Below, piece by piece: positions 1-51,109 of a DNA stretch of 51,109 nucleotides (position 1 is its first letter; every line of letters starts with the position of its first letter). Location of the stretch: assembly GCF_002005105.1 (NCBI RefSeq), contig NZ_MSCV01000044.1, forward strand, positions 1-51,109. Reading direction: 5' to 3'. A program made the translations under genes and the position numbers. The notes beneath the pieces are model-generated. The model saw nothing but the letters and a program-made list of their open reading frames with translations. It was not told the origin of the DNA and made no database searches. Source of the DNA: Methylocaldum sp. 14B. Lineage in GTDB: Bacteria > Pseudomonadota > Gammaproteobacteria > Methylococcales > Methylococcaceae.

Positions 1-320
1 AACAGTCTATCTATGAAAGAATACATATTTACATCGCTAAAAAGCGTCGTTTATAAGCGCAACCCATTGTTTTAATTGGTGACTTAAAAAACCATTCCAA
101 AGACTTGTCACTCGACGCTTTCAAGGCGCTCGACTGATTCGAACGTGCCCAAACAGAGGCAACCGCTCATTGCAAACAAACGGACCGGACGATAGTCAGC
201 AGTTCTAGCGGACATCGCATCAGAGCCCAATGCTCAAAATGCTCAATAGGCAACATGATTCTCAAATGTGCCTCGGCGATGTACGCTAACTTGATGCCCT
301 CTCCGCGAAATAGGCCAGAT
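1..320. other. intergenic, left edge
   Basis: No gene is visible here. The stretch is AT-richer than the genes that follow and presumably holds the promoter of the cytochrome/flavoprotein pair that starts at 321. I saw no convincing promoter pair, repeat or RNA gene. An in-frame ATG at 255 would add 22 residues to the cytochrome, but it puts the signal peptide in the middle of the protein, so I treat 255-320 as leader. Confidence 0.5.
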
Positions 321-641
321 ATGCGACTGACCCGAATTCTGCAAGTGTCGGCATACGCCGGTGCGCTCGCACTTTCGATTCCGCAAGCTGCATTCAGCGA
401 CAATCTTGAGCGCCCGGGTTTCGCCCGAATCGCCCTCGCTTGCACCGGTTGCCATGGCGCATCGGGCCAAGGTATAGGCTCGATTCCGGCGATTAGCGGC
501 ATCCCCGAATCCGAATTCATCCGCACAATGCAGGAATTTAAAACGGGTTACCGCTCAGCCACGGTGATGGACCGCATTGCAAGGGGATATCAATATCAAG
601 ATTTCCTAGAGTTAGCCCGGTTCTTCAAAAATCATCGCTAG
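321..641 (+). CDS. fccA: monoheme cytochrome c subunit of flavocytochrome c sulfide dehydrogenase (FccA-like)
   Basis: Small periplasmic c-type cytochrome of about 106 residues. Residues 1-26 form a signal peptide with basic start (MRLTR) and hydrophobic core, ending near AAFS. One heme site, CTGCH, lies at residues 41-45; Met83 in the segment TVMDRIARGY is the likely sixth ligand. The gene stops 8 bp before a flavoprotein of the sulfide dehydrogenase family, and that pairing is what identifies it: the heme subunit takes electrons from the FAD subunit and passes them to other cytochromes. I chose ATG 321 because it directly begins the signal peptide. Upstream ATGs at 255, 279 and 294 are in frame but less plausible. 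It could also be a generic cytochrome c553; the context favours FccA. Confidence 0.8.
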   Translation: MRLTRILQVSAYAGALALSIPQAAFSDNLERPGFARIALACTGCHGASGQGIGSIPAISGIPESEFIRTMQEFKTGYRSATVMDRIARGYQYQDFLELARFFKNHR

Positions 642-649
642 GAGAACGC

Positions 650-1933
650 ATGGCACCAATTTCCCGACGAAGTTTCATCAAGTGGGCCGGGGCGATTTCG
701 GCGCTTGGAACAGTCGGCTGTTCGGTAAACCATCCCAGCACCGGATCACGACGCGAAAAAGCCCGCGTAGCGGTAGTCGGCGGCGGGTTCGCGGGAGCGT
801 CCGCTGCGAAGTACCTCAAGCTGCTCAATCCGGAACTTGAAGTCACTTTGGTTGAGCAACAGGCTAATTACTTGTCCTGCCCCGGATCGAATGAAGTTAT
901 CGCCGGCCTAAAGCAGCCCGATGAGCTTCGTCGGAAATATGACATCCTCAGGAACGTTCAGGGAATTCAAACGGTAACAGCCGAAGCCCAAACTATCGAC
1001 ACTGCTCGGCGCACCGTGTCATTGGCGGATGGATCGGCCATACCTTACGATCGGCTAATCGTCGCACCGGGCATCGATTTCCGCTGGGACGCCATCGACG
1101 GTTACGACGAGACTGCCAGTCTGTTGGCTCCTCATGCCTGGAAAGCAGGGCCACAGACCACACTTCTGCGTCGCCAATTGCAGGCCATGCCTGACGGTGG
1201 CGTGGTTCTGATCACGGCACCCGCCAATCCGTATCGTTGTCCGCCGGGACCTTACGAGCGTGCGTCACTGATAGCGCATTTTTTGAAGCGTTACAAACCG
1301 CGCTCCAAAGTGCTGATTCTGGATGCGAAAACCCAATTCTCCAAACAATCGCTCTTCCTCCAAGGCTGGGAAGAGCTTTATCCAGGGATGGTGGAATGGA
1401 TCTCGGCGGAAAAGGAAGGAAAGATAGAACGGGTAGATGCGCAATCGCGCGTCGTCTTCACCGAGTTCGACGAGCACCGTGCGGATGTTTTGAACGTGAT
1501 CCCGCCGCAAAAGGCCGGCAAACTCGCGCATCAGGCGGGGCTGACCGATCAATCGGGCTGGTGCCCCATCGATCCGCTCACCTTCGAATCGCCGCTGGCA
1601 CCTTACGTGCACATTATCGGCGATGCCTGTACGGCAACGCCCATGCCCAAATCGGCATTTGCCGCCAACTCGCAGGCCAAGATCTGCGCCGCGGCGGTAA
1701 TTGATCTGCTGCAAGACCGCGAACCGGGTCATCCAAGCCTGATCAACCACTGCTATAGCTTTTTAAAGCCGGATTATGCGATCTCGATCACCGGCGTGTA
1801 CAAGTATTCGCCAACCGAGAAGCAGCTCGAGGCCGTGTCGACGGGTGAAACACCCATGAACGGCGATCGGCGGAAAGAAGCCGAGCATGCCCGGAGCTGG
1901 CAGAAAATCATCGCCGCTGACGCCTTCGGGTAA
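650..1933 (+). CDS. fccB: flavocytochrome c sulfide dehydrogenase, FAD subunit (FccB/SoxF family)
   Basis: Periplasmic FAD enzyme that oxidises sulfide to sulfur or polysulfide and hands electrons to the cytochrome encoded just upstream. The N-terminus has a twin-arginine signal (SRRSFIK, residues 5-11), which fits export of a folded flavoprotein. The FAD Rossmann motif VVGGGFAG is at 42-49. Cysteines at 197 (YRCPPGPYER) and 305 (GWCPID) sit where the family has its redox disulfide; another, Cys77, lies in SCPGSN. Length (427 aa) is normal for FccB. The start has a good ribosome site (ggagaacgc). A Cys at 24 directly after the hydrophobic stretch (TVGC) raises the possibility of lipid attachment, but the residue at -3 is not ideal for a lipobox. 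SoxF is a close alternative name. Confidence 0.9.
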   Translation: MAPISRRSFIKWAGAISALGTVGCSVNHPSTGSRREKARVAVVGGGFAGASAAKYLKLLNPELEVTLVEQQANYLSCPGSNEVIAGLKQPDELRRKYDILRNVQGIQTVTAEAQTIDTARRTVSLADGSAIPYDRLIVAPGIDFRWDAIDGYDETASLLAPHAWKAGPQTTLLRRQLQAMPDGGVVLITAPANPYRCPPGPYERASLIAHFLKRYKPRSKVLILDAKTQFSKQSLFLQGWEELYPGMVEWISAEKEGKIERVDAQSRVVFTEFDEHRADVLNVIPPQKAGKLAHQAGLTDQSGWCPIDPLTFESPLAPYVHIIGDACTATPMPKSAFAANSQAKICAAAVIDLLQDREPGHPSLINHCYSFLKPDYAISITGVYKYSPTEKQLEAVSTGETPMNGDRRKEAEHARSWQKIIAADAFG

Positions 1934-1957
1934 TCTCCGCCATTTGGCGCTTGCTGC

Positions 1958-2548
1958 CTATACCGCTTCCAAAGCCGTTGCGAGCAGCGCCCGGACAGAC
2001 TCCGGAAATTCCAGCTCCAATGCGCGGCTCCGCGCGTGCTCGGACATCTTTTTCCAGGTCTTGCGGACGATACCGATCAGCTTTTCTTCATCGTGAATCG
2101 CCGCGAAGGCGACAAAGTAGTAATCGAGAAACACGAGGCACGCGACGTCCTCGATCGATTGAACGTCCGGATCGTTTTTCAAACCGCGTTTCTGAAGAAC
2201 TTTGCGGACCCGCTCGATGTCTATCGGATCGTATCCAGCTTGTGTCATAAGCTGTGCAACACAATCGGCATGAAAACCATATAGATAGCTGCGCCATTGC
2301 AGATACCCCTCGCGCGTGTCCGGGTAGGTCTGCCGGGGAACCTCCCAACGTCGAATGTGCTGCCCGCGCGCGGCGATGTGCAGCAAATCCGGCGCATCGG
2401 GATAGAGGCGGTCAAGCCATTCCGTCATGCGCATCCCGTAAAGCAATTCCTTGGGATAGGATTCGCCTCGCCAAACCTCACTATTAGGGTCCTGTGCATT
2501 AGCTTCGTCTATTAAGACTAGCACCCGATCCAGCCGATCTTCGTTCAT
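1958..2548 (-). CDS. DUF4202 family protein
   Basis: 196 residues, recognised as the DUF4202 family from the conserved stretches PKELLYGMRMTEWL, ARGQHIRRWEVPR, FHADCVAQLM and HDEEKLIGIVRKTWKKMS. The His-rich AARGQHIRRW segment and the ED at DVACLVFLDYYF recall an HD-type metal site, but biochemical function is unknown. No signal peptide or membrane segment, so cytoplasmic. It converges on fccB (24 bp between stops) and is divergent from zwf. Members are common in proteobacteria and often sit near sulfur metabolism genes; here the neighbour is fccAB, which may or may not be meaningful. Confidence 0.85.
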   Translation of the reverse strand: MNEDRLDRVLVLIDEANAQDPNSEVWRGESYPKELLYGMRMTEWLDRLYPDAPDLLHIAARGQHIRRWEVPRQTYPDTREGYLQWRSYLYGFHADCVAQLMTQAGYDPIDIERVRKVLQKRGLKNDPDVQSIEDVACLVFLDYYFVAFAAIHDEEKLIGIVRKTWKKMSEHARSRALELEFPESVRALLATALEAV

Positions 2549-2706
2549 CGAAATACTCAGTCCAAGTTGAAATTTGAAATACTGGGAAACTACTTATCAA
2601 ATCCTGATTTCAAAGGCAATGAAGCCATTTCAACCGGTTCACGCATTGGCGGAAACGGGGCTAAACAGTATCATCCATGGCATGATCGATTCGCCGGGAG
2701 GAAACG

Positions 2707-4197
2707 ATGCTCGACGCGTGCGTCTTCACTATTTTTGGATCTACCGGCCACCTTTCCCGCACCAAACTGATGCCTGCCCTGTACCAATTGGACAAGGCAG
2801 GCCGACTGCCCGCGGCGATGGTCGTCTTAGGTGTCGGCCGGCGGGATTGGGATAATTCCCATTGGAGAGACGAGGTATCCAAATGGCTAGAAGAGCGTTT
2901 GGGCAGCACACTCGACCGGGACGCTCTTGAGCGCTTCAGCAACCGCCTGCATTTCTTTTCGGCGGACATCGGCGATACGGAATCATCGGTACAGCTAAGA
3001 CAGGTCCTGGACACTGGCCCCGAGTTTCCGCCCAATCACGTGTATTACCTTTCGCTTCCGCCGTCCGAATACAAAGCGGCGGCCGACTATTTGGCGCTTA
3101 GCGGACTCAACCAGGAAGTCGCCGGCTGGCGCCGTCTCGTGGTGGAAAAGCCGTTCGGCTATGACTTGGAAGACGCACAAGTCCTCGATCGCTGCCTGCA
3201 CCGCAACTTTACGGAACATCAAATCTTTCGGATTGACCACTACTTAGGTAAGGAAACGGTGCAAAACATTTTCGTGTTCCGCTTTGCGAATCTCATGTGG
3301 GAACCGTTGTGGAACCGCAACCTCATCGACCATGTGCAGATCACCCACAGCGAATCGGCGGGAATCGAAGACCGGGCGGACTACTATGAAACCGCCGGCG
3401 CGCTGCGCGACATGATCCAGAGCCATCTGATGCAGATGTTGGCTTTGGTAGCCATGGAACCTCCGGCGACCATGGACGCCGAATCGATCCGGGACGAAAA
3501 GGTCAAGGCGCTGAAATCCATTCGCCCCATCCCAAAGGCTGCGGTCCATGCTCACGCCTTCCGTGCGCAATATGCTTGCGGGCGCATCGACAACCAGGAG
3601 GTGCCCGGATATCTCGACGAAAAGCAGGTCGACAAGCAAAGCACGACCGAAACGTATGCCGCCCTGAAGCTTTATATCGACAACTGGCGCTGGCGCAATG
3701 TACCGTTTTATTTGCGGACGGGAAAACGCTTGGCGAGGAACAGTTCTCTCATCGCGATACGCTTTAAGCACCCGCCGCAGCAATTGTTTCGCGAAACCCA
3801 GATCGAGGCGCTGCCCCCCAATTGGCTGCTGATGGGCATACAGCCCGAGCAATGCATTCGCGCCGAGGTTCAGGTTCGAGAACCCGGCATCGGCATGCGC
3901 GCCCGAACCACTCAACTCGATGCCAGCACCTGTTATCAGGCCGGTTATCAATTGGACGCGTACGAGTCCCTTCTGCTCGACGTCATCGGCGGCGATCACT
4001 CTCAGTTCCTGCGCTCGGATGAGGTGGAATGGGCCTGGCGAGTCGTCGATCCCATCATAAGAACATGGTCGGTAGAGCGGGAATTCATCCACACTTATCC
4101 CGCCGGCTCCTGGGGCCCCGAGGAAGCCGACCGCATCTTCGAGCGGGAGGATCAGCAATGGCGGCATTCTTTCTCGACCGGGGATGCACCTCGTTAA
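2707..4197 (+). CDS. zwf: glucose-6-phosphate 1-dehydrogenase
   Basis: Oxidises glucose 6-phosphate to 6-phosphogluconolactone, making NADPH; entry to the pentose phosphate and Entner-Doudoroff routes. 496 residues, full length. The coenzyme-binding glycine motif is at 11-16 (GSTGHL; the usual form is GASGDL, so His replaces the common Asp). The active-site signature RIDHYLGKE gives His178 and Lys182. The C-terminal half contains the family segments RTGKRL and DVIGGDHSQFLR. ATG 2707 is preceded by gggaggaaacg, a strong ribosome site. It stands alone in transcription direction after the divergent DUF4202 gene, with the hydrolase gene about 60 bp downstream. Confidence 0.95.
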   Translation: MLDACVFTIFGSTGHLSRTKLMPALYQLDKAGRLPAAMVVLGVGRRDWDNSHWRDEVSKWLEERLGSTLDRDALERFSNRLHFFSADIGDTESSVQLRQVLDTGPEFPPNHVYYLSLPPSEYKAAADYLALSGLNQEVAGWRRLVVEKPFGYDLEDAQVLDRCLHRNFTEHQIFRIDHYLGKETVQNIFVFRFANLMWEPLWNRNLIDHVQITHSESAGIEDRADYYETAGALRDMIQSHLMQMLALVAMEPPATMDAESIRDEKVKALKSIRPIPKAAVHAHAFRAQYACGRIDNQEVPGYLDEKQVDKQSTTETYAALKLYIDNWRWRNVPFYLRTGKRLARNSSLIAIRFKHPPQQLFRETQIEALPPNWLLMGIQPEQCIRAEVQVREPGIGMRARTTQLDASTCYQAGYQLDAYESLLLDVIGGDHSQFLRSDEVEWAWRVVDPIIRTWSVEREFIHTYPAGSWGPEEADRIFEREDQQWRHSFSTGDAPR

Positions 4198-4256
4198 GAC
4201 CGACGATCCTTTAAGCTATTTGCCTAATTCATTCGATACTTTTGGAGACCTTCTTA

Positions 4257-4976
4257 ATGGCCGTTACAACTCAAGCCATCGACTACAGCCATAACGACGT
4301 TCAGCTCGAAGGCTTTTTCGCGTATGACAATAAGCGCCCTCAGCCTTTGCCGGCCGTATTGATCTCTCATGCTTGGGGAGGCAGGGACGAATTCGTGTGC
4401 AACAAGGCTCGTAAATTGGCCGAACTGGGCTACGCCGCGTTTGCACTCGATATGTATGGCAAAGGCATCATCGGAAGCGGCCCCGAGGAGAACGCACGGC
4501 TGATGAATCCGCTCATGAATGATCGCCGCCTGTTGCAGGACCGCATCACCACAGCTCTGGAAACCGTCCGCAAGCTCCCCCAGGTCGATCCCAAACGGAT
4601 CGCGGCTATGGGTTTTTGCTTCGGCGGCCTATGCGTGCTGGACCTTGCCCGCACCGGCGCCGATCTGCGCGGCGTTGTCAGCTTCCACGGCTTATTTTTG
4701 CCGCCGGGCAATACTCAAGGCAATAAAATCAAGACCAAGGTTCTCGTGCTGCACGGCCACGACGACCCCATGGCACCACCCGATCAGGCGGCGAATCTGG
4801 CCAAAGAACTGACCGAAGCCGAGGCAGACTGGCAAATCCATATTTACGGTAACACCCTGCACGCCTTCACCAATCCCATGGCAAACGATCGATCGTTCGG
4901 TACGGTTTACGACGAGACCGCCGATCGCCGCTCTTGGGAGAGTCTGCGGAATTTCCTTGCCGAGGTGTTAAACTAG
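4257..4976 (+). CDS. dienelactone hydrolase family protein
   Basis: Cytoplasmic alpha/beta hydrolase of about 239 residues. The nucleophile is a cysteine, Cys121 in GFCFGG, typical of dienelactone hydrolases rather than serine esterases. The triad is completed by Asp169 or 170 ([10 protein letters not shown]) and His202 (LHAFTNP). Substrate is unknown; the family cleaves lactone or ester bonds, and no aromatic-degradation genes are nearby. I chose ATG 4257 because ggaga lies 9 bases upstream; the in-frame TTG at 4242 overlaps that site. It sits between zwf and accA without obvious operon partners. Confidence 0.85.
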
Positions 4977-5007
4977 GCCTTCTCCGTGCACCCTAAAAAA
5001 ACGACAA

Positions 5008-5973
5008 ATGGACCTGAAATTCCTAGATTTCGAACAACCCATTGCCGAACTCGAAGCCAAAATCGAAGAACTCAAGCGCGTCGGATTCGACAATGAAATC
5101 AACATCAGCGAGGAAATTGCGAGGCTTGAAGAAAAAAGCCGCAAGCTGACCGAATCGGTATTCTCCTCGTTGACGGCGTGGCAGATATCGCAGATTTCCC
5201 GCCATCCCCAGCGGCCGTATACACTGGACTACCTCGACCTGATGTTCGACGAGTTCCACGAGCTTCATGGGGATCGCGGATTCGCCGATGATCCGGCAAT
5301 CGTGGGTGGACTCGCCAAACTCGACGGACAGCCGGTTCTGATCATCGGCCATCAAAAAGGCCGCGATACCAAGGAAAAGATCTACCGCAATTTCGGCATG
5401 CCGCGGCCCGAAGGCTACCGCAAGGCGCTGCGGTTGATGCATCTCGCCGAGCGGTTCCGCTTACCTATCCTCTGTTTTATCGACACGCCCGGCGCCTATC
5501 CCGGCATCGGCGCAGAGGAACGGGGTCAGAGTGAGGCCATCGCCCGCAACCTTTTCGAAATGTCCAAACTGCGCACCCCGATCATTTGTACCGTGGTGGG
5601 CGAAGGCGGTTCGGGAGGCGCGCTGGCTATCGGTGTGGGCGACCGCCTGTTGATGCTTCAGTACAGCACCTATTCCGTCATTTCGCCGGAAGGCTGCGCC
5701 TCCATTCTTTGGAAAAGCGCGGACAAGGCCGAGCTCGCGGCCGAAGCCATGGGCATTACGTCGGATCGGCTGCAGGAACTGGAACTCATCGATGAGATTG
5801 TTCCCGAACCTTTGGGCGGCGCCCATCGAGACCGCAAGCAAACCGGCGATAATTTGAAAGCGGCACTGAAACGGCATCTCGAAGAGCTGCGTCGCACGCC
5901 CATCGAGACCTTATTGCAACAGCGCTACGAGCGGTTGATGAGCTACGGTATTTTCGAGGAAGCCGTAGCCTAG
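5008..5973 (+). CDS. accA: acetyl-CoA carboxylase carboxyltransferase subunit alpha
   Basis: Transfers the carboxyl group from biotin to acetyl-CoA, giving malonyl-CoA for fatty acid synthesis; works as an alpha2beta2 complex with AccD. 321 residues, usual length. The N-terminus [16 protein letters not shown] is typical of AccA, followed by a coiled-coil segment (about 10-45), then the crotonase-like core with the oxyanion-hole glycines in [15 protein letters not shown] and the CoA-side segment [19 protein letters not shown]. The order accA-tilS is common in gammaproteobacteria and is kept here. A short GC hairpin follows the stop codon. Confidence 0.96.
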
Positions 5974-5985
5974 CTTCATTGATGC

Positions 5986-6006
5986 GGGGCGGATAATCAC
6001 CGCCCC
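5986..6006 (+). terminator. hairpin between accA and tilS
   Basis: Perfect 7-bp stem (ggggcgg / ccgcccc) with a 7-base loop, 13 bases after the accA stop and 17 bases before tilS. Only two T residues follow directly, so it may be a weak terminator or a processing hairpin rather than a full stop. Confidence 0.4.
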
Positions 6007-6022
6007 TTACTTCACGGCTTAG

Positions 6023-7387
6023 ATGAGCCTTTCTGCCGAAACACTCGATCGAATTCTATCTCGCCAGCCGCCGGCATCCCGCTACTGGATCGCGTACAGC
6101 GGCGGACTCGACTCGCTCGTTTTGCTTCATCTCTGTGCGGAACTGAAAGCCAAAGATCCGAACCTCCGCTTTACTGCCGTACATGTCCATCACGGCCTGC
6201 AAACAGCCGCCGAAGAATGGGCCGAATCTTGCGAAGCGAGCTGCCGGATGCTTGGAATTCCGTTCCGTCTGTTACGGGTCAACGCCGCCGCGAAACCCGG
6301 CGAGAGTCCAGAGGAAGCCGCGCGAAACGCGCGCTACGATGCCCTGCGCGCGCTTCTGTCCGACGGCGAGGTCTTGTTGACCGCACAGCATAGGGACGAC
6401 CAGGCGGAGACGCTATTGCTCCAACTGCTTCGCGGAGCGGGTATCGCCGGCCTTGCCGCCATGCCGGAACGCACCGCCTTCGGCCCAGGATTTCTGCTGC
6501 GGCCGTTACTCTCTTTTTCCCGCGGACAGCTCCGCGAGTACGCTCAAGCACACGAGCTGACCTGGATCGAAGACCCCAGCAACCGCGACTTGAGTTACGA
6601 CCGCAATTTCATACGCCACGAGATCATCCCCTTGCTCGAAAACCGCTGGCCGGCGACCAAGGACGCGCTGGTCCGCACGGCCCAACATTGTGCCGAAGCG
6701 CAAACGCTGCTGAACTCGCTTGCCGCGGACTTGCTGAAGTCCGTTATTCATCCGCTGCGAAACACGCTTCTTCTGGATCGGCTGAGGCCGTGTTCGGAAG
6801 CGGACCGCCGCCTGATTCTGCGCGAGTGGCTGCGGAGCCGCGGTTTCCGCATGCCTTCGACTCGCGTTATTGATAGGGTTTTGAACGAAACGCTGAACGC
6901 CAGACCGGACCGAAATCCCGTAATCCGGTGGAGCGAAGGCGAGATTCGGCGCTATCGGGGAGAGATCTTCCTGATGCCGGCCGCTTCGCCTTTCCATCCG
7001 AATAGAGTCATTCCATGGGATGGTGCTACGACACTCCATCTGCCGGACGGGAACGGCGACCTCAGCGTCACCACTGAAAAACGAGCCGGCATCTCGTTAA
7101 CGGCATGGCGAGCCGGCAAAATCACCGTTCGCTACCGGCAAGGCGGCGAATCGCTACGCCTGCCCGGCCGCGAAGGCTCCCACGATCTGAAAAAACTGTT
7201 TCAGGAAGCCGGCATTACACCTTGGATCCGCGAGAGAACACCGCTGATCTACATCGGCGACGAGCTAGCCGCAGTGGCGGGATGGTGGGTGTCCGATTCT
7301 TATGCCGGGCAACCGAACGACTTTAATATCGTGATCCGGTGGCACGCGCCGGAGAATTTTTCCGGCGCACTGCCTTCGGCTAATTAA
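6023..7387 (+). CDS. tilS: tRNA(Ile)-lysidine synthase
   Basis: Attaches lysine to C34 of the minor isoleucine tRNA, changing its decoding from AUG to AUA; essential in most bacteria. 454 residues. The ATP-binding PP-loop SGGLDS begins at residue 26. The N-terminal catalytic domain continues with VHVHHGL and AQHRDDQAETLLLQLLRGAGIAG (shown here in part); the C-terminal half contains the family segment GKITVRYRQGGE and the LKKLFQEAGI region, so all three TilS domains appear present. Its TAA stop overlaps by a few bases the TAA of the convergent lipoprotein gene on the other strand. Confidence 0.95.
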   Translation: MSLSAETLDRILSRQPPASRYWIAYSGGLDSLVLLHLCAELKAKDPNLRFTAVHVHHGLQTAAEEWAESCEASCRMLGIPFRLLRVNAAAKPGESPEEAARNARYDALRALLSDGEVLLTAQHRDDQAETLLLQLLRGAGIAGLAAMPERTAFGPGFLLRPLLSFSRGQLREYAQAHELTWIEDPSNRDLSYDRNFIRHEIIPLLENRWPATKDALVRTAQHCAEAQTLLNSLAADLLKSVIHPLRNTLLLDRLRPCSEADRRLILREWLRSRGFRMPSTRVIDRVLNETLNARPDRNPVIRWSEGEIRRYRGEIFLMPAASPFHPNRVIPWDGATTLHLPDGNGDLSVTTEKRAGISLTAWRAGKITVRYRQGGESLRLPGREGSHDLKKLFQEAGITPWIRERTPLIYIGDELAAVAGWWVSDSYAGQPNDFNIVIRWHAPENFSGALPSAN

Positions 7388-7716
7388 GGATTGATGCAGC
7401 GGTAAACATTGAAAGACTGCTCACCATCGATCAGGGGGCCGGTCGGCACGATGGTGTCTCCCCCCATGTCCGCCGCGTTATTGCGGGCGAGACGTTCAAC
7501 TTCCTCTTGTACGGTATCTTTGCTGCGGGCAAAGATACCGATGGTCGCCGCCGTATTCGACGTGATACGCCCCAAAAATTTACAGCGCCCAACTTCGGGC
7601 GGCGTGAGCATACGAATCTTTTCACCCTGCGGCTTGAGCTCTACCCATGTGCACCCGGAGAGCATGGACATTATCGCCACCCCAAAAACAATCGTGAGTA
7701 ATCTCGCCCCATTCAT
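7384..7716 (-). CDS. small DUF4156-type lipoprotein
   Basis: 110 residues. A short basic start, hydrophobic stretch and lipobox MLSGC (Cys about residue 18) mark an exported lipoprotein. The mature part contains VELKPQGEKIRML, PPEVGRCKFLGRI, RNNAADMGGDTIV and a final VYRCINP, the pattern I associate with DUF4156; two further Cys may form a disulfide. Function unknown, location probably outer membrane. The reading frame is open much further upstream (to 8058), but that would run over the pyrG start. ATG 7716 has ggaga 10 bases upstream; an alternative ATG lies at 7734. It overlaps the tilS stop tail to tail. Confidence 0.8.
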   Translation of the reverse strand: MNGARLLTIVFGVAIMSMLSGCTWVELKPQGEKIRMLTPPEVGRCKFLGRITSNTAATIGIFARSKDTVQEEVERLARNNAADMGGDTIVPTGPLIDGEQSFNVYRCINP

Positions 7717-7906
7717 CAAATAACGTCTCCGCATTAGTCGTTGTATTTTCACCATGTTAGTGCGATTCAATATTCGATTGTAAACAACCTGGGCGGTGAC
7801 TCCGATCCACAGGTTGAGTAGAATATGCTGACAAATCCTTTTGACGTCCGACGCGACGGCCGCTGCCTCGGCGATCGTTACGCAGCCTAAATTTACCCAT
7901 CGTTGA

Positions 7907-9543
<1,637 letters not shown>

Positions 9544-9544
<1 letters not shown>

Positions 9545-10365
9545 TGCAACTGTGTGGATTCGAAGTCGGCTTGGACCGGCCGTTTTTCCTGATCGCCGGC
9601 ACCTGCGTCATCGAAGGCGAGCAACTCGCTTTGGAGACCGCGGGAACACTCAAGGAAATCACATCCAGCCTCGGCATTCCCTTTATCTATAAATCGTCCT
9701 TCGACAAGGCGAACCGCTCGTCGCACGAAAGTTTCCGCGGCCCCGGCCTCGAGGAAGGACTACGCATTCTTGAAAAGGTGCGGGATACCATCGACGTACC
9801 GGTGCTGACCGACGTTCACGAGGATACCCCTTTAGGCGAAGTCGCCGCCGTCGTCGATGTGTTGCAGACACCGGCGTTTCTCTGCCGGCAAACCAACTTC
9901 ATTCAGGACGTCTGTGCGCAAGGCAAGCCGGTCAATATCAAGAAAGGCCAATTCATGGCCCCGTGGGACATGAAAAACGTAGCCAACAAGGCAAGAGCCG
10001 TCGGCAACGAACAGGTCCTCGTCTGCGAGCGCGGCGTCTCGTTCGGTTACAACAACCTGGTCTCCGACATGCGCTCTCTCGTCATCATGCGCGAGACCGG
10101 CTGTCCCGTGGTGTTCGACGCCACCCACTCGGTGCAGCTGCCCGGCGGTCAAGGCACGGCTTCCGGAGGGCAACGGGAATTCATACCGACCTTGGCCAAG
10201 GCCGCCCTGGCGGTGGGCATCTCCGGCCTGTTCATGGAAACCCACCCCGAACCGGACAAAGCGAAGAGCGACGGCCCCAATTCATGGCCCTTGGCTCGCA
10301 TAAAGGAGCTCTTAGAGGTGCTTGTCGAAATAGACCGCATCGTCAAACAACGCGGAATGGTCTAG
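9544..10365 (+). CDS. kdsA: 3-deoxy-8-phosphooctulonate synthase (KDO 8-P synthase)
   Basis: Condenses phosphoenolpyruvate with arabinose 5-phosphate to give KDO 8-phosphate, first committed step to the KDO of lipopolysaccharide. 273 residues, normal length. Signatures: [14 protein letters not shown] near the N-terminus, [39 protein letters not shown] and the C-terminal [17 protein letters not shown]. The presence of NNL in that last but one motif is typical of metal-independent KdsA. The frame is open upstream to 9367 inside pyrG, but ATG 9544, overlapping the pyrG stop by one base, fits the family start. Confidence 0.96.
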
Positions 10366-11694
<1,329 letters not shown>

Positions 11695-11720
11695 AAGGCG
11701 GGACGCCGTCCGACGACAGT

Positions 11721-12077
11721 GTGAAAAAGCTGATTGTCTTCTTGCTGGTGTTGATCGCCCTGCTCCAGTACCGACTGTGGCTGGGCGATGGCGGAATCGC
11801 CGAATTGCAGGAGTTGCAGGACCGTATCGAAAAGCTCACCGAGGAGGGCGAAAAGCGGCGCGAACGTAACGCGGCGCTGGAAGCCGATGTCAGAGATTTG
11901 AAGGAAGGAACGGACGCCATCGAAGAGCGGGCTCGCCAAGAACTGGGGATGATCAAGCAGGGAGAGACTTTCGTCCAAGTGATCGAAATGCCTAAGAACA
12001 AGACACACGACCGATCGCCGCAACCAAAGCCTTCGGAGCGGAAAACTACGCCACAAAAGACCGAAAGGCCTCGTTAG
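11721..12077 (+). CDS. ftsB: cell division protein FtsB
   Basis: Bitopic inner-membrane protein of the divisome, partner of FtsL and FtsQ. 118 residues. Residues 1-20 form the single membrane anchor (KKLIVFLLVLIALLQYRLW), followed by a predicted coiled coil (about 27-75) rich in Glu, Lys and Leu, and the conserved ERARQELGMIKQGE segment. The tail after residue 90 is basic and proline-rich, longer than in Escherichia coli FtsB. Start is GTG, directly before the membrane segment. Position between eno and ispD is the classic one. Confidence 0.9.
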   Translation: MKKLIVFLLVLIALLQYRLWLGDGGIAELQELQDRIEKLTEEGEKRRERNAALEADVRDLKEGTDAIEERARQELGMIKQGETFVQVIEMPKNKTHDRSPQPKPSERKTTPQKTERPR

Positions 12078-12089
12078 CATCTGTTGTCC

Positions 12090-12803
12090 ATGACCGACAC
12101 CTGCCGAAATAATCGATTCTGGGCCATTGTCCCTGCAGCCGGCGTGGGTAAACGCATGGGGGTCGACGTACCGAAGCAATACCTTCAGGTCCTGGGCAAG
12201 CCGGTATTGCAGCATACCCTGGAGCGGTTGCTGGCGATCGATGTCTTGGCCGGCGTCGTCGTGGCTCTCGGGAGCGAGGATGGTTATTGGTCCGATCTAC
12301 CTTGTGCTACCCATCCCAAGATCCGGGTCGCCCCCGGGGGTAAGGAGCGTGCCGACTCCGTGCTTTCCGCCTTAATGAGTCTCGAGAACGTGGCCGAACC
12401 GGACGACTGGGTGTTGGTGCACGATGCAGCTCGGCTGTGTATCACGATCAGCGATGTTCAAAAACTGATCGATCGGCTTAGGAACGATGAAGTCGGCGGC
12501 ATACTGGCACTGCCGGTCACGGATACCCTGAAAGGCGCAGAGGCGGGCGAAATCGTCGAAACCATCGACCGCAGCCGGATCTGGCGCGCGCTGACGCCAC
12601 AGATGTTTCGCTTTCGTATGCTCAAGCATGCGCTGACCGATGCTGCCGAACGGAAACTGATCGTGACGGACGAAGCCAGCGCTCTCGAACTTCGAGGATT
12701 GCGCCCGAAGATCGTGGAAGGACGCCCGGACAATATCAAGATTACGCGGCCGGAGGATCTTCCTCTGGCGGCTTTTTACCTGGAGCGACAATGCTACGAA
12801 TAG
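12090..12803 (+). CDS. ispD: 2-C-methyl-D-erythritol 4-phosphate cytidylyltransferase
   Basis: Third enzyme of the MEP isoprenoid pathway: joins methylerythritol phosphate to CMP from CTP. About 237 residues. The nucleotide-binding loop [13 protein letters not shown] is near the N-terminus, and [16 protein letters not shown] and VTDEASALE follow. The usual HDAARP box reads HDAARLC here, with Leu for Pro. Start could be ATG 12090 or TTG 12084; I prefer ATG. The 3' end overlaps ispF by 13 bp, so translation is probably coupled; pyrG upstream supplies its CTP substrate. Confidence 0.95.
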
Positions 12804-13267
12804 GTCAAGGTTACGATGCACATCGGTTCAAAGATGGCGGCCAACTGGTCCTGGGGGGCGTAGCCATCGATTATGAAAAGAGCCTCGCGGCGCACTCGGA
12901 TGGAGACGTTGCGTTACACGCCTTGTGCGATGCCTTATTGGGTGCGGCGGCACTGGGCGATATCGGTCGGCATTTCCCGGATTCCGACCCCAGCTTCAAG
13001 GGCATAGACAGCCGGGTTTTGCTCCGCGAGGTTCACGCCAAGATCACCGAACGCGGCTACACCGTGGTCAACGTCGATCTGACCATCGTCGCACAAAAGC
13101 CGCGGCTCGCGCCCTATATCGAAAAAATGCGCACAACCATCGCGGATGACCTCGACATTGCGCACGACGCGGTCAACGTCAAAGCCACCACGACCGAAGG
13201 CATGGGCTTCGAAGGCCGGGGCGAAGGCATCTCCGCCTATGCGGTAACGCTCCTTCAGAAAAATTAA
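12791..13267 (+). CDS. ispF: 2-C-methyl-D-erythritol 2,4-cyclodiphosphate synthase
   Basis: Fifth enzyme of the MEP pathway; cyclises the CDP-methylerythritol phosphate with loss of CMP. 158 residues, a trimer in the family. Metal-binding Asp and His occur in GYDAHRF, and [17 protein letters not shown] and [11 protein letters not shown] carry the other family motifs; [16 protein letters not shown] near the C-terminus is the substrate loop. The start lies inside the end of ispD, and truD begins 3 bp after its stop, so ispD-ispF-truD form a tight operon. Confidence 0.96.
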
Positions 13268-13270
13268 GCC

Positions 13271-14311
13271 ATGGGCGATTCGACCGCCGCCCTACCCTAC
13301 GCCTTTGGCGGGCCAATCGGAACCGGCATTATCAAGACGTCGCCGGAAGATTTCGTCGTCGAGGAACTGCTGGGTTTCGAGCCTTCCGACCAGGGCGAAC
13401 ACTTTTTTCTGCGCATCGAAAAACGCGGCGAAAATACCGACTACGTCGCCCGCCAACTGGCCCGCTTTGCCGGAATCCCGACACGGAACATAGGCTACGC
13501 GGGCCTTAAGGACCGCCACGGCAAGACCATTCAATGGTTCAGCGTATGGCTGCCGGGCAAAGCCGAACCGGACTGGAGGCAACTTGAATCCCCCACCCTC
13601 CGCATACTCGAAGTCCGGCGCAACAGCCGCAAGCTAAAAAAAGGCGCGGCAGCCGGCAATCGTTTCGAAATCGCCGTTCGCGAATTGAAATGCGACATCC
13701 CGCTATTGGAACGACGCCTGAAACAGATCGGCGAACGTGGGGTTCCCAATTATTTTGGAACGCAACGGTTCGGCCGCGAGGGACAGAACCTTGCGAAGGC
13801 ATCGGCTCTTTTCGCGGGTACGCTCGGGCGGGTGGACGCTCACCGTCGCGGGCTTTATTTGTCTGCCGCGCGTTCTCATTTGTTCAACCGCATCCTCGCC
13901 AAGCGGATAAGCCGAGACGTCTGGGATCGCGCGGTTACCGGCGATGCCTTCATGTTTCCCGACTCGCGCAGTTTTTTTAAGCCCGACGCTATTACTCCGG
14001 AAATCACGCAACGGCTTGAGGCCAAGGAAATTCATCCAAGCGGCGCGCTCTGGGGCAAAGGTACACCGGCCGTTACCGATGAGGCACTGGCCATAGAGAC
14101 GGCCGCAGCCGAGGAAGAGCCGGTTCTCTGCCGCGGTCTCGAAGATTTCGGCGTCGAGATGGCCCGCCGGCCGCTGCGACTTTGCCCGGACGGATTTCAG
14201 TGGGAACGGTCCGGCCCGAGCAGCATGCATTTGCGATTCGCGCTGCCCGCCGGGGCTTACGCGACCGCCGTTCTGCGGGAACTGATCGACACCGGTTTTT
14301 CAGACGATTAA
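13271..14311 (+). CDS. truD: tRNA pseudouridine(13) synthase TruD
   Basis: Converts U13 of tRNA-Glu to pseudouridine. 346 residues, normal length. The catalytic aspartate is Asp81 in GLKDRHGKTIQWFS; GVPNYFGTQRFGREGQNL and LYLSAARSHLFN mark the TruD domain, and FALPAGAYATAVLRELI is the typical end. Its position after ispF is conserved, but the usual next genes surE and pcm are not here: uppP follows instead and surE-pcm lie 14.6 kb further on. Confidence 0.95.
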   Translation: MGDSTAALPYAFGGPIGTGIIKTSPEDFVVEELLGFEPSDQGEHFFLRIEKRGENTDYVARQLARFAGIPTRNIGYAGLKDRHGKTIQWFSVWLPGKAEPDWRQLESPTLRILEVRRNSRKLKKGAAAGNRFEIAVRELKCDIPLLERRLKQIGERGVPNYFGTQRFGREGQNLAKASALFAGTLGRVDAHRRGLYLSAARSHLFNRILAKRISRDVWDRAVTGDAFMFPDSRSFFKPDAITPEITQRLEAKEIHPSGALWGKGTPAVTDEALAIETAAAEEEPVLCRGLEDFGVEMARRPLRLCPDGFQWERSGPSSMHLRFALPAGAYATAVLRELIDTGFSDD

Positions 14312-14320
14312 AGGATCCTC

Positions 14321-15124
14321 ATGGACTGCCATCACGTGTATTACCTGGCTCTCTTGCAAGGGCTGACCGAATTTCTGCCGATTTCGAGCGCCGCTCACCT
14401 TATCCTGATGCCGGTGGTTTTCGGCTGGCATGATCAAGGCTTGGCCTTTGACGTCGCCGTCCACATCGGAACGCTGACCGCGGTCGTGGTCTATTACGCG
14501 GGCGCTCTGCGCGATATGGCCGGAGCCTGGTTTCGTTCGATCTCCGGAAAGGGCATGAGCACGGATGCGAAACTTGCTTGGTACGTAATTCTGGGGACGA
14601 TTCCGGCGGGCGTCGCGGGGCTGGCGGCCAACGGTTACGTCGAGACCCAGCTCCGCAATCCGCTGGTCATCGCCGCTAGCACGATAGTGTTCGCCTTGGT
14701 ACTTTGGCTGGCGCAAAAAGTGAGCGCCGAACGACGTACCGATGCCGACATGAACTGGCAAGACGCTTTGATAGTCGGTCTCTTTCAAGCCGTGGCGCTG
14801 ATTCCCGGCACATCCCGATCGGGTATCACGATAACCGGCGGTTTGTTCCGCGGCCTGGATCGCAAAGCTGCCGCCCGATTTTCGTTTCTGCTGTCGATCC
14901 CGGTAACGGCATTGGCGGGATTGCTCAAGGCATACGCATTATTCGAATCCGACCAGACGGTATCCTGGTGGAACATGTCCCTCGGAGCGCTGCTCTCCGG
15001 TATCGTTGCCTACATTACCATTGACTGGTTCCTGAGACTCCTCGATCGTATCGGCATGTTACCCTTCGTGATCTATCGGCTGATTTTGGGCGGCGTGCTG
15101 CTTTACATCTTCCTGCCCGGTTAG
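14321..15124 (+). CDS. uppP: undecaprenyl-diphosphatase
   Basis: Inner-membrane phosphatase that recycles undecaprenyl diphosphate, the carrier lipid for peptidoglycan and other polymers; gives bacitracin resistance when abundant. 267 residues with about eight hydrophobic segments. The two family motifs are both present: QGLTEFLPISSAAHL near residue 10-25 and the PGTSRSGITI segment around residue 160-170. It starts 9 bp after truD with a ggatcc-type ribosome site, so it is likely the last gene of that run. Confidence 0.94.
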   Translation: MDCHHVYYLALLQGLTEFLPISSAAHLILMPVVFGWHDQGLAFDVAVHIGTLTAVVVYYAGALRDMAGAWFRSISGKGMSTDAKLAWYVILGTIPAGVAGLAANGYVETQLRNPLVIAASTIVFALVLWLAQKVSAERRTDADMNWQDALIVGLFQAVALIPGTSRSGITITGGLFRGLDRKAAARFSFLLSIPVTALAGLLKAYALFESDQTVSWWNMSLGALLSGIVAYITIDWFLRLLDRIGMLPFVIYRLILGGVLLYIFLPG

Positions 15125-15208
15125 CGATACCGGCGGTTTTTCCTGCAACCGGCCACTCAAACGGTTAAAATACAAATCCTCCATCAATCTACAGCGCAAA
15201 GGATCATC

Positions 15209-15667
15209 ATGTCTGTTGGACAATTCTGTAACCGCGATACGGTCATCCTAAGAAAAGAAAACTCGATCATCGAAGCGGCCAAACTGATGCGCGAGTTTCA
15301 CGTCGGCAGCGCCGTAGTCGTAGAGGACTCATCGGAAGGAGCGAAACCCGTCGGCATCGTGACCGATCGCGATCTCGTCGTGGAAATTCTTGCCGCGGAA
15401 CTGGACCCGAATGCAGTCGTCGTCGGGGATATCATGAGCTACGAACTGATAACGGCCCGCGAAGAAGACGGACTTTGGGAAACCTTGCAGAGAATGCGAG
15501 TAAAGGGTGTTCGCCGCATCCCCGTCGTCAATCAGCAAGGCTTGCTGGCCGGCATTCTGACCAGCGACGATCTCCTCGAGATACTCGCCGGCGAACTTAC
15601 CGAACTGGTTAAAATCATCGGCAAAGAGCAAGAACGGGAACAAAAAACGCGCGGCGGTCTCGGTTAA
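15209..15667 (+). CDS. protein with paired CBS domains
   Basis: 152 residues consisting almost only of two CBS domains (about 8-65 and 73-130), as shown by GIVTDRDLVVEIL and GILTSDDLLEILA at the end of each repeat. CBS pairs bind adenosyl ligands and usually regulate another protein; this one has no catalytic domain and so is probably a stand-alone sensor. The tail is charged (EREQKTR). The upstream 84 bp contains a possible -10 (taaaat near 15168). Partner is unknown. Confidence 0.85.
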   Translation: MSVGQFCNRDTVILRKENSIIEAAKLMREFHVGSAVVVEDSSEGAKPVGIVTDRDLVVEILAAELDPNAVVVGDIMSYELITAREEDGLWETLQRMRVKGVRRIPVVNQQGLLAGILTSDDLLEILAGELTELVKIIGKEQEREQKTRGGLG

Positions 15668-15778
15668 GCGATCAAGCTTTCCAACTAGGACCGGCAAAAC
15701 CGAGCACGAGCAATCCGCCGGCCATTTGATAAACCGTAACCTTTCGACGCGCCACGATCGACTTCGAGAGCTATAGCC

Positions 15779-16800
<1,022 letters not shown>

Positions 16801-16885
16801 CTCCTAGTGGTCTTGACTGACGCTTTCGACGGATTGCTTTCGGATATGCTGCAATACGCCGCGACGGTTAAACATTTTTGAACTC

Positions 16886-17584
16886 ATGGCGAAGCAACTC
16901 CCCCTGCGCTTCGCTTTCAATCCCGAACTGGGTTTTCTGCAATACCACTCGGGAGCCAACGCCGAAATCGTCGCTCATCTAAAACATGCCGCCAGCGGTC
17001 GGGGCGAAACGCTGATTTTTTTGTGGGGTGAACCGGGCACCGGCAAGAGCCACTTGCTCAATGCCTGCTGTCGGGAAGCGTGTCAAAGCGGCTTGTCGGT
17101 CTCTTATCTGCCGCTATCCGGCCTCCGCGAGTACGGTCCCGGCGTGCTCGATGGCCTGGAGCATCAGGATCTGGTTTGCCTGGACGATGTCGATTCCGTC
17201 GCCGGAGACGATGCCTGGGAACGAGCTTTATTCAATTTGTTCAATTGTTTGCGAGACCACGGCAATCGCCTCATTGCCGCTGCCGGCGTGCCGCCCGCCG
17301 AACTTGCGATCCGTTTGCCCGACCTCAAAACCCGCTTAGGCTGGGGATTAACCTTGCGCCTGCAACCATTGAACGACGAGGATAAACTAATCGTCCTCGG
17401 CGCCTATGCCCGCTCGCTGGGCTTAGATCTGTCGCCACAAGTCGGACGCTTCTTGCTTTCTCATTATCACCGAGATCTTTCCTCCTTGAAGCGCTTGCTG
17501 GACGAATTGGACCACGCGACCCTAGCCGCTAAGCGCAAGCTCACGATTCCTTTTCTCAAGAACTATCTGGAAGAATCGACATGA
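16886..17584 (+). CDS. hda: DnaA regulatory inactivator Hda
   Basis: AAA+ protein that, with the DNA-loaded sliding clamp, stimulates ATP hydrolysis by DnaA and so prevents over-initiation. 232 residues, normal for Hda and much shorter than DnaA. The N-terminal KQLPLRF fits the clamp-binding motif. Walker A is GEPGTGKSH (48-56); Walker B LVCLDDVD; a sensor region follows. There is no C-terminal DnaA-box-binding domain, which distinguishes it from DnaA. Its stop overlaps the next start by 4 bp (ATGA). Confidence 0.93.
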   Translation: MAKQLPLRFAFNPELGFLQYHSGANAEIVAHLKHAASGRGETLIFLWGEPGTGKSHLLNACCREACQSGLSVSYLPLSGLREYGPGVLDGLEHQDLVCLDDVDSVAGDDAWERALFNLFNCLRDHGNRLIAAAGVPPAELAIRLPDLKTRLGWGLTLRLQPLNDEDKLIVLGAYARSLGLDLSPQVGRFLLSHYHRDLSSLKRLLDELDHATLAAKRKLTIPFLKNYLEEST

Positions 17585-18504
17585 AGGTACTCGTCATAGG
17601 TTCAGGAGCGGTCGGCAGCTTTTACGGTTCACTGCTCGCCAAGCAGGGCGCTAAAGTTTCGATGATCGCCCGTTCCGACTACGAACACGTCAAAGCTCAT
17701 GGCATAGACATTACGAGCGACACCAAACTGGGCGCTTATCACTTCCGGCCCCACACCGTCGTACGCAACGCGGCCGAATTGACCGAAAAGCCCGACTACG
17801 TTCTCTTGTGCATCAAAGTGGTCGAAAACGCCGATCGCATCAGCCTTCTGAAAGACGCCGTGGGACCCGACACGTCCATCGTTCTCGTTTCCAACGGCAT
17901 CGACATCGAAGACGAAATCGCGAAAGCCTTTCCCGATAACGAACTGATCAGCGGCCTCGCATTCATATGCGTCACCCGCACCGCACCCGGCAAAATCTGG
18001 CACCAGGCTTACGGCCGGCTAGCCTTGGGCAATTATCCGCAGGGGCTTTCGGAAAAAGCTCTGGCGCTTTGTAGAGTATTCGAGCGATCCGGCATTACAT
18101 GCGTCGCCTCCGAGGATATCGTTGCCGCCCGCTGGCAAAAATGCGTTTGGAACGCGCCCTTCAACCCGCTGTCGGTCCTCTCCGCGGGGCTCAGCACGAA
18201 TGACATACTCTCGACTCAAGAGTCTTTCGTTCGGGCCATCATGGAAGAGGTTTGCCTGATCGCCAAAGCCACGGGACATCCGTTGCCCGAAGATACCGTC
18301 GATAAAAACATCGAGAGCACCTACAAGATGCCGCCATACAAGACCAGTATGCTGCTGGATTTCGAGGCCGGTCGGCCGATGGAAACGGAGGCCATTCTAG
18401 GTAATGCCGTGAGGGCGGGATGGAACGCAGGCGTGCCGATTCCCCATCTTGAATCGGTTTATGCTTTGATGAAGCTCAGAGAGTTGAGCCGTCGAACCGG
18501 ATAA
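17581..18504 (+). CDS. panE: 2-dehydropantoate 2-reductase family protein
   Basis: NADPH-dependent ketopantoate reductase family, for pantothenate and CoA synthesis. 307 residues. Rossmann motif VIGSGAVGSFYGSLLAKQGA at 5-24; catalytic-type Lys in LLCIKVVEN; C-terminal ApbA/PanE_C domain includes the helix with KCVWNAPFNPLSVL. The gene overlaps hda by 4 bp, implying translational coupling, although no functional link is obvious. The family contains related reductases of other substrates, so the exact activity is inferred. Confidence 0.85.
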   Translation: MKVLVIGSGAVGSFYGSLLAKQGAKVSMIARSDYEHVKAHGIDITSDTKLGAYHFRPHTVVRNAAELTEKPDYVLLCIKVVENADRISLLKDAVGPDTSIVLVSNGIDIEDEIAKAFPDNELISGLAFICVTRTAPGKIWHQAYGRLALGNYPQGLSEKALALCRVFERSGITCVASEDIVAARWQKCVWNAPFNPLSVLSAGLSTNDILSTQESFVRAIMEEVCLIAKATGHPLPEDTVDKNIESTYKMPPYKTSMLLDFEAGRPMETEAILGNAVRAGWNAGVPIPHLESVYALMKLRELSRRTG

Positions 18505-18526
18505 CCCGCTGCCACAAATCGAAATT

Positions 18527-18547
18527 ACGCCCGCGTGAGGCGGGCGT
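18527..18547. terminator. hairpin between convergent panE and ffh
   Basis: Perfect 8-bp stem (acgcccgc / gcgggcgt) with loop gtgag, 22 bp after the panE stop and 21 bp beyond the ffh stop. On the minus strand AATTT follows, on the plus strand there is no T run. Its place between convergent genes suggests a two-way terminator of modest strength. Confidence 0.5.
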
Positions 18548-18568
18548 GATGCCAAATCAAGAATCGCC

Positions 18569-19927
18569 CTAAAACGGCATCCCCCGTCCTAGATTGCCCT
18601 TCATCCCTCGCAGCATGTTCATCAGATTGCCCTTCTTGAATTTCTTCATCATCTTCTGCATCTGATCATACTGCTTGAGCAGACGGTTGATGTTCTGCAT
18701 ATCCGTGCCCGCGCCTTTTGCGATGCGCTGTTTTCGCGAGTTGTTGATCACATCCGGAAATGCCCGTTCCTGCTTGGTCATCGAGTTGATGATGGCGATC
18801 TGCTGAATCATTTCCTTGTCGTTCACTTTTTCCTTCACGTGCTGCGGCACGTTTGCCATGCCGGGAAGCTTGTCGAACATTGCGGCGACGCCGCCCAGAT
18901 TCTTCAACTGCAGCAGTTGATCGCGATAGTCGTTCAAGTCGAAAGACTTGCCCTTCTGAATCTTCTTGACCAGTTTTTCGGCTTTCGTCTTATCGATCTT
19001 GCGCTCGGCCTCCTCAATCAGACTCAGGACATCGCCCATGCCCAAGATTCGGGACGCGATTCGATCGGGGTGAAAACGTTCCAAGGCAGCTGTCTTTTCA
19101 CCCACACCCAAGAATTTGATGGGCTTGCCCGTAATGTGGCGAACCGACAACGCCGCGCCACCTCTGGCATCGCCGTCGGTTTTGGTCAGAACGACACCGG
19201 TCAGGGTAAGTGCGTCGCCGAATGCTTTCGCGGTATTGGCGGCGTCCTGACCGGTCATCGAATCGACCACGAACAGCGTTTCGATCGGGTTGATGGCGGA
19301 GTGAATCTGTCTGATTTCCTCCATCATCTCGTCATCGATATGAAGACGGCCGGCCGTGTCGATAATGACGACATCCTTGTATTTCTTCCGGCCATATTCG
19401 ACGGCGTTGCGAGCGATATCCACCGGATTCTGCGTCGGATCGCTCGGAAAAAAATCGGCGCCCACCTCAGCGGCAAGAGTTTGCAGTTGATCGATAGCGG
19501 CCGGACGATAGATATCGGCGCTCGCGACCACTACGGACTTGCGCTCGTTATCCTTGAGCCAGCGGGCCAGCTTGGCAACCGTGGTGGTTTTACCGGCGCC
19601 TTGGAGACCTGCCATCAGAATCACCGCCGGCGGCTGCGTCGCCAGACTGAGCCGCTCGTGGGCACTGCCCATGATGGCGATCAATTCTTCATTGACGATC
19701 TTCACTAGCGCCTGCCCGGGCGTAAGGCTGGACTGAACTTCCTGCCCCAAGGCGCGTGTCTTGACGTGCTCGATGAAATCCTTGACGACCGGTAGAGCCA
19801 CATCGGCTTCCAAGAGGGCCATACGCACCTCTCGCAAGGTGTCCTGAACATTGCTCTCGGTCAATCGGCCCTGACCGCGAATTTTTTTGAGCGATTGGGT
19901 TAAACGTTCGGTAAGGTTGTCAAACAT
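18569..19927 (-). CDS. ffh: signal recognition particle protein Ffh
   Basis: GTPase subunit of the signal recognition particle; binds 4.5S RNA and signal sequences of membrane proteins and docks with FtsY. 452 residues. N domain begins MFDNLTERLTQSLKKIRGQG; the G domain has GLQGAGKTTTVAKLA, DTAGRLHID and TKTDGDARGG; the C-terminal M domain is rich in Met and basic residues, with the RNA-binding segment SRKQRIAKGAGT and a last stretch QMQKMMKKFKKGNLMNML. Divergent from the membrane gene at 20022, an arrangement found in other gammaproteobacteria. Confidence 0.97.
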   Translation of the reverse strand: MFDNLTERLTQSLKKIRGQGRLTESNVQDTLREVRMALLEADVALPVVKDFIEHVKTRALGQEVQSSLTPGQALVKIVNEELIAIMGSAHERLSLATQPPAVILMAGLQGAGKTTTVAKLARWLKDNERKSVVVASADIYRPAAIDQLQTLAAEVGADFFPSDPTQNPVDIARNAVEYGRKKYKDVVIIDTAGRLHIDDEMMEEIRQIHSAINPIETLFVVDSMTGQDAANTAKAFGDALTLTGVVLTKTDGDARGGAALSVRHITGKPIKFLGVGEKTAALERFHPDRIASRILGMGDVLSLIEEAERKIDKTKAEKLVKKIQKGKSFDLNDYRDQLLQLKNLGGVAAMFDKLPGMANVPQHVKEKVNDKEMIQQIAIINSMTKQERAFPDVINNSRKQRIAKGAGTDMQNINRLLKQYDQMQKMMKKFKKGNLMNMLRGMKGNLGRGMPF

Positions 19928-20021
19928 GGCTCTTAATCCTACGGGCTATGGAAATACCCAGATTACTTCATCTTGATCGGCCATTATGCCAGACTAGAGA
20001 GCTCAGGAGGACATGATTTAA

Positions 20022-20846
20022 ATGAATTCTACGCTGTTTGGCGCCATGGCGATCGCCACTTATGTCGCTGCCGCTCTTACCCTGATTCGCTCGCTGCGCG
20101 AGAACGACTATGCGGCCATGGAGACACCCACGCTTCGGCGGTTGAAACCCTTGACACTCGGTTGGTTCGCCGCCGTTTTGCACGGGCTTGCGCTCACCAG
20201 CGGCTTTCAGACTAACGAAGGACTCAACCTCAGCTTTCTGAGCGCGATGTCGTTAGTGGCTTGGGTGATCGTAGCCATCTTGCTCCTGACGGCTCTCGCG
20301 AAACCGGTGGATAAACTCGGGATGGTGATTTTTCCGATGGCCGCGCTGGTCCTTCTGCTAAAACTCAGCATCCCGGAGAGCGTTCACACGGTGAAAGACC
20401 TTTCCTGGCCTTTGACCATTCACATCGTGGTCTCCATGCTCGCTTACAGTTTTCTCAATATTGCCGCCTTTCAGGCAGCGCTGCTGGCGTTTCAGGACTG
20501 GCGGCTGCGCAGCCACCATTCCGATCTCTTGCTACGCTCGCTCCCGCCTCTGCAAACCATGGAATCCCTGTTGTTTCAGCTGATTGCGGCCGGGTTCGTG
20601 TTTCTTAGCGTGTCACTGCTCACAGGCTTTATTTTTCTGGAAGACATGTTCGCTCAGCATTTGGCCCATAAGACCGTGCTGTCCATCCTTGCCTGGGTCT
20701 TGTTCGGCGTACTACTGATCGGACGAGCTCGCTACGGCTGGCGGGGAACCATAGCTATCCGCTGGACGCTAGGAGGCTTTGTGTCGCTAATGCTGGCCTA
20801 TTTCGGCAGCAAGATGGTATTGGAATGGATATTGAACCGGGCTTGA
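20022..20846 (+). CDS. ypjD: YpjD/CcsA-type cytochrome c assembly family membrane protein
   Basis: Inner-membrane protein of 274 residues with about eight hydrophobic helices, belonging to the CcmC/CcsA (cytochrome c assembly) family. The family places conserved histidines near the heme; here LTIHIVVSMLAYS and the HLAHKTVLSILAW segment (about 205-220) supply them, and the conserved W is present. The role of YpjD itself is not established. Position divergent from ffh is the usual one. An AGGAGG ribosome site (20005-20010) lies before a two-codon ORF (ATG ATT TAA, 20013-20021) that ends directly before the ATG, a possible translational control. Confidence 0.85.
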   Translation: MNSTLFGAMAIATYVAAALTLIRSLRENDYAAMETPTLRRLKPLTLGWFAAVLHGLALTSGFQTNEGLNLSFLSAMSLVAWVIVAILLLTALAKPVDKLGMVIFPMAALVLLLKLSIPESVHTVKDLSWPLTIHIVVSMLAYSFLNIAAFQAALLAFQDWRLRSHHSDLLLRSLPPLQTMESLLFQLIAAGFVFLSVSLLTGFIFLEDMFAQHLAHKTVLSILAWVLFGVLLIGRARYGWRGTIAIRWTLGGFVSLMLAYFGSKMVLEWILNRA

Positions 20847-20903
20847 TGGTGCGGACACCGACCCTGGTCCCGGAATGCGAGTGCGTGTCCGGACTCTTTG
20901 AAC

Positions 20904-21224
20904 TCACTCATTTTCAGCCGATCGATAAGCTTGCTCGCGTTGCCGGGAGTTTCTGAGCATGCGTAGTTCTTGAGCAGCTTGGTTTCTTTCCGCCTCAATC
21001 AAAGACATAACCTTCCCGTCGATGGTCTGCACTTCCTCGACTAAACGAACCAAAGACTCGTTATCGCTTTTCTTAAGATAGGCCGGCGAAAACAGTTTCT
21101 CAATCAGGGGCATCCGTTCCCTCTCCAGCCGAGCAACCCTCTCCCACTCCATACCTTCGGCCGCCGTTAGGATCGAACGGCACATTGCAAGAAGCTTCTC
21201 GGTTTCGGGCGTCAGATCTGACAT
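20904..21224 (-). CDS. fliT: flagellar protein FliT-like
   Basis: 106 residues, entirely helical in appearance, with heptad-like Leu/Glu/Arg patterns. Family assignment rests on position directly after fliS and on size and composition typical of FliT, the export chaperone of the filament cap protein FliD. The segment EWERVARLERERMPLIEKLF resembles FliT proteins. Similarity is low in this family, so FlgN-like or another small chaperone cannot be excluded. Last gene of the leftward flagellar run, 24 bp after fliS; converges on ypjD. Confidence 0.72.
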   Translation of the reverse strand: MSDLTPETEKLLAMCRSILTAAEGMEWERVARLERERMPLIEKLFSPAYLKKSDNESLVRLVEEVQTIDGKVMSLIEAERNQAAQELRMLRNSRQREQAYRSAENE

Positions 21225-21248
21225 CGCGGCATACCCGGTCTCGGACGA

Positions 21249-21680
21249 TTAAAAGCTTGCTGAAGCTAACCTGTTTTCAACAGTCTGAGACGGAACCGGC
21301 TCTCGTATCGCTTCCCAGGCACTCTTGATCTCCTTTATCAAACCGCCGACTTCGTCCAGGGCACTCTGATCGTTTTGCGCGCTGGCGTAAAACAGCTGCT
21401 CGGTAACATAGGTATAAAGTCGATCCAGATTTACCGCGATTTCGCCGCCGTTATCCAAGTCCAGACAGGCTTGGAGGTAGCCGACGATTTCAATTGCACG
21501 GCCGATGGCTTGGCCCTTCTCGGCGAGCTCCCCCCTTTGTATCGCGCCCTTGGCAACGGAAATTTTTTCGTTCAGCCCATTAAAAAGCATCATTATCAGA
21601 GTATGCGGATCGGCGTACTCGGCACTCGCCTGCACGGTAGTTTGCCGATACTGATTCAATGCAAACTGAGCGGGTCTCAT
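21249..21680 (-). CDS. fliS: flagellar export chaperone FliS
   Basis: 143 residues. Binds the C-terminal helix of newly made flagellin and prevents early polymerisation in the cytoplasm. Family features: ALNQYRQTTVQASAEYADPH at the start, the segment LIMMLFNGLNEKISVAKGAI, and the later AVNLDRLYTYVTEQL. Ribosome site agagg lies 9 bases before ATG. Between fliD and fliS is a 7-bp tandem repeat described separately. Together with fliC, flaG, fliD and fliT this is the standard filament gene order. Confidence 0.93.
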   Translation of the reverse strand: MRPAQFALNQYRQTTVQASAEYADPHTLIMMLFNGLNEKISVAKGAIQRGELAEKGQAIGRAIEIVGYLQACLDLDNGGEIAVNLDRLYTYVTEQLFYASAQNDQSALDEVGGLIKEIKSAWEAIREPVPSQTVENRLASASF

Positions 21681-21695
21681 GGCGTATAACCTCTT

Positions 21696-21719
21696 CTTAT
21701 TTCTTATTTCTTATTTCTT
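21696..21719. repeat. 7-bp tandem repeat (CTTATTT)3 at the fliD/fliS junction
   Basis: Three exact copies of CTTATTT and a partial fourth. On the coding strand the unit is AAATAAG; the first copy contains the fliD stop codon, and the last runs to just before the fliS ribosome site. Copy-number change would alter spacing between the two genes without changing either protein. Confidence 0.85.
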
Positions 21720-23762
21720 GTTTTGGTTAGCCAATGGCAAAGCGGCCAACTGCTGACTCAAATAACTGCTGATACTCTGAAACTGCCCCAAAAGAGCATC
21801 CATCTTATTGAATCGATCCAGAAGACGCTTTTCGAAATCACTCATTCGACTCTCTAAACGCTCTCGGCTTTCTTGAATTTTCTCGAGATTCTTTTCCAGA
21901 CCGTCAGTACGCGCCTTTATGGCTCCTTTACTGTCCAACAATCCGGCAAGCACCTTGTCCAGTCGTTCTATCAGCCCACGGGAAAAACCAACCTCGCCCC
22001 GGTCGCCGGTCTTGGTATCCGAGATCAGAAGCTTAAGCCCCTGGGCATCGCCCGCCGTTGCGGTCAATTCTTGCCCTTTGCCCGTTGCCTCCAAACCTCC
22101 GATGCTTCCGGCGACATCCATGCCCCCGGTGCCCTCCGTCGAACTAGAGGCGAGCTTTAATCCCAAGGTCGCTTCACTATTAATATCGACCTGCGTGATT
22201 TCAACTTGAGACTCCGAGCCATAATTTTTGGATTGAATGACAAATCGATTATTGACATCGTCATAACTCACGCCGACTGAAATACCTTTTGCTTTGAGGG
22301 CACTGTCGCCATTGATGCGGGATTGAATCTCTGCCGCCAGAGCCGCATGATTGCTATAGGTCGCTTGCGTCAAGGTGATATCTGCCGACAAGACCCCATC
22401 GACTTTGATCTTGAAGGTGTCGTTGTCGCCGTCCACCACCAATGAATTGACGGCACCGCCGTTCAGAAAGCCCTGGGTAGCTGCTTGGGTAATGTTGACC
22501 GCATAAGTTCCCGGCTTGGTATCGACGGTATTGCTGGAATATATCACCCCGGAATCCGTGGGACGCCCGATAGCCGCAAACAAAGCGGCTACGCTGCTCC
22601 GATCCGCATTTAGCGCCTCGTTTAGCTTGGAACTGTCCAAATTGAGGGTGCCGTCTCTTTGCGTTCGGATTCCTATATGGGCCAAGGTTTTCGCCGAACC
22701 TTCGAGACCTTGGATAAATCGTCCCAGTTCCGAGCGAAGCTGCCCCATACCGCCGCGTACCGTGGGATCGCCCTGTAAAATTCCGCCTGCTTTCTGGGCT
22801 GCGTCATAGCCGGTTAAGCTTCGGTCCGTCTTTGCCAATTCGTTAAAACTTTTTACGAAACCTTCTATAAGCTTTTTGATGTCGTCATTGCTCTGGCTGA
22901 CCGACACATTGACGATCTTCTCGGATTGAGCGGATTGAAGATTTAACGTCACCCCTTTAAGAGCATCTTTGATCGTGTTGCTCGCATTGGTAACCTCAAG
23001 TCCATTGATAGCGATTTTCGAGTCCAACGCCATCTGGGTCTGCTGGAGGTTAGCAGCGGCGACATTAAAAGACAGGACGGACAGGCCTGAGGCGTCGACC
23101 GAATTTCCATCATCATCGGCTACGCTGATCTGCAAGCTGTTCTCGGCGCCGGTTTCACTCGAATTCAGTACAAGGCGAGAACCGCCGCTATCGTTGACTA
23201 TAACCGCAGTCACTCCGGCCTTGGCGTTGTTGATAGCATCTCGGATGCCGCTGAGGGTATTGTTGCTCGAGTCGATCTCAAGGGTCAGCGTGCCTTTGTC
23301 GCGATTTTGGGTAAATCCGTTATAACTACCCGGGGTGGCATCCACCGGCGGCGTATAGTCCGTAGTGCCGAATTTCAGCGTCAAAGTCCCGGTTCCAACC
23401 ACTGCGTTGGCCGATGCGAAGTAACCGGTTGCCAGTGCGTGGCTCTGCGCGAGTTGCTTGACCTCGATCTTGTAATTACCCAGATCGGCATTGCTTTCCG
23501 CCGAAGCACTGACAATACTGCTGTCGCTGGAAGTTGCGCCGATCTTTTGAAAACTACTCAGGTTTTTCAACGCCGAGAGGCTATCCCGAAAAGCCGATAA
23601 AGCGCTCTTGAAATTTCCAAACGAGGAAATCTTGGATTGGATCTCGGCTTCTTGCCGATCCAAACGGGCAGCGAACGGAGCACGCTCCGCCTGCACCAAT
23701 TGGCTGACCATGCTGGATATATTGAGGCCGGATCCGAGCCCCGTCGATGTAATACCTGCCAT
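21711..23762 (-). CDS. fliD: flagellar filament capping protein FliD
   Basis: Forms the cap at the filament tip that helps flagellin monomers fold into place; exported by the flagellar type III system. About 683 residues, on the long side for FliD. The N-terminal coiled coil (IQSKISSFGNFKSAL, about 45-75) and FliD_N domain begin after GLGSGLNISSMVSQLVQAER; the C-terminal FliD_C domain ends in a long coiled coil (about 600-665, KNLEKIQESRERLESRM). The middle is rich in Ser, Gly, Thr and Asp, which fits a variable surface region. ATG 23762 has ggaggg just upstream; TTG 23765 is the alternative. Confidence 0.93.
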   Translation of the reverse strand: MAGITSTGLGSGLNISSMVSQLVQAERAPFAARLDRQEAEIQSKISSFGNFKSALSAFRDSLSALKNLSSFQKIGATSSDSSIVSASAESNADLGNYKIEVKQLAQSHALATGYFASANAVVGTGTLTLKFGTTDYTPPVDATPGSYNGFTQNRDKGTLTLEIDSSNNTLSGIRDAINNAKAGVTAVIVNDSGGSRLVLNSSETGAENSLQISVADDDGNSVDASGLSVLSFNVAAANLQQTQMALDSKIAINGLEVTNASNTIKDALKGVTLNLQSAQSEKIVNVSVSQSNDDIKKLIEGFVKSFNELAKTDRSLTGYDAAQKAGGILQGDPTVRGGMGQLRSELGRFIQGLEGSAKTLAHIGIRTQRDGTLNLDSSKLNEALNADRSSVAALFAAIGRPTDSGVIYSSNTVDTKPGTYAVNITQAATQGFLNGGAVNSLVVDGDNDTFKIKVDGVLSADITLTQATYSNHAALAAEIQSRINGDSALKAKGISVGVSYDDVNNRFVIQSKNYGSESQVEITQVDINSEATLGLKLASSSTEGTGGMDVAGSIGGLEATGKGQELTATAGDAQGLKLLISDTKTGDRGEVGFSRGLIERLDKVLAGLLDSKGAIKARTDGLEKNLEKIQESRERLESRMSDFEKRLLDRFNKMDALLGQFQSISSYLSQQLAALPLANQNKK

Positions 23763-23877
23763 CAAACCCTCCGCCTTGCCTGTTGCCGCTCTGTCCCGAT
23801 AAGGATATATCCGCGCCTTACGCTTGGACCGATTCGGCCGCGCGGACTCGTCAGCCGAACCGACAAACCCTCCAAAC

Positions 23878-24315
23878 TCACACTTTTTCTTTCAACAACA
23901 TGCCTTTAAATCCATCTTTGAATTCGTCTAAATGTTTTGCGAGTCGCAAAATCTCTTCCGAGGGGATTTGGCGAATAAGTTCATCGGTTTCGGCATCCCT
24001 GACTTGCACTATCGTTCGGCCCGAATCTTCGTCAATGGAAAACTGGACCGTTCTCCGCACCATTTGAAAAAATTCGTTGAAATTGCGCACGGCATGGGCG
24101 ACTTCGTCCTGCCGCTTCTCTCCTTCTCTTCCCGAGGAAGCAAACGCCTCGGCGGCCAAAGCCGGGGGAACCGCCCTAACCGTAGAAACCTGCTCTACCG
24201 CCCCGGTGCTTCCCGCTGCGGCGAGGGTTTCAGAGCCCACCTCGTCTGCCGTCTGGCGGCGCACCATGTTCGGCTTCAGAGCCGTTACATTGCCTAAAGC
24301 TATCGGGGCTTCCAT
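23878..24315 (-). CDS. flaG: FlaG family protein
   Basis: 145 residues. The C-terminal half carries the FlaG domain: LQFSIDE-like stretch (here VQFSIDEDSGRTIVQVRD), ETDELIRQIPSEEILRLA and a short helix at the end. The N-terminal half is Ala-, Val- and Glu-rich and low in complexity. In other bacteria FlaG influences filament length. Ribosome site aggaga is 6 bases before ATG. It lies between fliC and fliD, the usual place. Confidence 0.88.
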   Translation of the reverse strand: MEAPIALGNVTALKPNMVRRQTADEVGSETLAAAGSTGAVEQVSTVRAVPPALAAEAFASSGREGEKRQDEVAHAVRNFNEFFQMVRRTVQFSIDEDSGRTIVQVRDAETDELIRQIPSEEILRLAKHLDEFKDGFKGMLLKEKV

Positions 24316-24340
24316 ATCGATCTCCTATTGCTCGAAGAAG

Positions 24341-24370
24341 AAAGCGGGAACGCCTCAGTGTTCCCGCTTT
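24341..24370 (-). terminator. fliC terminator
   Basis: An 11-bp perfect inverted repeat (arms with aaagcgggaac and gttcccgcttt, 8-base loop) 21 bp beyond the fliC stop. On the minus strand the stem ends in CTTTCTTCTTC, T-rich. This is a good intrinsic terminator that would leave flaG-fliD-fliS-fliT at lower expression than flagellin, unless they have their own promoter, which I did not find. Confidence 0.75.
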
Positions 24371-24391
24371 CCGGTTTAGCCAGCTCGGAAA

Positions 24392-25900
24392 TTAACCCCG
24401 AAGCAGCGAGAGCACGTTTTGGGTTGAGGCATTCGCCTGTGCCAACATTGCCGTACCGGCCTGCTGCAGGATCTGATTCCGGCTCAGCTCGGACGTTTCA
24501 GCCGCGAAATCGGCATCGAACACACGGCTTCTTGCGGCGCTGATGTTTTGCGAAGTGGCCTGCATATTGGCTACCGCTGAGCTGAAGCGGTTTTGGACAG
24601 CGCCCAGGGTGGCGCGGAGGTCGTCAACGAAAGCGAGTGCACCATCGACAGACTTAATAGCCGAGTTTGCCCCCGACTGAGTACCGACGTTAATGCTTCC
24701 CACTGCACTTAGAGTGCTTGCATTCGTCGCTGCACTGAACAAGGTACCCGTCGTATCCGTGGTGACGGTGTACGAGCTTGCGGAGCTAAACATGAGGGTT
24801 CCGACCACTTTACTAGAGTCTGTTCCCACCGCTGCGCCCAAGGTAGCGGCGGCACCTTCCGTTGCCCCGGTGTCAGCGTTCAAGCCTTGGAAATTGATAG
24901 TACCGCCCGCGCCGGCGCTATTTAAAAAGTCTTCGATGACAATATCGTAACCTTCGGCTTGGCTCAGCGTGATCGAACTTCTCGAAGCATCCAGTTCTGC
25001 GGTGATACCGGTACTTGCCGCCGCACCATTAATGGCTTCCGCCAGCGAAGTGAGATCGCCAGTACTGGAGACGTTTGCCGAGATCGCAACGGCGCTGCTG
25101 TTCGAACCATACAAATTAAACGTCAACGTACCGGCAGCGGCTAGACCGGAAAGAGTTGCTTTAGTCAGCGCCGTTGCCGTTACGCCCGTGGATGCCGTGG
25201 CGTTATTCACAGCCGTCGCGATCGCATTGGCTGAATCATTGTTTGCTACGGCCAAGGTCGCGGACCCGATATTCCCGGTAACCGTTAGATTTTGTGCCGC
25301 AACACGGTTGAGAGCGGTCAAAGCAGTCTTATCAGCACTTGCCGCCGCCGCCTCTACCGCAGTACCCGTCGTATTGGTGAGACTGTTCGATCCGATATTG
25401 GTCGCCTTGCTGTTCCCGATCGAGAAACTGATCGTCTGATCGGCATACGCACCAACCTGAAATTTCGCACTCGTGAACGAGCCATCCAGCAGATTTTTTC
25501 CGTTGAATTGGGTTTGAGTGGCGATACGGGTAATCTCCTGCTGCAACTGAGCCACTTCCTTCTGCAGGGAAGCACGATCGGTCGCGGTATTGGTATCGTT
25601 GGCGGATTGTACGGCCAGTTCCCTCATACGCTGCAGCGCGTTCGTGACCTCTCCCAAGGCGCCTTCGGCGACTTGCGCGATGGAAATGCCGTCGTTGGCA
25701 TTTCGGGCGGCCTGATTCAAACCTTTAATTTGCGCGGTCATCCGGTCTGCAATGGCAAGGCCGGCTGCGTCGTCTTTTGCGCTATTAATGCGCACACCGG
25801 ACGACAAGCGTTGCATTGCAGTCTGCATCGCGTTGGATGACTTCAGCAACTGGCGCTGAGCGTTAAGCGAGGAAATATTGGTATTAATCACTTGGGACAT
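24392..25900 (-). CDS. fliC: flagellin
   Basis: Main filament subunit, 502 residues. The N-terminal D0/D1 region (MSQVINTNISSLNAQRQL and following RLSSGVRINSAKDDAAGLAI) and the C-terminal region (FAAETSELSRNQILQQAG to the end SLLRG) are classic. The middle (about 180-400) is Ala, Ser, Thr and Gly rich with few charges, as in surface-exposed, variable domains. ATG 25900 has AAGGAGA 7 bases upstream; the in-frame start at 25915 overlaps that site. A sigma-28 promoter lies upstream and a strong terminator downstream, so it is probably transcribed on its own at high level. Confidence 0.96.
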   Translation of the reverse strand: MSQVINTNISSLNAQRQLLKSSNAMQTAMQRLSSGVRINSAKDDAAGLAIADRMTAQIKGLNQAARNANDGISIAQVAEGALGEVTNALQRMRELAVQSANDTNTATDRASLQKEVAQLQQEITRIATQTQFNGKNLLDGSFTSAKFQVGAYADQTISFSIGNSKATNIGSNSLTNTTGTAVEAAAASADKTALTALNRVAAQNLTVTGNIGSATLAVANNDSANAIATAVNNATASTGVTATALTKATLSGLAAAGTLTFNLYGSNSSAVAISANVSSTGDLTSLAEAINGAAASTGITAELDASRSSITLSQAEGYDIVIEDFLNSAGAGGTINFQGLNADTGATEGAAATLGAAVGTDSSKVVGTLMFSSASSYTVTTDTTGTLFSAATNASTLSAVGSINVGTQSGANSAIKSVDGALAFVDDLRATLGAVQNRFSSAVANMQATSQNISAARSRVFDADFAAETSELSRNQILQQAGTAMLAQANASTQNVLSLLRG

Positions 25901-25981
25901 GATCGTCTCCTTCAACTTTTAGGATTTTTCAAATCGACGAGCTCAAGGACATCAGCGCTGTGCATTCAACTCTCGTAAACG

Positions 25982-26008
25982 TTATCGGACACCACGGCGG
26001 AAACTTTA
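25982..26008 (-). promoter_or_regulatory. sigma-28 (FliA) promoter of fliC
   Basis: On the minus strand: TAAA (26008-26005), exactly 15 bases, then TCCGATAA (25989-25982). The sigma-28 consensus is TAAA-N15-GCCGATAA, so 11 of 12 positions match with ideal spacing. Transcription would start about 75 bases before the flagellin ATG. A fliA gene is not in the window and must be elsewhere. Confidence 0.9.
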
Positions 26009-26108
26009 AAGGTTTTTCTGTCGGCCTTAAGTTATGGCCAAGATGCGCTGTTTCCTATGACGTCGCCTCCGGCATGGCGCCAAAATACGCCCCAGGAAGT
26101 GTATTGAT

Positions 26109-26312
26109 ATGCGTACGAACATCGTTCTTAACGACGAGCAGGTCAGAGAGGCTTTCAAGTATTCCGATGCCAAGACTAAGCGTGAACTGGTCGAGCGGGC
26201 ACTCCGGGAGTTCGTGGCCAATCGAAAACGGAAGGACGTTCGGGACTTGATCGCTACGGTGGAAATCGACCCGAACTACGATTCCAAGACACTGCGCGCC
26301 GAGCAGAGCTAA
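26109..26312 (+). CDS. VapB-type antitoxin
   Basis: 67 residues. The N-terminal half (MRTNIVLNDEQVREAFKYSD, then TKRELVERALREFV) fits the VapB/DUF2191 family, a ribbon-helix-helix-like DNA-binding fold; the C-terminal tail (IDPNYDSKTLRAEQS) would be the toxin-wrapping part. Ribosome site aggaag 9 bases before ATG. Two bases after its stop begins the remnant of the matching PIN toxin gene. Antitoxin looks intact, toxin does not. Confidence 0.8.
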   Translation: MRTNIVLNDEQVREAFKYSDAKTKRELVERALREFVANRKRKDVRDLIATVEIDPNYDSKTLRAEQS

Positions 26313-26314
26313 GC

Positions 26315-26428
26315 ATGTATTTGGCGGATACTTCGGTATGGATCGATCTCCTACGGCAAAGGGGAAACCCCGCTACGGAACAGTTCCGCCGAATACTGGA
26401 TGGCGGCGTATCGTGGTGGAGGAATTGA
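26315..26428 (+). pseudogene. truncated VapC-type PIN toxin
   Basis: ATG 26315 opens a short frame of 37 codons whose first 31 residues match the start of a PIN-domain ribonuclease: MYLADTSVWIDLLRQRG with the first catalytic Asp in ADTSVWID, then TEQFRRILDGG. After that the frame turns into VSWWRN and stops. The remaining PIN motifs are absent; a frame shift at about 26405 gives only IVVEELNLA before another stop. So the toxin lost about three quarters of its length, probably by deletion. The stretch 26429-26535 holds no recognisable gene. Confidence 0.8.
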
Positions 26429-26535
26429 ATCTGGCCTGACCAGATCGCGAACGATGCGGTTCACTTCGCTCACCGCATCCTACAGCTCTGGCTTGACCGG
26501 CAGCCCGGACTGAAACGACTTCGGCTGTCGGCGCG

Positions 26536-27243
26536 TTATGAAAACAGTTCTCGAACGGTGGAGACGAATCGATCGAAGCTGCTTTGTAGCCAGCTCCATA
26601 ACTCCTCGGGCACTATTCTGGACGCCGCAAAAACCGCGAATCCCAGAAACAACAAACCGCTAGCGATATGTAGCGCCCGCTGAGGCGTCTTCCGGAGCAG
26701 TGTGGCGCCTGCCCAAATCCCTAACGCGGACGTCACGCCCAGAGCCGCGGTGGCGCCAAGCCAAACCGGCACAGGCGGTGCTGCCGCACCTAAACCGGCG
26801 ACCGCCAGTTGAGTTTTATCGCCGAATTCGGCAAGGAAAATCATCAGGAAGGTCGTCAAAAAGATGCCGTGACCGGTTTTTGCCTTGATGAACTCGCCCT
26901 CCTCTTCCTCCCTAAAAAGCAAAGCTTTCACGCCGAAGACCGCAAACAAGAGAGCGACCGCCAGGGACACCACGGAATCGGGCAGCCACCGGGCTGCCGC
27001 CGCTCCGAAGACTACGGCGACTAGATTCAAGACGGCAAAAGCGAACACGGCGCCGAGCAGAATAGGCCAATGCCGGTGCCGCACAGCCAAAGTCATGCAT
27101 ACCAGCTGGCTTTTGTCGCCGAACTCGGCTGCTGCGACCAGCGCGAACGCGGTACCCGACGACGCCCACCACCGTGCCCAGTCGATCGCCGGCAGGCTTC
27201 GATCCAGCCACACCCCTACTTCGTTAATCAGATTGCAAGCCAC
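26536..27243 (-). CDS. TMEM165/GDT1 (UPF0016) family metal exporter
   Basis: 235 residues, about six to seven membrane helices. Two copies of the family signature E-x-G-D-(K/R)-(S/T)-Q occur: AAAEFGDKSQLV and LAEFGDKTQLAV, in symmetric halves, as in GDT1 proteins. Bacterial members export manganese (MneA type), and eukaryotic members move Ca and Mn. Start is GTG at 27243, 12 bp after the stop of the upstream ZIP gene, so the pair is probably an operon. Whether it moves Mn, Ca or another cation cannot be told from sequence. Confidence 0.88.
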   Translation of the reverse strand: MACNLINEVGVWLDRSLPAIDWARWWASSGTAFALVAAAEFGDKSQLVCMTLAVRHRHWPILLGAVFAFAVLNLVAVVFGAAAARWLPDSVVSLAVALLFAVFGVKALLFREEEEGEFIKAKTGHGIFLTTFLMIFLAEFGDKTQLAVAGLGAAAPPVPVWLGATAALGVTSALGIWAGATLLRKTPQRALHIASGLLFLGFAVFAASRIVPEELWSWLQSSFDRFVSTVRELFS

Positions 27244-27255
27244 AGGGTCGGATAC

Positions 27256-28182
27256 TCAGGTCGTGATCAGGTTGTCCAAAATCATCATGATGATGAAGCC
27301 AAACATCAGCGCAAAGGTCGCATAGCGCGCTTTGCCCTGGGATTGGGTTTCGGGAATGATGTCGTCGCTGATGACGAACAGCATGGCTCCGGCGGCGAAC
27401 GCCATACCGATAGGCAATAAAGGCAAGAACATCGTGACTGCGGCAACGCCGAGAAAGCCGCCGACCGGCTCGATCAGCCCCGTCAAGGTCGCGATCAATA
27501 CCGCCTGTTGCCGCCGATAGCCCAGGGCCACCAGCGGCATCGCCACCGCCAAGCCTTCCGGGATATTCTGCAGACCGACCGCGATCGCCAAGGCTGCTCC
27601 GTTGTGCCAGTCGCCGGAACCGAAACTTACGCCGACGGCCATGCCTTCCGGCAGGTTGTGCATGACGATCGCGGCGATAAAGAGCCAAATCTTTCGCAGC
27701 GAGTCGAAGGTTTCTCCGCTTTCGCCCAGAAACCGCTCATACGGCAGCCAACTATCCGCCAATACCAGAAAAACCGCGCCGATCATGACCCCCGCCGCAA
27801 CCACGTACACACCGAGACCCGGCCACAGCTGATTGCCGGCCTGGATGCCCGGAACGATAAGCGAGAACGCCGTGGCTGCCAGCATCACGCCGGCGGCTCC
27901 GCCCAGCATCAGATAAAGGGTCCTGCTGGAAACATCCTTGAACAGTAGAGCGGGCAAGGCACCGAATCCCGTGGCCAATCCAGCCAGAATGCTGGCGAAG
28001 GCCCCCATGGCGATGATCGGATCGACAAAGAAATACATCACGACCAGAAACAAGGTCGTCAGGAAAGTGATCGAGCTCACCAGGATAAGCTTTTGAGCTA
28101 GCGTCGGCAGGCGAGCATATTTCTGATACAGAGCGTTGGCGCGGAGCTTCTCGGCCAGCATATTCAAACGTTGCGAGTTCAT
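27256..28182 (-). CDS. ZIP family metal transporter
   Basis: 308 residues, eight hydrophobic segments. The metal-binding helix motifs of ZIP transporters are present: MHNLPEGMAVGVSFG and LQNIPEGLAVAMPL, plus a later acidic EPVGG region in TGLIEPVGGFLG. The first 25 residues are hydrophilic. Probably imports Zn, Mn or Fe; some family members work as exporters of excess metal. I used ATG 28182 (aagga 10 bases upstream) instead of ATG 28221. Followed closely by the GDT1-type gene, so metal balance seems the shared theme. Confidence 0.86.
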   Translation of the reverse strand: MNSQRLNMLAEKLRANALYQKYARLPTLAQKLILVSSITFLTTLFLVVMYFFVDPIIAMGAFASILAGLATGFGALPALLFKDVSSRTLYLMLGGAAGVMLAATAFSLIVPGIQAGNQLWPGLGVYVVAAGVMIGAVFLVLADSWLPYERFLGESGETFDSLRKIWLFIAAIVMHNLPEGMAVGVSFGSGDWHNGAALAIAVGLQNIPEGLAVAMPLVALGYRRQQAVLIATLTGLIEPVGGFLGVAAVTMFLPLLPIGMAFAAGAMLFVISDDIIPETQSQGKARYATFALMFGFIIMMILDNLITT

Positions 28183-28480
28183 CGGATGAAATCCTTGGTG
28201 GGGTAAGTTCGGATGGACCATATCTATACATTTTTCTTACCGTCATTCCGGCAGGGAGTGCTCACCCCGTCCTTGGGGTTCGTCCTTCGGACCCGCCGCA
28301 GGCGGTCCAAAACCGTTCCCGACGGTTTTGTGCTCGCCCCTTCCCTGGGACTCGTCCTTCGGACCGTGCTGCGCACGTCCAAATAGACCAAAGCCGTCCT
28401 TGGCTTTCGCCCGTTGGGCAAACTTCGTTTGTCCCATTCGGCTCTCGGCCGAATGGTCGCTCCGGGCGAATTTGTGCCGG

Positions 28481-28618
28481 ACAAACCGGCAGGACGCCCG
28501 GTTTGCACGCATCGCGCCCGAAGGGTGCCGGGCAGGACAGCCCGGCATGACAAACCGGCAGGACGCCCGGTTTGCACGCATCGCGCCCGAAGGGTGCCGG
28601 GCAGGACAGCCCGGCATG
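28481..28618. repeat. 69-bp perfect tandem duplication
   Basis: Two identical 69-bp copies, 28481-28549 and 28550-28618. Each copy itself contains inverted repeats: CAAACCGG / CCGGTTTG (first copy 28482-28489 and 28498-28505) and CCGGGC / GCCCGG with a 6-base loop. Perfect identity suggests a recent event. 69 is a multiple of three, which is why overlapping frames show a repeated 23-residue peptide. Confidence 0.95.
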
Positions 28619-28678
28619 AATCCAGGGCACAGGGATGTGATCCGCCTCTGCCATCCATGGCCTCTGGACCCCGGCAAT

Positions 28679-28717
28679 CCAATCGCAAACGGTCATCCGG
28701 GGAGCGCCCGGATGACC
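28679..28717. repeat. dispersed hairpin repeat, copy 1
   Basis: CCAATCGCAAACGG (28679-28692) leads into an 11-bp hairpin (28691-28701 with 28707-28717) whose loop is GAGCG. The same 14 bases and the same loop in a shorter hairpin recur at 46612-46645. No coding sense. Confidence 0.8.
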
Positions 28718-28935
28718 CTTCCCTGCCGGGGTGACGACTTCCATGACAATCTTGCAATCGTCGAGGATTCGTTAACCAGCGTCAAGGCAGAGCCGCCAAT
28801 GCCGCAATTCCCCTTATCTGTTATCGACAGTTGAAGCCGGCTGTACCCGCCGACCATCAGCCGCCTATCGCAGCAGATGCGCCGACTGGCCCGGTTCTTG
28901 TGTAAAATGGTCAAGGAATAGGGGGAGCATGCCTG

Positions 28936-29691
28936 ATGCATATATTGTTGAGCAACGACGACGGTTATTCCGCCCAAGGACTGATCGCCTTGGCAAATGC
29001 GCTGGGGCAACGGGCGCGACTGACGGTTGTTGCCCCCGAACGAAACCGCAGCGGAGCGAGCAATTCGCTAACCTTGGACAGACCTTTGCGCGTCAGCCAA
29101 ACCGAAAGCGGCTTCATCAAGATCGACGGCACACCGACCGATTGCGTGCATTTGGCTATCACGGGATTGTTACATGAGGAGCCGGACATGGTGTTCGCCG
29201 GCATCAATCACGGTTCCAACCTGGGAGATGACGTTATCTACTCCGGCACGGTGGCGGCAGCCACCGAAGGGCGTTTTTTGGGGCTTCCGGCGGTCGCGGT
29301 CTCCTTGGCGTCGAGCAATCCGCAGCACTTCGACACGGCAGCCCAAGTTGCCGTCACCTTGCTCAAACAGATCCAGGAACACCCCTTGCCGGCCGATACT
29401 ATACTGAACGTCAACGTGCCCGATATTCCCCTGACAGAGCTTCGTGGCTTCCAATCCACTCGTCTGGGCCAGCGCCACAAGGCCGAACCCGTGATCCGGA
29501 CGACCGACCCGCGCGGGCGCGAGATCTACTGGATCGGCTCCGCCGGTCCGGAGCAAGATGCCGGACCCGGCACCGATTTTCACGCCATACGCAACAACTA
29601 CGTATCCGTCACACCTTTGCAAATCGATTTGACCCGTTACGAAAGTCTTCAGCGATTGGCCGACTGGCTTCCGCGTGAGGTTATTCCATGA
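28936..29691 (+). CDS. surE: 5'/3'-nucleotidase SurE
   Basis: Metal-dependent phosphatase that removes phosphate from nucleoside 5'- and 3'-monophosphates; linked to stationary-phase survival. 251 residues. The active-site Asp pair is in [16 protein letters not shown], with the conserved [39 protein letters not shown] (read in part) and the C-terminal LQIDLT. ATG 28936 follows gggggag. It overlaps pcm by 4 bp (ATGA), the usual pairing. In most relatives surE follows truD; here it does not. Confidence 0.95.
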
Positions 29692-30347
29692 ACCGTCGGC
29701 TTCAGGGTATCGGCATGACCTCCCGCAGAACGCGGGAGCGCATGGTCAGCCGATTGAAGGAACAAGGAATCAGCAATCAGTCTGTGCTAGCCGTCATGCT
29801 GGAAACGCCCAGACATATTTTTGTCGAAGAGGCTTTCGCGAGCCGTGCGTACGAAGACACGGCGCTCCCGATCGGATTCAACCAGACGATCTCCCAGCCT
29901 TATATCGTGGCTCGCATGACCGAACTGCTGCTGGAAAAAGGCCCGTTGGACAAGGTGCTCGAAGTCGGCACCGGCTCGGGTTACCAGACCGCTGTATTGG
30001 CGCAACTCGTAAAGCGGGTTCATTCGGTGGAACGCATTTACCCCCTTCAGCAGCGCGCCCGCCGCTGCATTCAGGATCTTCACCTGCGCAATGTGCGCAT
30101 GAAGCACAGTGACGGCGGCTGGGGCTGGGACGATTACGCGCCCTACGACGGCATCATCGTCACCGCGGCACCGCCGGAGCTGCCGCAGCCACTGCTCGAC
30201 CAAATGGCACGGGGTGGTGTCATGGTGATACCCATCGGCGACGGACGCGAGCAGTTTCTACAGCGGATTACGCGCACGGAAGTCGGGTTTCAGGCGGAAA
30301 TCATCGAACCTGTCAGCTTCGTGCCTCTGCAAGGCGGATTGCTTTGA
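29688..30347 (+). CDS. pcm: protein-L-isoaspartate O-methyltransferase
   Basis: Methylates isoaspartyl residues in aged proteins and starts their repair. 219 residues. SAM-binding motif [16 protein letters not shown], then [26 protein letters not shown] and [10 protein letters not shown] are also typical, as is the N-terminal [13 protein letters not shown] and the catalytic-loop [12 protein letters not shown]. Overlaps surE by 4 bp. The next genes in the common surE-pcm-nlpD-rpoS order are absent; a DedA gene follows instead. Confidence 0.95.
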
Positions 30348-30383
30348 CAAACAGCCCTCTCTTTCAGGATTAAGGAATTCCCG

Positions 30384-30998
30384 ATGCATGAACTGATCAA
30401 TTGGCTGGTGACGACCATCGGCGCGATGGGCTACACCGGAATTTTTCTGCTGATGGCCATGGAAAGCTCGGTTTTCCCCATCCCCAGCGAAATCGTCATG
30501 CCGCCCGCGGGCTATCTGGCCCAGCAGGGCAAGATGGACATGACCCTGGTGATCCTCAGCGGAACGGCGGGAAGCCTGGTCGGGGCTTACGCCAACTATT
30601 TCGTCGCGCGCTGGCTGGGCAGGCCGCTCCTGATCAAATACGGCAAATACGTCTGGATTACCGAGGAGCACTTCAACCGTGTGGAGAAGTTTTTCTTGGC
30701 ACATGGTGAAATCTCCACCTTCGTCGGCCGCCTCCTGCCCGTAGCGAGACATCTGATCTCGTTACCGGCCGGCCTCGCCAACATGAATCATCTCAAGTTC
30801 AGCTTTTACACGCTGCTCGGGGCGGGGATCTGGGTATCGGTGCTCAGCTGGATCGGCTATTTCATCGGTGAAAACCAGGAGCTGATCGCGCGCTATTCGG
30901 AACACGCGGTCATCGACGTGATCATATTCAGCATCGTCCTGGTTGGAATTTATGTCGCGATCCATCGCCGCAGGACCCGCAGCCAGACGCACTCATGA
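30384..30998 (+). CDS. DedA family membrane protein
   Basis: 204 residues, about five hydrophobic helices. DedA (SNARE-associated) signature segments: MESSVFPIPSEIVMPPAGYLA near the N-terminus, then FVGRLLPVARHLISLPAGL and the aromatic end. DedA proteins are thought to be flippases of undecaprenyl phosphate or other lipids and affect membrane integrity and drug resistance; uppP in the same window acts on a related lipid. The stop overlaps the following alcohol dehydrogenase start by 4 bp. Confidence 0.9.
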   Translation: MHELINWLVTTIGAMGYTGIFLLMAMESSVFPIPSEIVMPPAGYLAQQGKMDMTLVILSGTAGSLVGAYANYFVARWLGRPLLIKYGKYVWITEEHFNRVEKFFLAHGEISTFVGRLLPVARHLISLPAGLANMNHLKFSFYTLLGAGIWVSVLSWIGYFIGENQELIARYSEHAVIDVIIFSIVLVGIYVAIHRRRTRSQTHS

Positions 30999-32191
30999 CT
31001 ATCCCCGTATTTTCGATTTCCCGCCTTCCCCGCATTCTTTTCGGTTCCGGCCAATTGGCGGAACTGCCGAAACTGGCTCGCTCCTACGGTCACAAAGCGC
31101 TGCTCGTCACCGGAGTGCGCTCCTTCCGCTCGTCGTCGCGCTGGCCCTGGCTGACGGATAACTTGACCGAGCAGGGCATGATCTTCGAACACATGACCGT
31201 CAGTGACGAGCCCACGCCGCAGTTGGTGGACGATGCTGTCGCCGCCTTTCATGGCCGCAACATCGGCCTGGTGGTCGCCATCGGGGGCGGCAGCGTGCTG
31301 GACGCCGCCAAGGCCATCGCGGGACTCCTGCCCCACGGCAATTCGGTCATGGATCACCTCGAGGGCGTAGGCCGTAACATTCCTTACACCGGACCTGCTA
31401 CGCCGTTCATCGCCGTGCCCACCACCGCCGGCACCGGCAGCGAAGCGACCAAGAACGCCGTCTTGAGCGTGCGCGGCGAGCACGGCTTCAAGAAATCGTT
31501 CCGCCATGACTGCCTGGTTCCCGAATACGCGATCGTCGATCCCGATCTGCTCGACACTTGCCCGCCGGATCTCATCGCCGCCGACGGCATGGACGCCTTC
31601 ACGCAATTATTGGAATCGTACGTTTCCGCTCGCGCCAACCCGATGACCGACGCCCTCGCGAAAAGCGGCATGGAAGCATTTTGCGGCGGGTTCGTCGCAG
31701 CATTGAAAGGAGGCGACGGCGAGCAAGCCCGAGCCGGGCGCAGCGCCATCGCTTATGCATCGCTCGTGTCCGGCGTCACCCTGGCGCAGGCGGGACTGGG
31801 CTCGGTACACGGGCTCGCCGCGCCGCTGGGTGCTTTCTATCCGATACCCCACGGTCTCGCCTGCGGCACCCTGCTCGCCGAAGCCACGGCCATCAATATC
31901 CGCGCGCTGCGGGAGAGAGCTCCGGAGAATCCGGCCTTGAAGAAATACGCCGGTATCGCCGAACTCCTGACCGGCCATGGCTTCAAAACCCAGATGGAAG
32001 CTTGCAACGCCTTGGTCGAACAGTTGCACGATTGGACCGAACGGCTGGCTCTGAAGCGCCTCGGCCATTTCGGCGTGGAATCGGCGCACATCCCTAAGAT
32101 CGTCGCCAACGCCCGCGGCACCAGCATGCAGACAAATCCGGTAACGCTCACCGACGGCGAAATCGGCGAAATCCTCCTCACCAGAATCTGA
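30995..32191 (+). CDS. iron-containing alcohol dehydrogenase
   Basis: Group III NAD(P)-dependent alcohol dehydrogenase, 398 residues. NAD-binding GGGSVLDAAKAIAG near residue 95; VPTTAGTGSEATKNAV; the Fe-binding Asp and His in DGMDAFTQLLESYVS, VHGLAAPLGAFYPIPHGLACG. Length and motifs are complete. Substrate is unknown; relatives reduce or oxidise short alcohols, aldehydes, lactaldehyde or butanol. It overlaps dedA by 4 bp and precedes the large acyl-CoA ligase/acetyltransferase by 7 bp, so the three form an operon. Confidence 0.92.
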   Translation: MTIPVFSISRLPRILFGSGQLAELPKLARSYGHKALLVTGVRSFRSSSRWPWLTDNLTEQGMIFEHMTVSDEPTPQLVDDAVAAFHGRNIGLVVAIGGGSVLDAAKAIAGLLPHGNSVMDHLEGVGRNIPYTGPATPFIAVPTTAGTGSEATKNAVLSVRGEHGFKKSFRHDCLVPEYAIVDPDLLDTCPPDLIAADGMDAFTQLLESYVSARANPMTDALAKSGMEAFCGGFVAALKGGDGEQARAGRSAIAYASLVSGVTLAQAGLGSVHGLAAPLGAFYPIPHGLACGTLLAEATAINIRALRERAPENPALKKYAGIAELLTGHGFKTQMEACNALVEQLHDWTERLALKRLGHFGVESAHIPKIVANARGTSMQTNPVTLTDGEIGEILLTRI

Positions 32192-32198
32192 GGCCGAT

Positions 32199-34877
32199 AT
32201 GGCACGCCATTACCTCGAGCATTTGTTCAGCCCGAAGTCCATAGCCGTGTTCGGGGCCAGCGAGTTGCCCGACTCGGTCGGCGCACGGATCTATCAAAAT
32301 CTCTTGGACGGCGGTTTTCAAGGCCCGATCTACCCGATCAATCCCAAGTATCAACTGGTCCGGGATCAGGTCTGTTTCTCGTCGATCGAAGAGGTGAAGG
32401 AACACGTGGATCTCGCGATCATCGCCACACCGGCCGCCACCGTCCCCCTCATCATCCGCGCTTGCGGCCAACAAGGGGTCAAGGCCGCCATCGTCATTTC
32501 GGCGGGATTTGCCGAACAGGAGGGCAACGGCCGAATGCTGGAGCGGGCCTTGCTGGAAGAAGGCAAGCGCTATGGGCTCCGGATTCTCGGTCCCAACTGC
32601 CTGGGGCTGATGCGCCCTTCGGTCGGCCTCAATGCCACTTTCAGCAATAATGTCGCGGAACCGGGTTCGCTCGCCCTGGTCTCCCAGTCGGGAGCGCTTT
32701 GCACGGCGATTCTGGACTGGGCGAGCGCCCATCGCATCGGTTTTTCGACCATGGTGTCCTTAGGCGCCGGAGCCGATGTCACCTTCGGGGACATCCTAGA
32801 CTATCTCGCTCTCGATCCCGAAACCCGCAGCATCCTGATGTACGTGGAAGGCGTGCGTGATGCGCGGCGTTTCATGAGCGGGCTCAGGGCCGCGGCTCGC
32901 ATGAAGCCGGTGATCGTGATCAAGGCCGGCCGCCATGCCGAAGGCTCCCGAGCGGCCATGTCGCACACCGGCGCGCTGGTCGGTTCGGATGATGTCTTCG
33001 ACGCCGCGCTGCAAAGGGCCGGCGTGGTTCGGGCCACCACCATCGAACAGCTTTTCGCCGCCGCCCAGCTCCTCGCGACCCAGCACCGCGTTCGAGGCAA
33101 TCGCCTCGTGATCATCACCAACGCGGGCGGACCGGGGGTGATGGCAACCGACCGGGCCGTCGAGCAAGGCATCCGGCTCGCCGAACTGGGCGGACCGACC
33201 TTCGACAAGCTGAACGCGGTGCTGCCCAAACAGTGGTCGCACAATAATCCCGTCGATATCCTGGGCGACGCCACCCCCGAACGGTATCGGGCGGCCGTCG
33301 AGGTCTGTCTGGCCGACGAAAGCGTGGACGGCGCCCTGGTGTTGCTCACGCCGCAGGCCATGACCGATCCCACGGAAGCCGCGGAGGCCGTCATTCGCGC
33401 CGCCGAACAGAGCCGCAAGCCGATACTCACCTGCTGGCTGGGAGAAACCTACGTCCAAAAAGGGCGAGAACTGTTTACCGCACATCAGATTCCGACCTTC
33501 GCGAACCCCGAGAGCGCCATCGAAGCGTTCGGCTATCTGGCAGAATATCACCGTAACCAACAGATGCTGATGCAGGTGCCGGGGCCGTTGGCCTCGCACC
33601 AGATGCCAGACCTGACCGGCGCCCGCCTCATCATCGAGGGCGCCCTGGCGGAACGGCGGACGCTGCTATCCTCGCTCGAGACCCGCGCCGTTCTGCGCGC
33701 CTTCGACATTCCCGTGCCGCCGGCGCTGAACGCCCATTCGCCCAACGAGGCGTTATCGGCGGCCGAATACCTGGGTTTTCCGGTCGCGCTGAAGATTCTG
33801 TCGCCGGACATCACCCACAAGTCCGATGTCGACGGCGTCCGGCTCAACATCAACAGCGCCCAGACGGTGCGGAACGCCTATAACGATCTGGTGTCGACGG
33901 TGCAAGCCCGAAGGCCGAACGCGCGGATCGAGGGCGTAACGGTCGAAAAGATGTACCGTAACCGCAACGGCCGGGAACTGCTGGTCGGCGTGGTCGACGA
34001 TCCGATTTTCGGCCCGGTCGTGAGTTTCGGCTCGGGCGGCACGGCGGTGGAAATCCTCAAGGACCGTGCGGTCGCCCTGCCCCCGCTCAACGAGCACATC
34101 GCCCAGACGATGATCGGCCAAACCCGTGTCGCACGGCTGCTCGGACAGTTCCGCAACCTCCCGCCGGTCAAGCTGGAGGCGATCGAGCAAGTGTTGCTGC
34201 GGCTCTCGGAGATGGTCTGCGAACTCCCCGAGATCAAGGAGATGGACATCAATCCTCTGGTGGCGGACGACCAAGGCGTGTTCGCCCTGGATGCCCGCAT
34301 TGCGGTGCATGAGCCGCAGCCTGGACGCCGGCCCTACGGGCACATGGCTGTCCACCCCTATCCCGGCCACTTGATTAGACAGTATCAGCTCGCCGACGGC
34401 ACCAACATCATCATTCGGCCGATCCGTCCCGAAGACGCGGAAATCGAGAAGCGTTTCGTGAAGCAGCTTTCGCCCGAGGCCAAATTCTTCCGCTTCATGA
34501 ACGCCTTGCAGGAATTGAGTCAGGACATGCTGATACGTTTGACTCAGCTTGATTACGACCGCGAACTGGCGCTCGTCGCCATCGTCGATTCCGGGGCCGA
34601 AGAAACGGAACTCGGCGTGGCGCGCTATTTCACCAATCCGGATGGCGAAACCGCCGAATTCGCCCTGGTGGTTGCCGACGAATGGCAGCACCGTGGGTTG
34701 GGTACACGGCTGATGTCCTGCCTGATCGACGCCGCTCGCGAGATGGGGCTCAAATCTTTGCGGGGCGAAATCCTGGCGAACAACGTCAAAATGCTCGGCC
34801 TAATGAAACGGCTGGCGTTCACCTGTCATACCAAAACCGACGACTCCACCATCGTCATCGCCGAAAAGTCACTGTGA
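32199..34877 (+). CDS. Pat/PatZ-type protein: NDP-forming acyl-CoA ligase fused to GNAT acetyltransferase
   Basis: 892 residues in three parts. Residues 1-450: CoA-binding and ligase alpha domains (PKSIAVFGASELPDSVGARI, GPNCLGLMRPSVGLNA, VSQSGALCTAILDWA). Residues about 470-700: ATP-grasp beta domain (GFPVALKILSPDITHKSDVD, and FGSGGTAVEILKDRAVALPP). Residues about 715-892: GNAT domain with VADEWQHRGLGTRLM as the acetyl-CoA loop. Such proteins acetylate and thereby control acetyl-CoA synthetase. In Salmonella Pat the ligase part is reported inactive because the catalytic His is replaced; here His256 in SHTGALVGSDD and His in THKSDVDG are both present. It may therefore also act as an ADP-forming acyl-CoA synthetase. 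Confidence 0.9.
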   Translation: MARHYLEHLFSPKSIAVFGASELPDSVGARIYQNLLDGGFQGPIYPINPKYQLVRDQVCFSSIEEVKEHVDLAIIATPAATVPLIIRACGQQGVKAAIVISAGFAEQEGNGRMLERALLEEGKRYGLRILGPNCLGLMRPSVGLNATFSNNVAEPGSLALVSQSGALCTAILDWASAHRIGFSTMVSLGAGADVTFGDILDYLALDPETRSILMYVEGVRDARRFMSGLRAAARMKPVIVIKAGRHAEGSRAAMSHTGALVGSDDVFDAALQRAGVVRATTIEQLFAAAQLLATQHRVRGNRLVIITNAGGPGVMATDRAVEQGIRLAELGGPTFDKLNAVLPKQWSHNNPVDILGDATPERYRAAVEVCLADESVDGALVLLTPQAMTDPTEAAEAVIRAAEQSRKPILTCWLGETYVQKGRELFTAHQIPTFANPESAIEAFGYLAEYHRNQQMLMQVPGPLASHQMPDLTGARLIIEGALAERRTLLSSLETRAVLRAFDIPVPPALNAHSPNEALSAAEYLGFPVALKILSPDITHKSDVDGVRLNINSAQTVRNAYNDLVSTVQARRPNARIEGVTVEKMYRNRNGRELLVGVVDDPIFGPVVSFGSGGTAVEILKDRAVALPPLNEHIAQTMIGQTRVARLLGQFRNLPPVKLEAIEQVLLRLSEMVCELPEIKEMDINPLVADDQGVFALDARIAVHEPQPGRRPYGHMAVHPYPGHLIRQYQLADGTNIIIRPIRPEDAEIEKRFVKQLSPEAKFFRFMNALQELSQDMLIRLTQLDYDRELALVAIVDSGAEETELGVARYFTNPDGETAEFALVVADEWQHRGLGTRLMSCLIDAAREMGLKSLRGEILANNVKMLGLMKRLAFTCHTKTDDSTIVIAEKSL

Positions 34878-34949
34878 TTCTACTGGCGGATTTTTGGAAA
34901 CATCCGCGAATGCTAAAATTTCACCCCTTTTTACTCTTGAGGTTTGTTG

Positions 34950-37256
<2,307 letters not shown>

Positions 37257-37527
37257 TAGTCATTACGCCGGTTACGGCGGCGCGACGGGTTCCAACGGAA
37301 TCCCCCACCTCCCGGCGCTATAAGCCGCTTCTTATACGCGGCCGGTAACAGCCCCACCGGACGCGGTTTTACTCGCGCCCTAAGCGTTTTTCGCCACAGT
37401 GACCGGCGTAGACTGGGAAAACCGCCCCGCATGTGGTAGGTCGGCAATCCTTTGCCGGCGAAGGTGTCGGCAAAGGATTGCCGACCTACTTCGGGCGCTA
37501 CGTCAAACCGGAAAATGCTCTAGTGCC
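37257..37527. other. intergenic region with repeat element
   Basis: Lies between tex (+) and the lipase (-), convergent. 37257-37379 has no feature I recognise; 37380-37523 is the small repeat element listed separately, so this gap is mostly made of a mobile or formerly mobile sequence. Confidence 0.6.
37380..37523. repeat. 144-bp MITE-like element
   Basis: Ends are CTAAGCGTTTTTC (37380-) and GAAAATGCTCTAG (-37523), imperfect inverted copies of each other. Inside is a perfect 22-bp inverted repeat, 37436-37457 and 37468-37489, with a 10-base loop; the arms begin GTAGGTCGGCAATCC. Related ends and related GTAGGTCGG arms occur at 46471-46796. No transposase. The TA inside CTAG at the ends would fit a Tc1/IS630-type target duplication, which is inference. 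Confidence 0.65.
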
Positions 37528-38526
37528 TCAAGGATTGAGGAAAGCCAGCATGTTCCGCCTGTCGGCTCCCGACGGCAAGGGTTTGGACCTATCCGCAACC
37601 CACGCCGCGATATCGGCCCAAGGCTTGGCGGCGCTCAGATCGCGCAGCAGCAAATGGTAACCCTGCTCGTAAAGCGCGACACGGGCGGTCCCGGTTTTCG
37701 ACAGCTTCTTCAGCATTAGGGAAACGGGCTCTTTGGGGATCACTTGGTCGTGCTCGCCATAGAGGACTAAAACCTCTTTATTCAGCTGCTCAACTCGCGA
37801 AAGCGCCTCGTCCATGAGATTGACCAGCCCGTAAATCGCATCGACTCGCGTCTCCTTTATGACCAGGGGATCGCGACCGAGACCGCGCAACATCTCGATA
37901 TTGTCGGAAGGGAGAATCCCGAGGCTTTCCCCGGTCAACTGAAGCCAGGGCACGGTACTTACCGAAATCGAAAGCAAGGCCCGTTGATACCAGGGCATGG
38001 TGCTCCTGCCCCACACGGCCGGTGCCGAGAGAATGATCCCATCGGCCAGCGGAGGCCGTTCCGATGCCGTCGCAACAATCGCCAAGGCTCCGCCCATACT
38101 CTCGCCGAGGATATAAACCGGTTTGCCCGGATGGTTCTTGCCGACGAGTCGCGTGAATTGTCTCAGATCGTCGACATAGGCATCCATTCCGGCCCAGAGG
38201 CCCCGTCCCGGCGCATTCCCGAAGCCTCTCTGATCGTAGGCGTACAAGGCAATTCCGTGCTCGCTCAGATAGCGGCCGGGCATGGTGAAAGCATTGCTGT
38301 AATCGTTGAAACCGTGGAGCGCCACGACCACCGCCTTGGCTTTGCCATCGTGAGGAAGCCAGGATCGCACCGGCAAAACGGCGCCATCCGTAGCGACGAA
38401 ATGGGCCTTACGGAGCTGCGGTTCAACATGTTCGGGTCCCGAGGGATGGATGAGCGGCGTACAGCCACCGAGCAGCAGACATGGAAAAAGCACGAAGCAA
38501 GACAGGCGAAGAGTTTTCAGAGTCAT
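37528..38526 (-). CDS. alpha/beta hydrolase lipoprotein (lysophospholipase/monoacylglycerol lipase type)
   Basis: 332 residues. A signal peptide with lipobox LLLGGC (Cys 22) marks it as a lipoprotein. The hydrolase fold carries VALHGFNDYS (oxyanion loop), the nucleophile Ser in LGESMGGAL, and the triad Asp and His in YGEHDQVIP and EQGYHLLLRD. This Ser-hydrolase_4 pattern is that of lysophospholipases and monoacylglycerol lipases. It faces aas and lplT, genes of lysophospholipid repair, across a shared 145-bp divergent promoter region, so a role in envelope phospholipid turnover is plausible. The 3' end directly meets the MITE-like element. Confidence 0.85.
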   Translation of the reverse strand: MTLKTLRLSCFVLFPCLLLGGCTPLIHPSGPEHVEPQLRKAHFVATDGAVLPVRSWLPHDGKAKAVVVALHGFNDYSNAFTMPGRYLSEHGIALYAYDQRGFGNAPGRGLWAGMDAYVDDLRQFTRLVGKNHPGKPVYILGESMGGALAIVATASERPPLADGIILSAPAVWGRSTMPWYQRALLSISVSTVPWLQLTGESLGILPSDNIEMLRGLGRDPLVIKETRVDAIYGLVNLMDEALSRVEQLNKEVLVLYGEHDQVIPKEPVSLMLKKLSKTGTARVALYEQGYHLLLRDLSAAKPWADIAAWVADRSKPLPSGADRRNMLAFLNP

Positions 38527-38671
38527 GACGGGTATCAGAGTTGCGGACGGGCCCTATATTACCTTTGATTGCGGCGGTTTGCCGAGGTTGCGCATCAACC
38601 TGTTCACCGCACTGGAATATATTGAACACTGTTCATTTTTGACCTAGACTTTCTCCTCGGAGGTGAACACC

Positions 38672-40822
38672 ATGATAAAAATAATGCTTCGCTGGATTCT
38701 CGCCCGGCTGTTCCGCGTCAAAGTCGTCGGTCTCGAAAACTACCAAAAGGCGGGGGCTCGAGTCCTGATCGCCGCCAATCACTCGTCCTACCTCGACCCG
38801 ATACTCTTGTGGGTCTTTCTGCCGGACGAGGTCACATTCGCGATCAATACCCACATCGCCCAGCACTGGTGGGTGCGGCCGGCTCTCAGGTTCGCCAAGG
38901 TGTTTCCGATGGACCCCACCCAGCCGCTGTCGGTCAAGGCCCTGACCCATTATCTGAAAGAGGACCGCAAAGCGGTGATTTTTCCGGAAGGACGCATCAC
39001 GGTGACCGGAGCCTTGATGAAGATTTACGACGGCGCCGGGCTGATCGCCGAAAAATCCGGCGCAACGGTTCTGCCGATCCGAATCGACGGCACTCAATAC
39101 ACCATATTTTCCCGTCTGCACGGGGTGGTGCGGCTGCGCTGGTTTCCGCCTATCACGCTGAACATTCTGCCGCCCCGCGAAGTCAGTCCGCCGTCGGAGA
39201 TCACTGGTCCCGAGCGGCGGCATCAGGTCGGGCTCATGCTGTCCGATTTGATGAGCGAGATGATGTTCGAGACGAGCAATTACCGGCGGACGGTGTTCTC
39301 GGCCTTGCTCGACGCACGGAGGACTCACGGCGGCGGGCATCGCGTGCTCGAGGACGTACAGCGGAAACCCCTCAGCTATGATCGGCTGATCGCACAAGTC
39401 CTCGCCCTGGGCCGCAAACTGGCGGAAAAAACCGAAGACGGCGAAGCGGTCGGTCTCTTGCTGCCCAACCTGAGCGGTACGGTAGCCGCATTCCTGGGGC
39501 TTCAAGTTCACGGGCGCCTCCCCGCCATGCTGAATTTCAGCGCCGGCACCCGCAATCTCCTGTCGAGCTGCGCCACGGCGAAAATCAAGACCGTGGTCAC
39601 GGCCCGTCGTTTCGTCGCCACGGCGAAATTGGAGGAATCCGTAGAGGCTTTGTCGGAAAAAGCGAGGGTGATCTATCTCGAAGACCTGGGCCGGGAGCTG
39701 GGCGCCCGGGACAAGCTCAGGGCTTTCCTCGCCGCGCTCACCGCCGATTACTGGTACCGCGGCCGGCGCAACCCGGATGATCCGGCGGTAATCCTGTTCA
39801 CCTCGGGTTCGGAGGGCGAACCGAAAGGGGTCGTGCTTTCCCACGCTAACCTCCTCTCCAACCGCGAACAGCTCGCCGCACGCTTCGATTTCAATGCCCA
39901 GGACGTCATCCTCAACGTTCTGCCCGTCTTTCACGCCTTCGGTTTGACCGCCGGCACGCTGCTGCCCTTGCTGTCCGGCATGCGCCTGTTCCTGTATCCC
40001 TCGCCTTTGCATTACCGAATCATTCCCGAAGTGGCCTACGACATCAACGCCACGATCCTGTTCGGCACCAATACCTTTCTCCACGGTTATGCAAAGCATG
40101 CCCATCCCTACGATTTTTATAGCGTGCGCTATGTCTTCGCCGGCGCGGAAAAACTGCAAGCCGATACCCGCAAGCTTTGGGCCGAGAAATTCGGACTCCG
40201 CGTACTGGAAGGCTACGGGGCCACGGAAACTTCGCCGGTATTATCCGCCAATACGCCCATGTACTACCGGGAAGGCACGGTGGGGCGCTTTTTCCCCGGC
40301 ATCCAATGGCGGCTAGAAGAGGTTCCCGGCGTAACCGAGGGAGGGCGCCTCCACGTGACCGGCCCCAACGTCATGCTGGGCTATCTCCGCCCCGGGCATT
40401 CGGGCGAACTCGAGCCGCCCGCCTCGCAATATGGACTCGGCTGGTACGACACCGGCGATATCGTCCGCATCGACGAGGAAGGTTTTGTCAGCATTCTCGG
40501 CCGCGTCAAACGGTTCGCCAAGATCGGCGGGGAAATGGTGTCGCTTAACGCGGTCGAAGAGCTGGCCGCGCGGATTTGGCCGGGACAGCGGCACGCGGCG
40601 GTTGCGCTGTCCGACCCCAAGAAAGGCGAAAAGATCGTACTCGCCACCGAGTACCGGAACGCCGATCGCGCCGAACTGACGGCCCGAGCCCAGCAGGAGG
40701 GTGTCGGCGAACTCTGTCTGCCCAAGGATATCCGGGTGCTCAAGGAACTGCCCCTGCTTGCCACCGGCAAGGTGGATTATCCGGCGCTTACCGGGTTCGT
40801 CCGGGAAGGGAGCGAATCATGA
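38672..40822 (+). CDS. aas: acyl-ACP synthetase / 2-acylglycerophosphoethanolamine acyltransferase (Aas)
   Basis: Two-domain enzyme that re-acylates lysophospholipids in the inner membrane. About 716 residues. Residues 1-215 are a PlsC-like acyltransferase with the NHSSYLD box (His37, Asp42) and FPEGRITVTG. Residues about 230-716 are an AMP-forming acyl ligase with LFTSGSEGEPKGVVLSHANL, EGYGATETSPVLS and YDTGDIVRIDEEGFVSILGR, and a C-terminal Lys in LLATGKVDYP. ATG 38672 has GGAGG 8 bases upstream; GTG 38663 overlaps that site. It overlaps the transporter gene lplT by 4 bp; in Escherichia coli the order is lplT-aas, so the pair is inverted here. Confidence 0.94.
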   Translation: MIKIMLRWILARLFRVKVVGLENYQKAGARVLIAANHSSYLDPILLWVFLPDEVTFAINTHIAQHWWVRPALRFAKVFPMDPTQPLSVKALTHYLKEDRKAVIFPEGRITVTGALMKIYDGAGLIAEKSGATVLPIRIDGTQYTIFSRLHGVVRLRWFPPITLNILPPREVSPPSEITGPERRHQVGLMLSDLMSEMMFETSNYRRTVFSALLDARRTHGGGHRVLEDVQRKPLSYDRLIAQVLALGRKLAEKTEDGEAVGLLLPNLSGTVAAFLGLQVHGRLPAMLNFSAGTRNLLSSCATAKIKTVVTARRFVATAKLEESVEALSEKARVIYLEDLGRELGARDKLRAFLAALTADYWYRGRRNPDDPAVILFTSGSEGEPKGVVLSHANLLSNREQLAARFDFNAQDVILNVLPVFHAFGLTAGTLLPLLSGMRLFLYPSPLHYRIIPEVAYDINATILFGTNTFLHGYAKHAHPYDFYSVRYVFAGAEKLQADTRKLWAEKFGLRVLEGYGATETSPVLSANTPMYYREGTVGRFFPGIQWRLEEVPGVTEGGRLHVTGPNVMLGYLRPGHSGELEPPASQYGLGWYDTGDIVRIDEEGFVSILGRVKRFAKIGGEMVSLNAVEELAARIWPGQRHAAVALSDPKKGEKIVLATEYRNADRAELTARAQQEGVGELCLPKDIRVLKELPLLATGKVDYPALTGFVREGSES

Positions 40823-41979
40823 ACCGGGGACTTCGTTCGCTGATCGCTGCGCAGTTTCTCTCCGCGTTCTCGGACAACGCCATGCTCTTCACGGTCATCG
40901 CCATCGTGCTGCAAAGCGGTGATCGCGGCCCCTGGTATGTCCCGGCCCTGCAAAGCGTTTTCCTGGTGGCGTTCGTGATGCTGACGCCCTGGGTCGGAGC
41001 GTTCGCCGACCGGCATTCGAAGCCGAAGGTTCTTATTTTGGCGAATGTCGTCAAGGCACTCGGCGGACTTCTGATACTGCTCGGCGTCGAGCCTCTGATC
41101 GGCTATGCCGTCGTCGGCGTGGGTGCGGCAACCTACAGCCCCGCCAAATACGGGATCTTGCCAGAATTGGCCGATCACACGCGGTTGGTCAGGATCAACA
41201 GTTGGATCGAAGGCGCGACCATCGCCGCGATCCTGCTGGGCACCGTGATCGGAGCAAAGCTCGCCGATGCCTCGATCGATCTGGCGCTGAGCTCGATCAT
41301 CGCGTTTTATGTTATTTCCGCCGGGGTTACGCTCCTCTTGCCCAAGCTGCCGGCACGCGGCGCGCGCCCCGGTTCGTCCTTGACCAAACTGGTGCACGTA
41401 ATCAAAGAGCTATTGAAATCAGAACGTGCCCGGTTAGTTCTAATCGCCCTGAGCTTGTTCTGGGCCTCTGCCGCCACTCTGAGAATTATTCTCGTAACCT
41501 GGGCGCCGCAAGTGCTCGATACGCAAACCGCGGGGGAAATCGCGCAGCTGACCCTGTTTCTCGCCGTCGGCATCGTCATTGGCTCAGGTATAGTCCCGCG
41601 CCTAATTCCCCTGGAGCACATCCGGCGTGCACGGCTTGCCGCGTATGCGCTGAGCCTATTTTTTCTGCTCCTGGCCGGTGTCGATAGCCTGTGGCCGGCC
41701 AGAGCGACGCTGCTGGCCATCGGCATCGCCGGTGGCCTGTTCGTCGTGCCGCTTAACGCGGCGATCCAGCAGATCGGTCATCATACCGTCGGCAGCGGCG
41801 GCGCCGTGGCGGTCCAGAATTTCTTTCAGAACGCCGCGATGCTGGTGAGCATGGGGATTTATACCTTCGCGTCGACTCAGGGCATCGGCCCGGTGGCTGC
41901 GATTCTCGCCCTGGGCGTGGTTGTCCTGGCCATGACGGTGCTAGTTTCCTGGTGCCTGCCGCGGCAACCGGCGGTGTAG
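40819..41979 (+). CDS. lplT: lysophospholipid transporter LplT
   Basis: Major facilitator family, 386 residues, about 12 helices; flips lysophospholipids across the inner membrane for Aas. Strong LplT signatures: AQFLSAFSDNAMLFT at the start, GVGAATYSPAKYGILPEL, EGATIAAILLGTVIG and the late GGLFVVPLNAAIQQ. ATG 40819 overlaps the aas stop (ATGA), implying coupled expression with the enzyme that uses its cargo. The open frame reaches back to 40576 inside aas, but the family start is at 40819. Confidence 0.94.
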   Translation: MNRGLRSLIAAQFLSAFSDNAMLFTVIAIVLQSGDRGPWYVPALQSVFLVAFVMLTPWVGAFADRHSKPKVLILANVVKALGGLLILLGVEPLIGYAVVGVGAATYSPAKYGILPELADHTRLVRINSWIEGATIAAILLGTVIGAKLADASIDLALSSIIAFYVISAGVTLLLPKLPARGARPGSSLTKLVHVIKELLKSERARLVLIALSLFWASAATLRIILVTWAPQVLDTQTAGEIAQLTLFLAVGIVIGSGIVPRLIPLEHIRRARLAAYALSLFFLLLAGVDSLWPARATLLAIGIAGGLFVVPLNAAIQQIGHHTVGSGGAVAVQNFFQNAAMLVSMGIYTFASTQGIGPVAAILALGVVVLAMTVLVSWCLPRQPAV

Positions 41980-41988
41980 CAGGCATAC

Positions 41989-43269
41989 CTACAACTCCGC
42001 GGCGCGCCGTTCGCCTTCGGCCACATCGACATTCCAGAGCAGCGCGCCGCCCAGGGTAAAGAGCACCAGCAAGGAGAGTATCGAAAGTCTCGGTTCGCCG
42101 GTGGCATGGCTGACGATCCCCACCAGCACGGGACCCAGAACCGCCGCGAACTTGCTGAGCAGGTTGAAAAAACCGAAGAATTCGCCGGACTTTTCTTTCG
42201 GAATGAGGCGCGCGTAAAGCGCACGGCTGAGAGCCTGAACGCCGCCCTGGACCAAGCCTATGCCCACCGCGATCCCGTAAAACTCCCACTGCCGGCTCAT
42301 GACGGAACCCCAAACCACCAGCAACGCATACGTCGCGAGTCCCGCGAGAATGCCGGATTTGGCGCCGAAGCGCTGACCGAGCCAGCCGTAAGCGAGCGTT
42401 GCCGGAACGCCGACGGCTTGCGTGATGAGCAAGGCCAACATCAGCCCGCCGGCATCGAAGCCGATCGCCAGCGCGTAGTCCACCGCCATGTGGACGATGG
42501 TGTCCACGCCATCGATGTAAAGCCAGTAAGCGCCCAAGAACAGCATGACGATCTTCAACCGCCGGACATGCCGGAAGGTTTCCCGAAGCTGTATCAACCC
42601 ATACTTGACGGCGTTGGCACCGCTGGCACACCGGGGAGGCGGCTCCCGAACGACGAACAGCAAAGGAAGGGTGAACACGAACCACCATACGGCCACGGAC
42701 AGGAACGACATTCGGACTGCGGCGGACGCATCCGCAAGACCGAACCACTCCGGCTTTTGCGTCATCAGAATGTTGACGGCGAAGAGCGCGCCACCGCCGA
42801 GATAGCCCATCCCCACCCCGAAGGCGGATACATGCTCGAAGCGGGCGGGAATCGTCACCGAAGGCAACAGCGCGTCGTAAAAAACCATTCCGGTGGAAAA
42901 CCCCACGAGCCCGAGGCCGAATAGGGTAAGCGCCAATTCCCAGGCTCCCTGCTCGATCCAGAAGAGTCCTGCGGTCATGGTAATGCCGATGAACGCGCAA
43001 AGCGCGAGCAAAGGCTTCTTCCACCCCCCGGCGTCCGACAGCGATCCGAGCACCGGCGCCAGAACCAGCGCGACCAAAGCGCCGACAGAACTTACCGCCC
43101 CCAGCCAAAAGGTGCTTTCCGTCACCGGCAGCCCGCTCGCCCAAAACTGCTTGAAAAAGACCGGAAAAAAAGCCGCCATCACCGTCGTGGCGAACGACGA
43201 GGTCGCCACGTCGTAGAGAGCCCACGCCCGTTCGCGGGAGCGAAGCGAAGTCGAGTCGGAAATATCCAT
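41989..43269 (-). CDS. MFS transporter, UMF1 (Atg22-like) family
   Basis: About 426 residues, 12 predicted membrane helices. Family features: ERAWALYDVATSSFATTVMAAFFPVFF at the N-terminus (read in part), LAPVLGSLSDAGGWKKPLL, GMVFYDALLPSV and the late RLIPKEKSGEFFGFFNLLSK. Substrate is unknown; fungal Atg22 members export amino acids from vacuoles, bacterial ones are uncharacterised. It converges on lplT with only 9 bp between stops. ATG 43269 is preferred; TTG 43293 is possible. No operon partner. Confidence 0.87.
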   Translation of the reverse strand: MDISDSTSLRSRERAWALYDVATSSFATTVMAAFFPVFFKQFWASGLPVTESTFWLGAVSSVGALVALVLAPVLGSLSDAGGWKKPLLALCAFIGITMTAGLFWIEQGAWELALTLFGLGLVGFSTGMVFYDALLPSVTIPARFEHVSAFGVGMGYLGGGALFAVNILMTQKPEWFGLADASAAVRMSFLSVAVWWFVFTLPLLFVVREPPPRCASGANAVKYGLIQLRETFRHVRRLKIVMLFLGAYWLYIDGVDTIVHMAVDYALAIGFDAGGLMLALLITQAVGVPATLAYGWLGQRFGAKSGILAGLATYALLVVWGSVMSRQWEFYGIAVGIGLVQGGVQALSRALYARLIPKEKSGEFFGFFNLLSKFAAVLGPVLVGIVSHATGEPRLSILSLLVLFTLGGALLWNVDVAEGERRAAEL

Positions 43270-43716
43270 ATTGGTATTAGAGTGAGTAAACAAAAGCGAC
43301 GATCACTTCTTTCTTAGAATTCCGCCGTCATTTTTTCACGGAAAAACGGATGAACCCGGCGGAATATCACCTGTATCGACAAATGCTTTTTCCGCCCGGC
43401 AACGGGCACGATCAGAATGAACGGTGGTCTTTATTAAAACACGTTCCGATTGCGCCGCTCTGGCCCAAGGCAATCCCATGCAAAACAGCAGAATCACGCC
43501 GATGAAGCTGATTGACCATTATCGCTGTCACGGCTTGAAAGATGGAAGATCCGGCGTTTTTATTGTCGCGCCGTCTTGCGGTTTCCTTTGCTTGATTCTG
43601 CAGCGCTCGGCCTGTACGTCCATTGTTCTTGAGGTAAGGCGACAGACTGTCGAACTGCGTGCCCTTGCCCGTTCGGGATTATAATGTTCTCTTCTTGACG
43701 AATCGGCCTATCTGTC
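43270..43716. other. intergenic region between divergent genes
   Basis: About 445 bp between the MFS gene and uvrC. It holds an 86-codon frame (43424-43684) that I do not believe: no ribosome site, mixed Cys/Arg composition and no family resemblance. A likely -10 (TATAAT, 43680-43685) precedes uvrC by about 30 bases. Otherwise I see nothing definite. Confidence 0.45.
43680..43685 (+). promoter_or_regulatory. possible -10 element of uvrC
   Basis: Perfect TATAAT 31 bases before the uvrC ATG. No good -35 hexamer lies 16-18 bases upstream, so this is a candidate only. Confidence 0.4.
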
Positions 43717-45555
43717 ATGAATTTGCGCGAAGACGCCCCGTCCTTCGACATCAAAGCTTTCCTCGAAACTCTGACCCAGCTACCTGGTGTTTACAGGATG
43801 CTGGATGACAAGGGTGAAGTGATTTACGTCGGCAAGGCGAAAAACCTGAAAAAGCGGGTATCCAGCTATTTTTCGGGCAAAGACTGTTCGCCCAAGCAGC
43901 AAGCCATGGTGGCACGGATATGCTCGATCGACGTGAGGGTGACGCACACCGAGGGCGAGGCGCTCCTTCTGGAAAGCCAGCTCATCAAGCGCCACAAGCC
44001 GCGCTACAACATCAATCTGCGCGACGACAAGAGCTATCCTTATATTTATGTTTCGACCCATCAGCCTTTTCCTCGCATTACCTTCCATCGTGGCGCCAAG
44101 AGCAAGCTCGGCCGCTACTTCGGGCCTTATCCGAGCGCCAGCGCGGTGCGGGAAAGCTTAAAGTTGCTGCAGAAGATCTTTCCCGTGCGTCAGTGCCAGG
44201 ATTCTTACTTCCAAAACCGCTCTCGCCCCTGCCTGCAATACCAAATCGAACGCTGTACCGCGCCCTGCGTGGATCTGATCGATCGTGAAACATACGCCCA
44301 GGACGTGCAGGATACCGTCATGTTCCTGGAGGGAAACGGCAAGCGGCTGATCGACGATTTGGCGGGACGCATGGAAAAAGCCGCGGCCGATCTCCAGTTC
44401 GAGCGAGCGGCGCGCTATCGCGACCAGATCGCGAGTCTGAGAACGGTCTTGGCAAAACAGGCGGTACACGGCGAACACGGCGATATCGACATCATCGCCT
44501 GCGCAATCAAGGGCAACGTCGCCTGCGTACAGATGTTGTTCATTCGCGGCGGACAGCAAATCGGCGACCGCGCCTACTTCCCCAGCATGCTGGAGGAGCA
44601 CGATCCGGGCAGCATCCTGGCGGCGTTCATCCCTCAGTTTTACCTTGGGAAACAGGTTCCCCGGGAAATCCTCATCAGCCATCCGATCGAGGATGCCGAG
44701 CTAGTCGCAGAAGTGCTCGCCAGCCAGTCCGGCCATGCCGTGCAGATCGCGGCGCGGCTCCGCGGCGAACGTCAGAAACGCCTGCAGCTGGCGCTCATCA
44801 ATGCCGAGAACGCCTTGAATGCGAAATTGGCGAATCGGCAGGATCTGTATGCGCGCTTTCTCAGTCTGGGCGAGGCCCTACATTGCCCGGAACCGCCGAA
44901 ACGCCTGGAATGCTTCGACATCAGCCATACCCAGGGCGACCAAACCGTCGCATCCTGCGTGGTGTTCGACCGGCAAGGTGCGGTTAAATCCGCTTACCGC
45001 CGCTTCAACATCGAGGGCGTTACGCCCGGTGACGACTACGGCGCCCTGGCGCAAGCGGTTTCGCGGCGTTATCAGCGAATCAAGCAAGGCGAGATCGAAG
45101 CGCCGGACATCCTGTTCATCGACGGCGGCAAAGGCCAGGTCAATGCCGTGCGCGAGGTTTTGCGCGAACTCGGAATGAATAGCATTCGCACTGTCGGAGT
45201 AGCCAAGGGTCCCGATCGTAAACCGGGAATGGAAACCCTCTTCCCGGCGGGCTCGTCCGATGCCATCATTCTGCCCAGCCACTCGCCCGCCCTGCTACTG
45301 ATTCAGCAGATTCGCGACGAAGCCCACCGTTTCGCCATCACAGGGCATCGTCAACGACGCGCCAAAGCCCGAAAACAGTCCACTCTCGACGATATCGCGG
45401 GACTGGGTCCGAAGCGGCGCCAGCAACTGTTGCGGCAATTCGGCGGCCTCAGGGAAATCAGCCGTGCCGGCGTGGACGCCCTGAGCAGCGTCGAAGGCAT
45501 CAGCGCTCAATTGGCAAAGCGCATTTACGAAACGTTCCACGAGAGAGAAAGCTGA
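43717..45555 (+). CDS. uvrC: excinuclease ABC subunit C
   Basis: Makes both incisions in nucleotide excision repair after UvrA and UvrB find damage. 612 residues. GIY-YIG domain at about 20-100 (LPGVYRMLDDKGEVIYVGKA), a UVR domain with LQFERAARYRDQIASLR around 230, the RNase H-like C-terminal nuclease (FDISHTQGDQTVASCVVFD, DILFIDGGKGQVNAV) and two helix-hairpin-helix units near the end (IAGLGPKRRQQLLRQFGGL). Complete. Its neighbour pgsA starts 2 bp after the stop, the conserved uvrC-pgsA order. Confidence 0.97.
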   Translation: MNLREDAPSFDIKAFLETLTQLPGVYRMLDDKGEVIYVGKAKNLKKRVSSYFSGKDCSPKQQAMVARICSIDVRVTHTEGEALLLESQLIKRHKPRYNINLRDDKSYPYIYVSTHQPFPRITFHRGAKSKLGRYFGPYPSASAVRESLKLLQKIFPVRQCQDSYFQNRSRPCLQYQIERCTAPCVDLIDRETYAQDVQDTVMFLEGNGKRLIDDLAGRMEKAAADLQFERAARYRDQIASLRTVLAKQAVHGEHGDIDIIACAIKGNVACVQMLFIRGGQQIGDRAYFPSMLEEHDPGSILAAFIPQFYLGKQVPREILISHPIEDAELVAEVLASQSGHAVQIAARLRGERQKRLQLALINAENALNAKLANRQDLYARFLSLGEALHCPEPPKRLECFDISHTQGDQTVASCVVFDRQGAVKSAYRRFNIEGVTPGDDYGALAQAVSRRYQRIKQGEIEAPDILFIDGGKGQVNAVREVLRELGMNSIRTVGVAKGPDRKPGMETLFPAGSSDAIILPSHSPALLLIQQIRDEAHRFAITGHRQRRAKARKQSTLDDIAGLGPKRRQQLLRQFGGLREISRAGVDALSSVEGISAQLAKRIYETFHERES

Positions 45556-45557
45556 AC

Positions 45558-46171
45558 ATGGAGTTGAATCTCCCCACCAACTTGACGTTACTTCGGATCG
45601 TGTTGATTCCGGTCCTGGTCGTCTTTTTCTATCTACCGTGGAGTGGCGCCCACATCGCCTGCGCGTTGATTTTTGCAGTCGCCGCCGTAACCGACTGGTT
45701 GGATGGTTATCTGGCCCGCAAAATGAGCCAAACCACCCGCTTCGGGGCATTTCTCGATCCCGTCGCCGACAAGCTGATGGTGGCCGTCACGCTGGTCCTG
45801 ATCGTCCAGGCCGACCCTAGTCCTTACGTAGCCATCGCTGCCGCGGTCATCATCGGACGCGAAATCACGATCGCCTCCCTGCGCGAATGGATGGCGGAAG
45901 TCGGACAGCGCAAGCGCGTGGAAGTATCTTGGCTCGGGAAATGGAAAACGACCGCCCAGATGCTCGCGATAGTCACGCTCCTGCTGAGCATGGATGTCTG
46001 GCTAGGTTTTCTAAAAAACCTCGGGCAGTTGTTTCTGCTGATATCCGCCATACTGACGCTCTGGTCGATGGTCAATTATCTGAAGGCCGCACTGCCAGTG
46101 CTCAAAGGCGATAACGAAGAGTTGACAAAGCCTCCAGTGATACCTAAAATTCCAACTCTCAACAGCACGAC

Positions 46172-46181
<10 letters not shown>
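45558..46181 (+). CDS. pgsA: CDP-diacylglycerol--glycerol-3-phosphate 3-phosphatidyltransferase
   Basis: Makes phosphatidylglycerol phosphate, first step to acidic phospholipids. 207 residues, inner membrane. The CDP-alcohol transferase signature D-G-x2-A-R-x8-G-x3-D-x3-D is complete in DWLDGYLARKMSQTTRFGAF and the following LDPVADK. Several hydrophobic helices. The C-terminal hydrophilic tail (PPVIPKIPTLNS) is a little long, and its last codons overlap the first bases of the tRNA-Gly gene. The uvrC-pgsA-tRNA order matches Escherichia coli. Confidence 0.95.
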
Positions 46182-46247
<66 letters not shown>

Positions 46248-46254
46248 AATTCAG

Positions 46255-46282
46255 AAAGCCGCGATAAGAGACGCGGCTTTTT
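46255..46282 (+). terminator. hairpin between the two tRNA genes
   Basis: Perfect 9-bp stem, arms aaagccgcg (46255-46263) and cgcggcttt (46272-46280), 8-base loop, followed by TT. It lies in the 54 bp between tRNA-Gly and tRNA-Cys. It could end part of the transcripts or guide RNase processing. A tRNA operon with an internal terminator-like hairpin is unusual. Confidence 0.6.
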
Positions 46283-46301
46283 ACATTGGCAAGCCCACTT
46301 A

Positions 46302-46375
46302 GGCTGAGTGGCAGAGTGGTCATGCAGCGGCCTGCAAAGCCGTGGACGCCGGTTCGATTCCGACCTCAGCCTCCA
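46302..46375 (+). tRNA. cysT: tRNA-Cys (anticodon GCA)
   Basis: 74 bases including encoded CCA. Acceptor GGCTGAG pairs with CTCAGCC, followed by T and CCA; anticodon loop CTGCAAA gives GCA; T arm has GGTTCGATTCC. Matches cysT of the conserved cluster. The third member in Escherichia coli, tRNA-Leu (leuZ), is not found; an accessory region starts here instead. Confidence 0.96.
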
Positions 46376-46470
46376 ATATTTCCGGGCCTTCCAGGGCTGC
46401 TCCTCCGTCTTCATCGGTTGTTTTGGCGAAAAGACTTTTCGCCATCACGGGCATCACCTTCTCCCCTACC
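46376..46470. other. stretch after tRNA-Cys
   Basis: No gene. A 19-base inverted repeat (46425-46443, arms ggcgaaaag and cttttcgcc with one base between) is present, without a T run. No second copy of the tRNA 3' end was found, so no attachment site is assigned. Confidence 0.5.
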
Positions 46471-46796
46471 CTAGAGCATTTTCATACCTACTGTACGGGC
46501 ACTCGCGAGTAGGTCGGGAATCCTTTCCCGACGACACGTCAGGCCGAGCGTCTTCGTCGGCAAAGGATTGCCGACCTACGACTGTAGCACCCTGTAGGTC
46601 GGGAATCCCTCCCAATCGCAAACGGCGTCTTCGGGAGCGCCGAAGCCCCCCTTCCCGACGCCACGTCCTGGCCGAGCGTCTTCGTCGGCAAAGGATTGCC
46701 GACCTACGAATGCTTGAATCCATTCACCCGAGCCGAAGGCGCCAACGACGTCCGCCAAGCCGGTTTTGCCTTACGAGCGAGATGAAAACGCCCTAG
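46471..46796. mobile_element. MITE-like element, about 325 bp
   Basis: Ends CTAGAGCATTTTCAT (from 46471) and ATGAAAACGCCCTAG (to 46796) are inverted copies with 2 mismatches in 15. Inside are two units with the GTAGGTCGG/CCGACCTAC arms also seen at 37.4 kb: A 46509-46579 and B 46594-46707. They share a 40-bp direct repeat (46542-46581 and 46670-46709). Unit B carries an extra insert holding the CCAATCGCAAACGG hairpin. The right end lies inside the last codons of the integrase remnant, so it inserted into that gene or next to it. No transposase is encoded. Confidence 0.65.
46612..46645. repeat. dispersed hairpin repeat, copy 2
   Basis: The same CCAATCGCAAACGG as at 28679, followed by a hairpin with arms cttcgg/ccgaag and the same loop GAGCG. 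It sits within unit B of the MITE-like element, so one repeat has inserted into another. Confidence 0.7.
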
Positions 46797-47236
46797 CTCG
46801 GACATAATGACGCGTCATTTTTTGCGTGGCGTGTCCCAGTAGTTTTCTGGCTTGAGACATGCTTTCAAGATCCGAAGCGGCTTTTGCACGAAGCTCCCGA
46901 AATTGAAAGCGTTCAAAGAGAACCCGAGTTCTTTCGCTTCCTTTTCCGCCTTATTTCTCGCTTTATCGAAGTGGCTTCGGAAATAGCCGAAGGGCTTTAA
47001 AAGTTGCTCTTTGGGATCGGTCAGAATCGTTAAACCGCGGCTTCCAGGCGATTTGATTCGCTCAAAGACTTCGGCCAGCTCGCCGACAAGCTCAATGCGG
47101 AGCTTGGCTTTTGTTTTCGTTGCTCTAACCAGATAGCACCCTCTCGGATCTGGTCCCATTTCAGCTTAAATGCGTCGGCTGGACGTTGGCCCGTTAAATA
47201 CGAGAGATCAAGTGCATCTTGGACAATCGGATCGGC
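46771..47236 (-). pseudogene. phage-type tyrosine integrase, frameshifted and truncated
   Basis: Only the catalytic domain remains, in three reading frames. Frame 1 (from about 47236): DALDLSYLTGQRPADAFKLK, with the box I Arg. Frame 2 (47125-46920): TKTKAKLRIELVGELAEVFE and a following AEKEAKELG. Frame 3 (46917-46771): FQFRELRAKAASD, then ARKLLGHATQKMTRHYV with the catalytic His, Arg and Tyr. The shifts lie near 47112-47130 and 46905-46930. The N-terminal arm-binding domain is missing and a stop (TAA) precedes box I. The normal C-terminal tail is replaced by the end of the MITE-like element. Remnant of a prophage or island. Confidence 0.88.
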
Positions 47237-47442
47237 ACTCTTTTAGACCAGAGCAAGGCGACGTTGACCGGGCAGTGCTTGCCGATGAGCTCGGAGGGGA
47301 TGTGGCCCCGGTCGACCCAAGCGTCGACGATGCCGATCGGGACGCCGGAGAGCTCGGCGTAGCGTTGCCGGGTGATGTAGGCGATCGGGATTTGCAGGGG
47401 CGGCACCGAGGGGGTGACTTGACCCAAACGTTCGTCTTCCAT
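47194..47442 (-). CDS. Cox/excisionase-like phage regulator, 3' end altered
   Basis: Up to 82 residues from ATG 47442 (agaggaag upstream). The part to residue 67 resembles small winged-helix or MerR-like phage regulators of the Cox/Apl type and the Pf-phage equivalents: IAYITRQRYAELSGVPIGIV, DAWVDRGHIPSELIGKHCPV and NVALLWSK. The last 15 residues (RVPIRLSKMHLISRI) read through the integrase remnant in the wrong frame, so a deletion probably joined the two near 47240. In phages such proteins repress the lysogeny promoter and help excision. Divergent from the repressor-like gene at 47555. Confidence 0.65.
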   Translation of the reverse strand: MEDERLGQVTPSVPPLQIPIAYITRQRYAELSGVPIGIVDAWVDRGHIPSELIGKHCPVNVALLWSKRVPIRLSKMHLISRI

Positions 47443-47497
47443 ACGCTTCCTCTTCAACAGTCGCTTTGTGTGACTATGTGGGCACTGCGGCCACGTG

Positions 47498-47540
47498 AGA
47501 GCAATTATTACACCCACTGAAAAAGAGCAATAATTGCTCT
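47498..47540. promoter_or_regulatory. probable phage repressor operator pair
   Basis: Between the divergent Cox-like and repressor-like genes. Site 2 is a perfect palindrome around one base, AGAGCAATAATTGCTCT (47524-47540). Site 1 (47498-47510) repeats its left half, AGAGCAATTATTA. The two left half-sites are 26 bp apart, about two and a half helical turns. This is the layout of immunity regions of temperate phages. Which of the two proteins binds is inference. Confidence 0.65.
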
Positions 47541-47554
47541 CTCAGGATGTTTTA

Positions 47555-47821
47555 TTGAATACGCACGAACGGTTAATTCGGCTTATGGATCATAAAAAGA
47601 CCGGCCCCCAGGAACTGGCCCGGTTGACCGAAATACCAGTTGATAGATGGAAAAACATAAGATGCGGTAGAGTACGCGCCAGTACGGAAGAGCTCGACGC
47701 GTGCACTGCCTTATGGTCTGAGTACGCGTACTGGCTAATAACCGGAAACACACTGCCCGAAGCCGGACAGATCAGTCCCGAGATCGAGGAAACCAGAAAA
47801 AATCTAAACGCGGCTGGCTGA
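47555..47821 (+). CDS. phage repressor-like helix-turn-helix protein
   Basis: 88 residues from TTG 47555. NTHERLIRLMDHKKTGPQEL and ARLTEIPVDRWKNIRCGRVR resemble a helix-turn-helix; the C-terminal YAYWLITGNTLPEAGQISPE is a recognisable tail of small proteins next to Cox-like genes in temperate and Pf-type phages. I prefer TTG 47555 (agga 8 bases upstream) over TTG 47534, which lies inside the operator palindrome. It looks intact and may still repress the divergent promoter. Divergent from the Cox-like gene, upstream of the DUF262 gene on the same strand. Confidence 0.7.
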   Translation: MNTHERLIRLMDHKKTGPQELARLTEIPVDRWKNIRCGRVRASTEELDACTALWSEYAYWLITGNTLPEAGQISPEIEETRKNLNAAG

Positions 47822-48054
47822 CCACCTCCAGGGTTTCCGAGCGCTGGAAACCTTCGCCCAGCCGAGACTACGGGGGAAGACGCTTAGCGTTCGAAAAGAA
47901 GATAGGGAAACAATAAAGGGAGATTAAACCGTACCAGACGTGCTAACTAAATGAAAAAAGCACTTCCGAACTTTAACTGCACCTTACCGCCAACTCGCTT
48001 ATACACGCACTCAGCCCCGGCATTCTCCATTAGCGTTATTCAATAAAATATCTT

Positions 48055-49623
48055 ATGGATCAATTAACAATAAGAGAAATTCTAGATACTGTAATCCGCG
48101 GACAGATTCGGATTCCTGCCTTCCAGCGCGGCTTCGTCTGGGAGCCAGACAGAGTCGCCTATTTAATGGATAGCATATACAAAGGTTTCCCATTTGGCTC
48201 TTTGCTATTCTGGCGAACCAAGGAAAAACTAAAAACAGAACGAGATCTTGGCCCGTTTAAGCTCCCTCCCCCGACAGAAGATTACCCTGTCGATTACGTC
48301 CTCGATGGGCAACAGCGAATCACGTCTATCTTCGGCGTTTTTCAAACCGAACTTCCAATTGACCAATCTGAACAGTGGCAAGATATTTATTTCGATTTTC
48401 TCGCGGATACTAATGCACAGGATCCACAGTTTTTCGCCTTAAGACCCGAAGAGGTCGATCTCGAGCGCCACTTTCCATTAAAGACCCTCTTCGATACCAC
48501 CGCTTATAGAAAAGCTACCGCGAGCTTTGACGAAATAGTCGCCAAGAAGATTGATGATATGCAGTCGGTATATAAAGAAGTACGCATTCCTGTCCAGATG
48601 TTCAGAACGGAGGATCGAGCAACTGTTTCGATTATATTTGAGCGAGTTAACCGCCAAGGGGTACCGCTCGATACTCTTCAACTGCTCTCAGCGTGGACAT
48701 GGAGCGAGGAATTTCAATTACAAAGCCAATTCGCGGATCTGGAAGAACAGCTGGAACCATTTGGATTCCGGGAACTCGGGACAGATTCAAATCTTCTCCT
48801 CAGATGTTGTTCTGCAATTCTCGGTGGCGATGCCTCACCGGAGGCATTAATGGCGCTAAATGGCGCCATGGTACGAGAAAGATTTCAAGAAGTATTAAAT
48901 GGGGTACGAGGTGCAGTCGATTATATCCGTACAAATTACAAAGCATACTCCCTAGCTAATCTGCCGTTCTCGACAATTCTCGTACCGCTTTCAGTTTTCT
49001 TTGCTGTACCAGAAAATTGTGAAATAAAATATACGGATGACCAGAGAAAAATAATTGATCGCTGGTTCTGGCGATCATGTTTTGGACGCCGATACAGTAG
49101 TGGTGTACTAAGAAACCTGAAAACCGATATAGAAGAGATCTTAAAATTACGCTTAGGAAAACCTTCAGCACTTGGAGGCTTCCCAGTGACAATTTCGGAT
49201 TCATTTTTTGTCGAAAACGTCTTCACGATGGGTGCGGTTAATACGAGCACATTTATTTTGCTCTTAGCGCAGCGTCTTCCATTAAGCTTTATATCTGGCG
49301 CCCCCATAGACTTGGGAGATAAGCTCCGCCAAAGCAACAGAGCCGAGTTCCATCACCTAATGCCGAAAGCGTTTCTGCAAAGTACCGAGCAAACGAACAT
49401 AAGTCCTAATTGCCTTGCAAACTTTGCCTTTATTTCTCGTGCTGATAACAGAGAGCTTGGAGGTGTAGCGCCGAGCATCTACCGATCAAAGATGCCCAAC
49501 GATATCAGCGAAATTCTTGAGCGATCAATAATTCCAGGCGAGCTATTCGAGAACAATTACCCTAATTTCCTCGAAAAGCGTGCCTATTTGCTTCGAGAAT
49601 TCGCTGAAGGGCTGTGTCAATAA
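48055..49623 (+). CDS. DUF262/HNH protein, GmrSD-type restriction enzyme relative
   Basis: 522 residues. The N-terminal DUF262 (ParB-like) domain is clear: ILDTVIRGQIRIPAFQRGFV, RVAYLMDSIYKGFPFGSLLF and the nucleotide-site DGQQR (84-88). The C-terminal part (about 425-490) has an HNH-like nuclease pattern, EFHHLMPKAFL (His433, His434) and NCLANFAFISRADNRELGG. GmrSD-family enzymes cut modified phage DNA using NTP; here S-like and D-like parts appear in one chain. The sequence is AT-richer than neighbours, and it sits in a phage-derived island, both suggesting transfer. No methylase or partner gene is beside it. Ribosome site is poor; the start is the first ATG fitting the family. Confidence 0.85.
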   Translation: MDQLTIREILDTVIRGQIRIPAFQRGFVWEPDRVAYLMDSIYKGFPFGSLLFWRTKEKLKTERDLGPFKLPPPTEDYPVDYVLDGQQRITSIFGVFQTELPIDQSEQWQDIYFDFLADTNAQDPQFFALRPEEVDLERHFPLKTLFDTTAYRKATASFDEIVAKKIDDMQSVYKEVRIPVQMFRTEDRATVSIIFERVNRQGVPLDTLQLLSAWTWSEEFQLQSQFADLEEQLEPFGFRELGTDSNLLLRCCSAILGGDASPEALMALNGAMVRERFQEVLNGVRGAVDYIRTNYKAYSLANLPFSTILVPLSVFFAVPENCEIKYTDDQRKIIDRWFWRSCFGRRYSSGVLRNLKTDIEEILKLRLGKPSALGGFPVTISDSFFVENVFTMGAVNTSTFILLLAQRLPLSFISGAPIDLGDKLRQSNRAEFHHLMPKAFLQSTEQTNISPNCLANFAFISRADNRELGGVAPSIYRSKMPNDISEILERSIIPGELFENNYPNFLEKRAYLLREFAEGLCQ

Positions 49624-49645
49624 CTATTCAGAAATGGGCAACGTA

Positions 49646-49777
49646 TCAGGCTTTTCTTGTTTGACTACGTAAACAGAGTCGAATCCTACTTTCACGCATC
49701 CACCCTAACTAGCGCTCCACCCAATCTGCGAAAGGTGCGAAAGGTGCGAAAGGTGTCAGGCTTTGGTTGTTTGACTA
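49646..49777. repeat. 110-bp-spaced direct repeats and 9-bp tandem repeat
   Basis: A 22-base sequence starting TCAGGCTTT and ending TTGTTTGACTA occurs at 49646-49667 and 49756-49777, with 2 mismatches. Directly before the second copy GCGAAAGGT is repeated three times (49728-49754). Function unknown. Confidence 0.8.
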
Positions 49778-49789
49778 ACGCCCGATGGT

Positions 49790-50089
49790 TCAGAGCGTAC
49801 GTTTCCGGCCGAGCTTCATGTCGTCCAGCAACCGCTCATTAACACTTCGCGCGTGCTCGATGTCCCAAATCCGAATCGCTTCTTTGAGTTCGACCTTGCC
49901 GTCGTCGACTATTTTGCAAAGTCCAACTCGTAGAGCAAACAGCTTGAAGATGAGCGGATCTTTGCGCGTGTCGGCCAGGTGCTTTTCCGACTCCGCCGAC
50001 TTTTGCGGATCTTTGCAGTAGTTGACCCAGCCTTCTTCGGCCCGGAGGCCGAAGGATACGGCCAGCATCAAAATCAAAAGCGCTTTCAT
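49790..50089 (-). CDS. small exported protein of unknown function
   Basis: 99 residues. Residues 1-17 form a signal peptide (MKALLILMLAVSFGLRA). The mature part is charged and has two Cys (VNYCKDP and GLCKIVDD), possibly a periplasmic disulfide, and the segment IRIWDIEHARSVNERLLDDM. I do not recognise a family. It lies between the DUF262 gene and the leucine-rich-repeat gene; a terminator for leftward transcription precedes it, so it must have its own promoter. Confidence 0.6.
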   Translation of the reverse strand: MKALLILMLAVSFGLRAEEGWVNYCKDPQKSAESEKHLADTRKDPLIFKLFALRVGLCKIVDDGKVELKEAIRIWDIEHARSVNERLLDDMKLGRKRTL

Positions 50090-50121
50090 TCGTCGATCGC
50101 CAAATCAGCTCCCGCTTTTAC

Positions 50122-50155
50122 AATAAAAAACCCGGCCGCGGGGTGCCGGCCGGGT
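50122..50155 (-). terminator. intrinsic terminator, leftward
   Basis: Nine-bp GC-rich stem (arms 50130-50138 and 50147-50155, 8-base loop) followed, on the minus strand, by TTTTTATTG. A textbook rho-independent terminator. It would stop transcription coming from the leucine-rich-repeat gene. Confidence 0.85.
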
Positions 50156-50297
50156 ATCTAGCATGCTGCGAACTACAAGACTCGCTCGCTATTGCATCGC
50201 TTTCTGCCTCACCGCACTGGTGCTTACATGATGGCTCTCAAGATATATCCATGGCTGAATCAGAGTGGCAGAGAGCTCTATCATCAACGTATCCAGA

Positions 50298-51109
50298 TTA
50301 TTGGCATATTGTCGGACGCTGAATAAGGGTGGAGGGAAGAGCCGCCACCAGCATATCCAGATCATTGCATCCGATCTGGTCGTTGCTGACGAGATTTAAG
50401 TACCCCAAAGCGTGCAGTTGAGTGAGTGGCCAGACGTCCACTAGAGCATTGCTCGACAGATCCAGTTCTTTGAGTTGGCTGAAGTTTGGGCCATTCGGGC
50501 CTGGGCTCGCGAAGACCTGAATATTGTCGATGCCGTTGCCCGCGACGTTGAGCCGGGTCAGCGTGCTGCCAAACGGCATGAGGAAGTCGAGGCTCTTGCC
50601 GCCGTTGGAATCGGTGAGATGGGTATTGCCCAGATCCAATTCCACCAGAGGGTAAGGCTTACCGGTCTCCCAATTCGTTAGCGGCCCGAGGTTGCTGAAC
50701 GAGCCGATCTCGATACCGTTAAGCCCCAGGCTGGTCAGCCCCCGGTTCATGTCGATCACGGGACGTACTTGCCAGATGGCAAGGCTTTGGTTGCCGGAGA
50801 GATTGAGCTTGGTCAGTTGATGCAGCGGACTAAGCGGCCAGACGTCCATCAGGGCGTTTTTCGATAGGTCCAGCTCTTTGAGTTGGCTGAAGTTTGGACC
50901 GTTCGATCCCCAACTCGCAAAAACCTGAATGTTATCGATATCGTTGCCCGCGACGTTAAGCCGAGTCAGCGTGCCACCAAACGGCATGAGAAAGTCGAGA
51001 CTCTTGCCGCCATTGAGGTCGGTCAGGTGAGTGTTACCCAAGTCCAGTTCCTGTAAAGCATAAGGCTGTCCAGTCTCCCAGTTGGTCAGCGGTCCGAGGT
51101 TATCGAATG
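50298..51109 (-). CDS. leucine-rich-repeat protein, C-terminal part (runs off the window)
   Basis: At least 270 residues are visible; the frame is open to the right edge, so the N-terminus is outside. Leucine-rich repeats of the type LKELDLSKNALMDV, LTKLNLSGNQSLA and LTRLNVAGNDIDN recur. A larger unit of 136 residues (408 bp) is repeated: ELDLGNTHLTD, the LDFLMPFG segment and NIQVFAS occur in both units with few changes. The end is capped by DMLVAALPSTLIQRPTICQ with Cys pair. Such proteins are usually secreted or cell-surface and bind other proteins. No signal peptide can be checked. Function unknown. Confidence 0.8.
   Translation of the reverse strand, partial: FDNLGPLTNWETGQPYALQELDLGNTHLTDLNGGKSLDFLMPFGGTLTRLNVAGNDIDNIQVFASWGSNGPNFSQLKELDLSKNALMDVWPLSPLHQLTKLNLSGNQSLAIWQVRPVIDMNRGLTSLGLNGIEIGSFSNLGPLTNWETGKPYPLVELDLGNTHLTDSNGGKSLDFLMPFGSTLTRLNVAGNGIDNIQVFASPGPNGPNFSQLKELDLSSNALVDVWPLTQLHALGYLNLVSNDQIGCNDLDMLVAALPSTLIQRPTICQ

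What the first reader, a model, noticed from the sequence alone, without database searches (positions are those of the whole stretch)
46376..49623. Phage-derived island beside the tRNA-Gly/tRNA-Cys cluster carrying a DUF262/HNH gene
In Escherichia coli the order is uvrC-pgsA-glyW-cysT-leuZ. Here leuZ is missing and after cysT come repeats, a broken integrase, a Cox-like gene, a repressor-like gene and then a lone DUF262/HNH gene of AT-richer sequence. Seen in sequence: order, frameshifts, composition. Inferred: the island came with a phage that used this tRNA region and the defence-type gene is its useful remainder.
Basis: partly seen in the sequence, partly recalled or inferred. Interest (0 to 1): 0.75.

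Follow-up and report, generated by a model that had tools for sequence, protein, structure and literature searches.

The report
Decayed filamentous-phage relic with nuclease gene
Beside two tRNA genes of what is probably a methane-eating bacterium lie the leftovers of at least one old virus, mainly the on/off switch of a filamentous phage, followed by one intact gene for a nuclease of the kind that cuts foreign DNA; the parts are familiar, the combination is a small new example.

Summary
After tRNA-Gly/tRNA-Cys come host REP-like repeats, the frameshifted second half of a tailed-phage (F10-type) integrase, an excisionase clipped at its C-terminus, an intact repressor and an intact, AT-richer DUF262/HNH gene. 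(1) The excisionase/repressor pair is the Xis | repressor C switch of Pf-type filamentous phages (Inoviridae), not P2 Cox. Pf-like inoviruses with the same divergent pair occur in related genomes; some carry toxin-antitoxin, PLD-like or defence genes right of repressor C, where the window has DUF262. (2) 'leuZ missing' means little: no tRNA-Leu(UAA) was found after pgsA in 45 relatives examined, and this genome carries it on another contig. (3) The slot after cysT is a real insertion site: an integrase or remnant, of three kinds, follows cysT in 6 of 18 genomes with enough sequence. (4) No attachment-site duplication was found. (5) The nuclease (522 aa) keeps DGQQR and HNH-like residues in all 49 aligned relatives, resembles BrxU/GmrSD, and is a solitary, widely transferred gene. 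Most likely: a decayed mosaic phage relic whose cargo, a type IV-like defence nuclease, is still intact. New member of a known kind.

The parts
46172..46247 (+). tRNA-Gly(GCC), intact
   Evidence: ARAGORN; Rfam RF00005
46302..46375 (+). tRNA-Cys(GCA), intact; candidate attachment gene, unproven
   Evidence: no duplicated 3' end found downstream
46509..46712 (.). host dispersed REP-like repeats (three copies of a 26-nt unit, two orientations); not part of the phage
   Evidence: 78 matches in the genome
46780..46914 (-). integrase remnant, piece C (catalytic C-terminal end)
   Evidence: PF00589 0.0047; 65% over 37 aa to the integrase of OQ658367, 57% to that of F10
46920..47099 (-). integrase remnant, piece B (other frame)
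   Evidence: E 0.001 to F10 integrase aa 240-292; no Pfam or PHROG integrase hit
47091..47242 (-). integrase remnant, piece A (first catalytic arginine box); N-terminal half of the integrase absent
   Evidence: PF00589 6e-4, phrog_7244 5.9e-6, OQ658367 integrase aa 193-215, E 1.5e-8
47242..47442 (-). Pf-type excisionase (Xis), last roughly 8-10 residues lost where the integrase remnant joins at about 47242; the ORF reads on to 47194
   Evidence: phrog_1864 1.1e-10, the family of PfAC08 Xis; PfAC08 Xis against the window E 1.4e-7; alignment
47524..47540 (.). 17-nt palindrome AGAGCAATAATTGCTCT between the divergent genes, candidate operator
   Evidence: function inferred
47534..47821 (+). Pf-type repressor C, intact; likely true start TTG 47555 (aligns with the start of the G034 homologue, inferred)
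   Evidence: phrog_147 1.8e-19; matches in 22 phage records, 21 Pseudomonas phages and Pf1; 73% to G034
48055..49623 (+). DUF262/HNH nuclease gene, 522 aa, intact
   Evidence: PF03235 1.9e-29; PADLOC PDC-M55C 1.8e-51; DGQQR and HH/N/N invariant in 49 of 49; BrxU profile and fold match

Best explanation
Shown: an insertion slot directly downstream of tRNA-Cys holds a decayed phage mosaic. Its left part is the 3' half of an F10-type (tailed-phage) tyrosine integrase broken by two frame changes; its right part is the divergent Xis | repressor C switch of a Pf-type filamentous phage, with Xis clipped where the integrase remnant begins and repressor C intact. Right of repressor C, in its orientation and in the position where such phages keep cargo, stands an intact DUF262/HNH gene. 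Inferred: one or more deletions removed replication, coat and morphogenesis genes and the integrase N-terminus, so the element can no longer excise or make particles. The DUF262/HNH protein most likely works as a single-chain, modification-dependent (type IV-like) nuclease: the DUF262 domain binds and hydrolyses an NTP through DGQQR and senses a DNA feature, and the C-terminal HNH-like domain cuts or nicks incoming DNA. It was probably brought in as phage cargo, and is kept, or not yet lost, because it protects the cell.
For: Repressor C matches 22 phage records, 21 Pseudomonas phages and Primolicivirus Pf1, and falls in the PHROG of the PfAC08 repressor. Xis hits phrog_1864, the PfAC08 Xis family; F10 Xis falls in phrog_4764 instead. 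Among 37 loci chosen because they hold repressor C (30 genome stretches, PfAC08 itself, 6 IMG/VR contigs), 33 have a Xis hit divergently beside it and 23 have integrase, replication or coat/morphogenesis hits on the Xis side. Of the PfAC08 markers only Xis and repressor C hit the window at E below 0.01. Cargo right of repressor C: IetAS defence genes in PfAC08, HicAB and a PLD-like gene in IMG/VR relatives. Integrase pieces in order along aa 193-339 of F10-type integrases. Integrase or remnant after cysT in 6 of 18 genomes (five integrase queries). No neighbour family recurs in more than 4 of 85 DUF262 loci; one such family, in four loci, is a phage portal gene (Pfam confirmed in the two tested), and P2-like phages keep defence genes beside their portal gene (PMC9122126, passages). 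BrxU is the best profile and fold match (E 1.5e-22, 6.9e-15).
Against: None of the 91 DUF262 loci from collection scans has repressor C in its stored flanks, so the nuclease-inovirus link rests on this one locus. The integrase is not of the inovirus type. No att repeat. Pfam DUF1524/HNH is not detected, so the nuclease half rests on a motif and the model. TM-scores to BrxU are only 0.42/0.38 with large rmsd. In the part of the list shown, defence families hit the nearest neighbours of DUF262 relatives in one member each. dS to relatives is saturated, so present selection on the gene is not measured. No promoter-like site just upstream of the gene in a simple scan. No activity was tested.
Confidence: 0.62

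Rival explanations
1. The DUF262 gene is not phage cargo: it entered the cysT slot on its own or with another element, next to an unrelated inovirus relic.
For: No repressor C near any of 91 relatives; nearest neighbours of relatives are varied, no Pfam family in more than 2 of 147 scanned; its G+C (45%) is lower than repressor C (51%) and the Xis/integrase stretch (54%).
Against: Same strand and directly right of repressor C, the place where PfAC08 and inoviruses of this order carry other genes; no second element boundary seen.
Confidence: 0.33
2. The relic is one inovirus that had acquired an F10-type integrase, then lost its core by a single deletion joining integrase to Xis, rather than remnants of two phages.
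For: Integrase and Xis have the strand order of Pf phages (int and xis on one strand, repressor opposite); the junction is sharp at about 47242; Pf phages carry five integrase types tied to their sites (PMC7549136, passages).
Against: In the 37 inovirus loci the two typed integrase pieces found no convincing match (best E 0.007, to an integrase-like stretch in L225); several of those stretches end before their integrase, so the test is weak.
Confidence: 0.4
3. A single tailed (P2- or lambda-like) prophage remnant, as the first reader's Cox-like wording suggests.
For: The integrase is of tailed-phage type; phrog_575 'Cox-like excisionase and repressor' is a weaker hit of the Xis ORF (7e-6).
Against: Xis and repressor both belong to Pf inovirus families; F10 Xis is another family and does not align with the window's (E 2).
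Confidence: 0.07
4. The DUF262/HNH protein is not a defence nuclease but has some other DNA-related or regulatory role.
For: Solitary gene with no conserved partners and mostly non-defence neighbours; no experiment.
Against: DGQQR and HH/N/N invariant in 49 of 49 relatives; closest solved structures are BrxU, DndI and SspE, all phage-defence nucleases; four relatives beside a phage portal gene.
Confidence: 0.2

Closest known systems
Pf-type filamentous phages (Inoviridae; Pf4, Pf5, PfAC08)
   Same: Divergent Xis and repressor C of the same PHROG families; accessory genes, defence included, right of repressor C in PfAC08.
   Different: No replication, coat or morphogenesis hits in the window; integrase of another type; another host group.
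GmrSD / BrxU type IV restriction enzymes
   Same: DUF262 domain with DGQQR, C-terminal HNH-like motif, single chain, scattered distribution; BrxU is the best profile and fold match.
   Different: Pfam DUF1524 not detected; 522 aa against 587 in BrxU; 17-18% identity in the fold alignments; specificity unknown.
SspE and DndI phosphorothioate-sensing nucleases
   Same: DUF262 plus nuclease; weak fold matches (E 4e-3 and 5e-4).
   Different: I recognise no ssp or dnd genes among the window's listed ORFs (read by eye, no profile search of all ORFs).
PADLOC candidate PDC-M55C
   Same: Best defence-profile match, 1.8e-51 over residues 6-445.
   Different: By recall the M-series are multi-gene candidates; here the gene is alone.
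P2-like prophage defence hotspot (between gpA and portal gpQ)
   Same: Four relatives of the nuclease lie beside a portal gene of one family, P2-type by recall; same idea of one swappable cargo position.
   Different: The window locus is not P2-like.

Membership tests
Pf-type inovirus (prophage) | Divergent Xis | repressor C switch of the Pf families | tested here: met
Pf-type inovirus (prophage) | Replication initiator, Zot-like morphogenesis and coat genes | tested here: not met
   PfAC08 versions give no hit in the window below E 0.1; hence a relic, not a prophage. The contig ends at 51109.
Pf-type inovirus (prophage) | Pf-type integrase | tested here: not met
   PfAC08 integrase: no hit below E 5; the pieces match F10-type integrases
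tRNA-targeted integrative element | Integrase next to the tRNA 3' end | tested here: met
   46780-47242 after tRNA-Cys, a remnant only
tRNA-targeted integrative element | Direct repeat of the tRNA 3' end at the far boundary | tested here: not met
   Best local alignments of tRNA-Gly/Cys to 46376-51109 no better than shuffles
tRNA-targeted integrative element | Variable content at the site among relatives | tested here: met
   6 of 18 genomes with an integrase or remnant after cysT; no nucleotide match window-G001 or window-G003
GmrSD type IV restriction enzymes | DUF262 (PF03235) domain with DGQQR motif | tested here: met
   103.7 bits, cut-off 33.2; DGQQR 49 of 49
GmrSD type IV restriction enzymes | DUF1524 (PF07510) domain | tested here: not met
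   No hit up to E 1; a related H433-H434...N456...N465 pattern is present in 49 of 49
GmrSD type IV restriction enzymes | Cleavage of modified (e.g. glucosylated) DNA, NTP-stimulated | not testable with these tools
   needs biochemistry
SspE | Association with sspABCD phosphorothioation genes | tested here: inconclusive
   None recognised by eye among the ORF lists; only 5 island proteins were scanned against PADLOC and the contig ends at 51109

The most novel reading that the evidence does not exclude
The surviving inovirus switch has been kept as the control device of the nuclease: the intact repressor C, its palindromic candidate operator and the clipped Xis form a domesticated sensor that sets DUF262/HNH expression and could respond to Xis from an incoming filamentous phage. 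A second Xis | repressor C pair found in all four genomes of this genus that are held, with no phage core hits around it, would be a parallel case.
Probability: 0.1. Interest if true: 0.62.

Novelty: new member of a known kind. Interest (0 to 1): 0.36.

Why it matters
It extends the known pattern 'filamentous phages carry swappable cargo next to their repressor, sometimes for defence' from Pseudomonas to another order (probably Methylococcales, methane-oxidising bacteria), where relatives of the repressor occur in 32 of 251 genomes searched. It also marks the DNA after tRNA-Cys as an insertion site worth scanning, and points to a compact, solitary DUF262/HNH family spread over many phyla that I did not find characterised in the listings of my five paper searches.

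Tried and rejected
Att site: tRNA-Gly and tRNA-Cys, whole and 3' 40 nt, both strands, against 46376-51109: nothing above shuffles. P2 Cox reading: rejected by PHROG and alignment. Pf integrase: no match in the window. Search for the ORF 46815-47159 of the integrase remnant in 251 genomes of the order: only the window itself. Search for F10-type integrases in 251 genomes: 79 genomes have hits at 1e-8, one of them the window's own remnant; best 47% identity, most far lower; not followed further. Empty site: could not be defined; the proteins right of the island found no match in the relatives' stretches after pgsA and the contig ends at 51109. DUF262 in viral contigs with the single protein: none; with the alignment: 11. 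Conserved neighbours of DUF262: none in more than 4 of 85 loci (82 of the 91 scan loci, 9 partial matches left out, plus 3 plasmid loci). Nearest neighbours: 147 of 161 chosen ones scanned (only the first 25 families are shown there). dN/dS: dS saturated, uninformative. Species name: G003 (6,088,916 bases, one contig) and G001 (a 4,869,648-base contig plus one more) fit the published sizes of Methylocaldum marinum S8 and M. szegediense Norfolk (PMC10974252, passages), so the window is probably Methylocaldum; inferred, not shown. Literature: in the listings (25 of 38; 20 of 161; 15 of 1,222; 8 of 1,471; 12 of 52) I saw no title on inoviruses of Methylocaldum; the first row (PMC13059738, phages of a patescibacterium and its methylotrophic gammaproteobacterial host) was not read. 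'PDC-M55' had no occurrence in the 25 rows. Papers were seen as passages and one short section.
Full report
What is there. The window is one whole contig (G000:C44, 51,109 bases) of a 5.6 Mb genome whose same-genus relatives fit Methylocaldum by size (inferred). uvrC and pgsA (names recalled, not searched) are followed by intact tRNA-Gly(GCC) and tRNA-Cys(GCA). Then come three copies of a 26-nt REP-like unit (46509-46712); its pattern occurs 78 times in the genome, so it is host furniture. Three stretches on the minus strand, 46780-46914, 46920-47099 and 47091-47242, are the second half of a tyrosine integrase in shifted frames: the outer two hit Phage_integrase at its two catalytic ends, each below Pfam's cut-off, and all three align in order to residues 193-339 of F10-type integrases of Pseudomonas phages, the outer two well (E 1.5e-8 and 4e-15), the middle one only weakly (E 0.001). 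F10 is a tailed phage. The N-terminal half is gone.

The switch. The divergent repressor is full-length and belongs to the Pf repressor C family: 22 phage records match, 21 Pseudomonas phages and Pf1. A 17-nt palindrome lies between the two genes. Of nine PfAC08 marker proteins run against the window, only Xis (1.4e-7) and repressor C (1e-17) hit at E below 0.1. In Pf4 this pair is the lysis-lysogeny switch (PMC7379572, summary and passages).

Intact relatives. Repressor C relatives occur in 32 of 251 genomes of the order, the window's included. I fetched 30 stretches around listed hits (46 places are listed) and compared them with PfAC08 and six IMG/VR contigs. These 37 loci all hold repressor C because they were chosen for it; 33 of 37 have a Xis hit divergently beside it and 4 have none; 23 of 37 show integrase, replication initiator, Zot-like or coat hits on the Xis side (PfAC08 supplied the queries, and stretches are cut). 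In G006 such an element lies between a tRNA-Leu(UAA) gene and a second, partial copy of it, a textbook insertion. Right of repressor C such elements can carry other genes: IetAS in PfAC08, HicAB and a PLD-like gene in IMG/VR relatives; in G034, whose repressor is 73% identical, two ORFs there gave no PADLOC hit and the larger no Pfam hit. In the window that position holds the DUF262 gene.

The slot. pgsA was found in 60 of 61 genomes, the window's included. I examined 47 loci of 45 relatives (14 others with a match were left out): tRNA-Cys was found downstream in 19, tRNA-Leu(UAA) in none (some loci are only a few hundred bases long). In the window's genome tRNA-Leu(UAA) lies on contig C1 near tRNA-Ser(UGA). 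So leuZ was not lost to a phage here. With the window, 20 genomes have cysT here and 18 of them at least 700 nt behind it; with five integrase queries an integrase or remnant is found there in 6 of 18: the window (F10-type), G001, G003 and G019 (one shared type), G009 and G033 (P4-like by recall); integrases of other types would be missed. The G001/G003/G019 type was called an integrase on a 30% match to an annotated site-specific integrase (E 7e-6); Pfam and PHROGs did not recognise it. No repeat of a tRNA end was found on the right, so the attachment site of the window's element is unproven. The right end lies at or before about 49750, where similarity to a repeated lipoprotein-like/LRR gene family begins. 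Of 8 slot proteins from 6 relatives one has a strong PADLOC hit (PDC-S08, G015), one from G003 a subtilase hit, one from G007 weak hits, and five none.

The nuclease. The gene (522 aa, G+C 45%) has a strong DUF262 match and no DUF1524 match. Its best defence model is PDC-M55C. It has no match at E 1e-20 in the other three genomes of its genus; 5 of the other 37 genomes of the family hold only remote DUF262 proteins of 26-30% identity. Relatives of 31-74% identity (best 80 of 89 hits) come, by their titles, from Proteobacteria, Acidobacteria, Actinobacteria, Cyanobacteria, Firmicutes, Bacteroidetes and an archaeon; 53 plasmid records match, 23 of them over at least 80%, and 11 viral contigs. 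In 85 loci no neighbour family recurs in more than 4; the nearest neighbours are varied (147 of 161 scanned). Four viral loci have a portal gene of one family nearby (Pfam Phage_portal in the two tested). Across 49 aligned sequences DGQQR and H433, H434, N456, N465 are invariant. The model (mean pLDDT 87, pTM 0.66) finds BrxU first (E 6.9e-15, TM 0.42), then DndI and SspE; profile search also gives BrxU (E 1.5e-22). GmrSD-family motifs and their roles are from PMC4619093 and PMC10952713 (passages).

Mechanism. By analogy with BrxU, GmrSD and SspE, the DUF262 half likely binds an NTP and senses a DNA modification or state and the HNH-like half cuts. This is inference from motif and fold; nothing was measured. 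I do not file it as a GmrSD member because DUF1524 was tested and not found, but it probably works like one.

Verdict. The phage part is a mosaic with an inovirus switch, the leuZ clue is void, and the site is a genuine but modest insertion slot. Interest is moderate: a new member of a known kind.

Noticed in passing
L229 (G000:C14), L230 (G003), L231 (G001), L232 (G002): A second Xis | repressor C pair in all four held genomes of the genus: Xis nearly identical over about 60 residues (its C-terminus differs in G003), repressor similar, with no PfAC08-type integrase, replication, Zot-like or coat hit in the 18-19 kb stretches: possibly a domesticated phage switch.
   Followed up: partly
window 47546-47561 and 48037-48052: A 16-nt inverted repeat (15 of 16) flanks repressor C, its right arm just upstream of the DUF262 start. 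Such pairs average 0.04 per shuffled region; the real region counts 8, not examined one by one, and the REP repeats contribute.
   Followed up: partly
L236 (G006:C1:607500-626500): Pf-like inovirus beside tRNA-Leu(UAA) with a partial second copy of that tRNA at its far end.
   Followed up: partly
window 49790-51109: A small secreted-type protein gene and a leucine-rich-repeat gene at the contig edge have further copies elsewhere in the genome (small gene: C37, C66, C42; LRR: C66); 281-nt direct repeats inside the LRR gene.
   Followed up: partly
L042 (G010): tRNA-Gly is duplicated: pgsA, tRNA-Gly, tRNA-Cys, tRNA-Gly.
   Followed up: no
L169, L172, L173, L174: Relatives of the DUF262 nuclease lie near portal genes of one family in viral contigs, P2-type by recall.
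   Followed up: partly
window 46509-46712: REP-like 26-nt repeat, 78 pattern matches genome-wide, some in close inverted pairs.
   Followed up: no
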